DNA from: Algisphaera agarilytica
Lineage (GTDB): Bacteria; Planctomycetota; Phycisphaerae; Phycisphaerales; Phycisphaeraceae
Assembly: GCF_014207595.1 (NCBI RefSeq)
Contig: NZ_JACHGY010000001.1
Coordinates: 2,920,836 to 2,984,835, forward strand
Reading direction: 5' to 3'
Length of the DNA stretch: 64,000 bases
The position numbers and the translations under genes were made by a program. Below, piece after piece: positions 1-64,000 of the stretch (the first letter of the stretch is position 1; each line of letters begins with the position of its first letter). The notes below the pieces were generated by a model. The model had not been told where the DNA came from. It made no database searches and saw only the letters and a list, made by a program, of their open reading frames with translations.

Positions 1-542
1 CGCCCGGCCTTGATCGCCTCGGCGCGGTCGGCGGAGCTGAAGTAGTCCGCACACGCCTGGTGCGAGCCGGGCCAGACGGTGAAGTTGCCGCGGAAGGGCT
101 CGGGCAGGTCGTTGAGCAGCACGACGGCGAGGGCGGTGAAGTTTCGGAGGTAGGTGCCCTTGGGCACGCCGTTGGTGTCGGAGCCGACGCCGTCGAGGTG
201 GCCGCGGAACTCGCGGGGTTGGTCCTCGGCGATGCGCGGGTAACGCAGAGCGATCTGGACAATCTTGGCGGGCAGGACGTTGCCCGCTCCCATCAACGAT
301 TCGCACGCCTCGAACACCGGCGACTCATTGAACAGGTCGGTGAGGACGGGCTGCTCTCGCAGGGTGGGGCAGGAGCTGGTCGCGGCGAATTTCCGGAGTT
401 CGTCGGGGTGTAGGCCGTTGGTGCCGATGTCGTGGTTGATCGCGGCGCGGGCGCGTTCGATCATCGTCGGGGCGATCGCGCCGGGGAGGACGAGGTAGCC
501 GTCGCGGTGGAAGTCTTGTTTCTGTTGAAGCGTCAGGGGCAT
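1..542 (-). CDS. Phytanoyl-CoA dioxygenase (PhyH) family protein, 3' end missing
   Basis: About 180 residues are visible from an ATG at 542; the C-terminus lies beyond the window start. The N-terminus has the family opening FHRDGYLVLPG (residues about 10-20). The iron-binding H-x-D is seen in GHLDG, and the conserved turn is seen in VWPGSHQ. The distal iron-ligand histidine, which in this family follows the PGSH turn by several tens of residues, would lie in the missing part. Known family role: Fe(II)/2-oxoglutarate-dependent oxygenases that hydroxylate small molecules or lipids. The substrate here cannot be told. A YihY gene follows at 591 on the same strand but is transcribed towards this gene, so cotranscription is possible (48 bp gap). 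Confidence 0.85.
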   Translation of the reverse strand, partial: MPLTLQQKQDFHRDGYLVLPGAIAPTMIERARAAINHDIGTNGLHPDELRKFAATSSCPTLREQPVLTDLFNESPVFEACESLMGAGNVLPAKIVQIALRYPRIAEDQPREFRGHLDGVGSDTNGVPKGTYLRNFTALAVVLLNDLPEPFRGNFTVWPGSHQACADYFSSADRAEAIKAG

Positions 543-590
543 GGGCTGCTCGCGGAAGGGAGAAGACGCGAGCAGTGTAGGCGAAGCGAT

Positions 591-2102
591 TCAGTCGGTG
601 GGCGTTTCCTGGGCCGAGGGGCCGACCAGGTCGCGGAGGGTCTGGTCGCGGGTCGCCTGTTGCTGGGCGTCCTGCAGCTTGGCGACCAGCTCCTTGAACC
701 GTGAGTTGTTGCTGCGGGTGGCGGTGTCGCGGGCGATGCCGAGCAATTCTGCGACGGGGATCATCTCGGCGGGGCGGGCGAGGATGTACTCGCCGGGGTT
801 TTCGTCGTCGGCTTCGAGCAGGTGCAGGTGCCCGGAGTGGTGGAGAGACCGGACCATGGCGGAGACCGCGCGGGCGGGGAGGCCGGTGGTGGTGGTGAGC
901 TGGGTGAGGCCGAGGGTTTGGCCCCGGTCGAAGGCTTTGGCGAAAGCGGTGGCGACCGCGAGGATGGCCGAGCTGTCGACGATGGCGTCGGACTGGTCGT
1001 CGCTGGGGCGTTGGCGGATGAACCGGCTGCCCTTGACGGTCTGGACGATGTAGCTGATCTCCAGGCCGAAGAGGATGACGATCCAGGTGACGTAGAGCCA
1101 GAGCAGGAATAACGGCACGAGGCCGAGCGAGCCGTAGAGCCTCGAATAACCCACCGCGCGCTGCACGTAGAAGCGGAACCCCAGCTTGCTGAGCTCCCAC
1201 ATGATCGCGGCGACCAGCGCGCCGATGAGCGCCGCGCGGAGCTGGACCTTGGCGGCGGGCAGGAGTTTGTAGATCAGGATGAGCAGCAACCAGGTGGCGG
1301 CGAGCGAGAAAGACGGGGTGAGCAGCTTGAGGAGCCAAGCGCCGCCGGTGACCGTCTGAGCGGTGGCGATCAGTTGGTTGGTGACGTAGAAGCTCAGGGC
1401 CAAGAGGACCGGGCCGAGCGTGATGACGGCCCAGTAGATCGTGACCCGCAGGTGCCAGGGCCGGCCCTGCGGGGCGTGGTACACCCGGTTGAAGCAGTTT
1501 TCGAGCGAGACCACCAGGCTGATCGCGGCCCAGATCAGCAGGGCCAGGCCGACGAGGCCGATGCTGGTGAAGTCGACCGACGCGACCTGGTTCTGCAGGT
1601 TGGTCAGCAGCTGGTCGACGCGGGCCTGGGTTTCCTCGGCGGTGGGCGCGGCGTTGGTGGTCTGGGCGTTGGCGGGCGTGTCGGCCCCATCGGTGCTTGG
1701 GTCGTAAGGCGAAGGGAGGGTGTCGCCCTCGGGGGTCACGACCGGCGGGCCGGGGGCGATGTCCATGTCCTCGGCGGTGTCGTCGATCTCTTCGATCTGG
1801 ATGTCAGACAGCCCGAGGTAGTCGTAGATGGTGTCGCGGAGGTTGCCGCCGACCGACTCGAACCCGCCGAAGGCGTTGAAGACCAACAGCGACAACACGA
1901 ACACGGGGATGAGGCTGAAGATCGTGCGGTAGGTCAGGGCGGCGGCCATTTGCGAGGCGCGGTCTTCGCGGAGCTCGTGGGCGCCGTAGCGGGCGATGCC
2001 CACGGCGTAGCGCACCGTGAGCTGCCAGCGGTTGAGTTCGCTCAAGGGCTGGGTGAACAGGCGGCGGATCGAGCCGACGAGTTGTTGCACCAGTTCTTTC
2101 AT
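591..2102 (-). CDS. YihY/BrkB family inner-membrane protein
   Basis: A protein of about 503 residues of the YihY (BrkB, formerly called RNase BN) family. The first hydrophobic segment follows the family motif around AAALTYRTIFSLIPV (about residues 52-66). It is followed by an unusually long acidic and Pro/Thr-rich loop (about 100-160), then five more membrane segments to about residue 365, including SLVVSLENCFNRVYH. The last 100 residues look cytosolic and winged-helix-like (LTTTTGLPARAVSAMVRSL). The frame is open to 2156, but I chose the ATG at 2102 because the longer form overlaps rnpA (ends 2134) and adds no family sequence. It is probably cotranscribed with rnpA. The molecular function of the family is not settled. 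Confidence 0.88.
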   Translation of the reverse strand: MKELVQQLVGSIRRLFTQPLSELNRWQLTVRYAVGIARYGAHELREDRASQMAAALTYRTIFSLIPVFVLSLLVFNAFGGFESVGGNLRDTIYDYLGLSDIQIEEIDDTAEDMDIAPGPPVVTPEGDTLPSPYDPSTDGADTPANAQTTNAAPTAEETQARVDQLLTNLQNQVASVDFTSIGLVGLALLIWAAISLVVSLENCFNRVYHAPQGRPWHLRVTIYWAVITLGPVLLALSFYVTNQLIATAQTVTGGAWLLKLLTPSFSLAATWLLLILIYKLLPAAKVQLRAALIGALVAAIMWELSKLGFRFYVQRAVGYSRLYGSLGLVPLFLLWLYVTWIVILFGLEISYIVQTVKGSRFIRQRPSDDQSDAIVDSSAILAVATAFAKAFDRGQTLGLTQLTTTTGLPARAVSAMVRSLHHSGHLHLLEADDENPGEYILARPAEMIPVAELLGIARDTATRSNNSRFKELVAKLQDAQQQATRDQTLRDLVGPSAQETPTD

Positions 2103-2133
2103 GGTCGCGGGGCCGAGTGTACCCCCATGGGTG

Positions 2134-2496
2134 TCAATCCGGCCCCTGAGTGTCATCGGCGTTTCGCAGACGCTTCTCCCACGTGCGGTGGGCCGCGGCC
2201 ACGCCCGAGAATAACTGGCGCTGGTAGTCCTCCAGCGACATCAGTTCGTGGGGCCGGACGACGACGACCAGGTCGTAGCCGCACGCGGGCTGCTCAGGAT
2301 CGGCTCCGGCACGCTTCGGCCACGTGTTCTGGGTCAGGCGGAAGGCCTCGCGCAGCATCCGCTTGTGTCGGGAGCGGGTCACGGCGTTGCCCACGCGTCG
2401 GCTGACGCTCAGCCCGAGTCGCCAGTGCGGCAGGTCGTTGGGCATGGTGAACAGCAAGAGCGGTCCCGCGTTCTTGCGGACCTTGGCGTCGAACAC
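2134..2496 (-). CDS. rnpA: Ribonuclease P protein component; N-terminus uncertain
   Basis: This is the protein subunit of RNase P, which with the catalytic RNA cleaves the 5' leader from tRNA precursors. The RNA-binding signature RVGNAVTRSRHKRMLREAF is intact, followed by YDLVVVVRP. The only conventional start in frame is the GTG at 2496. However, the same frame continues upstream into clearly homologous RnpA N-terminal sequence (FTHAHRLHGRRAFSAVF, codons up to about 2541) and then into a CCGAAAT heptamer repeat, reaching a TAA at 2593-2595 with no ATG, GTG, TTG or CTG between. The native start therefore seems to have been overwritten by the repeat, and an ATC codon (2551-2553 or 2572-2574) or the GTG must serve. 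rpmH, its usual neighbour, is absent; the gene lies between CLC and YihY. Confidence 0.93.
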   Translation of the reverse strand: MFDAKVRKNAGPLLLFTMPNDLPHWRLGLSVSRRVGNAVTRSRHKRMLREAFRLTQNTWPKRAGADPEQPACGYDLVVVVRPHELMSLEDYQRQLFSGVAAAHRTWEKRLRNADDTQGPD

Positions 2497-2543
2497 CGCG
2501 GAGAACGCGCGTCGGCCGTGGAGGCGGTGCGCGTGGGTGAAGC

Positions 2544-2647
2544 GATTTCGGATTTCGGATTTCGGATTTCGGATACGGAAACCTCGCGGTGTTTAGCAGA
2601 GCCCGCTACCGGGCGATTCCGAAATCATAAATCCGAAATCCGAAATC
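2544..2647. repeat. Palindromic repeat, family A (ATTTCGG heptamers)
   Basis: The left arm (2544-2573) is four tandem copies of GATTTCG and the start of a degenerate fifth. The right arm (2616-2647) carries the complementary CCGAAAT units. About 42 nt of unrelated sequence lie between, so the whole can fold into a long hairpin. It fills the gap between the CLC stop (2651) and rnpA and runs into the rnpA reading frame. A second copy lies inside priA (29729-29840). Confidence 0.9.
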
Positions 2648-2650
2648 GTC

Positions 2651-4501
2651 TCATCCTCGCTCGCTCAGCGTCGACTGATACTGCCGCATCAGGCGCGACC
2701 GGGTGATGACGCCTTTGATGACGTCGCTGCCGTCGACCACCGCGAGGCTGGCGACGTCGTGCTTGGCGAACTGCTCGAGGATGACGTCCAGCGTCTGGTG
2801 TGGAGCCACCGTCGGCAGGTTGGTCCGCATGAGTTCGGAGACGATCATCAGCGGGATCGCGTCGCGCTGGACGAGCGTCGCCCGCACGTCCTGCCCGACG
2901 ACCATGCCCAGGTAGCGGTCCGCCTCGTCGGTGACCACGTAGTCCACGACCGCGTAGTCCTCGGCCAGCTCGATCAGCCGGGCGGCGGGGTCATCCGGCT
3001 GCACCATCACGGCCGGGGTCAGCGGCACATCATGACACGTCATGCGACGCAAGAGCGTCAGGTCGGAGTAGGTGCCCATCTTGATCCCGCGGTCGCGGAG
3101 CCAGAGGGCGTAGATCGAGTCGCGGAAGATGAGCTGGGCGACGGTCGTTGCGAGGATCGCCACGAGCATGACCGGCAGGATGACCTGGTAGTCGGCCGTG
3201 ATCTCAAAGACCAAAAGAAACGCGGTCAGCGGGCAGTGGGCCACCGCGGCGATGACGCCCGCCATGCCGGCGAGGGCGAACGTGGCGGGCGTGCCGCCTT
3301 CGGGGAGGATGCCCAGGTGCTGGCAGATCATGGCGAAGCCGCCGCCCAAGGTCGCGCCCATGAGCAGGCTTGGCGCGATGACGCCGCCCGAGCCGCCGGA
3401 CCCGATGGTCAGGCAGGTGCCCACCAGCTTGAACGCGAGGGTGAGCGCGAGCAGGGCGAGCGTAGCGTTGCGGATCACGCCGGGCTCGTCGGGGTGGTCG
3501 GGGAGGTAGGACTCGGGGTTGAGCAGGGCGGTGATGACGGGGTAGCCGTTGCTGAAGAAGGTGGGGGGGCTGTGGTTCACGACCGGCTCGTTGCCGTAGC
3601 CCATCAGGTAGAAGCCCACGCCCAGTAGCCCGAGCAGCGCCCCGCCCAGCGCGGGCTTGATCCAGAACGGCAGCTTGATCGCGTTCCAGCACTTCTCGCT
3701 GAGGCGCAGCGAGCGGATAAACAGGGCGCCAAGAAGTCCGCACAGCACGCCGAGCACGATGTAGTGCCCGACCTCCCACACCGCGAAGCCGTAGCCGCCG
3801 GTGACGACCTCGGGGACGTAGAACACAGCCTGGTTTTCGCCGAGGACCGCGTGGGCGACGGCCGTGCCGAACACGCTGGCGACGACGATCGGGATGAAGG
3901 TCCGCAGCGAGAAGTCCCGGAGGATGATCTCCAGGACGAAGATGACCCCGGCGATGGGGGCGTTGAAGATCGCGGCCGTCGCCGCGGCGGCCCCGCAGCC
4001 GACCATGGTCTGCATGTGCTCCCGGCCGATGTGTAGCAGGCGTGCGATGGTCGAGCCCATGGACGAGCCGATGGTGATGATCGGCCCCTCGACCCCCGCC
4101 GAGCCGCCCGAGCCGATGGTGATGGAGGAAGTGACCATTTTCAGCCCGCCGCTGCGTGCGGGGATCTCGCCGTGCCGACGGGCCAGGGACTCGACGACGT
4201 CGGGGATGCCCGGCTCGCTCTTGTTCTTGCCCGCGTATCGGATGATCAGGCCCACCAACAGCCCGCCCAGGGCTGGGAGGATGACCAAGAGCGCCAGCCG
4301 TGAGCCGGGGAAGCGTTGTTGGCCCAGCACGCCGAAGAAGAAGTGGCCCGAGGACTCGACCAGCAGGTCGAAGCCGGTGGCGAGCAGCCCGGTGAGCGCA
4401 CCGATGACCGCGGCCAGGGGGATGAGGTACCAGTCCTTGGAGAAGCCGCTCTCGATCAGGCGGCGGTTCAGTCGGTCGGTGAGCTTGAGGCCTTTGGCCA
4501 T
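2651..4501 (-). CDS. CLC chloride channel/transporter with C-terminal CBS pair
   Basis: A protein of about 616 residues. The CLC core has the filter motifs GSGGSAGVEGP (about 130-140, with the gating glutamate E138 of GxExP present, which usually marks H+/Cl- exchangers), FNAPIAGVIFVLE, and the second filter stretch GSGGSGGVIAPSLLMG. A tandem CBS domain follows from about residue 475 to the end (PAVMVQPDDPAARLIELAE, then a second half ending in GVITRSRLMRQ); in this family such pairs bind nucleotides. The open frame reaches 4591, but its first 30 residues come from unrelated sequence and a palindromic repeat, so I start at the ATG at 4501 (MAKGLKL). The direction of chloride transport is not deducible. 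Confidence 0.93.
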   Translation of the reverse strand: MAKGLKLTDRLNRRLIESGFSKDWYLIPLAAVIGALTGLLATGFDLLVESSGHFFFGVLGQQRFPGSRLALLVILPALGGLLVGLIIRYAGKNKSEPGIPDVVESLARRHGEIPARSGGLKMVTSSITIGSGGSAGVEGPIITIGSSMGSTIARLLHIGREHMQTMVGCGAAAATAAIFNAPIAGVIFVLEIILRDFSLRTFIPIVVASVFGTAVAHAVLGENQAVFYVPEVVTGGYGFAVWEVGHYIVLGVLCGLLGALFIRSLRLSEKCWNAIKLPFWIKPALGGALLGLLGVGFYLMGYGNEPVVNHSPPTFFSNGYPVITALLNPESYLPDHPDEPGVIRNATLALLALTLAFKLVGTCLTIGSGGSGGVIAPSLLMGATLGGGFAMICQHLGILPEGGTPATFALAGMAGVIAAVAHCPLTAFLLVFEITADYQVILPVMLVAILATTVAQLIFRDSIYALWLRDRGIKMGTYSDLTLLRRMTCHDVPLTPAVMVQPDDPAARLIELAEDYAVVDYVVTDEADRYLGMVVGQDVRATLVQRDAIPLMIVSELMRTNLPTVAPHQTLDVILEQFAKHDVASLAVVDGSDVIKGVITRSRLMRQYQSTLSERG

Positions 4502-4563
4502 CTGAGCAGTGTAAAGATCAGGGTCACGATCCGCATCTTTGGCCCTTGGACAACTCGCTGTCG

Positions 4564-4630
4564 GTAGGTCAGGTCTTCGACCTGACACCAAGTGTTTTCA
4601 GTCTCGTGTCAGGTCGAAGACCTGACCTAC
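4564..4630. repeat. Palindromic repeat, family B (GGTCAGGTCTTCGACCTGAC)
   Basis: A perfect 25-nt inverted repeat (4564-4588 and 4606-4630) with a 17-nt spacer. Each arm is itself a hairpin, with GTCAGGTC pairing to GACCTGAC. It lies between the divergent CLC and split-barrel genes. A second copy with nearly identical arms but a different spacer is at 25188-25254. Confidence 0.95.
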
Positions 4631-4660
4631 GAAACACGGCTGATTTCCAATACCCCCGCC

Positions 4661-4673
4661 TATACTGGCCGCA
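4661..4673 (+). promoter_or_regulatory. -10 box of a predicted leaderless mRNA
   Basis: TATACT (4661-4666) is followed by six bases and then the ATG at 4673, which places the expected transcription start on the start codon itself. No ribosome-binding site is possible in that space. The -35 region is poor. Confidence 0.6.
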
Positions 4674-5230
4674 TGGACGAATCACGCCCCAAACTCAACG
4701 CCAAGCAGAAGCAATTCATCGCCGAGCAGAAGATGTTCTTCGTCGCCACCGCGCCGCTCGCGGACGACGGCCTGATCAACCTATCGCCCAAAGGCCTCGA
4801 CGGCACGTTCGTGGTGCTGGACGACCAGACCGTGGCGTACCTCGACCTCACCGGGTCGGGCGTGGAGACTATCGCCCACCTCAACGAGAACAGCCGGATC
4901 TGCCTGATGTTCTGCGCCTTCGAGGGCCGACCCAACATCTTCCGCATCCAGGGGCGGGGCGAGGTGGTGCTGCCCGAGCACGAAGCGTTCGAGTCGCTTT
5001 TGGCCCACTTCCCCGAGCAGGGCGACGGGCCGGGCGTGCGTTCGGTCATCCGCATCCACGCCGACCGCATCGCCGACTCCTGCGGATACGGCGTGCCGCT
5101 GATGGAGTACAAGGAGCAGCGCACCGAGCTGACCGATTGGGCCGAGAAGCAGGGGACTGAGGGCGTTGAGCGGTACCAACGCAACAAAAACCGCACGAGC
5201 CTCGACGGCCTGCCCGGGTTGCCGGTGTGA
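4673..5230 (+). CDS. Pyridoxamine 5'-phosphate oxidase-like (FMN split-barrel) protein
   Basis: A protein of 185 residues. The N-terminal half matches the split-barrel flavin family: FFVATAPL, then INLSPKG (about 38-44), TVAYLDLTGSG and NENSRICLMFCAF, followed by a C-terminal region with VIRIHADRIADSCGYGVP. This subgroup is usually annotated as pyridoxamine 5'-phosphate oxidase family, but most members are not the PLP-forming enzyme; they bind FMN, F420 or haem. It is not PdxH, since the PdxH C-terminal signature is absent. The start at 4673 is supported by the leaderless -10 box; the upstream extension to 4592 runs through a repeat. Confidence 0.82.
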   Translation: MDESRPKLNAKQKQFIAEQKMFFVATAPLADDGLINLSPKGLDGTFVVLDDQTVAYLDLTGSGVETIAHLNENSRICLMFCAFEGRPNIFRIQGRGEVVLPEHEAFESLLAHFPEQGDGPGVRSVIRIHADRIADSCGYGVPLMEYKEQRTELTDWAEKQGTEGVERYQRNKNRTSLDGLPGLPV

Positions 5231-5233
5231 GAA

Positions 5234-5288
5234 TTGTCTTTGTGGATCGGTTTGGCTCCCTCTCCCGGGGTAGAGGGGACCAAGACAA
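5234..5288. terminator. Hairpin between convergent genes
   Basis: Outer arms TTGTCTT (5234-5240) and AAGACAA (5282-5288) enclose a second stem, CCCTCT (5258-5263) with AGAGGG (5272-5277). It lies between two convergent genes and could end transcription from both sides, although no long T run is present. Confidence 0.45.
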
Positions 5289-5319
5289 ATAACTTCCGGT
5301 GTGTGTGCTTTGCCGTGGT

Positions 5320-6201
5320 TTATCCCTCGGCGAGCTTGGCTTTCTCGACGAGTTGGCCGATGCCGATGCCGATGGTGCAGCCCAGCACGCCCGCGGTGAG
5401 GTAGTGCAGCGGCAGTCCCATCGCGAGGCCGGGCAATTCGTTGCCGTACAACGCGCCGAGCAGTGCATCGTTTTCCGCGGTGCCGCGGAGGCTTTGCCAG
5501 GCCCAGGCGTACCCCACGATGCCCACCACGGCCGGGGCGATGAGTGACGCAAACGGGCGATGGTTGGGCGACACCGCGTGGCCGATGAGCGCCGCCAGGC
5601 TAAACGCCAACACCAGCCCACCCGCGACTTGTTGTGGGTCTTCGTTGCGGAGCAGCCCCGCGCTGAGCACCGCACCGATCGCGGCGGTGACCAGGCCCGC
5701 GGTGAGGGACTTCTGGTCGAGTTTCAAGAGGTCGAGCTGTTCGCCGAGGTGCCGGCTGCGCAACCGGAGGGGGACCCGTTGCACCCACAGCCGCCGCGCC
5801 GCCTGCAGGCCCAGCAGCAGCAACGCGAGCAGGGCGATACCCAGGATCAACTCAACCGCGAGCTGCGGGAAGAGCGCCGACTGTCCGCCGGAGTCGGCTG
5901 CGCGTCGGGCCACGCCCGCGAAGCCGTTGCCGTGGTGGGCGATGGTGCCCGCCAGGGCGACGCAGAAGACCCCCGAGATGGGGTTGCCGGAGACGGCCAC
6001 GAAGCTGGCGGCGAGCAACGCGGGCAGGGCGGTCAGCAGCAGGAGTCCGACGGCGGGGGCCTTACCGGTGCTGGCGTCAAAGAGTGACCAGCCGTGCAGC
6101 CCATCGCTGGGCGGCAGGAACCCACCAAGCCACCACCACGCGACGGTGCCGATGATCACGGCAAAGAGCATCAGGACGCGTTGGGTCTGACTTGGCAGCA
6201 T
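5320..6201 (-). CDS. Unrecognised multi-spanning membrane protein
   Basis: A protein of about 293 residues from the ATG at 6201. I do not recognise the family. It has about seven to eight hydrophobic segments: VLMLFAVIIGTVAWWWLGGF near the N-terminus, LLLTALPALLAASFVAV, a run at LILGIALLALLLLGLQ, then after a charged stretch (RLWVQRVPLRLRSRHLGEQ, likely cytosolic) four more helices ending in LTAGVLGCTIGIGIGQLVE. The frame is open to 6294 without adding recognisable sequence. It stands alone, convergent with the split-barrel gene and divergent from the prepilin-like gene. Confidence 0.75.
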   Translation of the reverse strand: MLPSQTQRVLMLFAVIIGTVAWWWLGGFLPPSDGLHGWSLFDASTGKAPAVGLLLLTALPALLAASFVAVSGNPISGVFCVALAGTIAHHGNGFAGVARRAADSGGQSALFPQLAVELILGIALLALLLLGLQAARRLWVQRVPLRLRSRHLGEQLDLLKLDQKSLTAGLVTAAIGAVLSAGLLRNEDPQQVAGGLVLAFSLAALIGHAVSPNHRPFASLIAPAVVGIVGYAWAWQSLRGTAENDALLGALYGNELPGLAMGLPLHYLTAGVLGCTIGIGIGQLVEKAKLAEG

Positions 6202-6965
6202 GTCCAGAAAGCTCCGGGCGGGGTAAAAAAAGGCGAATCGGGTCCGAAAAAATAGTTTAGTTGAAAAAAAATCGTGCGGACTGACGTAGCTCAAATCGCG
6301 AAAAAAGTTGGTTTGACGCCCATTGAGGGGGATTTCGAGCCATCCATGTCCAGATCCGCTGAATGTAGGCGATGACGCGATTCTTCGTGTGTATCAGAAT
6401 CCTTGACACGGGGTGTTAAGCTCGGTTATCGTTGATAAACTCGCTATAGGAAGCCCCTGGCGCGAGTGTTAACTGAGGGTGTAATCAGGGATTCACTGAT
6501 AACGCTCTCGTGCGGCAGGGGTTAAAATACACCTGCTGTGAAAGCGGATTTTCGTTCTTTCGCTGAAGTTCTTTTTTAGTGGTTCACACAAACTCAATCG
6601 ACGGAATCCTTATCTCCGCCTTCGATTTTATGGACTGAATTTGCCTGTTTGTTCTGGAGCCTGCGTAACGGCTCCACGTGAGCTGAATGTGGCGTGTACG
6701 TTCACCCACCAGCTCCGCGAAAATGACCCCCCGAGTCGCTCCTGCCAGTTTCCCCCCAATACCGGCCGCTGGATGGCCAGACCGGTGCCTGAGTACCCGA
6801 AAGCCCGCTTCCCGTAAACGCCATTTTCCATCTTGTTGTCTGTCTTCGGCAGGTTGCGATTGCTCCCGCCGATCGGCTCAGCGGATTTAACGGCTTTCAT
6901 CCCGCGACTCGCGGTAACCATTTTCGCCCCTCATCGTGGTTTGTTTTTTTCATCTAGGAGTTTTC
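6202..6965 (+). promoter_or_regulatory. Long intergenic region and leader of the prepilin-like gene
   Basis: I see no convincing gene in these 764 bases. A possible promoter is TTGACA (6403-6408), 17 bp, then TTATCG (6426-6431); the -10 match is weak. Downstream the region is AT-richer than the genes, with small inverted repeats such as GGAGCC/GGCTCC near 6656-6677. If this promoter is used, the mRNA leader is about 530 nt, unusually long. AGGAG sits 6 nt before the ATG at 6966. Confidence 0.4.
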
Positions 6966-7823
6966 ATGCAACGTCAAAAAGGTTTTACCCTCATCGAACT
7001 GCTGGTCGTGATCTCGATCATCGCCCTGCTCATCGGCATCCTTCTGCCGGCCCTCGGTGCGGCTCGTCGTACCGCCCGTCAGATGGCTAACAACACGCAG
7101 CTGCGTGGTATCCACCAAGGTTTCGTCACCTTCGCCCAATCCAACAAGAAGGGTGGTAACGATGGTTACTTCCCCGTCCTGGACGGCTCGGGCGACCTGG
7201 TTGACTTCGACGTCGCCAACAACACCACCCCCAACTCGGACGGTTACGGCGGCCAAGCCATCGGCAGCCAACGTGACGTCGTCGCGAAGATGCTCAACGG
7301 CAACTTCTTCACCCCCGACTACGTGCTCAACCCCGCCGACTCGGGCGCGACCGAAGTGGCTGTGGACGACCCCGTGGCCCGCACCAACTACTCGTACGCC
7401 ATGCTCGACCTGGGCGACAACTCGGGCCTGAACGTTGGTGATGCTCCCGCTGTGACCACCGCCGGTGGTACCCGTGCGATCGAGTGGAAGGAAACCCTCA
7501 ACACCGCCGCCATCATCATCGCCGACCTCAACACCGGCAACGACGCGACCGCCGGTACCGACATCAGCTCGGTCTGGACCGAACTGGACTCCGGCGACTG
7601 GCGTGGTGGTGTGACCCGCAACGACAACTCGACCTCGTTCGAAACCACCGCTGAGTTTGAGCAAACCAAGTACGGCAACGCTCAAGCGGTTGACAACGAC
7701 AACATCTTCTCCAACGCTGGTGGTACCGACAACGAAGACTACACCAACGGTGGTGCGGCCAACTCGAACGCCGCTCTGAAGCTCGAGCAAGAAGATGGCG
7801 ACTACTACAACATGCGTGGCTAA
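6966..7823 (+). CDS. Prepilin-type N-terminal cleavage/methylation protein
   Basis: A protein of 285 residues starting with a classical type IV prepilin signal: a short basic leader, then GFTLIELLVVISIIALLIG, so prepilin peptidase would cut before Phe and methylate it. The hydrophobic helix is followed by ALGAARRTARQMANNTQLRGIH, a pattern common in the large planctomycete family of prepilin-like proteins. The rest is rich in Asp, Asn, Thr and Gly with no recognised domain and ends in YYNMRG. Codon use is strikingly biased (GGT, CGT, AAC, ATC, GAA), unlike the neighbours, which points to very high expression. A strong ribosome-binding site and a strong terminator frame the gene. No secretion genes are nearby. 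Confidence 0.9.
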   Translation: MQRQKGFTLIELLVVISIIALLIGILLPALGAARRTARQMANNTQLRGIHQGFVTFAQSNKKGGNDGYFPVLDGSGDLVDFDVANNTTPNSDGYGGQAIGSQRDVVAKMLNGNFFTPDYVLNPADSGATEVAVDDPVARTNYSYAMLDLGDNSGLNVGDAPAVTTAGGTRAIEWKETLNTAAIIIADLNTGNDATAGTDISSVWTELDSGDWRGGVTRNDNSTSFETTAEFEQTKYGNAQAVDNDNIFSNAGGTDNEDYTNGGAANSNAALKLEQEDGDYYNMRG

Positions 7824-7874
7824 TCTCCACTGCATTTGAGTTGTCTGAATTGCATCTCGCAATTTGAAACACGA

Positions 7875-7906
7875 GCCGGCCCCGAAAGGGGTCGGCTTGT
7901 TTTTTT
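7875..7906 (+). terminator. Rho-independent terminator of the prepilin-like gene
   Basis: Stem GCCGGCCCC (7875-7883), GAAA tetraloop, GGGGTCGGC (7888-7896), then a T-rich tail to 7906. It is one of the best terminators in the window. Confidence 0.92.
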
Positions 7907-7958
7907 GAGGGCCCTTCACCCCGAACCGGCATTCGGTCGTCCTCACCATTTTCCCATG

Positions 7959-7987
7959 TTGACGCTACTCCCGTTACTCGGGATACT
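7959..7987 (+). promoter_or_regulatory. guaB promoter, predicted leaderless
   Basis: TTGACG (7959-7964), 17 bp, GATACT (7982-7987). Only five bases separate the -10 box from the guaB ATG at 7993, so transcription should start at or next to the start codon. No Shine-Dalgarno sequence is present. Confidence 0.7.
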
Positions 7988-7992
7988 AAGAC

Positions 7993-9474
7993 ATGGAACC
8001 CAAGATCCTCTCCGACGGAATCACTTTCGACGACGTGCTCCTGCTGCCCGCCCGCAGCGACGTCGTCCCCAACCAGACCGATACTTCCACCCGGCTGACC
8101 CGGAATATCCGGCTCAATATCCCCGTGCTGTCCTCGCCCATGGACACCGTGACCGAGTCGGCCCTGGCCATCGCCCTCGCCCAGCAGGGCGGCCTCGGCG
8201 TGATCCACAAGAACCTGTCCATCGAGGACCAGGTCCGCGAGGTCACCAAGGTCAAACGCTCGGCCAACGGCGTCATCACCGACCCAGTCACCCTGCCCCC
8301 CGAGGCCCCCGCCTCCGAGGTCCGGCGGCTGATGAACGAGCAGAAGATCTCCGGCGTGCCCGTCACCCTCGACGGCACCTCCCGCGGCAAGGTCGTGGGC
8401 ATCGTCACCCGTCGGGACATGATGTTCCTCACCGACGACGCCACGCCGTTGCACGAGGTCATGACCAAGGACCGCCTGGTCACCGCGTCGCCGGAGACCA
8501 CGCTCGAAAAGGCCGAGACCATCCTCAACACCAACAAGGTCGAGAAGCTCCTGCTGATCGACAACGACGGCCGCCTCACCGGACTGATCACCATGGGCGA
8601 CATCGCCAAGCAGGACGCGTTCCCCCTGGCGTGCCGCGACGACCGCGGCCGGCTGCGGGTCGGGGCCGCCGTGGGTGTGCACCAGATGGATCGGGTCGAT
8701 GCCCTGATCGGGGCCGAGGTGGATGTCATCATCGTCGACTCGGCCCACGGCCACAGCGGCAACGTCATGGACACCGTCAGGGCGATCAAGGCCCGCTACA
8801 CCATCGACGTGATTGCCGGCAACATCGCGACCGAGCAGGGGGCCCGCGACCTCATCGAGGCCGGGGCCGATGCGGTCAAGGTCGGCATCGGCCCGGGGTC
8901 GATCTGCACCACCCGCATCGTCTCGGGCGTCGGCGTCCCGCAGGTCACCGCGATCTTCAACGCGTGTCGTGCCGCCAGCGAGGCCGACATCCCCGTCATC
9001 GCCGACGGTGGCATCCGCCACTCCGGCGACATCACCAAAGCCATCGCCGCCGGTGCTTCACTGGTCATGCTCGGCAGCCTCTTCGCCGGTCTGGATGAAT
9101 CGCCCGGCGACCTGGTGATCCACCACGGCCGACGCTACAAGACCTACCGCGGCATGGGCAGCCAAGGCGCGATGCTCGCGGGCTCGGCCGACCGCTACTC
9201 GCAGAAGGGCGTCACCAAGAAGGACAAGCTCGTCCCCGAGGGCGTCGAGGGCCGCGTGCCCTACCGCGGCCCGCTCAGCGATTTCGTCTACCAGATGGTC
9301 GGCGGCCTCAAGGCGGGCATGGGCTACTGCGGCACGCAGACGATCGACGACCTGCGTGAGCACGGCCAGTTCGTCCGGGTCAGCGGCGCCACCCTCGCCG
9401 AGAACCACCCCCACGACATCAGCATCACCCGCGAAAGCCCCAACTACACGGTCGAGGTCCGAGATTCGCCGTAA
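7993..9474 (+). CDS. guaB: IMP dehydrogenase
   Basis: This enzyme oxidises IMP to XMP with NAD+, the committing step of GTP synthesis in the cytosol. At 493 residues it has the normal bacterial length. The barrel start is seen in [14 protein letters not shown], and the regulatory CBS pair interrupts the barrel at about residues 95-205. The catalytic loop GPGSICTTR carries the nucleophile Cys305. The GMGSQGAM flap and the catalytic Arg-containing region (SADRYSQ, then [11 protein letters not shown]) are all present. It appears as a single-gene unit with a leaderless promoter; guaA is not in the window. Confidence 0.98.
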
Positions 9475-9564
9475 CTTCTGCCCGTCGTCCGCTGGGGATT
9501 CGGTCGGCGATCGCCCGGTGATTCCGGCGGAAACGAGTGCCGGATCGAGCAACGTTGGGCCGTG

Positions 9565-9593
9565 TTGGCATTCCGGAAAAATTTTGTCATAAT
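9565..9593 (+). promoter_or_regulatory. Promoter of tRNA-Ile
   Basis: TTGGCA (9565-9570), 17 bp, CATAAT (9588-9593). The expected start near 9600 gives a pre-tRNA leader of about 50 nt. Confidence 0.75.
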
Positions 9594-9650
9594 GCCGGGC
9601 CGCCCGCGGCGTCGCCCGGTCGGACAGCCGCCATGCTTCTGGCGTGGATC

Positions 9651-9724
<74 letters not shown>

Positions 9725-9802
9725 TTGCAGGCACAGCACCGCCTGCACCCAGAATTTACCGATCGTGGGTTCCTTCAATTCGGGGCCACGGGTCGAGGCA
9801 AG

Positions 9803-9828
9803 GCGAGCTTCAACAGCTCGCTGTTTTT
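9803..9828 (+). terminator. Terminator after tRNA-Ile
   Basis: Stem GCGAGC (9803-9808) with GCTCGC (9816-9821), then TGTTTTT. It is oriented to end the tRNA transcript. Confidence 0.7.
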
Positions 9829-9844
9829 GTATCTGCATCAAGAG

Positions 9845-12829
9845 CTAGGGGGTCGGTAAGCCCAGCGCATCGAGATCGAGGACGCGCACCTCGACATTGC
9901 CCCGTGTGGTGCTCAGCCACAGTTCGGACTCGTGGGCGAGCAGTTGCCGGACGCGGGCATAGCCCGAAAACGGCAGCGGGAGGTATCCCACCCATTGCTC
10001 GGTTTGTTTGTCGAAGACGAACAGGTAATGGCCGATGTTCGAGCCGCCCAGGCCGCGTCGGCTCTGGTGGCTGTCGGTGGCGACCACGAGGTGTCGGCCG
10101 TCGGGCAGGGCTTCGATCGCCGAGATGACGCCGAAGAGGCGGACGGGCGGCTCGCCGTCGCTCGGCGGGTCGTCGGGGTGGGCCGGCGGGCGGGCGAACC
10201 ACGTGTCCATGGTGTCCTCGGCGGGGCGGTAGCGGGTGAGGCCGAAGGGGCTCCCGAGCCAGAGGGTTTTGCCGTCCGGGTCGCGGTACAGGACGTCGGG
10301 ATTAAGCCGATCGGTGCGGGGCTGCGGCCGGAGCTCCTGGGTGTCCTCGGCCTGACGCACGTGGTCCAGCCATTGCGATCGCATCGGCGTCCACGCTCCG
10401 GAAGCCAGGTCGAAGCGGAGGAGGATCGGCGAGCTGCCCCAGTGCGTGCCGGCAACCAGCACGGTTTCGTCGGTGGCCGTGAGACGCTCGATCAGGGCGC
10501 CGTCATACAGATCGGTGGGCACCGCGAACGCTACCCAGTCTTCGCTTGCGGGGAGGTACATGTTGAGCTGCCCGTGCTCGCCGCGTTCGCCGCCGCCGAA
10601 GATCAGGCGGTCGCGTGTGGTGACGGCGTCGCGGAACCGGGTCGAGGTCAGGCCGACCAGCGGGCCGTAGACCTTCGACTCACCGGTGGTGGCGTCGAGC
10701 CGGCCGACGCTGTGGCCCTCGGTCGCCAGCCACACGCTGTCGGGATCAAACGCGGGGGACGGCAGGGCTTTGGTGACGCGTCGGTTGGTGCGTATCCACC
10801 CGGTTGTGCCGTGCCATTTCTCGTCGGCGGGAGTGTATCGCCAGATGTTGAGTTCGCTGGTGCGTCGCCGGTGGCTCTCGAGTAAGACGTTGATCCACAG
10901 CGATTCGCCGTGCCGCCACATCTGGGGGAATTCGTAATAAGAGAATCCCGGCAGCTTGAACGGGCGGACCTCGGCCTCGAGCAAGGGCGGCCAGCCGTCG
11001 GTCGGGGCGGTCAGCTGGGTGAGCCGCGGCAGGAAATCCATGTTGTCGCTGAACGGCCCGGTGTCGGACGGCAGGGTGTCGGGGTCACGCCGCGCTCGGC
11101 GAGGCGGGTCAACGATTTCCAGTTGGTCGATGTAGGCCTGCGCTTCCGTTTCGCGTCCCGCCGCGCCCAGCGTTTTGCGGATGAGTTGGGCTTGCCACTT
11201 GTGCTGGTTGCGTTGGACCTGGAGATCGAGCTTGGGCCAAAAGTGTTCGAGCAGATCTGCCTTGGTCTTGGCGCCGTCGGCAAGCTCTAAACCCAGGGCT
11301 GCTTTCAACGTGTCGAGGTCGGGGTGGGCTTCGAGCGCGGCGTGGGCCCGGCGGATCGCGAGCTTTTGGTAGCGCTCGATCTCTTGCTTGCGTATGTCTC
11401 TCGGCGTTTCGCGCAGGCCCGTGCCGCCTCGCAGCGGCCGGTTCAGGCTATGCAACGCCGCGACACTCATCTTTCCCCCGTGGGGGAACCGGTTGTCGGT
11501 CAGGGATCCGCCGCTGGGGGTGCGGAACGAGGTCGGCCAGGTGACGTCGAAACCGAAGCGGTCGACGTGGTGTTGGATCTCGGCGTCCAGCGCCGACCGC
11601 CGCCACGGCTCGCCGTAGAGCACCCGATTGAGGTACGACAGGTCGTCGCGGTAGCGCTCGGCGAGCAGTTCGCGGTGGAGGTCGGCGTTTTCGGCGTCGA
11701 AGAAGTAGGCGATTTCCAACAAACGAACCGTGCGTCGCCACCGGTGACGGAAGCCGTTGGTGACATCCCACTCGTTGCCCCGGTTGATGGCCTGCAAGCG
11801 GGTGGCTCGTGCCTGCAGGGTTTGGGAAATCTGCCGGGCGATCTCGGTGTTGTGCGCGGCGGTGTTGTCGGCGGTTTGTTGGCCGGCCCATTCCAGGATC
11901 GTCTCGATCACGTCTTTCAGCAGCGCAGGTTGTTCCCCGGCCAGGCCGTGGAAGACGCGTTCGATCGGCGGGCCGTTGCCGTCCCAGAGATGGAGCGTGA
12001 ACTCGACCTTCACTTTGCGGAACGGCACGCCCTGCCAATCCACCTCGCGGTACTGGCCCCACACGTACGCATCCGCGATCCGTCGTGGAGCGCCGTCCCG
12101 GTCGGCCGCCAAGCCGCTGAGGACCAGTTCGTGTTCGGCGGTGGCCTGGGGAGCGCCGGGGAAACGCAAGAGCCTGAGCCGGGCGTCTTGCTTGAAAGCC
12201 TCGGGCAGGACGCGCTCCAGTTTGTATTCCAGGTGGTCCAGCCGCCGACCGACATCCGTGGTGTTTTCGAACTGCAGTACGGCGACCGCCACCTGTGTTC
12301 GCGACGCGTCGTAAATCGCTTTCGCTTCCCCGACCGCTTGTTGTGCCGCACTCAGCCAGGCCGCGATGTCCAGGCCGGCCAAGTCCAACGGCTTTTTGTC
12401 TTCGCCGGGGATTTTCGTTTCCCAGGAGACCAGCACGTCGGCGCGTTCTACGTCGATGACCTGGCCGGTGAGGGTCCAGCCGTCGCTTTTGGATTCCGCC
12501 CGGCCGGTGACGATCAGGTCGGCCTGGACCCAGAGCCCGACACGCAGCCAGGTCGCGGGGTCGGCGATCCCGCCGGCCGCGGCGAGCGAGAGCTCTTCAC
12601 GGGTCGCCTCCAGGGTGGCGCGGTCCACCCACCGGTACTGCTCATCCGCGGACAGCTCGGCCTCCAGCCAGTCGGTGAGTTGCGCGGCTTCGCGGTGGGA
12701 AACGTAGTGGTCGTCGTCCACGCTCCACCCCAGGATCGCGGCGGTGAGCGGCTCGGCGGATGCGGCGACACTCATGCACGCCGCAACGAAACACGCCGCG
12801 ATATACAGACTGCGGTTTCGATAGGTCAT
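9845..12829 (-). CDS. Large exported protein with TolB/CsgG-like N-terminus and propeller-like C-terminus
   Basis: About 994 residues; not a recognised named gene. From the ATG at 12829 it has a typical signal peptide (MTYRNRSLYIAACFVAAC, cleavage likely after SVAASA). Residues about 25-330 contain two strand-helix units resembling the TolB-N/CsgG fold, notably VAVAVLQFENTTDVGRRLDHL, preceded by a region on whether a compound is 'ADLIVTGRAESK'-like. A helical region (about 350-600) follows. Residues about 610-994 have repeated short motifs (DSVWLATEGHSVGRLD, KTLWLGSPFGLTRYRP, SELWLSTTRGNVEV) typical of seven-bladed regulator-propeller repeats. The frame is open to 12976 (an ATG at 12874 is also possible). 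It may be periplasmic. LpoB, which has a related fold, is the next gene upstream on the same strand. Confidence 0.75.
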   Translation of the reverse strand: MTYRNRSLYIAACFVAACMSVAASAEPLTAAILGWSVDDDHYVSHREAAQLTDWLEAELSADEQYRWVDRATLEATREELSLAAAGGIADPATWLRVGLWVQADLIVTGRAESKSDGWTLTGQVIDVERADVLVSWETKIPGEDKKPLDLAGLDIAAWLSAAQQAVGEAKAIYDASRTQVAVAVLQFENTTDVGRRLDHLEYKLERVLPEAFKQDARLRLLRFPGAPQATAEHELVLSGLAADRDGAPRRIADAYVWGQYREVDWQGVPFRKVKVEFTLHLWDGNGPPIERVFHGLAGEQPALLKDVIETILEWAGQQTADNTAAHNTEIARQISQTLQARATRLQAINRGNEWDVTNGFRHRWRRTVRLLEIAYFFDAENADLHRELLAERYRDDLSYLNRVLYGEPWRRSALDAEIQHHVDRFGFDVTWPTSFRTPSGGSLTDNRFPHGGKMSVAALHSLNRPLRGGTGLRETPRDIRKQEIERYQKLAIRRAHAALEAHPDLDTLKAALGLELADGAKTKADLLEHFWPKLDLQVQRNQHKWQAQLIRKTLGAAGRETEAQAYIDQLEIVDPPRRARRDPDTLPSDTGPFSDNMDFLPRLTQLTAPTDGWPPLLEAEVRPFKLPGFSYYEFPQMWRHGESLWINVLLESHRRRTSELNIWRYTPADEKWHGTTGWIRTNRRVTKALPSPAFDPDSVWLATEGHSVGRLDATTGESKVYGPLVGLTSTRFRDAVTTRDRLIFGGGERGEHGQLNMYLPASEDWVAFAVPTDLYDGALIERLTATDETVLVAGTHWGSSPILLRFDLASGAWTPMRSQWLDHVRQAEDTQELRPQPRTDRLNPDVLYRDPDGKTLWLGSPFGLTRYRPAEDTMDTWFARPPAHPDDPPSDGEPPVRLFGVISAIEALPDGRHLVVATDSHQSRRGLGGSNIGHYLFVFDKQTEQWVGYLPLPFSGYARVRQLLAHESELWLSTTRGNVEVRVLDLDALGLPTP

Positions 12830-12954
12830 CGAAAAGACTGACGATTTCGTTGCGGTGTTTTTTACCCCGTGCATAGCGATAGCGTATTCGATTTGTAGGC
12901 AGCAAGGCGAAGGGGTTCGGGCACGGCACACGCGGGGCGATGAGCGACCGCTCA

Positions 12955-12983
12955 AAAAAGACCTTGCATGGATCATGCAAGGT
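12955..12983 (-). terminator. Terminator of the COG3014-ycfL-lpoB operon
   Basis: On the minus strand a perfect stem, ACCTTGCATG with CATGCAAGGT around a 3-nt loop (12961-12983), is followed by TCTTTTTTGAG. It lies about 75 bases after the lpoB stop. Confidence 0.88.
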
Positions 12984-13057
12984 CAAGAGGGAGTGGCTGT
13001 GGTTATCTGCGGTCGGGGAGCGGTAGCGATCTGCGATCGCTCACTCAGCGGATGGTC

Positions 13058-13669
13058 TTACCAACCGACCGAGGACTTGTCGCCCTGCTTGGTGATCTGC
13101 TTCTCGTCTTCCCACACGGCGAGGCCGTTGCGGACATCGACCAGCGACATCTGGAAGGTGAACGTGGTCTGGCGGATCTTGCCGGCCCGGGCCTTGTTTT
13201 CCAGGATTTTGTAGGTCAGGGCGTAGTCGGGCACGAGTGGGTCGGGGGTGACGGCGCTGCCTTCGTTGTCGATGTTTTCCTTGGCGAACTTCGAGGCGAT
13301 GTTGCTTTCGCCGCCGGTCTCGCCTCGGGAGTCGATGGTGGTCAGGGTTTGGGCGACGCCGGCTTTGTTGAGGGTGACGCGGATCTTCTTAATGACCTCG
13401 TCGCGGTCGATCTGCTGGGTGGTGTTGTTGATGTAGCGGTCGATGGCGATGATCGACGGCTCGCCGTCCTTGCCGAGTCGGCCCGAGGCGAGCAGCGATT
13501 CGGAGAGCTCGGCGGCCGCGTCGGTGGCGTCCTGGATGTCGAGCTGGTCGTAGGTCGTGATCGTTTCGGTGCCCTGCGGGTCGATCCGGCGGGCGGGGTT
13601 GTTGGTGCAGGCGCCGACGAAGCACGCGGCGGCGACGGCCAGGGCGGTGGTGGACAGGAGCTTGGTCAT
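13058..13669 (-). CDS. lpoB: LpoB-like penicillin-binding protein activator lipoprotein
   Basis: A lipoprotein of 203 residues with its lipobox at FVGAC (Cys21). The body fits the LpoB family: an Asp/Glu-rich helix (DATDAAAELSESLLASG), PSIIAIDRYINNTTQQIDRDEVIKKI cut by normal spacing, YALTYKILENKARAG, and the C-terminal strand TTFTFQMSLVDVRNGLAVWEDEK with a final GW. In enterobacteria LpoB is anchored in the outer membrane and switches on the synthase PBP1b. The partner here is not shown. It follows ycfL on the same strand (34 bp gap), the same pairing as ycfL-lpoB in Escherichia coli, which strengthens both calls. Terminated by the hairpin at 12955. Confidence 0.87.
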   Translation of the reverse strand: MTKLLSTTALAVAAACFVGACTNNPARRIDPQGTETITTYDQLDIQDATDAAAELSESLLASGRLGKDGEPSIIAIDRYINNTTQQIDRDEVIKKIRVTLNKAGVAQTLTTIDSRGETGGESNIASKFAKENIDNEGSAVTPDPLVPDYALTYKILENKARAGKIRQTTFTFQMSLVDVRNGLAVWEDEKQITKQGDKSSVGW

Positions 13670-13703
13670 GGTTCTTCCTTGCGTGGAGTTTCGGGTCGGG
13701 GTT

Positions 13704-14135
13704 TTATTTTTCGGGTTCGATGAGCTTCAGACGGAAATCGGTCGCGGTCTTGGTCGGGGACACCGCGGTGATGAACTGCGATTCTTTGCCTGCCAGCGAG
13801 ATGGCTTTCCAGTTCGACAGCGAGGTCTTGATCAGCATGCCGTCGGCGTCGAACCACTCGAAGCGGTAGTGGGCACGCTTGCGTTCACGGGTGTCGTTGT
13901 AGACCTCGGCCTGTACTTTGAGGAAGCCGCTGTCGAGCGTGGTCTCGTTCAGGCGGACCAGGCCGGCGGCTTTCTTGAGGGAGTTGTCGGTGGTGACGCG
14001 GGCGTCTTCGATGTAGACCCGTTCGTAGTCGGGGTCGGCGCGTTCGGTGGTGTTCACGGTCTGACAGGCCGGGAGAACCAGGAGCGAGGCAACCAGGAGC
14101 AGGGTCGGAGCTATTGAGCGGAGGGTTCGATCCAT
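13704..14135 (-). CDS. ycfL: YcfL-family (DUF1425) lipoprotein
   Basis: A protein of 143 residues: signal peptide with lipobox LPAC (Cys24) and a single beta-rich domain. Family features visible are a conserved strand beginning LVRLNETTLDSGFLKVQAEV, then the YRFEWFDADGMLI segment that matches the 'yrf.W.D..G..v' core of YcfL, and the ending ATDFRLKLIEP. Its start lies inside the end of the upstream COG3014 gene (25-nt overlap), so translation is probably coupled. Its role is unknown, but YcfL is regularly next to LpoB. Periplasmic, membrane-anchored. Confidence 0.82.
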   Translation of the reverse strand: MDRTLRSIAPTLLLVASLLVLPACQTVNTTERADPDYERVYIEDARVTTDNSLKKAAGLVRLNETTLDSGFLKVQAEVYNDTRERKRAHYRFEWFDADGMLIKTSLSNWKAISLAGKESQFITAVSPTKTATDFRLKLIEPEK

Positions 14136-15640
14136 CGCGGGGCATCCTTTCCAAGAGAAAACTGAGAGACACGGAAGGGGGAGTAGGTGTTGATTGAACG
14201 GACGACGACGACGTTAAACTCCCCGGGGAGCAGTTCGACGGTGATCGGCGTCGCGGCGCGGGCGACGGCGCCGCCGGGCGCAGACGCCGAGTAGCCGCCT
14301 GCCGATATCGTGATTTTACCCGAGTCGGGCGTGGGCAAGCGGGCGATCTGGTATTGCTTGGGCAGCGACCCCCAGGTCCGCAGGTCGGCCTGGTTCGCGG
14401 CGTATTGGTACACCGTGGTGGCGATGCGCACGAGCGAGGTCAGGCTGTCGCTGCTGTTGCTGTCTTCGAGGCTCTTGCGGATGAGGTACGCGGTGGTGGC
14501 CTTGGTGCCCGCAGCGATCAATGTCTTGGTGATGATGACCGGGAGGTCGTTCTTGAATTCCTCGCCCACGATCGAGTCCATGTCGGCGAGCAGCTGGGTC
14601 TGGACCGCGGCGCTGCTCTGCTCGCCCTCGGGCTGAACGGAGAGCGTCGAGAGGTAGTTGGAGTTTTCGACGAGCATGGGGAAGTTGGCCCCGACGTAGT
14701 CGACGCTGCCGTCGAAGATGAACAGGGGGATGTCGATGCGGATCGGGGCGCGGAGCGGGGCGGTGCCGGTGGCGAAGACGACCCAGGTGGTGCGGGGCGT
14801 GGGGCCGCCGCCGGCGATGCTCTCGGCCATGCGGCGGTCGGCATCGAGGAAGGTGTTGCCCGGGACCATGCCGGCGGTGCGCGAGAGCGACATGCGGCCG
14901 CGTTCGACGTCCGAGCCGTCGGCCGCGTCGCCCAAGTAGTAGATGCCTTGCAGCCACTCGGCGAACGGGTTGGCGTAGTCGCCGTAGCCGCGGTACTGGT
15001 TCAGCCCGGCGTAAGACTCGTTGAGGCCCGCCTGGAAATTCGGGTCGCTCTGGGCACGCTCGGCGTCGTATCCGTTGTTGCCGGCCGACTCGGCCTTGGC
15101 GGCTTCGCGGGCTTCTTCGAGTTTCTTGGCGTTGAGCGCGATCGCGTCCCGCTGGCGTTCGTAGGCCCGGCGGAGCTCGACGCGGGCGCGTTCGGAGTCG
15201 CCCAGCTCGAGGTAGTTCATCGCCCGCAGGGTGTAGAGCATGATGCGGTCGGCGTACGTCCCGCGGTAGGGCAGGGCGTTGAGATTGGAAAACGCCGCCA
15301 ACGTCTCACGCGACAAACTCACGTCCGGCGCTAGGTCGATCTCGTTGATCGCGGCGTCGGCGATGTCGAAGGCGGCGAGGCTCCCTTGCAGGTCGCCCTG
15401 GTCCCTGCGGATGTTGCCTTGCTCGAGGTAAGCGATAACCCGGTTGACGCCCTTGCCCTGGTTCTTGACGTACTGGTCGATCCACTTCTCGGCGCCCGGC
15501 AGGTTGCCGTTGCGGTAGGCGTTCTGGGCGCTCGATAGATCGGCCTGAGCGCAGCCGATCGAGGCGAGCAACACGCCGCAAGCCAGCCCCGTCATCACGA
15601 AGCGAATGAATCGAAATGCCGGTCGGAAGCGCGGCGTCAT
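14111..15640 (-). CDS. COG3014-family lipoprotein with TPR-like N-terminus
   Basis: A protein of 509 residues; lipobox ASIGC near residue 30. Residues about 35-200 hold TPR-like helical repeats (LSSAQNAYRNGNLPGAEKWI, YLEQGNIRRDQGDLQGSLAAF, LRAMNYLELGDSERARVELRRAYER). The C-terminal half has the conserved stretches PFAEWLQGIYYL, the TWVVFATGTAPLRAPIRI strand, and DLRTWGSLPKQYQIARLP. This is the COG3014 family, known as uncharacterised lipoproteins often beside ycfL and lpoB. First gene of the three-gene operon. By context it probably helps the envelope lipoprotein system that controls cell-wall synthesis; that is inference. ATG at 15640; a possible -10 (TAGGAT) lies just upstream. Confidence 0.85.
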   Translation of the reverse strand: MTPRFRPAFRFIRFVMTGLACGVLLASIGCAQADLSSAQNAYRNGNLPGAEKWIDQYVKNQGKGVNRVIAYLEQGNIRRDQGDLQGSLAAFDIADAAINEIDLAPDVSLSRETLAAFSNLNALPYRGTYADRIMLYTLRAMNYLELGDSERARVELRRAYERQRDAIALNAKKLEEAREAAKAESAGNNGYDAERAQSDPNFQAGLNESYAGLNQYRGYGDYANPFAEWLQGIYYLGDAADGSDVERGRMSLSRTAGMVPGNTFLDADRRMAESIAGGGPTPRTTWVVFATGTAPLRAPIRIDIPLFIFDGSVDYVGANFPMLVENSNYLSTLSVQPEGEQSSAAVQTQLLADMDSIVGEEFKNDLPVIITKTLIAAGTKATTAYLIRKSLEDSNSSDSLTSLVRIATTVYQYAANQADLRTWGSLPKQYQIARLPTPDSGKITISAGGYSASAPGGAVARAATPITVELLPGEFNVVVVRSINTYSPFRVSQFSLGKDAPRWIEPSAQ

Positions 15641-15719
15641 GACAGGTTTATCCTAGCACGACACCACCTGCGCATGGCCCGCCGGTCGCGAATCCGGGAC
15701 ACGAAAACCAACGCTCGGT

Positions 15720-16172
15720 TTAGACCCACACGTTCATGAAGATCGCGTCTTCACTGATCTTCCCGACGAGTTTGCCGACGCTGGTGGTGACGAACTTGAC
15801 CTCGTACTCGGGGTGGTTGTCCAGCCAGTTGTTGACCTGTTCGTCGAGGTTGTCGATGGCGTCGAGGCGGAGCTTGGCGACGAAGGTTTTGACGTGAATC
15901 GCGCCGCTGCCGGTGGCGTTGGGCGTGCGGTTCCAGTGGTCGGCGTGGGCCTTGCGGGTGTTCTCGCCGAACACCTGGATCATCGACTTCTGGTTCGGGT
16001 CGTCGGTGAGTCCGCCTTCGTCGAGGTCGATGGGCGTGAGGTCGGCGTCGTCGCTTCGTTCGATGCCGTCGTCGGGGGCTTTGAGTTTCGCGTGTTCTTC
16101 TTCCTCCTCGCCGGAGAGATCGATGGGGATGGCGTTGGCGAGCAGGTCTTCGTCACTGAATTTGTCGGACAT
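15720..16172 (-). CDS. Conserved hypothetical protein, acidic N-terminus
   Basis: 150 residues, no signal peptide or membrane segment. Residues 1-70 are acidic and low complexity (IDLSGEEEEEHAKLKAP, DDADLTPIDLDEGG), likely disordered. Residues about 85-150 form a compact domain: GSGAIHVKTFVAKLRLDAID, NLDEQVNNWLDNHPEYEVKF and a final hydrophobic strand EDAIFMNVWV. This C-terminal pattern (transition to a dimeric ferredoxin-like sheet) resembles small signalling or metal-binding folds, but I do not recognise the family. A GGAG ribosome-binding site sits 7 bases before the ATG. It precedes the COG3014 operon by 79 bp on the same strand and may be part of it. Confidence 0.75.
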   Translation of the reverse strand: MSDKFSDEDLLANAIPIDLSGEEEEEHAKLKAPDDGIERSDDADLTPIDLDEGGLTDDPNQKSMIQVFGENTRKAHADHWNRTPNATGSGAIHVKTFVAKLRLDAIDNLDEQVNNWLDNHPEYEVKFVTTSVGKLVGKISEDAIFMNVWV

Positions 16173-16285
16173 CGGGGCACTCCAGAACGGAACGAAAAAA
16201 GAAAAGAATCAAAACGTCGCGGGAGAAAGCGACTCGGATCGGACATGCATTATGACGGTTCGGGGCGGTGTCGGCGAGAGAAAAA

Positions 16286-16717
16286 TCAGCGCACTGGGGA
16301 ATTCACCACGCCACGCCAGCCCGCCGCGAGGGGGGTCAGACTCAGCGCAATCGGTTCTTCGGTGGCGTGGTTGGCGGCGTGGGGGTGCAGCGTCAGTTCG
16401 ATCCTTGCCGGGGTCCACAGGTGGGCGACGACGTGCCCCCGCCCGGCGATGTGGACGTGGCCGCGGTTGCCGGTAAGTTGGCCTTCCCAGTGCAGGTAGC
16501 GTCGCCGGTGTCGGGGCAGGGGGGTGAGGTCGAGGCGTTGGAGTTTGGGCCAGTCGCGCCAGTGGGCGGGGGTCCGCATGGTCCAGAGCCCCAGGTCCGG
16601 GTTTCGGTGGGCCTGCGGATCGAGGATGAGCCAGTCGTAGTGCGGCTGGACCCCGGAGTTCATCGCGGCGGGGGTGTCGTGGCGCAGCAGGGTGGTGGGC
16701 CATTGCATCTGGGCCAC
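16286..16717 (-). CDS. Hypothetical protein
   Basis: 143 residues (or 140 from the second ATG at 16708). It is rich in His, Arg, Trp and Pro, with segments YDWLILDPQAHRNPDLGLWTM, RRRYLHWEGQL and GHVHIAGRGHVVAHLWTP. The alternating pattern suggests an all-beta domain of a single-copy protein. No family recognised, no signal peptide. Codon use is normal for the region, and shadow frames on the other strand are less regular, so I accept it as a gene with moderate confidence. It lies 113 bp upstream of the acidic-N-terminus gene on the same strand. Confidence 0.65.
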   Translation of the reverse strand: MAQMQWPTTLLRHDTPAAMNSGVQPHYDWLILDPQAHRNPDLGLWTMRTPAHWRDWPKLQRLDLTPLPRHRRRYLHWEGQLTGNRGHVHIAGRGHVVAHLWTPARIELTLHPHAANHATEEPIALSLTPLAAGWRGVVNSPVR

Positions 16718-16906
16718 AGCCTAACACCAGTCGGCTCGGGGATCGCGTGGTAACGGGTGATAATGTCGGACGGGGGCGTCATGGCTTGCTGGGGCGTGGC
16801 GGTGGGTCTATTCTTTTGGCTTGGTGAAGTCGGCCCTACGCCCCAAGTTGGCGTGTGACACGGCTGCCCGGATGTTTACCGCTCCCGTGGTTCCCCGAAG
16901 GACTCG

Positions 16907-17596
16907 ATGATGATGAAACTCAAAACCGCTGTGTTGACCTTGGGGCTCGTGGGCGTGGTCGCTCTGACCGGCTGCAAGAACAACGTCGTGTACCGCGAAC
17001 TGGGATACGACAGCTACCGCGAGCGGGACTACATCACCGCCGCCGAGCACTTCCAGGCCGCGGTCGACAAAAAGCCCAGCGACTACCGCTCGCAGTACTA
17101 CCTCGGCGTGACGATGCTCCAGCTGGATAAGCCCATCCCCGCCCAGACCCCGCTGGAGCAGGCCCTGGCGCTGCGACCCGACGACCCGGAGTGGACCCCC
17201 CGGATCGCCGACTCGCTGGCCGAGGCGTACTTCCAGCAAGAGCGGTACGAAACGCTGTACGGCTTCCTGGACAACATGATCCAGAACTACAACCAGTCGT
17301 CCGTGGACTTCCTGCGTAAGGCCAAGTACATGGGCTTGCTCGGCGACGCCGACGGCCAGAAGACGGCACTGCAAAAGGCTGCCTACTTCGCGCCCGAGGG
17401 CGACACCACACCGTACCTGGCGATCGCGGATTTCTACATCTCGGTCAACGACACGCCCAACGCGATCCAGGCGCTGCGCTACGGCTACTACGTCGATTCC
17501 ACGAGCGACGAAGTCAAGGACCGGTTGCGTGGTTTGGGCATCGTGCCGGGCCCCACGATCGCCGACGCCCCGCCCAAGCCCGAATTGATCGACTGA
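16907..17596 (+). CDS. TPR-repeat lipoprotein
   Basis: 229 residues. A short signal peptide ends in a lipobox VALTGC (Cys23). The body is TPR-like: YDSYRERDYITAAEHFQAAV, YYLGVTMLQLDKPIPAQTPLEQALALRP, then three weaker helix pairs up to DTPNAIQALRYGYYVD. The last 25 residues are Pro/Ala-rich. AAGGA lies before a run of three ATG codons; the first at 16907 is used here, either of the next two is equally possible. Probably a periplasmic scaffold for protein-protein contacts. It precedes trkA by 125 bp, with a separate TAAAAT-like -10 between them, so it need not be cotranscribed. Confidence 0.85.
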   Translation: MMMKLKTAVLTLGLVGVVALTGCKNNVVYRELGYDSYRERDYITAAEHFQAAVDKKPSDYRSQYYLGVTMLQLDKPIPAQTPLEQALALRPDDPEWTPRIADSLAEAYFQQERYETLYGFLDNMIQNYNQSSVDFLRKAKYMGLLGDADGQKTALQKAAYFAPEGDTTPYLAIADFYISVNDTPNAIQALRYGYYVDSTSDEVKDRLRGLGIVPGPTIADAPPKPELID

Positions 17597-17721
17597 TCTG
17601 AACGGTTTTCACAGCCTGCTGCCCAACGTTTGCGTTTCGGTCCACATAAGCGATTGCTGCGTTTGAGATGGACTTGCCGTAAAATGGTGTGGGGATTTCA
17701 AGGTTCCTGGAACCGTCGACT

Positions 17722-19062
17722 ATGAACATTGTCATCTGCGGGGCCGGCGAGGTCGGCCGCCACTCGGCCGAGGTGCTCTCGCCCGCCGGGCACAACATCA
17801 CGCTGATCGATCAGGACCCCAAGCGACTCGCCGAGATCGACGAAGCGATGGATATCCGTTCGCTGGTGGGCAACGGCACCCAGGCGGACGTGCTGCTCGA
17901 AGCCGGCACGAGCAAGGCCGACCTATTCATCGGTGCGACCAACATCGACGAGATCAACCTGCTGGCGGCCTCGATCGCCACGGCGGTGGGCTGCGAACGC
18001 TCGATCGCCCGGGTGCACCACTCGGCGTATTACGAAGCAAAGGGCCTCAACTACGCCGACCACCTGGGCATCGACCACCTGGTCTGCCCCGAGTTCACCA
18101 CGGCCCAGGCCATCGCCGCGACGCTCCGCTCGCCCGGCTCCCACGCGGTCGAGAACTTCGCCAAGGGCGCGATCGAGATGCAGAGCATCACCGTTTCGGA
18201 GAACGCCAAGGCGGCGGGCGTGGCGCTCAAGGACCTGAAGCTGCCCGCCTCGACGCTGGTCGCCGCGGTGGAGCGCAGCGACGACGCCTTCCTCCCCGTG
18301 GCCGACACCAAGGTCATGGCCGGCGACATCGTGACGCTCATCGGCGAATCCAAGACGTTCGAGAAAACCATCAAGCTCTTCAAGCCCGAGGCGGGCGGCC
18401 GGCTGAAGGTCATGGTCATGGGCGGCTCGACCCAGGGCGTCTGGCTCTGCCGGGAGCTGCGCAACCGCAACTTCGCGGTCCGGCTGTTTGTGCAGCGGGT
18501 GCACCGCGCTCAGGAACTCGCCGAGAAGCTGCCGTGGGTCACGCTGATCAACGGCGACGTGATCAACTCCGACATCCTGCTCGACGAGCGCGTCGACCAG
18601 GTCGATGCCTTCGTGGCGTGCACTGACGATGAAGAAACCAACATCCTCGCCGCCGCCCGCGCCAAGAGCATGGGCGCCAAGAGCGCGATCGCGGTGCTGC
18701 AGCGCCCGACCTACCTGCACCTGATCGGCCACATCGGGCTGGACCACGCGTTCAGCCCGCGCTCCACCGCGGTGAACGAGATTGAGCGCCTGCTCAGCGG
18801 CGAGAGCGTCCGCCAGCTCGCCCCCTTGGCCGAGGGCATCGCCGATGTGTACGAGATCCGCGTGCCCAGCCTCGCCAAGAAGGTGATCGGCATCCCGCTG
18901 AAAGACGTCGAGTTCCCCGCCCGGACGATCATCGCTGCCATCAGCCGTGGCGAAACGGTCTTCGTCCCCGGAGCGGACGACACCATCAAGCCCGGCGACA
19001 TGGTCGTCGTCATCGCCCCGTCGGAATGCGGTCGAGAGCTGAAAAAAATCTTCGGCGGTTGA
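17722..19062 (+). CDS. trkA: Trk potassium uptake regulator TrkA
   Basis: 446 residues, peripheral cytosolic subunit that gates the TrkH channel in response to nucleotides. It has the duplicated RCK arrangement: a first Rossmann domain (MNIVICGAGEVGRHSAEVLS, acidic end at IDQD), an RCK-C domain around VSENAKAAGVALKDLKLPA, a second Rossmann domain (LKVMVMGGSTQGVWLCRELRN... without the classic GxGxxG, so perhaps a weaker nucleotide site), and a second RCK-C ending GDMVVVIAPSECGRELKKIF. Start chosen at the ATG at 17722 because the longer frame adds 11 unrelated residues. trkH follows after 71 bp. Confidence 0.95.
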   Translation: MNIVICGAGEVGRHSAEVLSPAGHNITLIDQDPKRLAEIDEAMDIRSLVGNGTQADVLLEAGTSKADLFIGATNIDEINLLAASIATAVGCERSIARVHHSAYYEAKGLNYADHLGIDHLVCPEFTTAQAIAATLRSPGSHAVENFAKGAIEMQSITVSENAKAAGVALKDLKLPASTLVAAVERSDDAFLPVADTKVMAGDIVTLIGESKTFEKTIKLFKPEAGGRLKVMVMGGSTQGVWLCRELRNRNFAVRLFVQRVHRAQELAEKLPWVTLINGDVINSDILLDERVDQVDAFVACTDDEETNILAAARAKSMGAKSAIAVLQRPTYLHLIGHIGLDHAFSPRSTAVNEIERLLSGESVRQLAPLAEGIADVYEIRVPSLAKKVIGIPLKDVEFPARTIIAAISRGETVFVPGADDTIKPGDMVVVIAPSECGRELKKIFGG

Positions 19063-19133
19063 GCGGCAGCAACACGTGTCCAGGCACGCATGCCTTCCCC
19101 ACTGCCTACTCCCCGCCGCCTACTGCCTAGCCC

Positions 19134-20690
19134 ATGAACTACCGCAACGTCTTCCGCCAACTCGGACTGCTCATGCTCGTGCTCAGCGCGGGCATGTGTG
19201 TCATCGTGGCGATCGAGTGGTTCCTCTGGTCGCGGCGCGGCATGGGGGAGCTGTTGGGCGTGCAGGCGATGGGCGTTTCGGCGCTGCTCGGGGCCGTGGT
19301 CGGCGGGGGCATCTGGATGACCGGGCGGGGCGTCAAGGCCGAGCTGATGAACCGGCGGGAGGCGTTGCTGCTGGTCGCCACGAGCTGGTTCATCGGGGCG
19401 ATGGTCGCGGCGCTTCCGTTCTGGGTCTGGGCGACGATCCGCAGCAACGACAACGCGGCGGACGCCCACGTCTTCGAATCGTTCGTGGCCTGCTACTTCG
19501 AGGCGATGAGCGGGCTGACCACCACCGGGGCGACGGTGGTGTCCGACATCCCGGGGCTGCCCAAGAGCCTACTGCTATGGCGATCGATGACGCACTGGCT
19601 CGGCGGGCTGGGCATCGTCGTGTTGTTCGTCGCGGTGCTGCCGATGATCGGCGTGGGGGGCAAGCGGCTGTTCAACGTCGAGGCCCCGGGCCCGCAGCAG
19701 CAGGGCGTCCGCCCCCGCATCAAAGAAACCGCCCGCATCCTCTGGCTGATCTACATGGCCATTACCGCCGCCGCGGTGGCGTCGTACAAGCTCGCCGGGC
19801 TGTCGTGGTTCGAGAGCGTCTGCCACAGCTTCTCGGTCGTGTCGACGGGCGGGCTGTCGACGCGTGACGCGAGCATGGGGGCATACAACTCGGTGGCCTG
19901 CGACATCATCTCGATGGTGTTCATGCTGCTGGCGGGGGTGAACTTCGGGTTGATGTTCCTCCTGGTGCGCGGCCGATGGAAAGCGGTCTACAAGGACGAA
20001 GAGCTGCGGGTGTACCTGACGTTGAAGATGCTCGTGATCGTGCTGGTGGCGGCCAACATCATGGGCACCGACATCATCACCACCGCCGGGGAGACCGTGC
20101 ACGCCTCGGCCATGCAGGCCCTGCGTTTCGCGGGGTTCCAGACGATCGCCCTGCACACCGGCACCGGCTTCACCACGGCCGACTACGACCTCTGGCCGTT
20201 CCTCAGCCGATCGCTCTTGATCGGGTTGATGTTCATCGGCGGCTGCGCGGGCTCCACCGCCGGGGGCATCAAGGTCATCCGCTTCTGGATCGCGATCAAG
20301 GTGATCCTGGCCTCGCTGGAGCGGGCCTTTCGGCCGCAGGTCGTACGGCCCCTGCGGGTCAGCGGCGGCATCGTGGACGACGAGATGAAACTCGGGGCCC
20401 TGACCTACTGCCTGCTCATCCTCCTGCTGGTGTCGGTGGGGGCGCTGCTCATCGGCATCTTCGAGACCCACACCGGCGGCTTCGAGATCGACTTCCTCAC
20501 CGCCGCCACCGCCAGCCTCTCGACCTTGGGCAACATCGGCCCCGGGTTCAACGGCATCGGTGCCACCCAGAACTACGGCTGGTTCTCCACCCCCTCGCTC
20601 GCCCTGATGAGCCTGCTCATGATGCTCGGCCGACTCGAGGTCTACGCCGTCGCCGTCCTGCTGCTGCCGCGCTTCTGGCGGGGCAACTGA
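19134..20690 (+). CDS. trkH: Trk potassium transporter TrkH
   Basis: 518 residues, integral inner-membrane K+ channel of the Trk system, partner of TrkA just upstream. The four pore-loop filter motifs of the superfamily are visible: MSGLTTTGATVV, VSTGGLSTRDAS, HTGTGFTTADYD and STLGNIGPGF. About ten membrane helices are seen, including the N-terminal pair (LGLLMLVLSAGMCVIVAIEWF) and the conserved FMFIGGCAGSTAGGIK-like segment (seen as LMFIGGCAGSTAGGIKVIRF). Length and order fit TrkH/TrkG. The operon trkA-trkH is in the same strand and close spacing. Confidence 0.95.
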   Translation: MNYRNVFRQLGLLMLVLSAGMCVIVAIEWFLWSRRGMGELLGVQAMGVSALLGAVVGGGIWMTGRGVKAELMNRREALLLVATSWFIGAMVAALPFWVWATIRSNDNAADAHVFESFVACYFEAMSGLTTTGATVVSDIPGLPKSLLLWRSMTHWLGGLGIVVLFVAVLPMIGVGGKRLFNVEAPGPQQQGVRPRIKETARILWLIYMAITAAAVASYKLAGLSWFESVCHSFSVVSTGGLSTRDASMGAYNSVACDIISMVFMLLAGVNFGLMFLLVRGRWKAVYKDEELRVYLTLKMLVIVLVAANIMGTDIITTAGETVHASAMQALRFAGFQTIALHTGTGFTTADYDLWPFLSRSLLIGLMFIGGCAGSTAGGIKVIRFWIAIKVILASLERAFRPQVVRPLRVSGGIVDDEMKLGALTYCLLILLLVSVGALLIGIFETHTGGFEIDFLTAATASLSTLGNIGPGFNGIGATQNYGWFSTPSLALMSLLMMLGRLEVYAVAVLLLPRFWRGN

Positions 20691-20841
20691 TCGGCTCGGG
20701 CGAACCTGCATCTTTACAAAATCTTCGCGGTGATTTTCTCGGCTGTGCTACACAAAGCCGTTATGCTGGTCCGGTCCAGGGTGGTCTCAGATATGCGCTC
20801 TGGTTGGTTCGACGGACTCCTTCGCCTTTCAGAGAGTAAAC

Positions 20842-21195
20842 ATGATAGTTGTGAATACCGAAACGATTCCGGGATACGAGATCGAGCAGACGCTCGGCAT
20901 CGTGCAGGGCAACACGATCCGGGCCAAGAACGTTGGGCGAGATATCGCCGCGAGTTTCAAGAACTTGGTCGGGGGTGAACTCAAGGGTTACACCGAACTG
21001 CTCACCGAGGCCCGCCGCGAAGCGATCGAACGCATGCTGGCCCAGGCCCAGCAACTCGGCGCTGATGCGGTCGTTAACGTGCGCTTTACCACCAGCGCCG
21101 TCGCTTCCGGGGCCGCCGAACTCTACGCCTACGGCACGGCGGTCCGGCTGTCCGCCAGCCCATCGTCGGCCGCCGCTCCCGGGGAGGGTTACTGA
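20842..21195 (+). CDS. YbjQ/UPF0145 heavy-metal-binding-domain protein, soluble
   Basis: 117 residues. Fits the UPF0145 (YbjQ) family over nearly its whole length: NTETIPGYEIEQTLGIVQGNTIRAKN in two pieces, a central FKNLVGGELKGYTELL helix, ARREAIERMLAQAQQLGADAVVNVRF and the ending ELYAYGTAVRL. Members form homopentamers; metal binding is suggested by name but poorly tested. A purine-rich AGAGAG lies before the ATG. It is followed after 2 bp by a second, membrane-anchored family member and then by PrsW, so the three are probably one operon. Confidence 0.9.
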   Translation: MIVVNTETIPGYEIEQTLGIVQGNTIRAKNVGRDIAASFKNLVGGELKGYTELLTEARREAIERMLAQAQQLGADAVVNVRFTTSAVASGAAELYAYGTAVRLSASPSSAAAPGEGY

Positions 21196-21197
21196 GC

Positions 21198-21680
21198 GTG
21201 GACGCGATCATCCAATTTGTTTGGCAGATCATCATGCTGCCCGTGGGGCTGATCTTCGGAGGCATGGCCGAACGGCGACACTTCCGTGCTCTGGAGCAGC
21301 GTGAAGCCGAGTGCCCGGTGCCGCTGGACAACCGTAAGCTCATCACCAAGCCGGACAACGTGGTCCACAGCCACATGGTCAGCGGCCAGGTCGTGATCGC
21401 CACCGACTACTGGAAATCCTTCCTGATGAAACTGCGCAACCTGGTTGGCGGTGAGGTGAAATCTGCCGACCGCTTGATGCAGCGTGGCCGACGCGAGGCG
21501 TTGATGCGGTTGCGTGAGGCGGCTCAGCAGATCGGGGCGCACGAGGTCTGGAATGTCCGCCTGGAGTTCTCCAACATCTCCATGATGAAGGGGCGGCAAG
21601 GCGGCAACATGCAGGTCGAGGTGTTTGCCTACGGCACGGCCGTGAAACGCCGAGGCGAAGCCGCCGCGATCAACGGATAG
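21198..21680 (+). CDS. YbjQ/UPF0145-like protein with N-terminal membrane anchor
   Basis: 160 residues from a GTG at 21198, 2 bp after the previous stop. An N-terminal hydrophobic helix (IIQFVWQIIMLPVGLIFGG) is followed by the UPF0145 core: VIATDYWKSFLMKLRNLVGGEVKSADRL, RRGREALMRLREAAQQIGAHEVWNVRLEF-type helix, and VEVFAYGTAVKRR. The stretch 'LRNLVGGEVKS' parallels 'FKNLVGGELKG' in the neighbour, so this is a tandem duplicate that gained an anchor. The soluble part is likely cytosolic. Function unknown; it may recruit the soluble paralogue to the membrane (inference). Confidence 0.82.
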   Translation: MDAIIQFVWQIIMLPVGLIFGGMAERRHFRALEQREAECPVPLDNRKLITKPDNVVHSHMVSGQVVIATDYWKSFLMKLRNLVGGEVKSADRLMQRGRREALMRLREAAQQIGAHEVWNVRLEFSNISMMKGRQGGNMQVEVFAYGTAVKRRGEAAAING

Positions 21681-21686
21681 AAAACT

Positions 21687-22550
21687 TTGCCCAAGCCCAA
21701 GCACCAGCCCGGGATCGAAAACGAACCGCACCTCAGCGGTCAGCCGTTTACGCCCGATCCCGCTGAGGCCCGCGCGGTTCAGAAGCTGTCTCGTCAGGGG
21801 CCCGACGCCGCGGGGGTGCAAGCCCATCACGATGTGTTCGATGAACCGGTGATGCGGGTGCGTCCCGGCGAGCTGATCACACGTGACTGGTCTTGCGACC
21901 AGTGCGGCTACAACCTGCGGGGCACCAAGGTGGGCGAGCCTTGCCCGGAGTGTGGGCACAAGCTGCTGCTCGCCCCGACCACAGACACCCAGGGGACCGG
22001 TTACAGCGCGTGGCTGGTCGATCGGATGGCCCTGACCTCGGCGGCCAAGTCTTGGGGAGTCGTGCTGGGGATTATGGCCCTGGGCGGGCCTTGGGCGGTG
22101 CTCGGCGCTTTCATCGCCACGTTCGGCGGGGTGTTGGCGATCGTGGTGGTCGGGCCGGCGGTCGAGGAAGTGATGAAGATCGGCCTGATCGCCTTGATCA
22201 TCGAGGTCCGTCCGTACCTGTTTCGGAGCCGTGGGCAGATCTACGCCGCCGCGGTGGGGAGCGGCTTGATGTTCGCGGTGATTGAAAACCTTATCTACCT
22301 CAACATCTACTTCCCCAACCCGGGGGCCGACCTCATCGCTTGGCGATGGGTGGTGTGCACGGCCCTACACGTGGGGTGCAGCGCGGTGGCCGCGATCGGG
22401 GCGGTGGCGGTGTGGCAAACGGTGGTGGGGGAGCGCCGCCGCCCCCGACGGGGTCCGGTGGAGCTGCGGTGGCTCGTGCTGGCGATCCTGATCCACGGGG
22501 CATACAACGCGGCCGTGACCGTGGCCGAGGTCGGCGGGTATATTTTTTAA
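21687..22550 (+). CDS. PrsW-family intramembrane metalloprotease with N-terminal zinc ribbon
   Basis: 287 residues from a TTG at 21687, 6 bp after the preceding gene. Residues about 65-95 carry a zinc ribbon (SCDQCGYNLRG, then CPECGHK), common in planctomycete membrane proteins. The membrane half has the PrsW catalytic motifs in order: VEEVMK (EExxK), MFAVIENLIY (FxxxEN), CTALHVGCSA (HxxxS-like) and LIHGAYNA. PrsW proteases cut membrane-bound anti-sigma factors or other membrane substrates. Six to seven helices are present. Associated here with two YbjQ proteins; the substrate is unknown. Confidence 0.88.
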   Translation: MPKPKHQPGIENEPHLSGQPFTPDPAEARAVQKLSRQGPDAAGVQAHHDVFDEPVMRVRPGELITRDWSCDQCGYNLRGTKVGEPCPECGHKLLLAPTTDTQGTGYSAWLVDRMALTSAAKSWGVVLGIMALGGPWAVLGAFIATFGGVLAIVVVGPAVEEVMKIGLIALIIEVRPYLFRSRGQIYAAAVGSGLMFAVIENLIYLNIYFPNPGADLIAWRWVVCTALHVGCSAVAAIGAVAVWQTVVGERRRPRRGPVELRWLVLAILIHGAYNAAVTVAEVGGYIF

Positions 22551-22588
22551 TCTTGGGTGTGGGCCCCGGCAGACCTCGGGGACGAATC

Positions 22589-22601
22589 TATAATGGTGAT
22601 A
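22589..22601 (+). promoter_or_regulatory. -10 box of a predicted leaderless mRNA (nuoI)
   Basis: A consensus TATAAT (22589-22594), six bases, then the ATG at 22601. This spacing puts the transcription start at the start codon. The -35 region is weak. Confidence 0.7.
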
Positions 22602-23152
22602 TGCCCGTCACCGACGCCGACACGATCAACGTTGACCTCCCGCCGCTGAGCGCGGCCGAGTCGTTCTACCTGCCCGAGGTCTTCAAGGGCCTCGGCACCA
22701 CGATGCGTCACATGCTCGGGTCCATCCGCGGCCCGGGCAAGGGCACCAACAAGGTCCTGGAGTACCCCGAAGACCGCCGGGAAGACCACCCCGTCGAGCA
22801 GGGCGGGATGCACATCGACAACTTCCGCGGCGTCCACCGCCTCAACCGCGACGAGGACGGCCGGGTCCGCTGCGTCGCCTGCTTCATGTGCGCTACCGCC
22901 TGCCCGGCCAACTGCATCCACATCGAAGGCAAAGAGTCCCCCTGGGACGACCGCGAGAAGTACCCCATCAAGTTCGACCTGGATGAGCTCCGCTGCATCT
23001 TCTGCGGCATGTGTGAAGAGGCTTGCCCGGTCGACGCGATCGAGCTGACCTACACCTACGACGTCGTGGGCATGTCCCGCAACGAGATGATCTTCGACAA
23101 AGAAAAACTGCTGGCGGTATACGACGCGACGGTCGAGACCAAGCCGATGTGA
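22601..23152 (+). CDS. nuoI: NADH-quinone oxidoreductase subunit I-like 2[4Fe-4S] ferredoxin
   Basis: 184 residues. Two [4Fe-4S] motifs: CVACFMCATACP and CIFCGMCEEACP, with the second-cluster partner sequences PANCIHIEG and PVDAIELT. The N-terminal amphipathic part (GLGTTMRHMLG, then VLEYPEDRR) and the FRGVHRLNRDEDGRVRC lead-in match NuoI, the subunit that carries clusters N6a and N6b of complex I on the inner face of the membrane. No other nuo gene is nearby, so it is an orphan copy or complex I is split in this genome. Start set at 22601 by the leaderless promoter. Confidence 0.88.
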   Translation: MPVTDADTINVDLPPLSAAESFYLPEVFKGLGTTMRHMLGSIRGPGKGTNKVLEYPEDRREDHPVEQGGMHIDNFRGVHRLNRDEDGRVRCVACFMCATACPANCIHIEGKESPWDDREKYPIKFDLDELRCIFCGMCEEACPVDAIELTYTYDVVGMSRNEMIFDKEKLLAVYDATVETKPM

Positions 23153-23181
23153 TTTAGCCTAATCAGAAGGGGGTTGTGTAA

Positions 23182-24105
23182 ATGAGAAGCAGTGTGCTTG
23201 CTGTAACGTCAGTGCTGTTCGTTGGGTTGTTGATTTCATGCCATTCCGAACCGGACTTTGAAACGTCGTATGCCTTTCCTGACATTCAAGCTGCCCCGAA
23301 ATTCGCCAGCGAATTGCCGGGAGATTTTGTAGCGTCATCGGATGAAGTTTTAGGAAAGTGGCATTCACGTCATCGTGGTGTAATTGGTTGGAAACAGTAT
23401 GAGCTGACGTTTTTAGATAAAGAGAACGTCGAATTGTTAAGTTCTGGCCGTCATCTCGAGAAAGCCAACTACGAATTCACCGCTTTGGGTTGTTTGGTAC
23501 TCACGGCCGACAATCAAGTGTTAAGGCAAGTCGTTTTGAAGCGGCATGATGATGTGTTGTTTGTGTATCACTTAGCTAATGACCGTAAGGCGGAAGAACT
23601 TTACATTTTTACTCGTGAAGAATCTGGGAAAACTGATCCGAATATCGTCGAATCTAGGCATCAAAGGATTCATGCCGAACGCCTTGAGTTTGCCGATTCT
23701 GTGCTTTCTGCAACTCGAGATTTTTTAGTTGAGCACCCCAACTCCCTTCCTTCATCTGTAGGTTGGTTGATCTCCGAGGGTACTATCGCGTTTCCTGATT
23801 CTGCGGATAGCCCGAGCTTTTACCGACCAAGATCTTTGAACGAGTACGAAGAACTCAGGCTGAGTCCTGAAGTGAAAGGTAGCTCATATGCGGTGGGTAT
23901 TCGGGACCAAGCCGATTTTTCGGCCGCAGTGGCTGCGGGCCAAGAAAATCCAATGATCATTTGGTCGGCGATACACAACCCAGATGGTAGAAACCAAGAA
24001 ATACTTGTCGGGCGAGTGACCGGTGATTGGGAAGTGATGCGCCGTGAAGAATGGCAGGCAGAATTAGCTTTGACCAGGGTTCCGGAGCCAACTCCGAGTT
24101 ATTAA
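23182..24105 (+). CDS. Low-GC lipoprotein of unknown function
   Basis: 307 residues. Signal peptide with lipobox LLISC (Cys20). No family recognised. The mature part begins with a beta-rich domain of about 110 residues (VLGKWHSRHRGVIGWKQYELTF, LTADNQVLRQVVLKRHDD), similar in plan to lipocalin-like or 'lipoprotein repair' domains, then a second part with SSYAVGIRDQADFSAAV. Base composition is visibly lower in GC than its neighbours, with AT-rich third positions, which suggests recent acquisition or relaxed selection. It ends convergently with the aldolase gene, the two stop codons overlapping by 4 bp. Confidence 0.8.
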   Translation: MRSSVLAVTSVLFVGLLISCHSEPDFETSYAFPDIQAAPKFASELPGDFVASSDEVLGKWHSRHRGVIGWKQYELTFLDKENVELLSSGRHLEKANYEFTALGCLVLTADNQVLRQVVLKRHDDVLFVYHLANDRKAEELYIFTREESGKTDPNIVESRHQRIHAERLEFADSVLSATRDFLVEHPNSLPSSVGWLISEGTIAFPDSADSPSFYRPRSLNEYEELRLSPEVKGSSYAVGIRDQADFSAAVAAGQENPMIIWSAIHNPDGRNQEILVGRVTGDWEVMRREEWQAELALTRVPEPTPSY

Positions 24106-24686
24106 CGCAGCAACCGCAGCGTCGCTTCGATCTCGGCGGCTTGCTCGGCGTGTTCGAGGCTGGAGAGGGTTTGGCCGAGGGTGGGGCCGGAGGCGAGGAG
24201 GCCCAGGCCCTGGATGGCGACCAGGGGGTGTTTGGTGATCGCGGTGCGGAGGGCGGTGGCGTCGTCGGGCCAGAGCACGGGGATCGGGGGGTGGGCGTGG
24301 ATGCGCAGCGACGTGGTGCCGGGCTCGAGGGCCAGGAGGGCGGTGAGTTTGGGCGGGGTGCCGAGCACGGTGGCCTTGACCTCGCGGTTGGTGCCCTTGG
24401 CGACGTCCTCGGGCAGGGCGTTCATAGTGTGCTGGAAGACCACGCGGTGCGGCGCCCACTCTTCGGAGGTGAGCTTGGCGTCGCGCTGGAGGTCTTCGCC
24501 TTCCATGTCCACGCAGATCAGGTCTTCGGGGTGCAGGTTGATCCGGCGTCGGCCCGGCGGGGTGACGATGTAGCGGCGGCGGTGGAGCTCGAGCGCGACC
24601 AGGCCGTCGGCCCCGGCGATCAGGCCACGCATCCAGAGCTGGTGCGCGGCGTGGCAGACTTTTTGACGCAGCTCGGCTTCATCCAT
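24102..24686 (-). CDS. Class II aldolase/adducin-family protein
   Basis: 194 residues from the ATG at 24686. The zinc-site motif HAHPP (RIHAHPPIPVL, about residues 126-135) and preceding MNALPEDVAKGTNREVKATV fit the family, as do the N-terminal ELRQKVCHAAHQLWMRGLIAGADG and RYIVTPPGRRRINLHPEDLICVD. Family members are metal-dependent aldolases, epimerases or dehydratases acting on sugar phosphates (fuculose-1-P, ribulose-5-P and others). The exact substrate cannot be assigned. Frame extends upstream to 24956 through the moaE region on the same strand, which I reject as start. It follows moaE by 34 bp. Confidence 0.82.
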   Translation of the reverse strand: MDEAELRQKVCHAAHQLWMRGLIAGADGLVALELHRRRYIVTPPGRRRINLHPEDLICVDMEGEDLQRDAKLTSEEWAPHRVVFQHTMNALPEDVAKGTNREVKATVLGTPPKLTALLALEPGTTSLRIHAHPPIPVLWPDDATALRTAITKHPLVAIQGLGLLASGPTLGQTLSSLEHAEQAAEIEATLRLLR

Positions 24687-24720
24687 GGCGGGTACGGTCC
24701 AGGCGAGGCGTGATCCGGAG

Positions 24721-25170
24721 TCAGGTCGGCGGGGCGGAGACGGGCGAGCCTTCGACGAAGGTCTGACCATTCTGCCATATTTCGCGTTTCCAGATCGGCA
24801 GCTCGGCCTTGAGCCGATCGATCGCCTCCCGGCACGCGGCGAAGGCCTCGGCCCGGTGGCCGGTGAGGGTCTGGATGACCACGCTCGCCTCGCCGATGGC
24901 GACGGGGCCGGTGGCGTGGACGATGCGGACGGCGTGGCAGCCGTGCGACTCGGCAATGCCCCGGGCGAGCTGGTCGAGGAGTTTTTCGACCATGGGGGCG
25001 TAGGCTTCGTAGTCGAGGCGGAGAAGTTCGCCGTGGTCGGGGTGGGTTTCGCCGCGGGTTCGGCCGAGGAAGACGCACTCGCCCCCGCACGCCGCGTCGG
25101 TGGGCAGGTCGATGGCCGCGACGGGATCAGTTTCGAGGCCGGTGAGGATGAGGGGGGTGGTCTTGTTCAC
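24721..25170 (-). CDS. moaE: Molybdopterin synthase catalytic subunit MoaE
   Basis: 149 residues from a GTG at 25170. It forms molybdopterin by transferring sulfur from MoaD thiocarboxylate to precursor Z. Family motifs in order: CVFLGRTRG, LLRLDYEAYAPM, VRIVHATGPVAIGEASV, GHRAEAFAACREAIDRLKAELPIWKRE with the conserved Lys pair. The frame is open to 25224 but the extra N-terminus (VSGRRPDLR) is encoded by palindromic repeat B, so I prefer the internal GTG, though an ATG in the repeat cannot be excluded. No other moa gene is in the window. Confidence 0.92.
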   Translation of the reverse strand: MNKTTPLILTGLETDPVAAIDLPTDAACGGECVFLGRTRGETHPDHGELLRLDYEAYAPMVEKLLDQLARGIAESHGCHAVRIVHATGPVAIGEASVVIQTLTGHRAEAFAACREAIDRLKAELPIWKREIWQNGQTFVEGSPVSAPPT

Positions 25171-25187
25171 GAGGAGGGCGCTGATGC

Positions 25188-25254
25188 GTAGGTCAGGTCT
25201 TCGACCTGACACGGGCGGTGACAAACTCTGCGTCAGGTCGAAGACCTGACCTAC
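25188..25254. repeat. Palindromic repeat, family B, second copy
   Basis: Arms 25188-25212 and 25230-25254, differing at one of 25 positions; the left arm is identical to the 4564 copy while the 17-nt spacer differs. Its right end overlaps the 3' end of mutS: the TAG stop at 25253-25251 is made of repeat sequence. Confidence 0.95.
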
Positions 25255-28073
25255 GGGGAATCGTTCTTGGCTTGGTCGTGCATCTCACGAAGCAGGTCAA
25301 ACGCCTGCATCGGCGACAACTGGTTGAGGTCGAGCTTTCGTAGTTCGTCGACAACCGGGTGCTCGGGGGCTTGGGCGAAGAGCGGCATGTCCACGACGGG
25401 CGAGGGCTTCGCTTTCGGCTTCGACGGCGACGGGGCGGCTTTCGGGGCCATGCCTTCGTGGTTCACCGCCAACTCACCTAGCAGTTGGTGCGCGCGGTCG
25501 ACCACGCCGTCGGGCAGGCCCGCGATCTTGGCGACGTGGATGCCGTAGCTGCGGTCGGTCGCCCCGGCGACGATCCGGTGCAGGAACACGATCTCGTCGT
25601 TCCACTCGCGGACGCTGACGTTGAGGTTGGCGATCCGCGCCGCCCGCTCGCCGCCCACGGCCGGGTCGGCCAGCGTGGTCAGCTCGTGGTAGTGCGTCGC
25701 AAACAAACACCGGCAACCTACGTCCGCGAGGTGTTCGGCGATCGCCCAGGCGAGGCTCAGCCCGTCGAGCGTCGAGGTGCCCCGGCCGATCTCGTCGAGG
25801 ATCACGAGGCTGCGGTCCGTGGCGTGGTGGCAGATGTTGGCAGTCTCGGTCATCTCGACCATAAAGGTCGACCGCCCGGCGTGCAGCTCGTCGTGGGCCC
25901 CAACCCGCGTGAAGATCCGATCGCACAGCCCCACGGTCGCCGACTTAGCGGGCACGAAGCTTCCTGTGTGGGCCAAGAGTGCGATGAGTGCCGTCATGCG
26001 GATGTAGGTCGACTTGCCCGCCATGTTCGGCCCGGTGATCAGGGCCAGGGACGGGCCGCTTTGCGGCAGTGATGAGTGACGAGTGACGAGTGACGAGTCT
26101 TTGGATTCCTCACTCATCACTGTTAACTCGTCACTCATCACTCCCAACGACACGTCGTTGGGCACATACCGATCGCCCAGCAGTTCGTCGAGTACGGGGT
26201 GGCGTCCGCCGACGACGTTCAGGCCGGGCTCGTCGGTGAGCGTGGGCTTCACGTAGCGGTGACGGGCGGCGCGTCGGCCGAAGCAAAGCAGCACGTCCAG
26301 GTCGGCGGCGGTGTCGGCGAAGGCGTGCAGCGTGTCGATCTGCTTCTCACACACGCCGCACAGCTCGGCAAACAGGTGCTGCTCCCGCGCAATCGCCCGG
26401 CCCTCGGCACTCAGCACCTTGCCCTCGAACTCCTTGAGCTGCGGGGTGATGAATCGCTCGGCGTTCTTGAGCGTCTGTTTGCGGGTCCATAGGGCGAAAC
26501 GCTGGTCGTCGTCTTTTATCTTCTGGCTGTTGATGGCCGAAAGCTCGATGTAGTAGCCAAAGACTTTGTTGTATCCGACCTTGAGCGAGGAGACGCCGGT
26601 CTCTTCGATGAGGTCTTTCTGGTAGTTGGCCAGCCAGACGTTGGAGTCGCGTTGGAGGGTGCGGTACTCGTCGAGTTGTTTGTCGTGGCCGTCGCGGAAG
26701 AGGCCGCCGTCGCGGAGGTGGGCGGGGATGCCTTCATCTTTGCAGGCCGATTGGATGCGGTCGGCCAGGTCCACCAGCACGCTCAGTAGCTCAGCCAACC
26801 GCTGGTGATACGGCGCAACGGACGGCCGCTCGGCCAACACGTTCTCCAACGCCTCGGCTTGCCCGGCACTCTTACCCAGCGCCACCAGGTCCCGCGGCAA
26901 CGCACGCCCCACCGCGAGCCGGGCGATGATGCGTGGCACGTCGTGGACGCCGTCGAGCGCCCCGGCCAGCTCATCCGCAAAACGCGAGTCATCGACCAAC
27001 GCCTGCACCACGCGCTGCCGGTCTTCGATCGCGGCCCGGTCGGCCAGGGGGTAGCAAAGCCAATCGCGCAGCCGACGCTTGCCCATCGCGGTGACGCAGC
27101 CGCCCGAGCTCCCGCCGCGCCGCAGCACGGCCAGCAGCGAGCCGTCGGTGTCGGTCGCCCGCAGGGTCTGCTCGACCTCGAGGCTGGCGAGTGAGGCCTG
27201 GTCGACGATGAGGTGTTGGGTGCGGGCGAAGGTTTTGGGCGGGCGCAGGTGGGCCAGGACGCCGTCGTCGTTGCGCTGGGTTTCGAGGAGGTAGGCGAGC
27301 AGCCCGCCCGCGGCGGCGAGGGCGGGGTCGTCGTCCTGAAGACCGAAGCCGCCGAGCGTGGCGACACGGTACTGCTTACGCAGCGCGTCCACGGCCTCGC
27401 CCATACGGAACTGCCAGCCTGGGCGGCCGGTGCGGGGGCAGTCCAGCGGCAGCTCGGCGATGCGCGGTGGGGCGGCGCCATCGGCCGTCTCGCAGTACAG
27501 GAGTTCGCTGGGGTTGATGCGTGCCAGCTCGTCGCCGACCTCGGCCGCAGCGACGGTGACGAGCTGGAACGCCCCGGTGCTCAGCTCAGCCCAGGCGATC
27601 GACGCGGTGTCGTCTCCATGAAACACCACCGAGGCGCAGGGGTTGACCTGCTCGTCGTTCAGCAGCGATTCGTCGGTCAGCGTCCCGGGGGTGACGACGC
27701 GGGTGACGTCGCGCTTCACCACGCCCTTGGCCTGCGAGGCCTCTTCGACCTGATCGCAGATCGCCACGCGGTAGCCCGCCTGGACCATCCTTCGGAGGTA
27801 GCCCTCGACGCTGTGGTACGGCACGCCCGCCATGGGCACGCCCGCGGTCCGTTGGGTCAGCGTGACGCCGAGCACGCGGTGGGCCAGCTCCGCGTCGTCG
27901 AAGAACATCTCGTAGAAGTCGCCCATCCGGAAAAACAGCACGCAGCCGGGGTGCTGCTCTTTGAACTGCTTGAACTGCCGCATGGCCGGGGTGTCGGTCG
28001 GGTCGGACTTCTTGGCCATCGGCTTGTTCGGCTTGGGTGGATTCTGCGGTTTGGAGTCGGTCGAGGCGGGCAT
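25251..28073 (-). CDS. mutS: DNA mismatch repair protein MutS with an in-frame repeat insertion
   Basis: 940 residues. MutS recognises mismatches and starts repair as an ATP-dependent clamp. The mismatch-reading F-x-E is in GDFYEMFFDD near the N-terminus. The ATPase has Walker A GPNMAGKS (about 680-687), the N-2 region and Walker B VILDEIGRGTSTLDG, and the helix-turn-helix end ATHYHELTTL. C-terminal clamp-interaction tail DELRKLDLNQLSPMQAFDLL is present. Between YVPNDVSLG and the strand leading to Walker A lie about 25 extra residues (about 644-668, VMSDELTVMSEE... HSSL) encoded by a palindromic repeat (26069-26142). The TAG stop is supplied by another repeat. Confidence 0.97.
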   Translation of the reverse strand: MPASTDSKPQNPPKPNKPMAKKSDPTDTPAMRQFKQFKEQHPGCVLFFRMGDFYEMFFDDAELAHRVLGVTLTQRTAGVPMAGVPYHSVEGYLRRMVQAGYRVAICDQVEEASQAKGVVKRDVTRVVTPGTLTDESLLNDEQVNPCASVVFHGDDTASIAWAELSTGAFQLVTVAAAEVGDELARINPSELLYCETADGAAPPRIAELPLDCPRTGRPGWQFRMGEAVDALRKQYRVATLGGFGLQDDDPALAAAGGLLAYLLETQRNDDGVLAHLRPPKTFARTQHLIVDQASLASLEVEQTLRATDTDGSLLAVLRRGGSSGGCVTAMGKRRLRDWLCYPLADRAAIEDRQRVVQALVDDSRFADELAGALDGVHDVPRIIARLAVGRALPRDLVALGKSAGQAEALENVLAERPSVAPYHQRLAELLSVLVDLADRIQSACKDEGIPAHLRDGGLFRDGHDKQLDEYRTLQRDSNVWLANYQKDLIEETGVSSLKVGYNKVFGYYIELSAINSQKIKDDDQRFALWTRKQTLKNAERFITPQLKEFEGKVLSAEGRAIAREQHLFAELCGVCEKQIDTLHAFADTAADLDVLLCFGRRAARHRYVKPTLTDEPGLNVVGGRHPVLDELLGDRYVPNDVSLGVMSDELTVMSEESKDSSLVTRHSSLPQSGPSLALITGPNMAGKSTYIRMTALIALLAHTGSFVPAKSATVGLCDRIFTRVGAHDELHAGRSTFMVEMTETANICHHATDRSLVILDEIGRGTSTLDGLSLAWAIAEHLADVGCRCLFATHYHELTTLADPAVGGERAARIANLNVSVREWNDEIVFLHRIVAGATDRSYGIHVAKIAGLPDGVVDRAHQLLGELAVNHEGMAPKAAPSPSKPKAKPSPVVDMPLFAQAPEHPVVDELRKLDLNQLSPMQAFDLLREMHDQAKNDSP
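26069..26142. repeat. Palindromic repeat, family C, inside mutS
   Basis: Left arm 26069-26099 is GTGATGAGT followed by GACGAGT units; right arm 26111-26142 carries the complementary ACTCGTCACTCATCACT. It keeps the mutS frame open and codes for about 25 residues just before Walker A. Confidence 0.92.
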
Positions 28074-28198
28074 GAAGCCACCACTTTAGCGGGTCCGCCG
28101 GGGGTTATCGATTGCCGAGGGCTTGCCCGGGCCCGGGATGAATTGAATGGTCTGAACAAGGTCAGGAATTCAACCATTGTCTGTATCAGGGGACAGCC

Positions 28199-28507
28199 AT
28201 GCTTAAACGTTATGAATTGGACGCTATCGCCACCGAACCCGAAGAAGGAATCCAGTGGGAGGCCACAGATTCGTCTCGCCGCGGGGTCGGCCTGAAGGGG
28301 CACCTGCTGAGCGGCACGATCGCCGCGGCCATCGTGATGGTGGTCGCCAGCTGGGTGGGGGGCGAATTCTCCCAGGCCGAGGCCGCGGGAGCGACTCAGA
28401 TCCGCATCGCCGAGGCTCAGGCGGACGAGCAGACCCAAAACCGAAGCCGCGCCTGGGGTGTCGAGGGTTCGGCCAATCAAGACCACGCCTGGGTCTTTCA
28501 GGATTAA
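28199..28507 (+). CDS. Small single-span membrane protein, unknown
   Basis: 102 residues. After a polar N-terminus there is one hydrophobic helix, LLSGTIAAAIVMVVASWVGG (about 37-56), then an Ala/Gln-rich tail (AEAAGATQIRIAEAQADEQ). Orientation is probably N-in with the tail outside. AGGGGA lies 6 bases upstream of the ATG. Family not recognised. It is followed after 30 bp by a second small protein of similar design and then priA. Confidence 0.7.
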   Translation: MLKRYELDAIATEPEEGIQWEATDSSRRGVGLKGHLLSGTIAAAIVMVVASWVGGEFSQAEAAGATQIRIAEAQADEQTQNRSRAWGVEGSANQDHAWVFQD

Positions 28508-28537
28508 CCAGGCCCTGTTGCCTTAGGAGAGCCCGGC

Positions 28538-28807
28538 ATGACCGATCAACGAAACGAAACCGAGGCGGTATCGCCGTGGGCCGGCGCATTGGGGATCGCT
28601 CTGGTGTTGGGCTTGGGGTTGACCGCGCTGCTGGGCACCGCCTCGACGCCGCCCCCGGCCGAGGCGCAGACGCCCACGCTTCAAGCCGCCGAGCCGGCGG
28701 ACCCGCCGGTGGTGTCGCTGTATGCGGAATCCGGATCGCACACGCCGTCGGACACGCCCGCCCCGCGGCCCGCTGAGCCGCTTACGAGCCTGTTCGACTC
28801 CGACTAA
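28538..28807 (+). CDS. Small single-span membrane protein, Pro/Ala-rich tail
   Basis: 89 residues with one hydrophobic helix, ALGIALVLGLGLTALLGTA (about 17-35), then a Pro/Ala/Thr-rich tail ending LTSLFDSD. AGGAG lies 11 bases upstream. No family recognised. Pairs with the previous gene; both sit between mutS (opposite strand) and priA, and may encode envelope proteins cotranscribed with each other. Confidence 0.68.
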   Translation: MTDQRNETEAVSPWAGALGIALVLGLGLTALLGTASTPPPAEAQTPTLQAAEPADPPVVSLYAESGSHTPSDTPAPRPAEPLTSLFDSD

Positions 28808-28849
28808 GCGCCACCGCTTCACCCCCTCGGCCTCTTCGCCAAGGTCCGT

Positions 28850-28862
28850 TACACTCCCGGGG
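28850..28862 (+). promoter_or_regulatory. -10 box of a predicted leaderless mRNA (priA)
   Basis: TACACT (28850-28855), six bases, then the GTG start of priA at 28862. This is the same spacing as the boxes at 4661 and 22589. Confidence 0.55.
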
Positions 28863-31429
28863 TGTCGCCCCGCCCATCCGAGAACAAGCTGTTCAACGAC
28901 GATCCGTCCGGCGCTCCGCCGTCCGAGGCGGTGGGTTATGCGTTGGTGTCGCTCGAACGCAGCATCGACAGCGCTGACGGCGGGTTTACCTATGCCGTGC
29001 CGCCGGAGTTGGCGGACTTGGCGGTGGGCGATCGGGTGACGGTGCCGCTGGGCCGGGGCAACAAGCCGACCGGCGGGATCGTCGTAGGCCTGGTCGAGAC
29101 GCCCGACACCAAGATCAAACGCATCAAGCCGATCCAAAGCCGGGAGCGGTCCGCCGCGTCCCTGCCGCCGGACCTGGTGGCCTTGGCCAAGTGGATCGCC
29201 GGGTACTACTGCTGCCCCCTGGGCATGACGTTCGCCAGCCTCCTCCCCGCCGCCGTCAAACGCGGCACGGGCGCCCAACAACGCACCCAAGTCCGTGCTC
29301 TCACCCCCAAATCCAAGCCGAGGGCTGAGCCAAGCGAAGGCCCGGATCCCGCTCCCCCCAAACTCACCATACTCCAACGTGCCGTCCTCGACGCCGCCCT
29401 AACCCATCAAGCAAGCGAAGGCTGGATCGACCCCAAGGACCTGGCCGACCTCGCCGGGGCCAAGTCGACCTCGCCCATCAAGCAGCTCCTGGACAAGGGC
29501 CTGCTCGAAACGCGTCAGCACGAACGCATCGTCTCGGACCTCGACCTGCGTGCCCAGCGAGCCGCTCCCAAAGCCGACCAGTCGCCGCCGCAGCTCACCC
29601 CCGCCCAGGCCACCGCCGTCGACCGCCTCGGGGCCGCGCTCCCCAGCGGCTTCAGCGTCCACGTCCTGCACGGCATCACCGGCTCGGGCAAGACCGAGGT
29701 TTACCTAAGGGCCATCGCGGCGTTGTTGACTTCGGACTTCGGATTTCGGAATTCGGAAGAAGACCCGGCTTCGGACCAAGCCAACGTAACGCCGTCGCCT
29801 GCGTCCCCTCCGAAATCCGAAATCCAAAATCCGAAATCCCCTCCCCCTGGCGTCATCGTCCTGGTGCCCGAGATCGCGCTGACCCCGCAAACGGTGGGCC
29901 GCTTCCTCGCCCGTTTCCCCGATGGCGAAGTGGCCGTGCTCCACTCGGGCCTCACCGCCGCGCAGCGCCACGCCCAGTGGCAACGCATCCGCGACGGCAA
30001 AGCCCGCGTCGTCGTCGGCGCACGCTCGGCCATCTTCGCCCCGCTCCCCCGCGTCGGCCTGATCATCGTCGACGAAGAGCACGAGTCGTCCTACAAGCAG
30101 GACCAGCTCCCCCGGTACCACGCCCGGGACGTAGCGATCAAGCGGGCCCAGCTCTCGGGATGTCCGGTGGTGCTGGGCAGCGCGACGCCGTCGTTGGAGA
30201 GTGCGTATAACGCGGGGATTGGGGGCTTGGAGGTTAGGGGCTTAGGAAAAGAAAAAACGGCGGGTGCGGAGACCAAGCCCCCAACATCCAAGCCCCCAAC
30301 ACCCAAATTCCACCTCATCGAACTCCCCGACCGCGTCCCGGGAGCCGTGCTGCCTAAGGTCGAGATCGTCGACCTCGCTCAGGAACGGCAGCAGCGTAAG
30401 GGCATCCACCTCTTGTCGCACCGCCTGGAGAACGCGCTGCGCAACAACCTCGACGCCGGGGGCCAGGCGATCCTGCTGCTCAACCGCCGGGGCTACGCCA
30501 ACTACATCGCCTGCCCCGACCACCGCTGCGGCTGGATGATGCGCTGCAACCACTGCGACGTCACGATGGTCTACCACCGCAACGCCGCGCTGCCCACCGG
30601 CGGCGTGGTGCGCTGCCACCACTGCGGGGCCGAGCAGCTCCTGCCGCAGATCTGCCCCGAGTCCGGGCACAAGCTCACCGTGTTCGGCCTGGGCACGCAG
30701 CGTGTCGAAGAAGAACTCGTCCGCAAGTTCCCCGAGGCCCGCCTCGCCCGCATGGACGCCGACGCCATGCGCACCGCCAAGGACTACCAGACCACGCTCG
30801 ACGCCTTCGCCCGTGGCGACACCGACATCCTGCTCGGCACCCAGATGATCGCCAAGGGCCTGGACGTCGCCAACGTCCGCCTCGTCGGCGTCGTCTCGGC
30901 CGACACCTCGCTGAACTTCCCCGACTTCCGCGCCAGCGAGCGCACCTTCCAACTCATCGCCCAGGTCGCCGGGCGTGCGGGCCGGGGCGAGCACCGCGGC
31001 AGCGTGATCGTCCAGTCCTTCAACCCCGACGACCCCGCCATCCAGCTCGCCGCCCAGCACGACTACGTCACCTTCGCCACGCAGGAACTCAAGACCCGGA
31101 CCGAGACCGGCCTGCCCCCCGTCGGCCGCATGGCCCGCATCGTCCTCCGCGACACCGCCGACCTGGCCAACAAAAAACGCGCCCACCAACTCGCCCAGGT
31201 CCTGCACCAAGCCAACGATCAGCTTAACCTCGGCGTCCGCCTCCGCGGCCCCAGCGTCTGCCCCATCGCCCGCCTCGCCGACCACCACCGCCAACACATC
31301 GAACTGATTGCTTCGCCCCCCCAAGGCGCGACGTCGATCCAAAAGCTCCTCACCGCACTACGCAATGCCGGCCAACTCATCAGCGACACCCACACCGCGA
31401 TCGATGTTGATCCGGTAGCGCTTCTGTAA
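28862..31429 (+). CDS. priA: Primosomal protein N' (PriA helicase) with two in-frame repeat insertions
   Basis: 855 residues, longer than usual (about 730-750). PriA restarts stalled replication forks by loading DnaB. N-terminal DNA-binding part to about residue 110; Walker A GITGSGKTEVYL (about 270-281), DEEHESSYKQ (DEAH box), zinc-binding Cys pairs CPDHRCGWMMRCNHC and CHHCGAEQLLPQICPESG, and the helicase C-terminal QMIAKGLD and AGRAGRG motifs. Extra length is explained by two repeat-encoded inserts: about residues 290-326 (between Walker A and VIVLVPEIALTPQ) and about 453-481 (before the FHLIELPDRV strand). Both are in frame. GTG start with leaderless -10. Confidence 0.96.
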   Translation: MSPRPSENKLFNDDPSGAPPSEAVGYALVSLERSIDSADGGFTYAVPPELADLAVGDRVTVPLGRGNKPTGGIVVGLVETPDTKIKRIKPIQSRERSAASLPPDLVALAKWIAGYYCCPLGMTFASLLPAAVKRGTGAQQRTQVRALTPKSKPRAEPSEGPDPAPPKLTILQRAVLDAALTHQASEGWIDPKDLADLAGAKSTSPIKQLLDKGLLETRQHERIVSDLDLRAQRAAPKADQSPPQLTPAQATAVDRLGAALPSGFSVHVLHGITGSGKTEVYLRAIAALLTSDFGFRNSEEDPASDQANVTPSPASPPKSEIQNPKSPPPGVIVLVPEIALTPQTVGRFLARFPDGEVAVLHSGLTAAQRHAQWQRIRDGKARVVVGARSAIFAPLPRVGLIIVDEEHESSYKQDQLPRYHARDVAIKRAQLSGCPVVLGSATPSLESAYNAGIGGLEVRGLGKEKTAGAETKPPTSKPPTPKFHLIELPDRVPGAVLPKVEIVDLAQERQQRKGIHLLSHRLENALRNNLDAGGQAILLLNRRGYANYIACPDHRCGWMMRCNHCDVTMVYHRNAALPTGGVVRCHHCGAEQLLPQICPESGHKLTVFGLGTQRVEEELVRKFPEARLARMDADAMRTAKDYQTTLDAFARGDTDILLGTQMIAKGLDVANVRLVGVVSADTSLNFPDFRASERTFQLIAQVAGRAGRGEHRGSVIVQSFNPDDPAIQLAAQHDYVTFATQELKTRTETGLPPVGRMARIVLRDTADLANKKRAHQLAQVLHQANDQLNLGVRLRGPSVCPIARLADHHRQHIELIASPPQGATSIQKLLTALRNAGQLISDTHTAIDVDPVALL
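29729..29840. repeat. Palindromic repeat, family A, inside priA
   Basis: Left arm 29729-29758 (CTTCGGA/TTTCGGA heptamers) and right arm 29810-29839 (CCGAAATC units), about 50 nt apart. It codes in frame for about 37 residues (SDFGFRNSEE... KSEIQNPKS). The same family covers the start of rnpA. Confidence 0.92.
30217..30304. repeat. Palindromic repeat, family D, inside priA
   Basis: Left arm 30218-30246 contains GGGGGCTTGGAGG and GGGGCTTAGG; right arm 30273-30304 contains two copies of CCAAGCCCCCAACA. It codes in frame for about 29 residues (GGLEVRGLGKEKTAGAETK... TPK). Confidence 0.88.
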
Positions 31430-31524
31430 CAACAATGAAGCTTGATAGAGCGTTTGTCTTCAATATTTGATTTGGTATATTCTGCGTATTGCGTACTAGT
31501 GTTACTTAATCCAGGGGCTTAATA

Positions 31525-32805
31525 ATGAGTGTTTTCCGGAGGATCGATGTGGGTGCATACATGTGGTGTGCGGTGTGTGGTGCCATCTTGATTGCAGCGG
31601 CCGGATGCTCGACCTCCACTCAGGAGGCGAATCCGCAGACTGTCTTTAATGATTTTTGCAATATTCTGTTGGCTGGCGATGGTCGGGCCTTGTCTCCGAT
31701 CGATATCAACCCTCCGGTGCCGGTCGTCCCGTTAGAGTCCGATGATGTCGAGGGGGATTCAACAGCAAAAGGCGAGACGCTGAGTCCGACCGATGGCATG
31801 GAAGATGCCGAGCAGGTATTACTGTCAGCCGCGCTGGTAGAGGGCGTGATGCCTGTGGCAGGGAAGGGCCGGCTGACTGCCATCGATGAATCGGAGGGTG
31901 TTTTTTTTATCGAGTGTTCGGAATTTAGTGCAGATGATGCCTTGTTCCAAGTGAGATTTGATTTGTGTTGGATCTCAACCGTGCGGATGTTGGAAAGCTA
32001 CGAAGATGGCGAAACGCGTGACGTCGAAACAATTCTCTCGGAAGTTCGTGGGGAAGACGCAATTGATTTTGAGCAGGGGCAGAACAACGGCAATGTGTAT
32101 GAGATTGTCCGTGCGCTTAACCCTAAGCTTCAAGGTTACGACCGAGAGATTGCTTACTTAACGGTGAACTCTCTGAACCTGAAGGGTGCGCAGAGCGAAG
32201 AACTTTGGGGGTATGGGCTTCTTCAGGCCCAGCGATATCTTGATCATTTTATGGGGGCGGAGGCCATTCTCTCGTCTCTGGCAGCGGGTGAGCCGGTGAT
32301 TGTGGGGATGATGCGCCCGAAACCCGAGGGGCATGGTGGTGGAATATTTGGCCATGCGATGCTGGTCTATGCGGCGGAGTTTGTCGCTATCCCGTCATCC
32401 GAATCGACCGAGATTCAGCTATACCGAATCGAAAACCTGATTGACTCCATCGTCATTGGACGCCAGCTGTGGGAGAACAACGGGGAGTTGGATGCAAACC
32501 CCGATACCTTGGATCAGGTCAAGGGGGTGGGGAAGAAGGTGTGGGGGGGAACTAAAAAGGCATGGCGATCCATCACTTCGGGTGACAAAGAAGTAGATCG
32601 ACCGTTCCGCCTGGCTTTGCACAAAGTCTACCTCGTCGATCCACTCGGGCGGCACCCGGATTTCAGTTTCGATGAAAAGGTTGAGATCGATGGCCCCGAG
32701 TTTAGAGACCAGTTGATCTACGCCTTGAATCGGGACATGGCTCGGAAGATCGTTCCAATTGTCGATGAAGCGGAGCTTGATGTGATCGTTGGGGGTGTTG
32801 ATTGA
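31525..32805 (+). CDS. Low-GC lipoprotein, possible papain-like cysteine protease fold
   Basis: 426 residues. Signal peptide with lipobox IAAAGC (Cys28). No named family. The middle has LCWISTVRMLESY (about residues 148-160), which resembles the nucleophile helix of papain-like bacterial peptidases (CWxAxxxM), and about 110 residues later LAAGEPVIVGMM followed by IFGHAMLVYAAEFV, the usual position and setting of the catalytic His (GHAxxV). An Asn or Asp after the His strand is not certain. GC content is clearly lower than the surroundings. First of three overlapping genes (TGATG junction with the next). Assigning peptidase activity is inference. Confidence 0.72.
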   Translation: MSVFRRIDVGAYMWCAVCGAILIAAAGCSTSTQEANPQTVFNDFCNILLAGDGRALSPIDINPPVPVVPLESDDVEGDSTAKGETLSPTDGMEDAEQVLLSAALVEGVMPVAGKGRLTAIDESEGVFFIECSEFSADDALFQVRFDLCWISTVRMLESYEDGETRDVETILSEVRGEDAIDFEQGQNNGNVYEIVRALNPKLQGYDREIAYLTVNSLNLKGAQSEELWGYGLLQAQRYLDHFMGAEAILSSLAAGEPVIVGMMRPKPEGHGGGIFGHAMLVYAAEFVAIPSSESTEIQLYRIENLIDSIVIGRQLWENNGELDANPDTLDQVKGVGKKVWGGTKKAWRSITSGDKEVDRPFRLALHKVYLVDPLGRHPDFSFDEKVEIDGPEFRDQLIYALNRDMARKIVPIVDEAELDVIVGGVD

Positions 32806-33818
32806 TGCTCGATCAGCCGGTGCTTGTCAAATTGGTGGAAGAAGGAGGGGCAAGTGTTCCGGTGGGGGTGTCGCCATGGGATTTGGTTGGTGTGGCTGGT
32901 GTTGTTTTGATCGGGTTGTTGGTTCCGTATTACGCTTACTCGCGGTTACGGCCTGAAAAAGCAAGGCTGTTTTCATCATTAACGGTGCTTGTGATTCTCT
33001 TAGGCATCCTCTTGTACACGATTGCACGAGGATATCTACAGAGAGTTCTGAATATGCCCATTGATTCGAATTTTCTGTTGTCCCCCGAAGTGATGGCGGC
33101 TTTGGTTGGATCGTTTTTCACGGTCGTTCTAGGTGCTTTTGTCGTCAATCACTTAATGGAATCTGCCGAGGAGCGATCCGCTGTACGTTCTGCGGTGCAA
33201 GCGCACTATGGTGAAAAAGTCAAGCTGCTCGAAGATTTTTCGAACGTTGGACAGAAGATATTGTTTTACGCCTTGGCTTACCGGCAGGCCGAAGAGTGGC
33301 TGATTCGTCACGGATCGGAGGAACCCTCGGAATACGCGGAATCGAAAAGTGCGCGGTCGGCGCGTTTTGGTATAGGCAATTATGATGGGCCCAAGACCCA
33401 CGAATACTACTTGCAGATGCAGCGTCATTTTGTTGACGCCGGTTCGATGCATGGGATGGCTAGAGCGGTGGAGTCCACGTTCTTCAATTCATATGATCTC
33501 AGTGCCGCTTTGGTGCGGCAGTCGCCGATTCAGGCCGGTGCTTTGCCAAATGATGGTGAGAACCATTTGATTGTTACGCGTCAGCTCATCGAGCGATTCG
33601 ATGAGTTCTTAAATACCCGGAACTACCGGGAATGGCAGGATTACAAATCTGCCTCGGCGCGACTTCGTGAAGACTTTCGTGTATTGAATGATGCTTACTC
33701 GAATTTGATTGAGTCGATGTATCTGACTCTGTCCGTTGACCGCCAGGATCTGGTTCGTCCCGGTAGCGCTGTTGCAATCAAATTTGATTCCGCGCAAATA
33801 AAGGAGGCTGCTTTATGA
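32805..33818 (+). CDS. Membrane protein of the low-GC operon, unknown
   Basis: 337 residues. The ATG at 32805 shares its A with the previous TGA. Three hydrophobic segments: WDLVGVAGVVLIGLLVPYYAY, LFSSLTVLVILLGILLYTIA and MAALVGSFFTVVLGAFVV (up to about residue 115). The remaining 220 residues are soluble and helical (AVQAHYGEKVKLLEDFSNVGQKI, LIERFDEFLNTRNYREWQDYK). I do not recognise the family. Likely a periplasmic or cytosolic domain on a membrane base; the lipoproteins before and after suggest a complex at the envelope. Confidence 0.72.
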   Translation: MLDQPVLVKLVEEGGASVPVGVSPWDLVGVAGVVLIGLLVPYYAYSRLRPEKARLFSSLTVLVILLGILLYTIARGYLQRVLNMPIDSNFLLSPEVMAALVGSFFTVVLGAFVVNHLMESAEERSAVRSAVQAHYGEKVKLLEDFSNVGQKILFYALAYRQAEEWLIRHGSEEPSEYAESKSARSARFGIGNYDGPKTHEYYLQMQRHFVDAGSMHGMARAVESTFFNSYDLSAALVRQSPIQAGALPNDGENHLIVTRQLIERFDEFLNTRNYREWQDYKSASARLREDFRVLNDAYSNLIESMYLTLSVDRQDLVRPGSAVAIKFDSAQIKEAAL

Positions 33819-33976
33819 AATCGCTGTGTGGTATATGTTTTGTATTGTTTGTGATGCTTGGTTTGTCGTTCCTGCCCGGTTGCACCGGGAACGATGTGGG
33901 CGGGTTTGTTCCCGACCCGAATCCAGAAGTGTCTGAGGGCGATAGAGCTTCAGACACGACGGCTCCTGCGAATTGA
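33815..33976 (+). CDS. Small lipoprotein of the low-GC operon
   Basis: 53 residues, starting at the ATG that overlaps the previous stop (ATGA). A perfect AAAGGAGG lies upstream. MKSLCGICFVLFVML is followed by the lipobox FLPGC, so the mature peptide is only about 32 residues, rich in Asp, Pro and Glu (FVPDPNPEVSEGD). The overlap, the ribosome-binding site and the lipobox together make it a real gene. Role unknown. Confidence 0.75.
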   Translation: MKSLCGICFVLFVMLGLSFLPGCTGNDVGGFVPDPNPEVSEGDRASDTTAPAN

Positions 33977-34067
33977 TCACGCGGGCTCGATACGTTTATT
34001 TAATGATGAGTAGTGGTAACTGCTGGGCAAATTACTCAATGTGGCGGCGTGGACTAGCTTGGTGGGT

Positions 34068-34095
34068 TTGATTCGGAAGTTCAACCTGCTATAAC
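34068..34095 (+). promoter_or_regulatory. Promoter of the MATE gene
   Basis: TTGATT (34068-34073), 16 bp, TATAAC (34090-34095). The -10 box is 8 bases before the ATG at 34104, so the leader is nil or one to two bases. Confidence 0.6.
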
Positions 34096-34103
34096 CCGCC
34101 GCG

Positions 34104-35474
34104 ATGTCTCGTTTGTTTCCCTCTCCTCCGCCGCGGGCCCTGGGCTCGCAGAAGGTCAACCGCAAGATCCTGGTGATCGCATGGCCGGTGATGCTGTCGG
34201 CGTTGTCGCAGACGCTGCTGACCAACATCGACTTCATCATGGTCGGCCAGGTCTCGACCGATGCGTTGGCTGCCGTCGGTGTGGCCAGCACGTTTATGAC
34301 GCTGTTTTACATCATCGGCGGGTCGCTCTCGTTCGGGCTGAGCACCTGCGTTTCAATCCGGCTGGGTGAACAGGACCGCGTGTTGGCGGGGCGGGTGTCG
34401 GTGCACGGGCTGATCTTCGGGGTGCTGCTGGGGGCGTTGTTGTTTGTGGTGAGCCGATCCTTGCTGAGCCCGGTGTTCGGGAGCATGGAGCTGGAGGCCG
34501 CGGTCCACCGGATCGCCTTAGAGTACTCCGAGCTGTTCGTTTGGGGGCTTTGGCTGGCCCCGCTGGGGGCGATGGCGGCGGCGGTCTTCGGGGCGTACAC
34601 GCGGACCCGCCAGGTGCTGGTGTCGTCGCTGATCATGGTCGTGGTCAATCTCGTGGGCGACTACATGCTGATCTTCGGCAAGTTCGGAGCCCCCGCCATG
34701 GGCGCACGCGGGGCGGCCTTGGCCAGCGTGTTGGCGGTGGCGACTTCGACGGTGTACCTCGCGGCAGCGATGTGGTGGTTGCGCCGGCCGCTGGGCCTGA
34801 GCCTGCCGCGTAGCCCGAAGCTGTTTGCACAGACCGTCGCGACGATCCTCCGGCTGGGCATCTCGACGACGGTCGAGTGGCTGCTGTGGTTTGTGGGGAT
34901 CTTCATCATCACCATCTGGCTCGCCCCGTTCGGCGCGGTGCACCTGGCGTTGTTCCACGTCTCGATGAAGCTGCAGGGCCTGCTGATGCTGGCGGTGCGG
35001 GGCTTCACGGTGGCCAACAACGCGATGATCGGCCGGGCCCACGGTGGGCAGCAGCCCCGCCGGATCTCGATGTGGCACTACCACAACCTGCGGCTGTGCC
35101 TGATGAGCCTGATCCCCGGCGTTTTGCTGCTGATGGTGTGGCCGAGCTGGGTGTTCGGCTGGTTTATCGAGATCGACGAGGTTCGGCAGATCGGCTCACC
35201 GTTCTGGATCGGCACCGCGGTCGTGGGCGTGGTGGCCGCCCGCATGATCAACACGGTGACCGGATCGAGCCTGCGCAGCGTCGGCGTCCTGCTGTTTTTC
35301 ATCTACCTGCTACTGATCTCCCAGGCGATCACGCTGGGCTTCGGCTATACCGTGCTGAGGGTGATGCAGTGGGGGTTCTGGGGCGCCCTGGCCGCCGCGG
35401 CGCTGGACGAGGTGTTCCGCGGCGTGGTGAGCACGGTGAAGCTGCGGCGGTTGATGCAGCCTGATGCCCGTTGA
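34104..35474 (+). CDS. MATE-family multidrug/cation antiporter
   Basis: 456 residues with twelve predicted membrane segments in two halves. Family marks: AWPVMLSALSQTLLTNIDFIMVG near the N-terminus (P and D positions as in MATE), STDALAAVGVAST, GLWLAPLGAMAAAVFGAYTRTRQ, and in the second half RLGISTTVEWLLW and HVSMKLQGLLMLAVRGFTVANNAMIGRAHG. MATE proteins export organic cations using Na+ or H+ gradients. The substrate is unknown. GC returns to the high background here, so the low-GC block ends between 33976 and 34104. Confidence 0.92.
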   Translation: MSRLFPSPPPRALGSQKVNRKILVIAWPVMLSALSQTLLTNIDFIMVGQVSTDALAAVGVASTFMTLFYIIGGSLSFGLSTCVSIRLGEQDRVLAGRVSVHGLIFGVLLGALLFVVSRSLLSPVFGSMELEAAVHRIALEYSELFVWGLWLAPLGAMAAAVFGAYTRTRQVLVSSLIMVVVNLVGDYMLIFGKFGAPAMGARGAALASVLAVATSTVYLAAAMWWLRRPLGLSLPRSPKLFAQTVATILRLGISTTVEWLLWFVGIFIITIWLAPFGAVHLALFHVSMKLQGLLMLAVRGFTVANNAMIGRAHGGQQPRRISMWHYHNLRLCLMSLIPGVLLLMVWPSWVFGWFIEIDEVRQIGSPFWIGTAVVGVVAARMINTVTGSSLRSVGVLLFFIYLLLISQAITLGFGYTVLRVMQWGFWGALAAAALDEVFRGVVSTVKLRRLMQPDAR

Positions 35475-35501
35475 ATCGTTTTTGGGTAGATGAAGTTGCG
35501 A

Positions 35502-36125
35502 TCAGTCGCAGAGGTTGTGGCAGACCTGATGGCTAACCACCCCAATCACGGTATTAGTCGATTTAGAACGACCTACAGCCAGAAGTAATACGTACTCACT
35601 GAACATAAACTCGTCGTGCGGCTTCGGTGCCATGTGAAGAAGTATGTACCAGAGATGTTGCTCTCTGACGTACATTTTCAAAGACTCATGTGCACGTGTG
35701 GTTTCGTCGGGTTCATCACCGTGGGTAAACAGGTTTTGCTCCGAAGGGTCAGAGTGGATTTCGTCGTTGTTCGTATCGGGGTGGTAGCCCGGAAAAGGGA
35801 TGTGCGTTTGGTCTAAAGACTTGATGTGGTCGCTTTTGAAGTCTTTTGCTCTTATCGCCTCAAGATAATTTCTAGCAGTGCGAAGCTCAGTCCGTGGCGA
35901 GCAGACAAATGGATAAACCTTGCAGGCCGCTGTACCGTAGGCACATTCAGTTAAGCCCAGGCCTTTGAGGAAAGCAATATCGTGAGATAAGGACTCAGGA
36001 CATCCGTCGGAAAAATCGGACTCGAAGCACGCGACCCCTTGCCTCAGCCCCAAAGGTTCGAGAAGGGGTAAGTCCTCCGACGCGGAATCGAACAGGAGTC
36101 GTTCAAACGGCGCAGAGAAGTCCAT
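35502..36125 (-). CDS. Hypothetical protein, lower GC
   Basis: 207 residues, no signal peptide or membrane segment, family not recognised. Notable stretches: DFSDGCPESLSHDIAFLKGLGL, CAYGTAACKVYPFVCSP (three Cys within 15 residues) and HLWYILLHMAPKPHDEFMFSEYVLLLAVG. AT-richer codon use than GH130 upstream. It begins 22 bp after the GH130 stop on the same strand, so it may be read from the same transcript. Confidence 0.62.
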   Translation of the reverse strand: MDFSAPFERLLFDSASEDLPLLEPLGLRQGVACFESDFSDGCPESLSHDIAFLKGLGLTECAYGTAACKVYPFVCSPRTELRTARNYLEAIRAKDFKSDHIKSLDQTHIPFPGYHPDTNNDEIHSDPSEQNLFTHGDEPDETTRAHESLKMYVREQHLWYILLHMAPKPHDEFMFSEYVLLLAVGRSKSTNTVIGVVSHQVCHNLCD

Positions 36126-36147
36126 GACTTAGCCTTTGCGATGATGA

Positions 36148-37656
36148 TTACCGCGCGTTGACCCGCCGATCGGGGATCGGGCAGGACTTGGAGTTGTTGG
36201 TGAGCTCGTGCATCAGCTCGTCCATCTTCACGGTGGCGAAGGTGGTCGCGCTGTCGCTCATGGCGTAGGGGATCACGAGGTGACCGGCGTGGGCCAGGGC
36301 GCCGCAGGTGTAGACGACGTTGGGCACGTAGCCGTCGCGCTCGTCCTGGTTGGGGATGATGAGCGGCTGGTCGAGGTGGCCGATGACCTTGGACGGGTCG
36401 TCGAGGTCGAGGAGGCACGCCCCGATGCAGTACTGCCGGACCGGGCCGACGCCGTGGGTCAGCAGCAGCCAGCCGTGCTCGGTTTCGATCGGCGGGCCGC
36501 AGTTGCCGATCTGCACGAACTCCCAGGGGTACAGCGGGGCGGCGAGCTTCTGGCACTCGTTCCAGAAGTGCACGTTGTCGGACTGCATGATGAACATGTT
36601 CTCGCCGTCGAGGCGGGAGATCATGTGGTAGAAGCCGTTGATCTTGCGGGGGAACAAGGCCATGCCCTTGTTCTGGACGTACCGGCCGTTGAGCGTGTGG
36701 ATCTCGATGTTGTGGAAGTCGGCGGTCTCGAACAGCTGGGGCAGGATGCGGAAGCCGTTGTAGGCGGTGTAGGTGCCGAAGTAGGTGACGGTGCCGTCTT
36801 CGTCGGTAAAGTGGGTGAGGCGGACGTCTTCGATGCCGCGCGACTCGTTTTCGGAGGTCGGGAAGATCACGATCTCCGAGGGGTCTGCTTCGTCGGGGAC
36901 CTTCAGGCGGTAGTTGGACCGCGCCAGCCAGAGCATGTTCTCGGCGGTCTCGTTGAACGGCCGGGGGTGCTCGGGGCGGGCCTTGATCTCGGCGATCTTG
37001 TGGTCGAGCTCCTGGTAGGTGAACCAGTCGGGCATCTCGTCGAGCACCGCGCGGGCGGCGTCGGTGTACGCAGCCATCTCGATGAGCTTGAGGAAGAAGA
37101 GTTTCTTCTCGTACTGCCGGTCCTGGTTGACGCGCATCTTGGCGGCGTACTTGGACATCGGGGCGAAGGTGATCTCGCCGTTGCCGTCGACCACGCCGGT
37201 GCGGAACACGATGGACGAGACGTGGCCTTCGCCCGTGGCACGCAGCGACATGATGAACCGCAGCTCGCCGGGCTTCAGGTCGGACTGGTCGGGGTGTGGG
37301 ACGATCGACGGGTTGAACAGCGCCGCCGACTCGATGGCGTACTCCATGGTGAAGTACGACCCGATGAGCAGCTTGCGTTCGAGTGAGAGGGCATCCGGAT
37401 CGTCGACGTAGTGTTTGATGTAGCCGAAGTGACGGTCGAAGGTGTTCTCGATCTTGCGGTGGCGGGGCCCGAAGTCGCCGATGACCTGGTCGAGCAGCTC
37501 GTGGACCTCGGCGTCGCTGAGGCCGGCCACGCGGTTGAGAACGTTCTTTGCACGCTGCTCCCCGCCGACCTGGAAATAGCGGGCGATGACGCGTTTGTCG
37601 TCGGCGCTGAACTTCTGGTCTTTGCGGGTGACGTGGATCGGGCTGCCGTTGGGCAT
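36148..37656 (-). CDS. Glycoside hydrolase family 130 protein (beta-mannoside phosphorylase type)
   Basis: 502 residues. Five-bladed propeller family that mostly phosphorolyses beta-1,4-mannosyl linkages. Visible family motifs are ESRGIEDVRLTHF with the general acid Asp region, YTAYNGF, KGMALFPRKINGFYHMISRLD and IGNCGPPIETEHGWLLLTHGVGP. The length, N-terminal extension (about 110 residues rich in helix, VIARYFQVGGEQRAKNV) and motif spacing fit the longer GH130 subgroup, for which the substrate is often unknown. No carbohydrate-binding or sensor protein is alongside. Cytosolic. Confidence 0.88.
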   Translation of the reverse strand: MPNGSPIHVTRKDQKFSADDKRVIARYFQVGGEQRAKNVLNRVAGLSDAEVHELLDQVIGDFGPRHRKIENTFDRHFGYIKHYVDDPDALSLERKLLIGSYFTMEYAIESAALFNPSIVPHPDQSDLKPGELRFIMSLRATGEGHVSSIVFRTGVVDGNGEITFAPMSKYAAKMRVNQDRQYEKKLFFLKLIEMAAYTDAARAVLDEMPDWFTYQELDHKIAEIKARPEHPRPFNETAENMLWLARSNYRLKVPDEADPSEIVIFPTSENESRGIEDVRLTHFTDEDGTVTYFGTYTAYNGFRILPQLFETADFHNIEIHTLNGRYVQNKGMALFPRKINGFYHMISRLDGENMFIMQSDNVHFWNECQKLAAPLYPWEFVQIGNCGPPIETEHGWLLLTHGVGPVRQYCIGACLLDLDDPSKVIGHLDQPLIIPNQDERDGYVPNVVYTCGALAHAGHLVIPYAMSDSATTFATVKMDELMHELTNNSKSCPIPDRRVNAR

Positions 37657-37812
37657 GGCGGGGCTTCCGAGAGTGGCGATCGATAGCAGGCTCGGGAATC
37701 CACAAAGGATTCTACCGTCTGGGTTTTATCGTATAGCGGTGAGCGTGGTCTTCAGATCAAGCGCTTTTCTGCGACATGATCGGACGTTGTCGGCCGACGA
37801 AGCGTGGATCGG

Positions 37813-38730
37813 TCACGCCGCGAGGGTGAGCCCCTCGTCATCGTCGCCGGACTTGCGTTTGATGAGGGTGACCTGGTTCCCCTGGTCGTTGTAGATCACC
37901 TCGTCCATAAACGCCTGCATGAGCATCAGGCCCCGGCCGGACACGGCCTCGAGGTCGTCGGGGTCGGGCTCGGCGTTGACCTTGGACGTGTCGAAGCCCG
38001 GGCCCTCGTCACGGATGATGAACGTGGCCGACTCGTGGGTCAGGGTCTCGGTGACGTGGATCCGCCGTTCGCGGTAGGGCGATTGCTCGCGTCGGTCGGC
38101 GGCGGTGTCGTAGTACCGGTCCAGGCTTTCCTTACGCAGCTCCGAGGAGACTTCGAGGTTGCCGTGGTACAGGGCGTTGGACAGCGCTTCTTCGAGCGCC
38201 ATGCCGATCCGGGTGCGGTCGGCCTCGTCGCAGATGCCGAACATCGCCACGCTGGCCTGGAAACGCACCAGCAGGGCGGGCAGCAGGCAGGGATCGTTTT
38301 CCAGCTCAAACGTGCTGGTGCTGGCGGTCATGCATTTGAGCAGGCGGGCCTGGGTTTTGTTGCGGCTGGCCGCGTTGAGGACCCGGGTGATGTGGTCGAC
38401 CAGTTCGTTTTCCAGCCGGTTGCTGTGGATGAACCCCGCGGCCCCGGCCTGAAGACCCGCCACGACCTGATCGACCCGGCCGTCGTCGCCGGTCAGCAAC
38501 ACCGGGCGATACGCGTCGCCGGACATCAACGCCGCTAGGTTGGCCGCCTGGTCTTCAGCGACAAGCTTCAGGTTGGCGATCACCATCTCGAACGTGCCCG
38601 ACGCCAAAAGGTCCAGGCCCTGGGCGATCGAACTGCACAACTCGGTTTTCCACTCGTCGTGCCCGGACAACAGATCGTGTAGCTGTTGGCGCTTCGGTGT
38701 GTCGGGACTGATGACCAGGATGCTGGACAT
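37813..38730 (-). CDS. Degenerate receiver fused to anti-sigma-type HATPase
   Basis: 305 residues. Residues 1-120 look like a response-regulator receiver, but the phosphoacceptor position has Asn53 (VIANLKL) and the acidic pair and Lys are missing, so it cannot be phosphorylated normally. Residues about 155-290 are an HATPase_c_2 domain of RsbW/SpoIIAB type: N box EEALSNALYHGN, G1 DEGPGFD, G2 GRGLMLMQAFMDEV. Such kinases bind sigma factors or phosphorylate anti-anti-sigma factors. No partner STAS or PP2C gene is in the window. Possible job: partner switching in stress response, with the dead receiver as a binding module (inference). Confidence 0.85.
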   Translation of the reverse strand: MSSILVISPDTPKRQQLHDLLSGHDEWKTELCSSIAQGLDLLASGTFEMVIANLKLVAEDQAANLAALMSGDAYRPVLLTGDDGRVDQVVAGLQAGAAGFIHSNRLENELVDHITRVLNAASRNKTQARLLKCMTASTSTFELENDPCLLPALLVRFQASVAMFGICDEADRTRIGMALEEALSNALYHGNLEVSSELRKESLDRYYDTAADRREQSPYRERRIHVTETLTHESATFIIRDEGPGFDTSKVNAEPDPDDLEAVSGRGLMLMQAFMDEVIYNDQGNQVTLIKRKSGDDDEGLTLAA

Positions 38731-38927
38731 GTTTGAATCTCACACCAACGAACAGGAGGAGCAGAACAGGAGACTTATTGTGCTTTATCGGCTGCTGGGC
38801 GTCCACAGATTTGCCGAGTTGGGTGTTGCGGGTGTTGTTGTGGATAAAAAATGCGGGGCTTAACCCGCCTTGAATGCCCTGTTTATCGGCCGGGGCAAGA
38901 AAAAGCACGATCGGGGATGGAATGTTC

Positions 38928-38956
38928 TTGGAACCGGTCTGTGCGAATCGCATAAT
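38928..38956 (+). promoter_or_regulatory. Promoter of hpf
   Basis: TTGGAA (38928-38933), 17 bp, CATAAT (38951-38956). Start near 38963 gives a 45-nt leader with AGGAG 7 bases before the ATG. Confidence 0.7.
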
Positions 38957-39007
38957 GGAATGTGCCCTGCTACACCCTCCTTTTCCCTTTCTCTCCAGGA
39001 GTAGCGT

Positions 39008-39343
39008 ATGAAAATCCATGTCCGCGCGGTTAACTTTCAGATGAGCGAAAGCGTCGATCAGCACGCCCGTGATCGACTCCACGCCTCGCTCGACCGCTTC
39101 GAGTCCCGCATCGCATCGCTGATGCTCAGGCTCACCGACGACCACGGCCCGAAGCACGGGACCACCATCCACTGTGCGATCGAAGCCATCCTCAAGAACG
39201 GCGACAGCGTCATGGTCGAGCAGGACTCACCGGATTACTTCGAGGCCATCGACAAGGCCGCTGGACGCATGAAACGCACGGTCCGCCGATGCATCAACCG
39301 CAAACGCGACGTCCAGATGCGAACCCGGACCAGCATGGCCTGA
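39008..39343 (+). CDS. hpf: Ribosome hibernation promoting factor, short form
   Basis: 111 residues, without the long C-terminal dimerisation domain, so of the short HPF/YfiA type. Core: MKIHVRAVNFQMSESVDQHARDRL, a strand-helix order fitting the family, then ITH-like 'CAIEAILKNGDSVMVEQDSPDYFEAIDKAAGRMKRTVRR' in pieces (FEAIDKAAGRMKRTV). Binds the decoding site of 30S subunits in non-growing cells and helps to form 100S or inactive 70S particles. Own promoter and a terminator directly after it. Confidence 0.9.
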   Translation: MKIHVRAVNFQMSESVDQHARDRLHASLDRFESRIASLMLRLTDDHGPKHGTTIHCAIEAILKNGDSVMVEQDSPDYFEAIDKAAGRMKRTVRRCINRKRDVQMRTRTSMA

Positions 39344-39376
39344 TCCGGTTCCGACCCATTTTGCTTTCTCCCTCCT

Positions 39377-39405
39377 GCCCCGGGCGTGCCCCGGGGCTAT
39401 TTTTT
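39377..39405 (+). terminator. Terminator after hpf
   Basis: GCCCCGGG (39377-39384), CGTG loop, CCCCGGGGC, then TATTTTTT to 39405. Confidence 0.85.
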
Positions 39406-39527
39406 GGCTCCGGGCCCCGCCGGGGTGCAAATTCTCCGCCAGTTGCCTAAACTTTCCCCCCACACCCTGTGCACTGTGGCGCACACGGCTGTGACGTCCC
39501 CTTACCCCAAGACCGAGACCCCGCCTG

Positions 39528-40040
39528 ATGAAAGCCGCTCTGCTCTACGGAACCTGTACCGGAAAGACCGAAGCCGCCGCCGAGTTGATCCGCGACGAGT
39601 TTGGTGATGACTTCTTCGAAACCTACGACGACATCGCTCAGGTCGGTGCCGAGGGCCTGTCGGGCTACGACTTCATCATCTGCGGCATCCCCACCTGGGA
39701 CGTCGGCGAGATCCAGTACGACTGGCAGGACGTCTACGACGAGCTCGACGACGTGGACCTGGCTGGCACCAAGATCGCCATGTTCGGCATGGGCGACCAG
39801 GGCGGCTACCCCGACACCTACCAAGACGCCATCGGCATGGTCTACACCAAGATGCTCGAACGCGGCGCAGAGGGCAAAATCGGCTTCACCTCGACCGAAA
39901 CCCACGACTTCGAAGAGTCCAAGGGCGTCATCGATGGCCAGTTCTGCGGCCTGGCGCTCGACGACGACTGCCAGCCCGAGCTGACCGAGCAACGCGTGAA
40001 GGACTGGGCTGAGCAGCTCAAGAGCGAACTGGGCGTGTAA
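39528..40040 (+). CDS. fldA: Long-chain flavodoxin
   Basis: 170 residues. FMN electron carrier replacing ferredoxin. The phosphate-binding loop is GTCTGKTE (residues 8-15), where the usual GxxTGNTE has Lys for Asn. The W-containing loop is seen in IPTWDVGEIQYDWQDVYDELDDVDLAG, and the flavodoxin loop KIAMFGMGDQGGYPDTYQDAIG (FMN isoalloxazine contact) is intact. The insert around TSTETHDFEESKGVIDGQFCGLALD marks the long-chain class. Very acidic, as expected. Terminator downstream at 40129. Confidence 0.94.
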   Translation: MKAALLYGTCTGKTEAAAELIRDEFGDDFFETYDDIAQVGAEGLSGYDFIICGIPTWDVGEIQYDWQDVYDELDDVDLAGTKIAMFGMGDQGGYPDTYQDAIGMVYTKMLERGAEGKIGFTSTETHDFEESKGVIDGQFCGLALDDDCQPELTEQRVKDWAEQLKSELGV

Positions 40041-40128
40041 CCCCAAGCGCTTCGCATTCCACCGATCTGCCGAGCGTTTAGCTGTCGATCAAAGGCCGAC
40101 GCTCAACACAAAACACCACGTCACCCAC

Positions 40129-40156
40129 AGCCGACTCTCGCAGTCGGCTGTTTTTT
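40129..40156 (+). terminator. Terminator after flavodoxin
   Basis: AGCCGACT (40129-40136), CTCGC loop, AGTCGGCT (40142-40149), G, then TTTTTT. Confidence 0.92.
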
Positions 40157-40257
40157 ATAGATATCCGGGTGCTCTTTTCCGATAACTTTGTATCTCGAAC
40201 GGTTTTTATCCGTCGGCCTGCACATCCATCTGATAGGGGAAACAACCTGGAGCGACT

Positions 40258-40524
40258 ATGAGCAGCACGGAAGCGGCTTGTGTGAAGAAGTGTTTGAATG
40301 CGTTGGAACGTATCGAGCGTTACGTCGTGCTGATGTTTTTCGCCGACGAACTGACCCCCGCCGAGATCGGGGTGGTGCTGGATGTTTCGTTACGCCGAGT
40401 CACCGACATCCTCGATCGCTTCCGCGAAGCGGTCGCCCATGTCCTGACCCGTAACGACCAGCAACGCGACGCCCAGGCCTACGTCGCCAACTGGCTCCTC
40501 TCGCCGCATTCTGCGGTGGTTTGA
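40258..40524 (+). CDS. Small sigma-region-4-like helix-turn-helix protein
   Basis: 88 residues consisting of little but a sigma-70 region 4 type helix-turn-helix: ALERIERYVVLMFFADELTPAEIGVVLDVSLRRVTDILDRFREAV (in two parts, about 15-58). The LTPAEIGxVLxVS helix pair is the recognition element that in full sigma factors contacts the -35 box. No region 2 is present, so it cannot be a complete sigma factor. It may act as a small DNA-binding regulator or sigma mimic. GGAG lies before the ATG. Confidence 0.72.
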   Translation: MSSTEAACVKKCLNALERIERYVVLMFFADELTPAEIGVVLDVSLRRVTDILDRFREAVAHVLTRNDQQRDAQAYVANWLLSPHSAVV

Positions 40525-40590
40525 ACGGCACTCGGGTTTCATGAGTCGAAGCCCGTCCCGTAGCGCATCATCTCGCGACTCAGGATGGCA

Positions 40591-41025
40591 TCATCCCCGA
40601 AGATCAACCTGGACTTGCTCCAGCAACGCCGCATTCGCCGGCGGAAACGGGTACTCGTCTAACTCCTTCACCTCTACCCACGCCCAGTCGTCGACTTCGA
40701 TGGCGGTGGGTTCCCCGGAGATCAATTCACAGTAGAACGGATGAAGCGTCACATGAGCGTGTTCGTACTGATGCGCGATGGGTGATAACGGCGTGGTGGG
40801 CTTCACTTCAATGCCGAGTTCTTCACGCAATTCACGGACGGCGCACTGTTGTGCCGACTCACCGGCCTCCAGTTTTCCCCCGGGGAACTCCCACAACCCG
40901 CCAAGCACGCCGTTCTTTGCGCGGCGGGAAATCAGCACTTGGTAAGCGCGTGTTTCGGGGTGGCGTCGACAAGTAATACCGATGGCAACATCAACGGAAA
41001 GGGGGGTGGATTTCTGGTTCATCAT
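40591..41025 (-). CDS. mutT: MutT-type Nudix hydrolase (8-oxo-dGTP diphosphatase)
   Basis: 144 residues. A complete Nudix box, GGKLEAGESAQQCAVREL followed by REELGI (matching GX5EX7REUXEEXGU), at about residues 49-71; preceding LISRRAKNGVLGGLWEFPG is the MutT-type lead-in that reads the 8-oxo-guanine base. The order of strands and the C-terminal DWAWVEVKELDEYPFPPANAALL match bacterial MutT/CtfA proteins that remove oxidised dGTP. Alone on the minus strand, divergent from the predicted sRNA region. Confidence 0.9.
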   Translation of the reverse strand: MMNQKSTPLSVDVAIGITCRRHPETRAYQVLISRRAKNGVLGGLWEFPGGKLEAGESAQQCAVRELREELGIEVKPTTPLSPIAHQYEHAHVTLHPFYCELISGEPTAIEVDDWAWVEVKELDEYPFPPANAALLEQVQVDLRG

Positions 41026-41210
41026 ACGGGTCGAATCACATGAACTGGGTGTTTGGGTTGACGATGGATCAGACTATGTCTGCGGAAGAGAGCGATTCAC
41101 CGAGACCGGCTCGCTTTTGGGGTGGCGACGCCTCAGGAGTTCGTGATCTTCTCGGTAATCTCATGTTTGTAAATGTTTTATATTAATATTGAAATCGCTG
41201 CCACCAACCG

Positions 41211-41240
41211 TTGACAGGTCGGGAACCGGGTCGATAGGAT
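41211..41240 (+). promoter_or_regulatory. Promoter of the predicted sRNA
   Basis: TTGACA (41211-41216), 18 bp, TAGGAT (41235-41240). No open reading frame follows within the expected transcript, which ends at the terminator near 41329. Confidence 0.65.
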
Positions 41241-41246
41241 AGGGTT

Positions 41247-41330
41247 TCGGCTGAAGGAATACCCCCTTTGAAATGCCGTGGCGCGCCTCTGCTCACAGGT
41301 TCGGAGCCCTGTGGCGGAGGTTTTTTTTTG
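41247..41330 (+). ncRNA. Predicted small RNA of about 84 nt, family unknown
   Basis: A sigma-70 promoter (41211-41240) and a strong rho-independent terminator (stem CCTCTGCTCACAGG with CCTGTGGCGGAGG, then nine T) bracket about 84 bases with no credible reading frame. The 5' half (about 41247-41284) includes GGTTTCGGCTGAAGGAATACC, which can form a small hairpin. It does not show the GGAAGG motifs of SRP RNA, nor the tmRNA ends, nor an obvious 6S bulge. The neighbouring mutT and the downstream hypothetical are each separately promoted, so the transcript stands alone. Confidence 0.6.
41285..41329 (+). terminator. Terminator of the predicted sRNA
   Basis: An imperfect 14-bp stem (CCTCTGCTCACAGG with CCTGTGGCGGAGG) closed by a loop near TTCGGAGC, followed by a run of nine T. 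Confidence 0.9.
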
Positions 41331-41563
41331 CCTGTTTCCAAGGCGATTTGCGATCTTCTCGCTGATTTTGAAAACGAATGGACAGGGCGAACCCGTGTTG
41401 GGCGCCAGGCAGCGCGGTCGAACGCTCGCTCTGTCTGCGACATTTAATCCACTAGTTTTGCACGAGTTATTAACCTTGGTGATTCGCCATTGGGTCTACA
41501 ACTCCAAGTGGCGTCGGCCGATGTCTTGATTGAGCCAGAGCGATCGATTGGGCGGTCAAAATT

Positions 41564-41629
41564 ATCCGAACAAAATCAGATCAAATCGCTTGACTTAGGT
41601 TTCTGTTCGGATACTCTAATATACGAACA
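41564..41629 (+). promoter_or_regulatory. Promoter with repeated CCGAACA/TGTTCGG half-sites
   Basis: TTGACT (41590-41595), 16 bp, TACTCT (41612-41617). Three copies of one half-site surround it: ATCCGAACA (41564-41572), inverted TGTTCGGAT (41604-41612) and ATACGAACA (41621-41629). The last two form an inverted repeat spanning the -10 box. This is the layout of a repressor operator; the regulator is unknown. Confidence 0.6.
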
Positions 41630-41651
41630 AGACCCTTATTTGGAGTTCGCC

Positions 41652-42290
41652 ATGCTTAGTGTCAGCCTGATTGAACGCACCCTGGAAACACGCGATTACG
41701 ACCGAATCCTGCGGGATTTGGCGGACAACGGCATGGAAATCCCGCTGTCGCTCCGGCTCCGCTTGGGCCAAAGCCCCGTCGCCCCCATGGCGCTGGCCCT
41801 GCGGCGGCTGGTCGAACTGACTTACGGCCCAACCCAGCTCTCACGACAGCTCGTAGATCGCCTACTGGTCAGCCAGGGCCCCGAAGGCGGCTTTGCCGCC
41901 GACAGCGAGCACGACCGTGATCCGTTGGTGACCGCGGCGGTGTTGGCGGGGCTGGAGCGGGTTGCGGCAGACCACCCGGCCACGGCGGACGATGAGCTCT
42001 TAGCGGCTCTGGACCGGGGGTACGCCGCGTTGGCGGAGCTGCAGGACTGTGACGGCCTTTTTTCCTCGCCGTCGGATCGTAGCCTCGCGGATCGAGCGAT
42101 GACCAGCGCCTTCATTCTGAGCCTGCTCGGGTCTGAAGCCCGCTTCCGGGGTGCGGTTCGGATGAGCGAGCTGTTTCGCTGGTTTGATATCCATGAGGGC
42201 CGGCTCGACCGCCATACCCAGCACCTCTGGGATCTGGCCAGCATTACCAGCTCCCACACCGAGGTAGAACCGCTCGTCTTCGCGGCATGA
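41652..42290 (+). CDS. Hypothetical protein, all-helical
   Basis: 212 residues from the ATG at 41652 (frame open to 41490 without good start sequence). No family recognised. Helical throughout: MLSVSLIERTLETRDYDRILRDL, VAPMALALRRLVELTYGPTQLSRQLVDRLLV, then a repeated pattern GGFAADSEHDRDPLVTAAVLAGLERV and LAALDRGYAALAELQDCDGLFSSPSDRSLADRAMTSAFILSLLG, resembling the alternating helices of prenyltransferase or squalene-cyclase toroids (GGF..., DGLF... with D/R pairs), which is only a structural hint. The half-site array upstream suggests tight regulation. Confidence 0.72.
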   Translation: MLSVSLIERTLETRDYDRILRDLADNGMEIPLSLRLRLGQSPVAPMALALRRLVELTYGPTQLSRQLVDRLLVSQGPEGGFAADSEHDRDPLVTAAVLAGLERVAADHPATADDELLAALDRGYAALAELQDCDGLFSSPSDRSLADRAMTSAFILSLLGSEARFRGAVRMSELFRWFDIHEGRLDRHTQHLWDLASITSSHTEVEPLVFAA

Positions 42291-42415
42291 TGGTGTGGGA
42301 TCGTGCTGAAGGGGGGGATTGACGAACGGCTGGGCGGATGTGGGCGGCGGCACCGGGGTTGACGGCGGAGTGTGGAGTTTGCAGTTGTTTGGCTGGGGCC
42401 TGATAGTGCGTATCC

Positions 42416-43027
42416 GTGAATTTCCTGGCCCACCTGTATCTGGCCGACGACAGCCCCGCATCGATGATCGGGAACCTGTTGCCCGATCTGTACCGGGGTC
42501 GGCTGCCTGATGACCTTGACCCGGTCGTTTTGCGGGGGGTGAAGCGTCACCGCCAGGTGGATGTCTTGACCGACTCGCATCCCCTGTTCGAGCGGTCGCG
42601 GGCCCGGCTGCGGTCGAAGCACGGCCGATACTCCGGGATTCTGGTTGATGTGTTCTACGATCACGTGCTGTCCGTGCGGTGGGCGGAGTATCACTCTGAG
42701 CCGCTGCCGGACTTTATTGCCAGGGCGTACGAGCAGATTTTGTCCGAAGCGCATTTGATGCCGCCCGAGATGCGGGCGATCATGACCATGATGGCTCACG
42801 AGGACTGGCTGAGTAATTACGCAACCGTGGACGGCATCGCGCATACGCTGCGTCGCATGTCGGCGCGGTTGCGCGAGCGGTTCAACCGTGAGGTGGACCT
42901 GGCGTCGGCCGCCGTGGATCTGCGGGAGCAATACGACGGATTTGCCCAGGACTTCACGGGTTTCTTCCCGGAGTTGATGGCTGGCGTGGGCGTTGAGCCA
43001 AGGGGCCGCCGCGGGGGCCAGGCATGA
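42416..43027 (+). CDS. acpH: Acyl carrier protein phosphodiesterase (AcpH-like)
   Basis: 203 residues from a GTG at 42416. Family motifs: MNFLAHLYLADDSP at the start, IGNLLPDLYRG, LRGVKRHRQVDVLTDSHPLF and YSGILVDVFYDHVLSVRWAEY (metal-binding His and Asp of the HD-like fold). The known enzyme removes 4'-phosphopantetheine from acyl carrier protein. A GATAGT -10 box lies 8 bases before the start. The next gene overlaps its end by ATGA, so acpH and lpxR are translated together. Confidence 0.88.
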   Translation: MNFLAHLYLADDSPASMIGNLLPDLYRGRLPDDLDPVVLRGVKRHRQVDVLTDSHPLFERSRARLRSKHGRYSGILVDVFYDHVLSVRWAEYHSEPLPDFIARAYEQILSEAHLMPPEMRAIMTMMAHEDWLSNYATVDGIAHTLRRMSARLRERFNREVDLASAAVDLREQYDGFAQDFTGFFPELMAGVGVEPRGRRGGQA

Positions 43028-44160
43028 TGGATCGTGATTTGGATCGATTCGGGGGCCCACGCCAAGCGGGTTTCCTTGCGGCTGGACTCGCTTGCATCGC
43101 CATGGCCGGGGCGGCGCTCGGCCAAGGTGATCAACCTCAGCCCGAAGAGCCGATCGGTGTCGATGTCGTTCAAGCGGAAGAATCCGTCCTTGAGGACAGC
43201 TCGCCCGCCCAGCCGGCGTCGCTGAGCCTGTTCTTCGAGAACGACGGCACCTTTACCCGCCCCAATCACAACTCCGACCGCCACTACACCTCCGGCCAAG
43301 GCTTTGCCATCGCCCGTCACCAGAACGGTGGGGACGGGATCGCCGATGCATTGAGCCTGGACGCCGACGGCACCGCGTTCGGCCTCACCTTGGTGCAGCA
43401 GATCTACACCCCCGACAACATCAGCGTCTCCGTTCCCGACCCCGACGACCGTCCGTACGTCGGCTATCTCTACCTCGGGACCTATTGGCAGCGTCAACAC
43501 GAGAACGTGTTCGATCATGTCGAACTCGACCTGGGCGTGGTCGGTCCCTCATCTCTGGCGGAGCAGACCCAGGAATGGATCCACGATCTGTTCGCGGAGG
43601 TCGATCCGAACTGGAATACCCAGCTGGGCGATGAGTTTGCGTACAACCTCACGCTCCGGCGAAAGTGGCGGTTCATGCTTTGGGAGGAAGGCGAAGCATC
43701 GCCGGGTGGTGGATACCAGCCCGAAGTCTGGGGGCTACAGCTCATCCCCGAGGTCGGCCTGGATGTGGGTAACGTCCACCGACGGATCAACGCGGGCGGC
43801 ACCTTGCGTTTCGGCTTCAACCTTCCGGACGACTTCGGCCCGGCCCGTCTGATCGACCCCGGCAGCGCGACCGGTCAATCCGTGCAGGGGTTGAGCACGT
43901 ACGCATTCGTCAGGGGTATCGGCCGCTACGTGGAGTGGAACACCTTCATCGAGGGCAGCAACGAGCGCAACCCCAGCCGTTCGGTGTCGCTGGAGCCCTG
44001 GGTCGGCGAGATCGGCGGCGGCTTCGCGGTCGATTGGCGGCACGGCAACTGGACCTTCGGCGCCGCCTACCAGCAGACCTATTTTTCCAGAGAATTTGAA
44101 GAACAGGTCACCGACGACGGCCTAGGCTCAATCGCGCTACGAGTGTTGTACGAGTTTTGA
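43024..44160 (+). CDS. LpxR-family lipid A deacylase, outer membrane
   Basis: 378 residues. Signal sequence near GFLAAGLACIAMAGAALGQ, then an N-terminal linker. The barrel has the family marks FFENDGTF followed by SDRHYTSGQ, then PYVGYLYLGTY, VGPSSLAEQTQEWIH with the catalytic Ser/His region of LpxR, and a C-terminal strand ending in LYEF as for BamA-recognised barrels. LpxR removes the 3'-acyloxyacyl group from lipid A in the outer leaflet. Its presence fits planctomycetes with an LPS-like outer membrane. The reading frame starts within the end of acpH. Confidence 0.85.
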   Translation: MMDRDLDRFGGPRQAGFLAAGLACIAMAGAALGQGDQPQPEEPIGVDVVQAEESVLEDSSPAQPASLSLFFENDGTFTRPNHNSDRHYTSGQGFAIARHQNGGDGIADALSLDADGTAFGLTLVQQIYTPDNISVSVPDPDDRPYVGYLYLGTYWQRQHENVFDHVELDLGVVGPSSLAEQTQEWIHDLFAEVDPNWNTQLGDEFAYNLTLRRKWRFMLWEEGEASPGGGYQPEVWGLQLIPEVGLDVGNVHRRINAGGTLRFGFNLPDDFGPARLIDPGSATGQSVQGLSTYAFVRGIGRYVEWNTFIEGSNERNPSRSVSLEPWVGEIGGGFAVDWRHGNWTFGAAYQQTYFSREFEEQVTDDGLGSIALRVLYEF

Positions 44161-44199
44161 CCCACCTCACAGCTTTTAACTTTTCCCAAGACGCCTCGG

Positions 44200-45066
44200 T
44201 CAGAACAGCGACCCCTGAGAGCTATCCGTAAGCTCTAGCGGGGGAGGGGCGGGCAGATCGAGCAGCGACATCAGGCGTCGGCAGCTCGCCGGGGCGTGGC
44301 CCGCGTAGTTGTTGCCGAAGTATCCGTAGATATTACGCACCGGGCTTTCGTCGCGCAGGAACGGCCGGAGCTGCCGCATCCACCAATCCAGTCTCGGGGT
44401 GGGATCTACGACCTCAGCGTTGTCGGTCGGGATCTGGTCGTGATGCCCCACCCATCGGATGAACAGGAAATCGCTGGTCACGATCAGCGGGCGCGGGGCG
44501 CGTTTGTCGCCTTGGTACGCCGCGTCATCCGGCGATACCCCCGAGACCGCCACGGTGGGCTGATCGACGGCCGCCCAAGCGATATTGCGTTCCCGGAAGA
44601 GCCGTACCGTGTCGTCTGACCACCACGAGTCGTGACGCAGCTCAATCGCAAAACGGATCCCTTGCCCCGCCTGGTCGAGCACATCCAGGAGTTTGATCAG
44701 GTCTTGACGCCGCACCGACACAAAGCTGGGCGGGAACTGCAGCAGCACGATGCCGAGCTTGTCGCCCAACTCACGCATCGTGTCGAGAAACTCACACATC
44801 AGGCTGAGCGTCAAGTCGGCCCCGACCAGCCCTTCGTGGGTGATGTTGCGCGGGGTCTTCACGCTGAACGTGAACCCGTCCGGCGTGACCTGGGCCCAAC
44901 GCTCCACGCGGTCGCGGGGCGGCATCGCATGGAAGGTGGTGTCGATTTCGATCGTGTTGAACTGGCGGGCGTATCGCGCTAACCGATCCTCGGGCTTGGT
45001 CCCCGGCGGGTAGAAGCTTCCGGTCCAACCCGGGTAGGCGAAGCCGATGGTGCCGAGGTGGATCAT
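44200..45066 (-). CDS. DUF72-family protein (YecE-like TIM barrel)
   Basis: 288 residues. DUF72 is a UV-endonuclease-like TIM-barrel family of unknown activity. Motifs: IHLGTIGFAYPGWTGSFYPPG, YARQFNTIEIDTTFHAMPP, FTFSVKTPRNITHEG, LGIVLLQFPPSF, FAIELRHDSWW and IRWVGHHDQ, and near the end YGYFGNNYAGHAPASCR. The frame is open to 45876 upstream but the DUF72 sequence begins exactly at the ATG at 45066, where TATCAT, six bases, ATG forms a leaderless promoter. Cytosolic. Confidence 0.93.
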   Translation of the reverse strand: MIHLGTIGFAYPGWTGSFYPPGTKPEDRLARYARQFNTIEIDTTFHAMPPRDRVERWAQVTPDGFTFSVKTPRNITHEGLVGADLTLSLMCEFLDTMRELGDKLGIVLLQFPPSFVSVRRQDLIKLLDVLDQAGQGIRFAIELRHDSWWSDDTVRLFRERNIAWAAVDQPTVAVSGVSPDDAAYQGDKRAPRPLIVTSDFLFIRWVGHHDQIPTDNAEVVDPTPRLDWWMRQLRPFLRDESPVRNIYGYFGNNYAGHAPASCRRLMSLLDLPAPPPLELTDSSQGSLF

Positions 45067-45072
45067 GGCCGA

Positions 45073-45078
45073 ATGATA
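45073..45078 (-). promoter_or_regulatory. -10 box of a predicted leaderless mRNA (DUF72)
   Basis: On the minus strand TATCAT, six bases, then the ATG at 45066; GCGACA lies at the right distance for a -35 box. Confidence 0.6.
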
Positions 45079-45195
45079 GATCGCGGCTCGGACGGTGTCG
45101 CCCGGGGTGGGGTTATACTTGACCCGCTGTATCGGTTTGAGCGAACAACAACCGTTCGGAGCGTTGGCTTCGAGCCGTGATTGAGGGTGTGTGAT

Positions 45196-47040
45196 TTGAA
45201 TAATGATCCGGTTAGTCTGCGCGGACACCTGTTTCGGACCCGAGTGATCGCGTGGGTTGTGATCGTGGCGTTGGGGGTGTTGATCTACCTGTTGATCGAT
45301 GGCGACGGGGCGTTGCCGGGCGCCAAGCCGATCAGCCAGGGCGAGCCCTGGGTGCCCGTGCAGGGGTACGAGCTCCGTTCTTTGGTGCTTGCGGACTACG
45401 ACCGCGCGATGGCGTCCAACGATTTGATCCGCGTGGCCGAGATCAATGGGCAGTTGGCTCAGGAAGCGACCCTCCGCAGCAAAGCCGTGCTCGACGCCTG
45501 GATGACCTGGCGGCACCCCGAGACCGGGCTCTTCCCGCAGTCCGAAGACAAGCCGGAGTGGAACTACCGAAACACCGCCGCCGACTGCTTCGGCTTCCTC
45601 ATCCACGCCGCGATGCACACCAGCGACGACGCTGCGCTGGCGCTGCTCAGTGAAACCATCCGCAAGGAAACGGCCCTCGCGGAAAAAGGTGCGCTCTGCC
45701 AACCCGCGAAGTACGACACCGCCAAGCCAATCTCCGAAGACCACGACGAGTTGCTCTTCGCCTCCAGCGAGTACGTCAAAGACGGCTTGATCAGTGTCTA
45801 CGAACGTACCGGCGACGAGCAGGTCTACGACCGCATGACCGAGGTGCTCGACAACATCCTTGCCAACATGAAGCACGAGTCGGACTTCGGCCTGCTGCCG
45901 TCCACCCGCTCTGAACCCAACGGCAACATGCTGCAGATGTGTTCACGGCTGGCGTACCGGGAAGGCGGCGAGAAGTATGCCGACCTCGCGGGACGCTTGG
46001 CCGACGCGGTGGTCGCTCAGATGCTACCCGCCAACCACGGCCTGCCCGCGCACTACTTCGATTTCACCAGCAACAAGGTCATCGAGAGCAAAGCCATGCT
46101 CCGCGACCACGGCAACGAGTTGCCCGTCGGGCTGGCCGAGGCGTTTGCTTTGGCGGTGAGTCGGCTGGATGAACCGGAGTGGAAGGAACGCGCCGACCGC
46201 TGGGCCGAGCCGATGATGAACATGTTCGAGTTGATCTTCGCCCACGGCATCAACGAAGACGGGCTGATCGGTAACACCATCGACCCCGCGACCATGACGC
46301 TCAGCGACACGCGGCCCAGCGACAACTGGGGCTACATCTTCTGCGGCGTGTTGCTTTTTGCCGAGTCGGCCCGGACACACGGCGAACTAGGAACCGATCG
46401 GATCGATGCGCTTCTGGCAAAGCTTGATGGTGTGGTCGAAGCGGTGAGTCAAACCAACGGCCTGCCTTGGCAGGGCGGTAATTTCGACGGCTACGCCGAC
46501 AGCCTGGAGAGCGCGTTGTACATGGCGGCGTACCGTCCGAGCACTGCGGCGATGATGTTGCCATGGGTCGATCGGCAGATCGACATGATGTACCAGGTGC
46601 AGGCGGCGGACGGTTTTGTGGGGCGGACGTATCTCGATGGCAACTTCATCCGTACGTCATTGATGTACGCCGACCAGAAGCAGGGCGGTTGGCGGTTAGA
46701 GCCGTGGAATCCCGGCACGCGTGTCGGGTATGCGAAGGATGAATCGACCGGCAAGGCAGTGTTGGTTGTGGCGACTGCGGATGGATACGAAGGCTCGCTG
46801 GTGCCGGACACCTCGCGTCATGCGGAGTTGCTTGGGCTTTCGTGGAATTGGCCGCGGCTGAATAGTTGGCCGGAGTGGAGTGATCGGAGCCGTACAACCC
46901 AGTCACGTTTTATTGAAGGCGGGGTTGTTCGCGATAGTTCAGAGTTGCCGCTAACGGGATATCGCTTGGATTTGAAGGCGGGGGAATCGTTGGTCGTTGA
47001 ATTCACGCTCAAGCCAGAAGAAAACGCCGCAGGCGAGTGA
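45196..47040 (+). CDS. Membrane-anchored six-hairpin glycosidase-like protein
   Basis: About 614 residues from a TTG at 45196, chosen because GAGGG sits 8 bases upstream; a TTG at 45181 and a GTG at 45187 are also in frame. One N-terminal membrane helix (VIAWVVIVALGVLIYLLI). The rest alternates paired helices with loops bearing conserved aromatic and acidic residues (WNYRNTAADCFGFLIHAAMHT, NHGLPAHYFDF, DNWGYIFCGVLLF, NGLPWQGGNFDGYADSLESALYM), the plan of alpha/alpha-toroid glycan enzymes, then a small C-terminal beta domain. Exact activity unknown. A bidirectional-looking hairpin follows the stop. Confidence 0.72.
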   Translation: MNNDPVSLRGHLFRTRVIAWVVIVALGVLIYLLIDGDGALPGAKPISQGEPWVPVQGYELRSLVLADYDRAMASNDLIRVAEINGQLAQEATLRSKAVLDAWMTWRHPETGLFPQSEDKPEWNYRNTAADCFGFLIHAAMHTSDDAALALLSETIRKETALAEKGALCQPAKYDTAKPISEDHDELLFASSEYVKDGLISVYERTGDEQVYDRMTEVLDNILANMKHESDFGLLPSTRSEPNGNMLQMCSRLAYREGGEKYADLAGRLADAVVAQMLPANHGLPAHYFDFTSNKVIESKAMLRDHGNELPVGLAEAFALAVSRLDEPEWKERADRWAEPMMNMFELIFAHGINEDGLIGNTIDPATMTLSDTRPSDNWGYIFCGVLLFAESARTHGELGTDRIDALLAKLDGVVEAVSQTNGLPWQGGNFDGYADSLESALYMAAYRPSTAAMMLPWVDRQIDMMYQVQAADGFVGRTYLDGNFIRTSLMYADQKQGGWRLEPWNPGTRVGYAKDESTGKAVLVVATADGYEGSLVPDTSRHAELLGLSWNWPRLNSWPEWSDRSRTTQSRFIEGGVVRDSSELPLTGYRLDLKAGESLVVEFTLKPEENAAGE

Positions 47041-47052
47041 CCTGCGGCGTTT
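47022..47052. terminator. Bidirectional terminator between convergent genes
   Basis: Perfect 12-bp stem AAACGCCGCAGG with CCTGCGGCGTTT and a 7-nt loop, overlapping the last codon. It ends in TTTCG on the plus strand and TTTTCTTCT on the minus strand, so it can serve both the anchored-protein gene and the sugar kinase gene. Confidence 0.7.
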
Positions 47053-47108
47053 CGTAGATATTTGGTTGTCGAGCGTCGATCAGAGATCGACGGCTAAACG
47101 TCGAGCGT

Positions 47109-48197
47109 TTAGCGGACGATGCGGGCGCTGCCGCCGTCGGCGGTGCGGTTCAGCTCGGTGCGGTTGAGCTGGCTGGTGTCGCCGCGGGTGGACATGATGA
47201 GCGCGCCGTGGGCGACGCCGAGGTCGACGCAGCGTTGGGGCTCTTCGCCGGTGAGGAAGCCGAAGGTGAAGCCCGACGCGAAGCCGTCGCCGCCGCCGAC
47301 GCGGTCTTCGATCTCGAGGCGGGGCATGTCCAGGCCCTGGTAGAACGTGCCGTCGTTCCACATGATGGCCGACCAGTCGTTGATCAGGGCGGTCTTCACG
47401 CTGCGGAGCGTGGTGCCGACGACCTTGATGTTGGGGAAGTCTTTGACGACCTGGTTGACCATGTTCTTGAACGCGCCGGTGTCGAGGTCGTCGGTCGATT
47501 CGATGTCAACGCCTTCGACGTGGTAGCCCAGGACTTTTTCGAAGTCTTCTTCGTTGCCGATGAGGCAGTCGATGTAGGGCACGAGGGGCTTGGTGGTGGC
47601 GATGGCTTCTTCGGAGGTCCACAGACGGCCGCGGAAGTTCAGGTCATACGACACGATGGTGCCGGCTTCGTGGGCGGCTTTCACCGCCTCGGCGACGACC
47701 TGGCGGGTGTTTTCCGAGAGGGCGGTGAAGATGCCGCCGGTGTGCAGCCAGCGGACGCCGCGGGTTTCGAAGAGGTGTTTCCAGTCGACTTCGCCGGGCT
47801 TGATGCCCGCGGTGGCGGAGTGGGCCCGGTCGTAGAGGGTGGCCGAGCCACGCTTCGATACGCCGACTTCGGTGAAGTTCAGGCCGACGCGGTCGGTGGT
47901 GCCGAAGCCGTCGTATTCGCGTTCAACAACGTTGGAAACATCAACGCCAGCCGAGCGGGCGTGGTTGCGGATGATGGCGCCCATGGGCGAGCTGTTGAGT
48001 CCACCGACCCAGCCGGTGCGGAGGCCGAGGCGGGTCAGGGCGTAGGCGACGTTGTACTCGCCGCCGCCGACGGAGACTTCGAGTTCCTTGGCGAACTCGA
48101 TACGGCCGTGGCCGGGCGGCGAGAGGCGGATCATGCACTCGCCCAGGGAGACGAGGTCGAGTTCACACGAGTCGGCGGGTTTGACGTTGAGGCTCAT
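47109..48197 (-). CDS. kdgK: PfkB-family sugar kinase, 2-keto-3-deoxygluconate kinase-like
   Basis: 362 residues. PfkB fold: N-terminal GECMIRLSPPGHGR, then VSVGGGEYNVAYALTRLGLRTGWVGGLN, ADP-binding and catalytic end DRVGGGDGFASGFTFGFLTG where the usual GAGD is GGGD. KDG kinases of Phycisphaerae and Bacteroidetes often have the TxxxxxGECMIRL start and extra C-terminal residues, and this one is 40-50 residues longer than the usual 310. KDG comes from uronate or alginate breakdown, a fitting diet for a marine planctomycete, but a role with other sugars is possible. Its 5' leader is long (see 48198-48535). Confidence 0.8.
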   Translation of the reverse strand: MSLNVKPADSCELDLVSLGECMIRLSPPGHGRIEFAKELEVSVGGGEYNVAYALTRLGLRTGWVGGLNSSPMGAIIRNHARSAGVDVSNVVEREYDGFGTTDRVGLNFTEVGVSKRGSATLYDRAHSATAGIKPGEVDWKHLFETRGVRWLHTGGIFTALSENTRQVVAEAVKAAHEAGTIVSYDLNFRGRLWTSEEAIATTKPLVPYIDCLIGNEEDFEKVLGYHVEGVDIESTDDLDTGAFKNMVNQVVKDFPNIKVVGTTLRSVKTALINDWSAIMWNDGTFYQGLDMPRLEIEDRVGGGDGFASGFTFGFLTGEEPQRCVDLGVAHGALIMSTRGDTSQLNRTELNRTADGGSARIVR

Positions 48198-48535
48198 AGC
48201 GATGGGGTCCTGAAAACGGGATGAAGAGGTCGGAGGTGTTGCCGGTAGTCCGAGCCGTTCACGTTCTATAGAAGAACGGGGCTGACGGACGCGGGGTTGG
48301 GGGGTGGAGCGTCACCGTCAGGAAGGTCGGGTTGGCAGCACGTCGGCCGATCACGTGATCGACCTGATCCTGCCGCACGTCCCTCCTGACACCACCACCG
48401 TGCCCGGGTCGTTTCCCAGGCGGTGAAACTTGCCTGGGGCGATCCGGGGTGGGGCCGACGACCTCCGTGCGGAGTCGAGTGCAGTAGTTTGCCACAGGAA
48501 AGCGGGGCGTCAAGGCCCGAAGCGCTAACCGGTCC
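48198..48535 (-). promoter_or_regulatory. Leader and possible operator region of the sugar kinase
   Basis: No gene is seen. On the minus strand TTGACG (near 48509-48514), 16 bp, CAAACT forms a possible promoter, giving a leader of about 280 nt. Within it are a perfect 14-bp palindrome CGATCACGTGATCG (48348-48361) flanked by GGCAG/CTGCC, and a stem CCAGGC/GCCTGG near 48415-48437. The palindrome could be an operator for a LacI-type or other dimeric regulator; no known riboswitch was recognised. Confidence 0.45.
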
Positions 48536-49042
48536 TCAATGGTTGTGGCCGCTGTGATCGCCGTGGCCGTGGTGATCGTGGCCGTGGTGGTCATGGGGCT
48601 TGGCCAGCGGGGTGAAATCGAGCTCAGCGTCTTCGGGCAGGGGGCTGAGCTGGGTGGCGGTCCAGCCCTGGTCTTCGCCGCCCCAGGTGACCACAAACGT
48701 CACTTCGACCTTGTCGTCCACGGAAAATGAGCTCAGGTCCAGGTCATCCGCGACGGGGAACGGCATGGTCATGGTGTCCATCCCCACGGTTTTCCCCTGA
48801 GCATCCACAAAATCGGGGATGGCTTCGTGCTTCACGTTGAGGCTGGAAGCGGGGTTATCGGGGTACGGCAGGGTGGAGATGACCCCCCGAACCACGTAGG
48901 TCGTGGAGGTCGGCTCGGCCGAATCGACGGCTTCCGGGCCCGATTGGGGGCCACTGTCGGAGCATCCTGTGGAAAAAACCAGGCCGAGGCTGAGGGCGGG
49001 AAACGCGAGAAAACAAGCGGTTTTGCGGGGAATAAGCGGCAT
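48536..49042 (-). CDS. CusF-like copper-binding lipoprotein with His-rich tail
   Basis: 168 residues. Lipobox STGC (Cys27). Domain with the CusF/copper-binding plan: TYVVRGVISTLPYPDN, LNVKHEAIPDFVDAQG, VGMDTMTMPFPVADD (Met-rich metal site MDTMTM) and FSVDDKVEVTFVVTW. The C-terminus has a His/Asp tail (HDHHGHDHHGHGDHSGHNH) likely to bind Cu or Ni. Periplasmic or outer-membrane metal chaperone. TACACT is found upstream on the minus strand at about 49079 as a possible -10. No CusA/B/C or copper ATPase is next to it. Confidence 0.85.
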   Translation of the reverse strand: MPLIPRKTACFLAFPALSLGLVFSTGCSDSGPQSGPEAVDSAEPTSTTYVVRGVISTLPYPDNPASSLNVKHEAIPDFVDAQGKTVGMDTMTMPFPVADDLDLSSFSVDDKVEVTFVVTWGGEDQGWTATQLSPLPEDAELDFTPLAKPHDHHGHDHHGHGDHSGHNH

Positions 49043-49697
49043 CGTGGGGCTCCGGGGGGAACGGTTTGGGGTGATGGTTCAGTGTAGTCCGATCCTTGAG
49101 TTGACGCGGCGAGTTAGATTTGCTTTAATACGCGTCGCTGGCAAGATTCTGCCGGGCGAAAGCCCTGGCCCAATGGTCTGCCCGGCCGGTAAAACATTCT
49201 TTAAAAAAGAGTTCAGAACTGGCCTTGACAGATCGAATCGCAACCGTATGATGCCTCGCCCATCACCGCACGGTGAACGGGAGTGGTACCTGCCCTCGGC
49301 AGAATGCCGAGCGGGTGATACGCCCGCCAAAGCCGATCTTTGACAAGTGAACAGTTGGGAAATCGCCGCGAGGATGTGCCCGCCTTCTCTCACCGCCACA
49401 GGTGTTGAAGGTGGGATAAATCTCCAATCAGCCGTGACACTTCACACGTCACGGTGGGGACACATTCTTGTGGATCGCCAAGGCACGACTTCACAGAGTG
49501 CCTTGGTTAAAGAAAGTGAGTAACCCCTAAAACCTCGGGCTCTTAGCCGACCCGAGGTCAACCCGAGCGAACCCTTGTGGATGGTTCGGGTTGTAGACCA
49601 CTTCGATGACTGATCTTTTGATCGGGAAATCGAGGGACAGGTCAACCTTCATTGAAGACAACCGCCGACACTTTGAGGTCGGCTCGTCAACAAAACA
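49043..49697 (+). promoter_or_regulatory. Promoter and leader of the 16S rRNA gene
   Basis: TTGACA (49225-49230), 16 bp, TATGAT (49247-49252), with an A/T-rich stretch upstream (about 49190-49212, TTTAAAAAAG) of UP-element type. The leader contains a boxA-like GATCTTTGACAA (49335-49346) at the start of the processing stem, and then hairpins up to 49697. No open reading frame is credible here. Confidence 0.8.
49335..49368 (+). other. 5' arm of the 16S processing stem
   Basis: TGACAAGTGAACAGTTGGG (49341-49359) and flanks are complementary to 51360-51395 beyond the 16S gene. The two arms would close the pre-16S into a loop and form a double-strand target for RNase III. Confidence 0.88.
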
Positions 49698-51541
<1,844 letters not shown>

Positions 51542-53170
51542 ATGCATCGGCGTTTGGCATTTTCTTTTATCGCGGTCTTTGTTCCCGTTGCGTTCGCCCA
51601 GCCACCTACTCCTGGGCCAGATACGACCTTCTACGAAGCGCCTTTGGACGAGGAAGGTTACGTCGATTACGTCGCGGCGCTGAACGCCGAGTTCAACGAC
51701 CCGCCGGTAAAGCCCGAAACCAACGCCTTTCTGGGTATTCTCAATCAGGTCGATACGACGGACTGGCCTGAGGGACATATCCCCGCGCTTTACTCGGCGC
51801 TCGGTGTCGAGCAGCCCAACGACGATCGACAGCTGTTCATCACCTTTATGGAGTACGCCGACGTTCGCGGCTTACCCCAAGCCCCACCATTCGATTGGGA
51901 GAACGCCGCGCCCGATGAGGAGCCCCCGCCGCCTCCGGCAGGTACCGCTGATGCGATGGAAGAGCGAGCTTACAGCAAACCCTGGACTGCAGAGGAACTG
52001 CCCGAGGTCGCGCGTTGGTTGGATTCGATAGAGGTTCCCCTCGACGCCATCGTCGAAGCAACCAAGCTCCCAACTTACTACGCCCCGCTTGTTCGGCCAC
52101 ATGAATACGCCACCATGATTGAAATCCTTCTGCCGCATCTGGGCACCCACCGCGCGATCGGAAGGTCTCTCAGTATGCGTGCCCGGATGAATCTAGCCGT
52201 GGGGAATCTCGACGCTGCCATCGACGACTGGGCCGCAATCAAGCGGCTAGGCCGTCTTCAAAAACAAGAACCATTTCTAATCTGCAATCTTGTGGGGATA
52301 TCATTGCAGCCTCTCTCGCATGACCTGCTCGCTTTGATCCTGTCGCAGCCGGGAATCGAGGCGCAACACATCCAAGAAATGCGAGACATCATGAATCGCC
52401 TCCCTACCGGTGAGTCGATGGCTCGGGTGATTCAGAGATGCGAGCGTGTGATGCCACTCGACCTTCTAACTCGAGCGTCACGCGGACAGGTCGATGCGCT
52501 CGAGATGATCCAAGTCATGCAATCTTTAGTGTTGCGTAATGAGCCGGTTACCTATGCGGTCCGCGTTCCGGAGCCAGATCCACTCACAGGGTTAATCTCT
52601 GATCCGAAATTTGATTTAGACCGTGCTCTTAGACGGGGCAATGCCGCTTGGGTGGGGTGGTTTGGGGATGTGCCGGATGACTACCAAGCGTTTGCGGCTT
52701 CGGTGCAGCATATTGAAGCCGATATCCATCAACGTTCTGCCGCAGCCATGCAGCAAGCGCAAAGGCTGCTACAGATCGGAAAAACCGGGATACCGGAATC
52801 CGCTGATATTGGCTTAATCGTAGATCAAACTGCTGATCTGATACTCGCAATATGCACGCCTGGCTTTAGCGCCGCGATCCGTACTGAACGGCAATCCGAT
52901 GCTCAGGCTTCGCTGGAACCTACCGCCTTGGCGTTAGAGAGATATCGACTCGACCGTGGTCAATACCCCCCGTTACTCCAGTCGCTGGTTCCCGATTACA
53001 TCGAAGCCTTGCCCCCCGACATGTTCAGTAATAAATCGTTGCGTTACCGTCGCGATGGGGCGGGCTATATGCTTTATAGCGTGGGGACAAACTTAGTTGA
53101 CGACGGTGGCATCCATGATTTTTCCGACGGGGACATTGTTTTACGTGTTCCGTGGTCACTAGAAAATTAA
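51542..53170 (+). CDS. Exported protein with pseudopilin-like C-terminal domain
   Basis: About 542 residues from the ATG at 51542 (the frame is open from 51500). Signal peptide MHRRLAFSFIAVFVPVAFAQ. Central part is helical with conserved Pro-rich and Trp residues; the final about 90 residues, from PTALALERYRLDRGQYPPLLQSL to LYSVGTNLVDDGG, match the C-terminal domain of GspG-like or planctomycete prepilin-associated proteins (ALxxYRxDxGxYP...LxPxY). The whole is a planctomycete-type protein of unknown role. GC is lower than the flanking genes. Confidence 0.78.
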   Translation: MHRRLAFSFIAVFVPVAFAQPPTPGPDTTFYEAPLDEEGYVDYVAALNAEFNDPPVKPETNAFLGILNQVDTTDWPEGHIPALYSALGVEQPNDDRQLFITFMEYADVRGLPQAPPFDWENAAPDEEPPPPPAGTADAMEERAYSKPWTAEELPEVARWLDSIEVPLDAIVEATKLPTYYAPLVRPHEYATMIEILLPHLGTHRAIGRSLSMRARMNLAVGNLDAAIDDWAAIKRLGRLQKQEPFLICNLVGISLQPLSHDLLALILSQPGIEAQHIQEMRDIMNRLPTGESMARVIQRCERVMPLDLLTRASRGQVDALEMIQVMQSLVLRNEPVTYAVRVPEPDPLTGLISDPKFDLDRALRRGNAAWVGWFGDVPDDYQAFAASVQHIEADIHQRSAAAMQQAQRLLQIGKTGIPESADIGLIVDQTADLILAICTPGFSAAIRTERQSDAQASLEPTALALERYRLDRGQYPPLLQSLVPDYIEALPPDMFSNKSLRYRRDGAGYMLYSVGTNLVDDGGIHDFSDGDIVLRVPWSLEN

Positions 53171-53339
53171 ACGTATTTCAGGGTGCGTGGACCAGTCAGC
53201 TGACCTTGCCTAAGACCAGGTCTATCTCAGTTGTCTCGCTTACCTTGACGGTCGGGTTGGCTGGTAGATCACTAGGCAACTGATCGATTGCCTTCACGGA
53301 CTAGCCGTAGCCATAAGCTGGGCGGAACTTAAAGCAAGG

Positions 53340-53403
53340 CCCCAACGAATACGCCATGGGGCCCCCTGTTTCGGGAAGCAAGCCCATGGCGTCACGTTGG
53401 GGA
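53340..53403. repeat. 64-bp inverted repeat between convergent genes
   Basis: Outer arms CCCCAACG and CGTTGGGG enclose a second pair CGCCATGGG and CCCATGGCG. It could fold into a long hairpin on either strand. It lies between the ends of the exported-protein gene and the DUF1080 gene. It may be a terminator for both or a further palindromic repeat family. Confidence 0.75.
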
Positions 53404-53441
53404 TGGTTTAGTTAGGACCGTTGCGTTGGACCGTACCGAGT

Positions 53442-54281
53442 TTAATTAGCCTTCTTGCGGACCTTGGGCAGAGTAACTTCGGCCGGTGATACGGGGCGTT
53501 CTTCCAGGTGACGCACCCAGATGCTGCGGTACTGGACGGGGTCGCTGTGGTCCTGGATGCCGATGCTTACCTTTTCGGGGTGCGATTCGTAGTAGGGGCG
53601 GACCATCCACTTCGTGGTGCCCTCGAGTGTCCAGTTGTCCTGAACCAGGACGCCATTGAAAAACACGGTCATCGTTCCCGCCCGCGTCAGTTCGCCGTTC
53701 TCGTCGAAACGTGGGGCGCGAAAAACAATATCAAAGGTCTGCCACGCGTCGGTACCGCGGCTGGGGTCCACCAGCGGCGGGTTCTGGCCGTAGATCGCGC
53801 CGGCATCGCCGTCAGCGTAGACCTCGCCTTCAAAGACCTGGACCTCGTACCGCTCCATGATCTTGATGCCCGAGTTGCTTTTGATCTTCCCCTTGCGTTC
53901 GGGGACGCGCCACTCGACGTGCAATTGAATATCGCCAAATTTTTCTTTGGTGCGCAGCCACTTGCCACCCTTCGGCACCGAGAAATACCCGTCCGTGATC
54001 GGCCAGGGAACGCCCAAGCTTTCGAAGGCGGACAGGTCGGCGTTCGGATCGGTGCCGTCAAACAAGACGATGGCGTCCGAGGGGATCGGCGCGGGGGCTT
54101 GGAGCTCGGGGCCGGGATCGACGACCTTGGGGGCGGGGCGGTTGGGGTCGTGGACCGCCCAGGGGTGGGTTTCGTCAGGCGGAGCAGGCGTTGGTTTCTT
54201 TTTCGTTTCCGCTACAACAACACTGGCCAGGAGCAGGGACGTGGTCAAAGAGGCGGTAATGAATAGTGCTTTGGTTTTCAT
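53442..54281 (-). CDS. DUF1080 (3-keto-disaccharide hydrolase-like) exported protein
   Basis: 279 residues from the ATG at 54281. Signal peptide with LLLASVVVA. The LamG-like jelly-roll DUF1080 domain: LFDGTDPNADLSAFES near the start, FSVPKGGKWLRTKEKFGDIQLHVEWRVP, SGIKIMERYEVQVFEG, DAGAIYGQNPPLVDPSRGTDAWQTFDI and DHSDPVQYRSIWVRHLEER (all in family order). Such proteins act on oligosaccharides outside the cytosol. Next gene on the strand, 116 bp upstream, is a Gfo/Idh/MocA oxidoreductase, a pairing frequent in planctomycete sugar-degradation loci. Confidence 0.92.
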   Translation of the reverse strand: MKTKALFITASLTTSLLLASVVVAETKKKPTPAPPDETHPWAVHDPNRPAPKVVDPGPELQAPAPIPSDAIVLFDGTDPNADLSAFESLGVPWPITDGYFSVPKGGKWLRTKEKFGDIQLHVEWRVPERKGKIKSNSGIKIMERYEVQVFEGEVYADGDAGAIYGQNPPLVDPSRGTDAWQTFDIVFRAPRFDENGELTRAGTMTVFFNGVLVQDNWTLEGTTKWMVRPYYESHPEKVSIGIQDHSDPVQYRSIWVRHLEERPVSPAEVTLPKVRKKAN

Positions 54282-54397
54282 AGGTGAGACTCCAAAATGA
54301 TCTAGCCGAAAGTTGTGTGCCCCGGCGTAGCCACGCCAGGGTTCCCGAACTCCATCCGCCATGCATTGTCACATGGTGGTTAAGCGTTCTCGGGAAA

Positions 54398-55585
54398 TTA
54401 GAAGCTGTTGCCCATCGCGGCGTTGGTCTTGACTGTCTCGTTTTTCTTGAAGGTCGAGTTGGCCTGCAGCTCGCTGAGCAACTGGTCGAACGCCTCGCGG
54501 TCGGTCGGGAGGTTGACGGATTGGTTCTTGAGGCCGGCCATGAGCATGGCGTTGCCCAGCTCCAGGCCGTGGATCATCTCGGTGCCCGGGGCGATCAGGC
54601 CGTCTTGCCCGCTGCCGTCGAGGATCGTCTCGATAAAGTTGCGGGTGATGGATTCGTGTTGGCCATAGGGCGCCTTGGCCGGGACGATCGTGACCTCGGA
54701 GCACGGCACATCACCAAAACGCTCTTTCGAGGTCTGGGTGAAATCCGAGACCGGCTGGTCGGCCCGCAGAAAAACAACCTTTCCGCCCTCGCGTTCGTCT
54801 GCGACGATCGTGCCGTTGTCCCCGACGATCTCCAGGCGGTTGATGCCCGGCGACTGGCCGGTCGAGGTGATAAACGTGCCCGTCGCGCCGTTGGGGAACT
54901 CGAGCAGGGCGGTGACATCGTCCTCGACCTCGATATGGTGGTATTTGCCGAGGCTGACGTTGGCGCTGACCTTGGCGGGCATGCCGACAAACCATTGGAG
55001 CAGGTCCAGGTTGTGCGGGCACTGGTTGATCAGCACGCCGCCGCCTTCGCCCGCCCAGGTGGCACGCCACCCGCCCGAGTCGTAGTAGGCCTGGGTGCGG
55101 AACCAGGAGGTGATGGTCCACGAGACGCGGACGAGTTCGCCCAGCGAGCCGTCGCTGCACAGGCGTTTGATTTCTTTCCACGCGGGGCTGGTGCGCTGGT
55201 TGAACATGCCCGCGAAGATCAGGCCCGGGTGCTTGGCTTGGGCCTTCTCGTAAGCTTCGATGACCTCCTGTGCTTCCTTCGCGGTAACCGCGATCGGCTT
55301 CTCGCACAGCACGTGCACGCCCGCGTCGAACGCCTCCATCGCGTACCGCGGGTGGGCGAAGTGCGGGCAGGCGATCAGCACCGCGTCGATCAACCCCGAG
55401 CGGATCATCTCCGAGGCGTCGGCGAAGCCTTGCACGCCGTGCTTCTCCACGATCTCGTTGCGCTTCTCTTCGCTCAACTCCGAGGCCGCGGTGTAGTCCA
55501 GGCCATCGATGCCCTTGAAATAATCCTGGTGGGCCCCGGCCATCCCGCCGCCGGCACCGATCACACCTAGTCGTACTTTTTCCAT
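54398..55585 (-). CDS. Gfo/Idh/MocA-family oxidoreductase
   Basis: 395 residues. NAD(P)-binding Rossmann domain with GVIGAGGGMAGAH (residues 7-19), LIACPHFAHPRYAMEAFDAG and the signature CEKPIAV; the C-terminal domain has GGGVLINQCPHNLDLLQW with the conserved His. Oxidises or reduces sugars or cyclitols; the substrate is unknown. A DUF1080 hydrolase lies downstream on the same strand; together they could use 3-keto-sugar chemistry (inference based on the family name). Confidence 0.92.
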   Translation of the reverse strand: MEKVRLGVIGAGGGMAGAHQDYFKGIDGLDYTAASELSEEKRNEIVEKHGVQGFADASEMIRSGLIDAVLIACPHFAHPRYAMEAFDAGVHVLCEKPIAVTAKEAQEVIEAYEKAQAKHPGLIFAGMFNQRTSPAWKEIKRLCSDGSLGELVRVSWTITSWFRTQAYYDSGGWRATWAGEGGGVLINQCPHNLDLLQWFVGMPAKVSANVSLGKYHHIEVEDDVTALLEFPNGATGTFITSTGQSPGINRLEIVGDNGTIVADEREGGKVVFLRADQPVSDFTQTSKERFGDVPCSEVTIVPAKAPYGQHESITRNFIETILDGSGQDGLIAPGTEMIHGLELGNAMLMAGLKNQSVNLPTDREAFDQLLSELQANSTFKKNETVKTNAAMGNSF

Positions 55586-55812
55586 GCTCTCAACCTTTGC
55601 TTGATTTGACAGAATCGCTCAACACCATACCAGCGTCGTGTTCTCCCGACAAACCCCACGCCGAATTCTATTCGTGGGTTTGGTCCCTGTTTTTTGCCGG
55701 GCCGCGCGACCGCTGATACGCTGTTGGGTTACGCCTGAGTTCGCTCTGCGGCTCACCGCACCCGTTTTGCCGCCCCCGGAATCGACCCGGCCCACCCCGG
55801 ACCCCACCCGCC

Positions 55813-57030
55813 ATGTTCAACGCCGTCCAGCCCGCTCCCCCCGACCCGATCCTCGGGCTCACCGAAGCCTTCCGCGCCGACCCCAACCCCGCCAAGATCA
55901 ACCTGGCGGTGGGGGTGTTCAAGGACGCTGAAGGCAACACGCCGGTGCTCGCGTCGGTCAAGGCCGCCGAGCAGCGTCTGGTCGACGATGAAACCACCAA
56001 GAGCTACATGCCCATCGACGGCTCGCCCGCCTACGGCAAGCTCGTGCAAACCATGCTCTTCGGGGCCGATCACGACATTCTCGCCAACGCCCGTGCCCGC
56101 ACCGCCAACACCCCCGGCGGAACCGGCGCCCTGCGTGTCGCCGCCGACTACCTCAGCCAGAACCACGCCGGGGCCACCCTCTGGCTGAGCAACCCGACCT
56201 GGGCGAACCACCACGGCATCTTCAACGCCGCGGGCGTCGAGACCCAGACCTACGCCTACCTCGACCCCAACACCAACGCCCTGGACTTCGACGGCGTGCT
56301 CGCTGCGATCCAGGACATCCCCGCAGGCGACGTCGTGCTCTTGCACGGCTGCTGCCACAACCCCACCGGCGTCGACCCCAGCCTGGAGCAATGGAAAGCG
56401 ATCGCCTCGGCGGTCGCCGAACGCGGCATCCTGCCGATTGTCGATTTCGCCTATCAAGGCTTCGGCCAAGGGCTGGAAGAAGACGCCGCGGGACTCCGTG
56501 CCGTGGCCGCGGCGTGCGGCGAGTTTCTCGTGTGTTCGAGCTTCTCGAAGAACTTCGGCCTGTACCGCGAACGCGTCGGTGCTCTGACCCTCGTTGCCCA
56601 AGACAGCGACACCGCCGACACCGTGATCAGCCAGGTCAAGGCCGTGATCCGCCGCAACTACTCCAACCCGCCCGCTCACGGCGCTTCGGTGGTGACCACC
56701 ATCATGTCCGACGACGCCCCTGGCGGACTCCGCAGCCAATGGGAAGCCGAGCTTGCCGCGATGCGCGACCGCATCAACGAGATGCGATCCGCCTTCAAGG
56801 CCGGCCTCGACGAACGCGGCGTCAACCTCACTCCCGAAGGCAACGACTTCGTCACCCAGCAGAACGGCATGTTCACCATGTCCGGCCTGAGCAAGGACCA
56901 CGTTGCCGCCCTCCGCGAAAATCACGCGATCTACATCGTCGGCTCGGGCCGGATCAACGTCGCGGGCATGACGCCGACGAACCTGCCCGTGCTGTGCGAC
57001 GCCATCGCCGACGTCATGCAGCCCGGCTGA
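55813..57030 (+). CDS. Aspartate/aromatic aminotransferase (class Ib)
   Basis: 405 residues. PLP enzyme: active-site Lys in SSFSKNFGLYRERVG, N-terminal FNAVQPAPPDPILGLTEAFRADP, NLAVGVF, GGTGALRVAADYL, then LHGCCHNPTGVDPS and VDFAYQGFGQGLEEDA with the PLP Tyr and Asp. Ends with NVAGMTPTNLPVLCDAI-type 'GRINVAGM'. Fits AspC/TyrB. Physiological role: last step of Asp, Tyr or Phe synthesis and nitrogen exchange. No ribosome-binding site is obvious before the ATG at 55813. prfB follows after repeat E. Confidence 0.95.
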   Translation: MFNAVQPAPPDPILGLTEAFRADPNPAKINLAVGVFKDAEGNTPVLASVKAAEQRLVDDETTKSYMPIDGSPAYGKLVQTMLFGADHDILANARARTANTPGGTGALRVAADYLSQNHAGATLWLSNPTWANHHGIFNAAGVETQTYAYLDPNTNALDFDGVLAAIQDIPAGDVVLLHGCCHNPTGVDPSLEQWKAIASAVAERGILPIVDFAYQGFGQGLEEDAAGLRAVAAACGEFLVCSSFSKNFGLYRERVGALTLVAQDSDTADTVISQVKAVIRRNYSNPPAHGASVVTTIMSDDAPGGLRSQWEAELAAMRDRINEMRSAFKAGLDERGVNLTPEGNDFVTQQNGMFTMSGLSKDHVAALRENHAIYIVGSGRINVAGMTPTNLPVLCDAIADVMQPG

Positions 57031-57159
57031 CCGCGAAGACACGAAGGGCGCGAAGCACAGCCGCCAAGGCCGTAGTTTGCGCCGTTGTGTTGATGTCCAC
57101 CGTGTTTCACCGGACAATCCTTCTTCGTTTTTCCTTCGTGATCTTCGCGCCTTCGCGGT
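57031..57159. repeat. Palindromic repeat, family E, between the aminotransferase gene and prfB
   Basis: Left arm CCGCGAAGACACGAAGGGCGCGAAG (57031-57055, quoted in parts) and right arm from CCTTCGTGATCTTCGCGCC to TTCGCGGT (57133-57159). It begins with the base after the aminotransferase TGA and stops 7 bases before the prfB ATG, so it forms the whole 5' leader of prfB. Confidence 0.9.
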
Positions 57160-57166
57160 AAACCCC

Positions 57167-58291
57167 ATGCACGACAACATCCCCGGCATCCTCGACGACT
57201 ACCTCACCCGCATCAACCAGATGAAGGATTCGATGCGCGTCGATGAAAAAGCAGAAAAGCTCAAAGAGCTCGAAGGCAAGATGAACGCGCCGGACTTCTG
57301 GGACAACCAGGACACCGCCAACGCCGTCATCGACGAGCTCAAAACCATCAAGGCCCAGATCGAGCCGCTGCAGGAAGCCGCCGAGACGATCGAAGAAGCC
57401 CAGCTGCTTTGGGACATGGCAACCGAAGCCGACGACGAAGACAGCAAGAAGGAAGTCGACGAACAACTCGACGGCATCGGCGAAACGCTCGACCGCCTCG
57501 AAACCGCCGCGCTACTTTCGGGCAAATATGATCCCCGCAACTGCTACCTGACGATTCAGTCGGGTGCGGGCGGCACCGAGGCCGACGACTGGGCCGAGAT
57601 GCTCATGCGGATGTATCTGTATCACTGCGAGAAGATGGACTGGGACGTCAGCGAGGTCTCCAAGACCCACGGCACCGAGGCTGGCATCAAGGAAGTCACG
57701 TTGTTTATCAAGGGCCCGATGGCTTACGGCTACCTCTCCGCCGAGGCCGGCACCCACCGCCTGGCTCGCGTCAGCCCGTTCAACGCCGAGGGCAAACGCC
57801 AGACCTCGTTCTCCGCGATCGAGGTCGTCCCCGAGTTCCCCGACACCGGCAAGGTCGAGCTCGACGACGCCAAACTCGAAACCACCCAGTTCGCCCGCTC
57901 CTCCGGCCCCGGCGGACAAAACGTCAACAAGGTCGCCTCCGCCATCCGCCTCGTCTACCACTACGACGCCCAAAACACCCTCACTGTGGTGTGTTCGGTG
58001 GAACGTAAAGCTGAGCAGAACAAGAAGCAGGCGATGTCGATTCTGAAGGGCAAAATCGAGTTGCTCGAAGAGCAGAAACGCCAGGCCGAGATGGACGCCG
58101 CGACCGGCGGCGGCGTCGACCGCGGCTGGGGCAGCCAGATCCGCAGCTACGTCTTCTACGACAACCGCGTCAAAGACCACCGCACCAACTTCGAAGTCGG
58201 CAACCCGCAATCTGTCCTTGATGGCAACTTGCAAGGTTTTATTGATGCCGAGTTGAAGCGTCGGGCCAAAGCGCAACAAGCGGCAAGTTGA
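57167..58291 (+). CDS. prfB: Peptide chain release factor 2
   Basis: 374 residues from the ATG at 57167. RF2 ends translation at UGA and UAA. The class-I factor motif GGQ is in SSGPGGQNVNK; the codon-reading loop has RVSPFNAEGKRQTSF with SPF, as in RF2 (RF1 has PxT). N-terminal coiled coil is complete. There is no programmed +1 frameshift, since the reading frame is continuous where E. coli shifts (around residues 23-26), so the autoregulatory slippage is absent. The frame is open upstream to 57077 through repeat E, which I do not include. No ribosome-binding site: the repeat supplies the leader. Confidence 0.97.
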   Translation: MHDNIPGILDDYLTRINQMKDSMRVDEKAEKLKELEGKMNAPDFWDNQDTANAVIDELKTIKAQIEPLQEAAETIEEAQLLWDMATEADDEDSKKEVDEQLDGIGETLDRLETAALLSGKYDPRNCYLTIQSGAGGTEADDWAEMLMRMYLYHCEKMDWDVSEVSKTHGTEAGIKEVTLFIKGPMAYGYLSAEAGTHRLARVSPFNAEGKRQTSFSAIEVVPEFPDTGKVELDDAKLETTQFARSSGPGGQNVNKVASAIRLVYHYDAQNTLTVVCSVERKAEQNKKQAMSILKGKIELLEEQKRQAEMDAATGGGVDRGWGSQIRSYVFYDNRVKDHRTNFEVGNPQSVLDGNLQGFIDAELKRRAKAQQAAS

Positions 58292-58401
58292 TTCTTTACC
58301 ATCAATAGAGATGACGGGGAGATCGCATCGATTGAGTCGAGCCGGGATTTCGTGTGGCGGTACCCGATGACTAAATCAAATCTGCAGCCTGGATTATCCT
58401 C

Positions 58402-61179
58402 TCAATTATCAGCTGCTGAAGGCTGAAGCTCGCCACGATAAACCCATCCGGTGTCGTTGACGCGGAGGTCTAAGCCCCACGGGGCAAAGCCGCTGGCGTA
58501 GATGACGCGTTCCGTATCCCCGGGAAACGGAGAGGTCTGCACCGAACGGACGCGGGCCAACCACTCGGGCTGTGGCTGGTGTGTGGGGTCATGTATCTCG
58601 CGGATGGTGTACGAGGGGGTGCCATCTACGGCCTGTCGTCGTTCAAGGTAAAAGCCCTGTTTCGCCCAATGGACTTTTTTGTCGGCATGGCGATCCAATA
58701 CGTGGCTCGTAGGGACTTCGGGGTGGGCAGCGATGTAATCGTCCTCAAACATCACTTCCAAGCCGATGATCGCCATCTGATCTTGATCCGCCAAAACGAC
58801 CGGTTGGTAGTGTTGGGCCTGCGCATAGTGGATGTCCATCCCTAGCTGGTCTTTGAACAGTTTCTTGATATTGATCTCGGGTTCGATCACGTCACTCTTG
58901 GGGTTCAGACGAAATATCCGGTTCAGCGAGCCGAACAAGAGGAATTCGCCAGATCCCTCTTTATATTCTGAGGCTCCCAAGGCACGGAAGTGATCATACT
59001 TGACCCACCCTGGATGTAGGTCATCTCGGTAGTTCTGCACAAATTCGCTTGAAGCACGTTTCTCTAAGACGGTCTCCCATCGCGGCTCGGGGCCATCGGT
59101 GTGGCGTCGATACAGGATGCGTTGCGTGGCGGCGTAGAGCACGTCGTCGCAGACCGTGAACCCTATGACCCGTTGCTGGGCGGCGGGCTTGAATTCGGGT
59201 TCGCGGCTCCATCGAATCGATCCGCCATCGCGGGCGTCCCAGGTGCCGGAGTACACACCCGCCCCCGGGCCGATGCCGAGAAAGACCTTGTCGGCCCCCG
59301 TGACTTTGTCGCGGTGAAAGCCCATGCTGCGCACGCCCACCGCCCATTTCTCGGTATCCGATAAGCCGATGGTGTGCTCCACCCAAGCGTCGGTTTGATC
59401 GTCCTTCACGAACACGACCGCGGGGGTCTTGGCTCCGCGGACCCGTTGGCGGTTCACGCCCAGAAGGAGTACGGAGCGGGGCTCGATCGCGTCCCCGTTG
59501 CCATCGGTCCGGAAGGTGAAGGTTTGCAGGTAGGTCGTTCGCGTGTAGACCTCCGGTAGTTCGAAGTCGAGTTGCCATGATTGATCGAGGCCCTTCAAGG
59601 TGAAGACTTGGGTCGGCCGGTGATCGTTCTTCGCGTTCCATTGGCTGTTGCCCGCATAGAGTGCCCCCCGAAAAGCCGCCAACTCCATGACTTCGGTTCC
59701 GGTTAATCGGTGGCCCCCGTCATCGATCAGCGGCAGTTGGAGTGACCGTGTCCAGCGGAGCGCGGGGTCAACGGCCTTTCCCACGGGCCCGTCCGTCGTG
59801 TCGGGTTGCGGTTCATCGGTGATCGCTTCCCAGGCCAGGCTGCGGAAGCGATTGAAGGTGGGGGCGCGGTAGCGCTGGGTCTGCACCATAAAGATGCCGA
59901 TCATGTTGTTTGGCCGATCGATCCAGAACTGGGTGCCGTTGGCGCCGCCCCAGGCGTAGCCGCCATCGCCATCCACAGACCCGCCCAAGCCATAACGCTC
60001 GCCGATGTCTGCCAATTGGTTGGTGAAGATATCGTCAACGGTTTTCTCCGACAGCACACGGACGCCGTTGAGTGTGCCGCCGTTCAAGAGCATTAGGCAG
60101 AATTTCTCGTAGTCCTCTGCGGTGCTGCACAGCCCCTGACCGCCCAAAAACAGCGTGGGCTTGCGGGTGAGTCGCGACGCTTCGCGTCCCCGCTTGAGTT
60201 CGCCCGGGGACGATTGCGTGTAGACCTGAGCAATCCGATCTGCCTTGTCTTCGGGAACCCAGAAATCGGTTTCGTCCATATGCAAAGGCGCGAGGACTCG
60301 CTCCCTAAACACTTCATCTAGCGGCTTACCCGCCACGACTTCGCAGTATCGCCCCAACACATCAATGCTGGTCCCGTAGCTGTACCCCGCGCCGGGGTGA
60401 AATTTCAGAGGGAAGGTGGCTAGAAGTTTGGAGTTGGCCTCGAGATCCGTTGGCCGGGAGCGGGGCTTGGGGTAGCCCGGGAGCGTTCCGTAGTACAGGC
60501 CGCTGCTGTGGCTCATCAGCATGCGTGGGGTGATCGCAGTGTGGGCAGGAACCAGTTCACCTTCGACCAGCACCTTCGGCTCCGCCCATTCCGGCAGGTG
60601 TTTGGCGATCGGCTCGTCCAGATCAAACTCGCCCGCTTCGTGCAGTACCAAGGCCGCGACGGTCACCACCGGCTTGCTCATGCTCTGCAGCCGGAAGATC
60701 GCGTCTCGCGGCATCTCCCGTTCTCCTTCGAGGTCCTGCCAGCCAAACGCTTCGAAGTAGCCTCGCGTTCCTCCCCGGTGCAGCAATCCCACGACTCCAG
60801 CTACCTCGCGATCTTCGACGGCGGCCCCCATCGCCGCATCCAACTCAGCAAGCACGTCCCGGGCCAGCCCCGCCGGGCTCTTCCCCAGCTCCGGCTGATC
60901 GCCGCCACCTTCAGTCGATTCGGGGGTGGTGCCATCCCCGTCGTCTCCCCGATCTTCGTTCCTTGCTCTGAGTTGTTGTGATTCCTCTCGGGAGATGAGG
61001 TTATTGCCGTCCCGGTCTAGCCGGCCGAACAAATTGGGGTAGGGCAGCTCCTCCCGGGTTAGCACCCCGTCATGATTCTGATCAAACCGATCAAATCTCG
61101 AATCCGCTCCCTGACCGAGAGCAGGTGTTAGGCAAGCAGCCAAGAAAGGTAGAGCAAAGCAGAGGGTTTTTCTGGTCAT
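58402..61179 (-). CDS. Exported EF-hand serine hydrolase (class C beta-lactamase-like) with extra C-terminal domain
   Basis: 925 residues. Signal peptide (FALPFLAACLTPALG), then two EF-hand loops (DQNHDGVLTREE, DRDGNNLISREE; residues about 33-66) and an acidic linker. Beta-lactamase/DD-peptidase-like domain about 105-445: nucleophile Ser166 in SMSK (SxxK), LMSHSSGLYYG and GYSYG in the place of YxN; the third HTG or KTG motif is replaced (WGGANGTQFW). Residues about 470-925 form an unrecognised beta-rich domain, with GVYSGTWDARDG and PEVYTRTTYLQTF, possibly a second propeller. Probably a periplasmic or surface hydrolase acting on esters or peptides. Confidence 0.82.
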   Translation of the reverse strand: MTRKTLCFALPFLAACLTPALGQGADSRFDRFDQNHDGVLTREELPYPNLFGRLDRDGNNLISREESQQLRARNEDRGDDGDGTTPESTEGGGDQPELGKSPAGLARDVLAELDAAMGAAVEDREVAGVVGLLHRGGTRGYFEAFGWQDLEGEREMPRDAIFRLQSMSKPVVTVAALVLHEAGEFDLDEPIAKHLPEWAEPKVLVEGELVPAHTAITPRMLMSHSSGLYYGTLPGYPKPRSRPTDLEANSKLLATFPLKFHPGAGYSYGTSIDVLGRYCEVVAGKPLDEVFRERVLAPLHMDETDFWVPEDKADRIAQVYTQSSPGELKRGREASRLTRKPTLFLGGQGLCSTAEDYEKFCLMLLNGGTLNGVRVLSEKTVDDIFTNQLADIGERYGLGGSVDGDGGYAWGGANGTQFWIDRPNNMIGIFMVQTQRYRAPTFNRFRSLAWEAITDEPQPDTTDGPVGKAVDPALRWTRSLQLPLIDDGGHRLTGTEVMELAAFRGALYAGNSQWNAKNDHRPTQVFTLKGLDQSWQLDFELPEVYTRTTYLQTFTFRTDGNGDAIEPRSVLLLGVNRQRVRGAKTPAVVFVKDDQTDAWVEHTIGLSDTEKWAVGVRSMGFHRDKVTGADKVFLGIGPGAGVYSGTWDARDGGSIRWSREPEFKPAAQQRVIGFTVCDDVLYAATQRILYRRHTDGPEPRWETVLEKRASSEFVQNYRDDLHPGWVKYDHFRALGASEYKEGSGEFLLFGSLNRIFRLNPKSDVIEPEINIKKLFKDQLGMDIHYAQAQHYQPVVLADQDQMAIIGLEVMFEDDYIAAHPEVPTSHVLDRHADKKVHWAKQGFYLERRQAVDGTPSYTIREIHDPTHQPQPEWLARVRSVQTSPFPGDTERVIYASGFAPWGLDLRVNDTGWVYRGELQPSAADN

Positions 61180-61325
61180 GGCACCCGCATAACGATGTTG
61201 CTGCGGATGTATTGCCGCCGGCTCCGGATAGGCCTTCTACGACAATCGCACGAAAAACCAGCTGGCCATATGGGGGCCTGCACCCCAAAAAGAGACATAA
61301 CTAAGGGCGATTGGTACGGGTGTGC

Positions 61326-61883
61326 CTAGTGTCGAATACCAGCCGCCACCACGCCGCTACCCTCCTTGATCGTGACCACGCCGGTCTCTTTGTCGAGCTG
61401 GAACGGGCAGGTGTTGCACTGGATGCGCTTGTCGGTGGCGGGGGTGTCTTTGAGGCGGGGGTCTTCTTCGCCGCTGGCGAGGGTGGGTTGGTCGTCCGCG
61501 TCGAGGCGCTTTTTGAGCAGGTCGAGGATGAGGGTGTCGATGCCCAGGGGTTCGGCGACCTGGTAGGTCGTGCCGGGGAACTCGGCGGCGGCCTGGCTGG
61601 TGAGGCTGGGGATGTCACGGGTCCAGTGCTTGCCGCGGGCCAGGAAGAAGGGCAGGATCACGATGTGGTTGGCGCCGCGCTCGACACAGCTGCCGTAGGC
61701 CGCGGCGATGTCGGGCATGGCCAATTCCATGTGGGCGGGCTCGACGATGTCGCAGTCGTCGGCGAAACGCTCGGCGAAGAGCTTGGCGACTTCCTTGAGG
61801 CTGTCGTTGGAGGCTTGGCGGCGGCTGCCGTGGTCGCAGATGATGACGCCGGTGGTGCGGGGGGTGGTTTCGGGGGTGTTCAT
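61326..61883 (-). CDS. CbiX-type sirohydrochlorin cobalt/iron chelatase
   Basis: 185 residues. Inserts Co2+ or Fe2+ into sirohydrochlorin on the way to cobalamin or sirohaem. CbiX motifs: IICDHGSRRQASNDSL (metal His), HMELAMPDIAAAYGSCVERGA and ILPFFLARGKHWTRDIPS (second His). The C-terminal part adds KRIQCNTCPFQ, a Cys pair that could bind a metal or iron-sulfur cluster, beyond the normal CbiX short domain. TAAACT, six bases, then the ATG form a leaderless promoter. No other cobalamin or sirohaem gene is nearby. Confidence 0.9.
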   Translation of the reverse strand: MNTPETTPRTTGVIICDHGSRRQASNDSLKEVAKLFAERFADDCDIVEPAHMELAMPDIAAAYGSCVERGANHIVILPFFLARGKHWTRDIPSLTSQAAAEFPGTTYQVAEPLGIDTLILDLLKKRLDADDQPTLASGEEDPRLKDTPATDKRIQCNTCPFQLDKETGVVTIKEGSGVVAAGIRH

Positions 61884-61889
61884 AGGCGT

Positions 61890-61895
61890 AGTTTA
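61890..61895 (-). promoter_or_regulatory. -10 box of a predicted leaderless mRNA (cbiX)
   Basis: On the minus strand TAAACT, six bases, ATG at 61883. The spacing is the same as at 4661, 22589, 28850 and 45078. Confidence 0.55.
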
Positions 61896-62059
61896 GCTCG
61901 GGGGTTGGCGGCGGGCAGGCAACTTGAAGAGCGGGCTGAACAGTGGTCGCTCGTTGCGGGGTGGGACGGCGGCTGAACGCGGTTAATCTCAATGTTTCCG
62001 GGGCCTTGGGCCGATAAATCTAAGACCAAGCGTGCGCCCACGTTGCGCGATCATTACCT

Positions 62060-64000
62060 ATGCCCGATCTCACTCCCCCAGCTTCGACCAAGACGACCTC
62101 CTGGACCGCGGTCTGGCAGTTGCCGGTGCTGCTGGTCGGGATGGTGCTGCTGGGCGTGGGGCTGTATCTGGCCAAGCCGCGTTACACCCCGCCGGACTTC
62201 CACGGCATGCTGGACACGGTCGACCAGTACCTCGAGGCGGACAACCCTGAAGAAGCCCGGATCCGGATGGACACGCTGGTCGAAGAGGGGATCGAAACCC
62301 AAAACGATCTGACGCGCGGCCGGTACTACCAGTACCTGGGTGACCACGACTGGCTGGTGTACAGCGACCTGTATCCCGTGCCCGTCGACACGCCCGAGTC
62401 GGCGGTGCAGCTGCGGAAGGTGGTCGAGGCGTACGAGACCGCGGAAGGCTTCGGCCGAACGCTGGACGGCCTGTCGATGCAGCGCTGGGCCGAGACGCTG
62501 GTGCTGCGTGGACAGGAAGACGACGCCCTGGCGATCGTCGACCGCATGGAAGCCAAAGACGCGGCGATGCGATACAGCCTGATCCGTCGGCTGATCGAGA
62601 AGCACCGCTCGGACGGCGACCCCGAAGCCTTCGCCCGCATGCTCGACCGCTTCGAGCGCACCCTCCGCGACGAAAGCGACAAGAAAGAACAACTCAAGCA
62701 GCGGCAGTGGGTCGCCCAGCTCCGTGCCCGGCACTACCTGGATGTCGAAGACCCGCAGCGGGCGATCGACTACATCAACCGCGAGATGCAGCGGCTGCGG
62801 GCCGCGGGTGCGGACGATGCGCCGGATCTGCTGGTGCTGCTGGGGCAGGCGTATCAGAAGATCGCGGACTTCGACAACGCCCGCCGCCTGTACGCGGTGT
62901 CGCAGCAGATGATCCAAGATGGCAACCCGCTGAACGGCCGGATCCTGGTCGGCTTGGCGCAGATCGAGCTGGCGGTGGGGGGCGAAGGGTTTGAAGACCG
63001 CGCCCACACGCTGTTCGGCCGTGCGGCGAAAGAGCATCCGATGGGCGAGGCGTACATCGATGCGTTGATCGGCCGGGCTCACGTCGAGGCGATGATGGGC
63101 CGGGTCACCGATTCGGTGGACCACTTCCGTTTGGCGATCGCTCAGATGCTTGATGTGACGCCTGCCTGGGACCCGCGTCGCAAAGAGGTGACCGAAAAGA
63201 TTGCGTCGCACGTGGATCGCTCGATCGATCTGGAGCAGTACGACGACGCATTGGACTACATCTCCCTGCTGCTGCCGATGTACGACGGTGGCAAGGCGTT
63301 GCCCGCGGAGTCGTTGTTCCAGTTTGCGGAGATCCACGAGAAGATCGGCGAGGCGCGGATGACGCGGGCCGAGTCGATGGACCCGCTGACCTGGGCCGGG
63401 CCGGGCGATCCCCCAATCAAGGCACGCCGGAACGCCTATCAGGAAGCGGCCCACCATTACGGCCAGTCGGCGGAGTACTTCAAGCGTCATGCCGACACCG
63501 TGACCGTGATTGACGACGAGGCCCACGGCGAATCGCTGTGGTCAGCCGGGCAGAACTACGACCTGGCTCAGCGCTGGCCGGACGCGATCGACATCTACGC
63601 CGAGTACGTGACCACCCGCCCCGGCGACGGCGAGCAGCTCAAGGCCCGCCACCACCTCGCCAAGGCGTACATGGCCGATCGCCAGTACGAATCGGCGGTG
63701 GGCATCTTCAAAGACCTCATCGACGAAAACCCGCAGAGCAACTGGGCGTATTCCTCGCTGGTGCCCATGGCCCGCTGCTACACCGCGATGGGGCAATCCG
63801 ATGCGGCGGTGCGGGTGTTGCTTTCCATCGTGGACGGCCACCCGGGCATCCGCCCCGAGTCCGACACCTACCGCGAAGCGCTGGTCGATCTGGCCCGGAC
63901 CTACTACCTCCAAGGCCAGGACGACCCGGTGTACTTCGTGAGCGCCATCGAACGCCTCGACACCGCGGTCGAACGCTACGGCAACACGCACGACGGCCCA
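62060..64000 (+). CDS. Membrane-anchored TPR protein, C-terminus beyond the window
   Basis: At least 647 residues, running in one frame from the ATG at 62060 to the last base. One N-terminal membrane helix (WQLPVLLVGMVLLGVGLYLA) with a periplasmic-looking remainder. Multiple TPR-like helix pairs: DQYLEADNPEEARIRMDTLVEEG, VLLGQAYQKIADFDNARRLYAVSQQM, SAGQNYDLAQRWPDAIDIYAEYV, HHLAKAYMADRQYESAVGIFKDLIDENP and ARTYYLQGQDDPVYFVSAI. It fits the large TPR scaffold proteins common in planctomycetes. The opposite strand also has a long frame (62054-63526) which I reject. Family not named; full length unknown. Confidence 0.88.
   Translation, partial: MPDLTPPASTKTTSWTAVWQLPVLLVGMVLLGVGLYLAKPRYTPPDFHGMLDTVDQYLEADNPEEARIRMDTLVEEGIETQNDLTRGRYYQYLGDHDWLVYSDLYPVPVDTPESAVQLRKVVEAYETAEGFGRTLDGLSMQRWAETLVLRGQEDDALAIVDRMEAKDAAMRYSLIRRLIEKHRSDGDPEAFARMLDRFERTLRDESDKKEQLKQRQWVAQLRARHYLDVEDPQRAIDYINREMQRLRAAGADDAPDLLVLLGQAYQKIADFDNARRLYAVSQQMIQDGNPLNGRILVGLAQIELAVGGEGFEDRAHTLFGRAAKEHPMGEAYIDALIGRAHVEAMMGRVTDSVDHFRLAIAQMLDVTPAWDPRRKEVTEKIASHVDRSIDLEQYDDALDYISLLLPMYDGGKALPAESLFQFAEIHEKIGEARMTRAESMDPLTWAGPGDPPIKARRNAYQEAAHHYGQSAEYFKRHADTVTVIDDEAHGESLWSAGQNYDLAQRWPDAIDIYAEYVTTRPGDGEQLKARHHLAKAYMADRQYESAVGIFKDLIDENPQSNWAYSSLVPMARCYTAMGQSDAAVRVLLSIVDGHPGIRPESDTYREALVDLARTYYLQGQDDPVYFVSAIERLDTAVERYGNTHDGP

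Follow-up and report, generated by a model that had tools for sequence, protein, structure and literature searches.

Tandem repeats with a heptameric unit have been described in Xanthomonas and Nostoc (GGGAATC/GGGGACT; PMC4692102) and in Beggiatoaceae (TAACTGA; PMC4679880), and the Rickettsia palindromic elements (RPE) are dispersed palindromes of about 100 nt which lie in frame in unrelated conserved genes (PMC10969869). Non-canonical translation starts are also documented: infC begins with ATC in Streptomyces and with AUU in E. coli, and sigR of Streptomyces begins with GTC (PMC5472188). The CAU anticodon is a poor partner for AUC, and IF3 rejects weak third-base pairs (PMC10158994).

The elements that we found in Algisphaera agarilytica combine traits of the cyanobacterial heptamer repeats and of the Rickettsia palindromic elements. 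Like the cyanobacterial STRR, the Xanthomonas/Nostoc and the Beggiatoaceae repeats, they have a strict 7-base period, form many dispersed sets with several unit sequences, often lie near gene starts and are patchily distributed; as in STRR-type repeats, the period-7 arrays are in tandem, dispersed and present in many copies, with CCGAAAT heptamers at 24 separate places in the genome. However, the cited heptamer repeats are mainly intergenic direct repeats, whereas two-armed palindromes make up 14 of the 24 loci here, and conserved genes contain several copies in frame. The likeness to RPE, one of form and placement, resides in their being palindromic, dispersed and in frame within protein genes (priA, hemW, murA, tsaD); unlike RPE, their arms are heptamer arrays and their loops are variable. 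At rnpA, as for infC and sigR, a conserved protein gene has a non-canonical candidate start codon together with a Shine-Dalgarno (SD) sequence. The AUC of infC is ancient, conserved and autoregulatory, whereas that of rnpA, seen in one genome, would be recent and made by repeat insertion.

The features of the rnpA region in the window (the whole 64,000-nt stretch analysed) are the following:

2134..2574, minus strand: rnpA (RNase P protein), read from ATC 2574, with a conserved body from AAT 2547
2494..2496, minus strand: GTG, first canonical codon in frame and rival start, without SD and with loss of F18, R23, L24 and F30
2544..2574, minus strand: rnpA-proximal arm, 4.4 perfect CCGAAAT units, encoding the RnpA N-terminus IRNPKSEIRN
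2572..2574, minus strand: ATC, candidate and most likely rnpA start codon (GAGG 7 nt upstream, family-typical N-terminus length, infC precedent)
2575..2617, minus strand: loop between the arms, holding TAA 2593-2595 and the SD
2581..2585, minus strand: SD-like GAGGT, duplex with the 16S 3' end of -7.1 kcal/mol
2593..2628, minus strand: 11-codon open reading frame (ORF) read from the sequence, ATG 2628 to TAA 2593, in the rnpA frame, ending 18 nt before ATC 2574
2618..2647, plus strand: distal inverted arm CCGAAATCATAAATCCGAAATCCGAAATC, predicted to pair with the proximal arm when the RNA folds
2625..2654, minus strand: 9-codon ORF read from the sequence, its ATG overlapping the ClC stop (ATGA) and its TGA overlapping ATG 2628 (ATGA)
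2651..4501, minus strand: ORF of a ClC-type chloride channel with CBS domains, same-strand upstream neighbour of rnpA

In a profile search, the rnpA product matched PF00825 (E 5e-21, 75.1 bits for a cut-off of 22.3) and the NCBIfam model TIGR00188 (56.7 bits, over the cut-off of 38.35), position 1 of the PF00825 profile being the F of codon 2541 in the rnpA frame. The gene is single-copy in a genome that is 99.75% complete in 6 contigs, where the RNase P RNA gene rnpB was also found. On the minus strand its frame reads TAA(2595) ACA CCG CGA GGT TTC CGT ATC(2574) CGA AAT CCG AAA TCC GAA ATC(2553) CGA AAT CGC TTC ACC CAC ... GCG GTG(2496), and the codon listing contains no ATG, GTG, TTG or CTG between TAA 2593-2595 and GTG 2494-2496. 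The first-pass annotation had likewise read this frame as open from the GTG up to the TAA without any of these four codons, and had correctly placed its two ATC codons at 2551-2553 and 2572-2574. Conserved RnpA sequence picks up directly after the CCGAAAT array; a canonical start ahead of the conserved N-terminus, which is absent here, is not in itself a defining feature of the RnpA family. Another ORF that spans the element on the plus strand (2215-2703) was discarded as an antisense frame without family support.

Comparison with relatives indicates what the array has displaced. In two genomes of the same genus (G001, locus L033; G002, locus L037) the N-R-F motif is preceded by 17 non-conserved codons and these by an ATG, and in the window the array ends exactly ahead of this motif. 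As an ordinary ATG thus stands, in these relatives, 17 codons ahead of the point that corresponds to the array's present end, the 5' end of rnpA was replaced together with its ATG by the palindromic repeat. The first-pass proposal that the canonical start was lost to a heptamer repeat thus agrees with the relatives; it was incomplete in that it missed the second arm of the palindrome, the approximately 24 dispersed copies, some of them in frame in other genes, and the impossibility of an explanation by unit number. The ClC-rnpA gene order is conserved in G001, G002 and G020. Of the 50 rnpA genes compared in the order, 48 have a canonical ATG, GTG or TTG no more than 25 codons ahead of the anchor F. 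The other two are those of this genome and of G020, where a 7-base repeat, a degenerate one, also lies at the 5' end. In G008 (CCATCTG) and G012 (TTTTAAC), too, the rnpA start is bordered or formed by repeats resembling heptamers. A target-site duplication at the element was not established, the relatives being too divergent outside coding parts, and no Rfam RNA family matched the element. As a separate observation, rnpA of G020 (L043), which lies beside a degenerate CCCGAAA-like repeat, offers no canonical start over 39 codons, and its nearest start candidates are CTG or ATC, without SD.

We propose that rnpA translation probably starts at ATC 2572-2574, after the palindrome replaced its ATG. 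The locus presents what an AUC start calls for, namely a conserved N-terminus in frame, an SD at normal spacing and no usable canonical codon. The 16S 3' end, located in the window, has an intact anti-SD (CACCTCC), and the computed SD duplex energies were -7.1 kcal/mol for ATC 2574, -6.6 for infC, -0.1 for ATC 2553 and +0.7 for GTG 2496. Among internal ATC codons, 1.6% (5 nt) or 4.2% (4 nt) have an SD at the right distance, and among first ATGs 19% (4 nt); since two ATC codons are available, a chance SD match has a probability of about 3-8%. From ATC 2574 to the anchor F there are 11 codons, for a family mode of 9 and a range of mostly 4-25. Separately, the 16S rRNA gene (window 49698-51210) was followed by no 23S match in the next 12.8 kb of the window, indicating unlinked rRNA genes.

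The infC gene provides a precedent within the same genome (L132, G000), where no canonical start exists within 40 codons and an ATC is preceded by GGAG 9 nt upstream. A near-cognate codon occupies the conserved infC start position in all 30 infC loci examined from the order (29 ATC and 1 ATA), with an SD at 7-9 nt in 29 of them. Because infC has a near-cognate start across the order, AUC initiation is very likely part of the normal machinery here and dependent on IF3, and IF3 autoregulation in this order likely operates through AUC in place of AUU.

The predicted folding energy of the palindrome region is -67.7 kcal/mol, whereas shuffled sequences give -40.7 +/- 3.6 (z -7.5). In this predicted fold the SD and ATC 2574 belong to, or adjoin, a very stable hairpin whose stem buries the ATC. 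The hairpin, the weak pairing of AUC with the CAU anticodon and the chance level of the SD match all count against initiation at ATC 2574. As this hairpin would conceal the AUC start, ribosomes arriving from the upstream gene, which we take to belong to the ClC family from its sequence features and general knowledge, probably open it. The events could then be as follows. A dispersed palindrome made of two inverted CCGAAAT arrays and a short loop would have taken over the intergenic region and the first rnpA codons including the ATG, the proximal arm, stop-free in every frame, now supplying the putative RnpA N-terminus. Ribosomes would pass the ClC stop through the two tiny ORFs with ATGA overlaps, melting the distal arm, and those ending at TAA 2593 in the loop would reinitiate 18 nt downstream at the SD and ATC 2574. 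There, AUC 2574-2572, guided by GAGGT 2585-2581, would yield fMet-RNPKSEIRNRFTHAHRLHG..., as proposed for infC in the order. The chain of tiny ORFs from ClC to the loop may be a coincidence. We infer a coupling to ClC translation and a low but sufficient RnpA level; rnpA expression should be low because IF3 disfavours AUC with the CAU anticodon. The window also contains an inverted repeat of a different palindrome type, GTAGGTCAGGTCTTCGACCTGAC (4560-4630), in the stretch that separates the ClC gene from the next one.

Other starting points in the frame have to be weighed against ATC 2574. The first-pass annotation had left two options, an ATC start or a shortened protein, and had noted that a GTG start would cost conserved N-terminal residues. 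A shortened and still functional RnpA beginning at GTG 2494-2496 would use the first canonical start in frame, which moreover lies outside the hairpin, but this codon has no SD (+0.7 kcal/mol) and its use would delete the first 15 Pfam domain positions and four near-invariant residues (in the 50 rnpA sequences of the order, F18 is F in 42, R23 is kept in 48, L24 in 47 and F30 in 46). Furthermore, the stretch upstream of the GTG has kept both its conservation and its frame despite the insertion, which would be expected of a translated sequence, and solved RnpA structures align from this upstream region; we therefore hold the GTG start to be unlikely and, of the two options, find the ATC better supported, specifically ATC 2572-2574. 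The second ATC (2551-2553) would place the anchor F 4 codons in, inside the family range, but it lacks an SD (-0.1 kcal/mol) and is buried in the stem, which leaves initiation at this or another non-canonical codon of the array distinctly improbable.

It is just as doubtful that the assembly or a base is in error, or that the gene is broken in this strain, the true sequence having a canonical start. Tandem repeats and long palindromes are difficult to sequence, and the rnpA region is known from a single assembly (a search of the genome contigs for the same species gave two distant matches). The first-pass annotation had held that a different unit number might bring back an upstream ATG in frame; our simulation for both arrays contradicts this, as no unit number in either gives ATG, GTG or TTG, and the one codon that does arise is a CTG, when the right arm has 3 or 6 units in place of 4. 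Repeat-number error was consequently rejected as the cause of the missing start, and a separate point error would be required. The completeness of the genome (99.75% in 6 contigs, one rnpA) also counts against an error, and identical palindromes read in frame through conserved genes elsewhere, which speaks for correctly assembled arrays. Finally, ATG 2628 shares the frame of rnpA, and TAA 2593 is the sole stop on the way, so that the frame might be entered by read-through of this stop or by a frameshift from upstream. However, no SD precedes ATG 2628, no frameshift signal was seen upstream of rnpA, and UAA followed by A is a normally efficient terminator; this entry is very improbable. The start at ATC 2572-2574 is thus the reading that we retain.

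The element at rnpA belongs to a dispersed set. At 2 mismatches or fewer, CCGAAATCCGAAAT occurs 12 times in the window for 0.62 expected. In the whole genome the sequence was counted 43 times, for 0 matches to the reversed control. Among the 14 two-armed copies, 12 have the near-constant right arm TCCGAAATCCGAAATCnnnAATCCGAAATC with differing loops, which points to the arms having been copied rather than having arisen by separate, independent slippage. The period itself is specific: a sample of 464 kb yielded 15 imperfect arrays of period 7, for 3 at lag 8 and 0 at lags 5, 10, 11, 13, 16 and 17. Other heptamer units also occur in the genome (GAGTGAC, GGGGGTT and CCTAGCG). Whichever of its three frames is read, the CCGAAAT unit gives one heptapeptide (PKSEIRN; ISDFGFR on the reverse strand). 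It is also stop-free in all six frames, a property common to about half of all heptamers and missing in some other heptamers of these genomes; for these two reasons the unit should be easy to tolerate. Its distribution is patchy: the two same-genus genomes lack it, but in several further genera of the family and order it is frequent. A Y1 (RAYT) transposase was considered as the mover but is not favoured, Y1_Tnp being present in 49 of 61 genomes whether or not they carry the repeat, and no association being visible. In the papers searched, we found no description of such repeats in Planctomycetes. Independently, a heptamer palindrome of GAGTGAC / TCACTCA, with stops on one strand, was observed at window 26065-26143.

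Within the window, another copy lies inside a second conserved gene:

29728..29838, plus strand: second palindrome copy, in frame inside priA (ORF 28808-31426), differing or missing at the same site in relatives

ORFs run through the element, with a family match on both sides, in PriA (window), HemW (L003), MurA (L021) and TsaD (L088), and similar repeat peptides occur in an MnmE-like GTPase, a ketoacyl synthase and the MutL linker (weak copy). At the same priA site, G007, G040 and others have short loops, and G008 (L120) has a palindrome of another heptamer (GGGTATC / CGAAACC), which is, as far as sequence can tell, an independent insertion into the same loop. The arrays can apparently also donate a start codon: for der, an ABC ATPase and nuoH (L022, L026 and L086), the last AAAT of the adjoining array and a G form a candidate ATG at or near the 5' end. 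In addition, priA contains a second in-frame palindromic insertion (window 30214-30306), with units near CCAAGCCCCCAACA.

AUC starts, heptamer repeats and in-frame palindromes are each known; what is new is their combination, a heptamer palindrome taking the start of an essential gene. As two genera have different palindromes at one identical position of priA, we tentatively suggest, as a possibility that we hold with considerable reserve, that the heptamer palindromes of the order form a class which is generated afresh with differing units and written by a dedicated mechanism into genes and gene starts, the coding arms supplying N-termini and sometimes start codons, and that at rnpA this resulted in a recent, AUC-started and IF3-sensitive essential gene. 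If the AUC start is true, a mobile-looking repeat would have taken the start of an essential gene, which would have survived by a shift to AUC, and RnpA would be mis-annotated 17 or more residues short, as gene finders ignore AUC. This rnpA would then be a natural test of the minimum initiation that an essential gene needs and of IF3 control of RNase P, and the element family raises the question of what makes and spreads period-7 palindromes and why they are tolerated in frame in priA, murA and tsaD.
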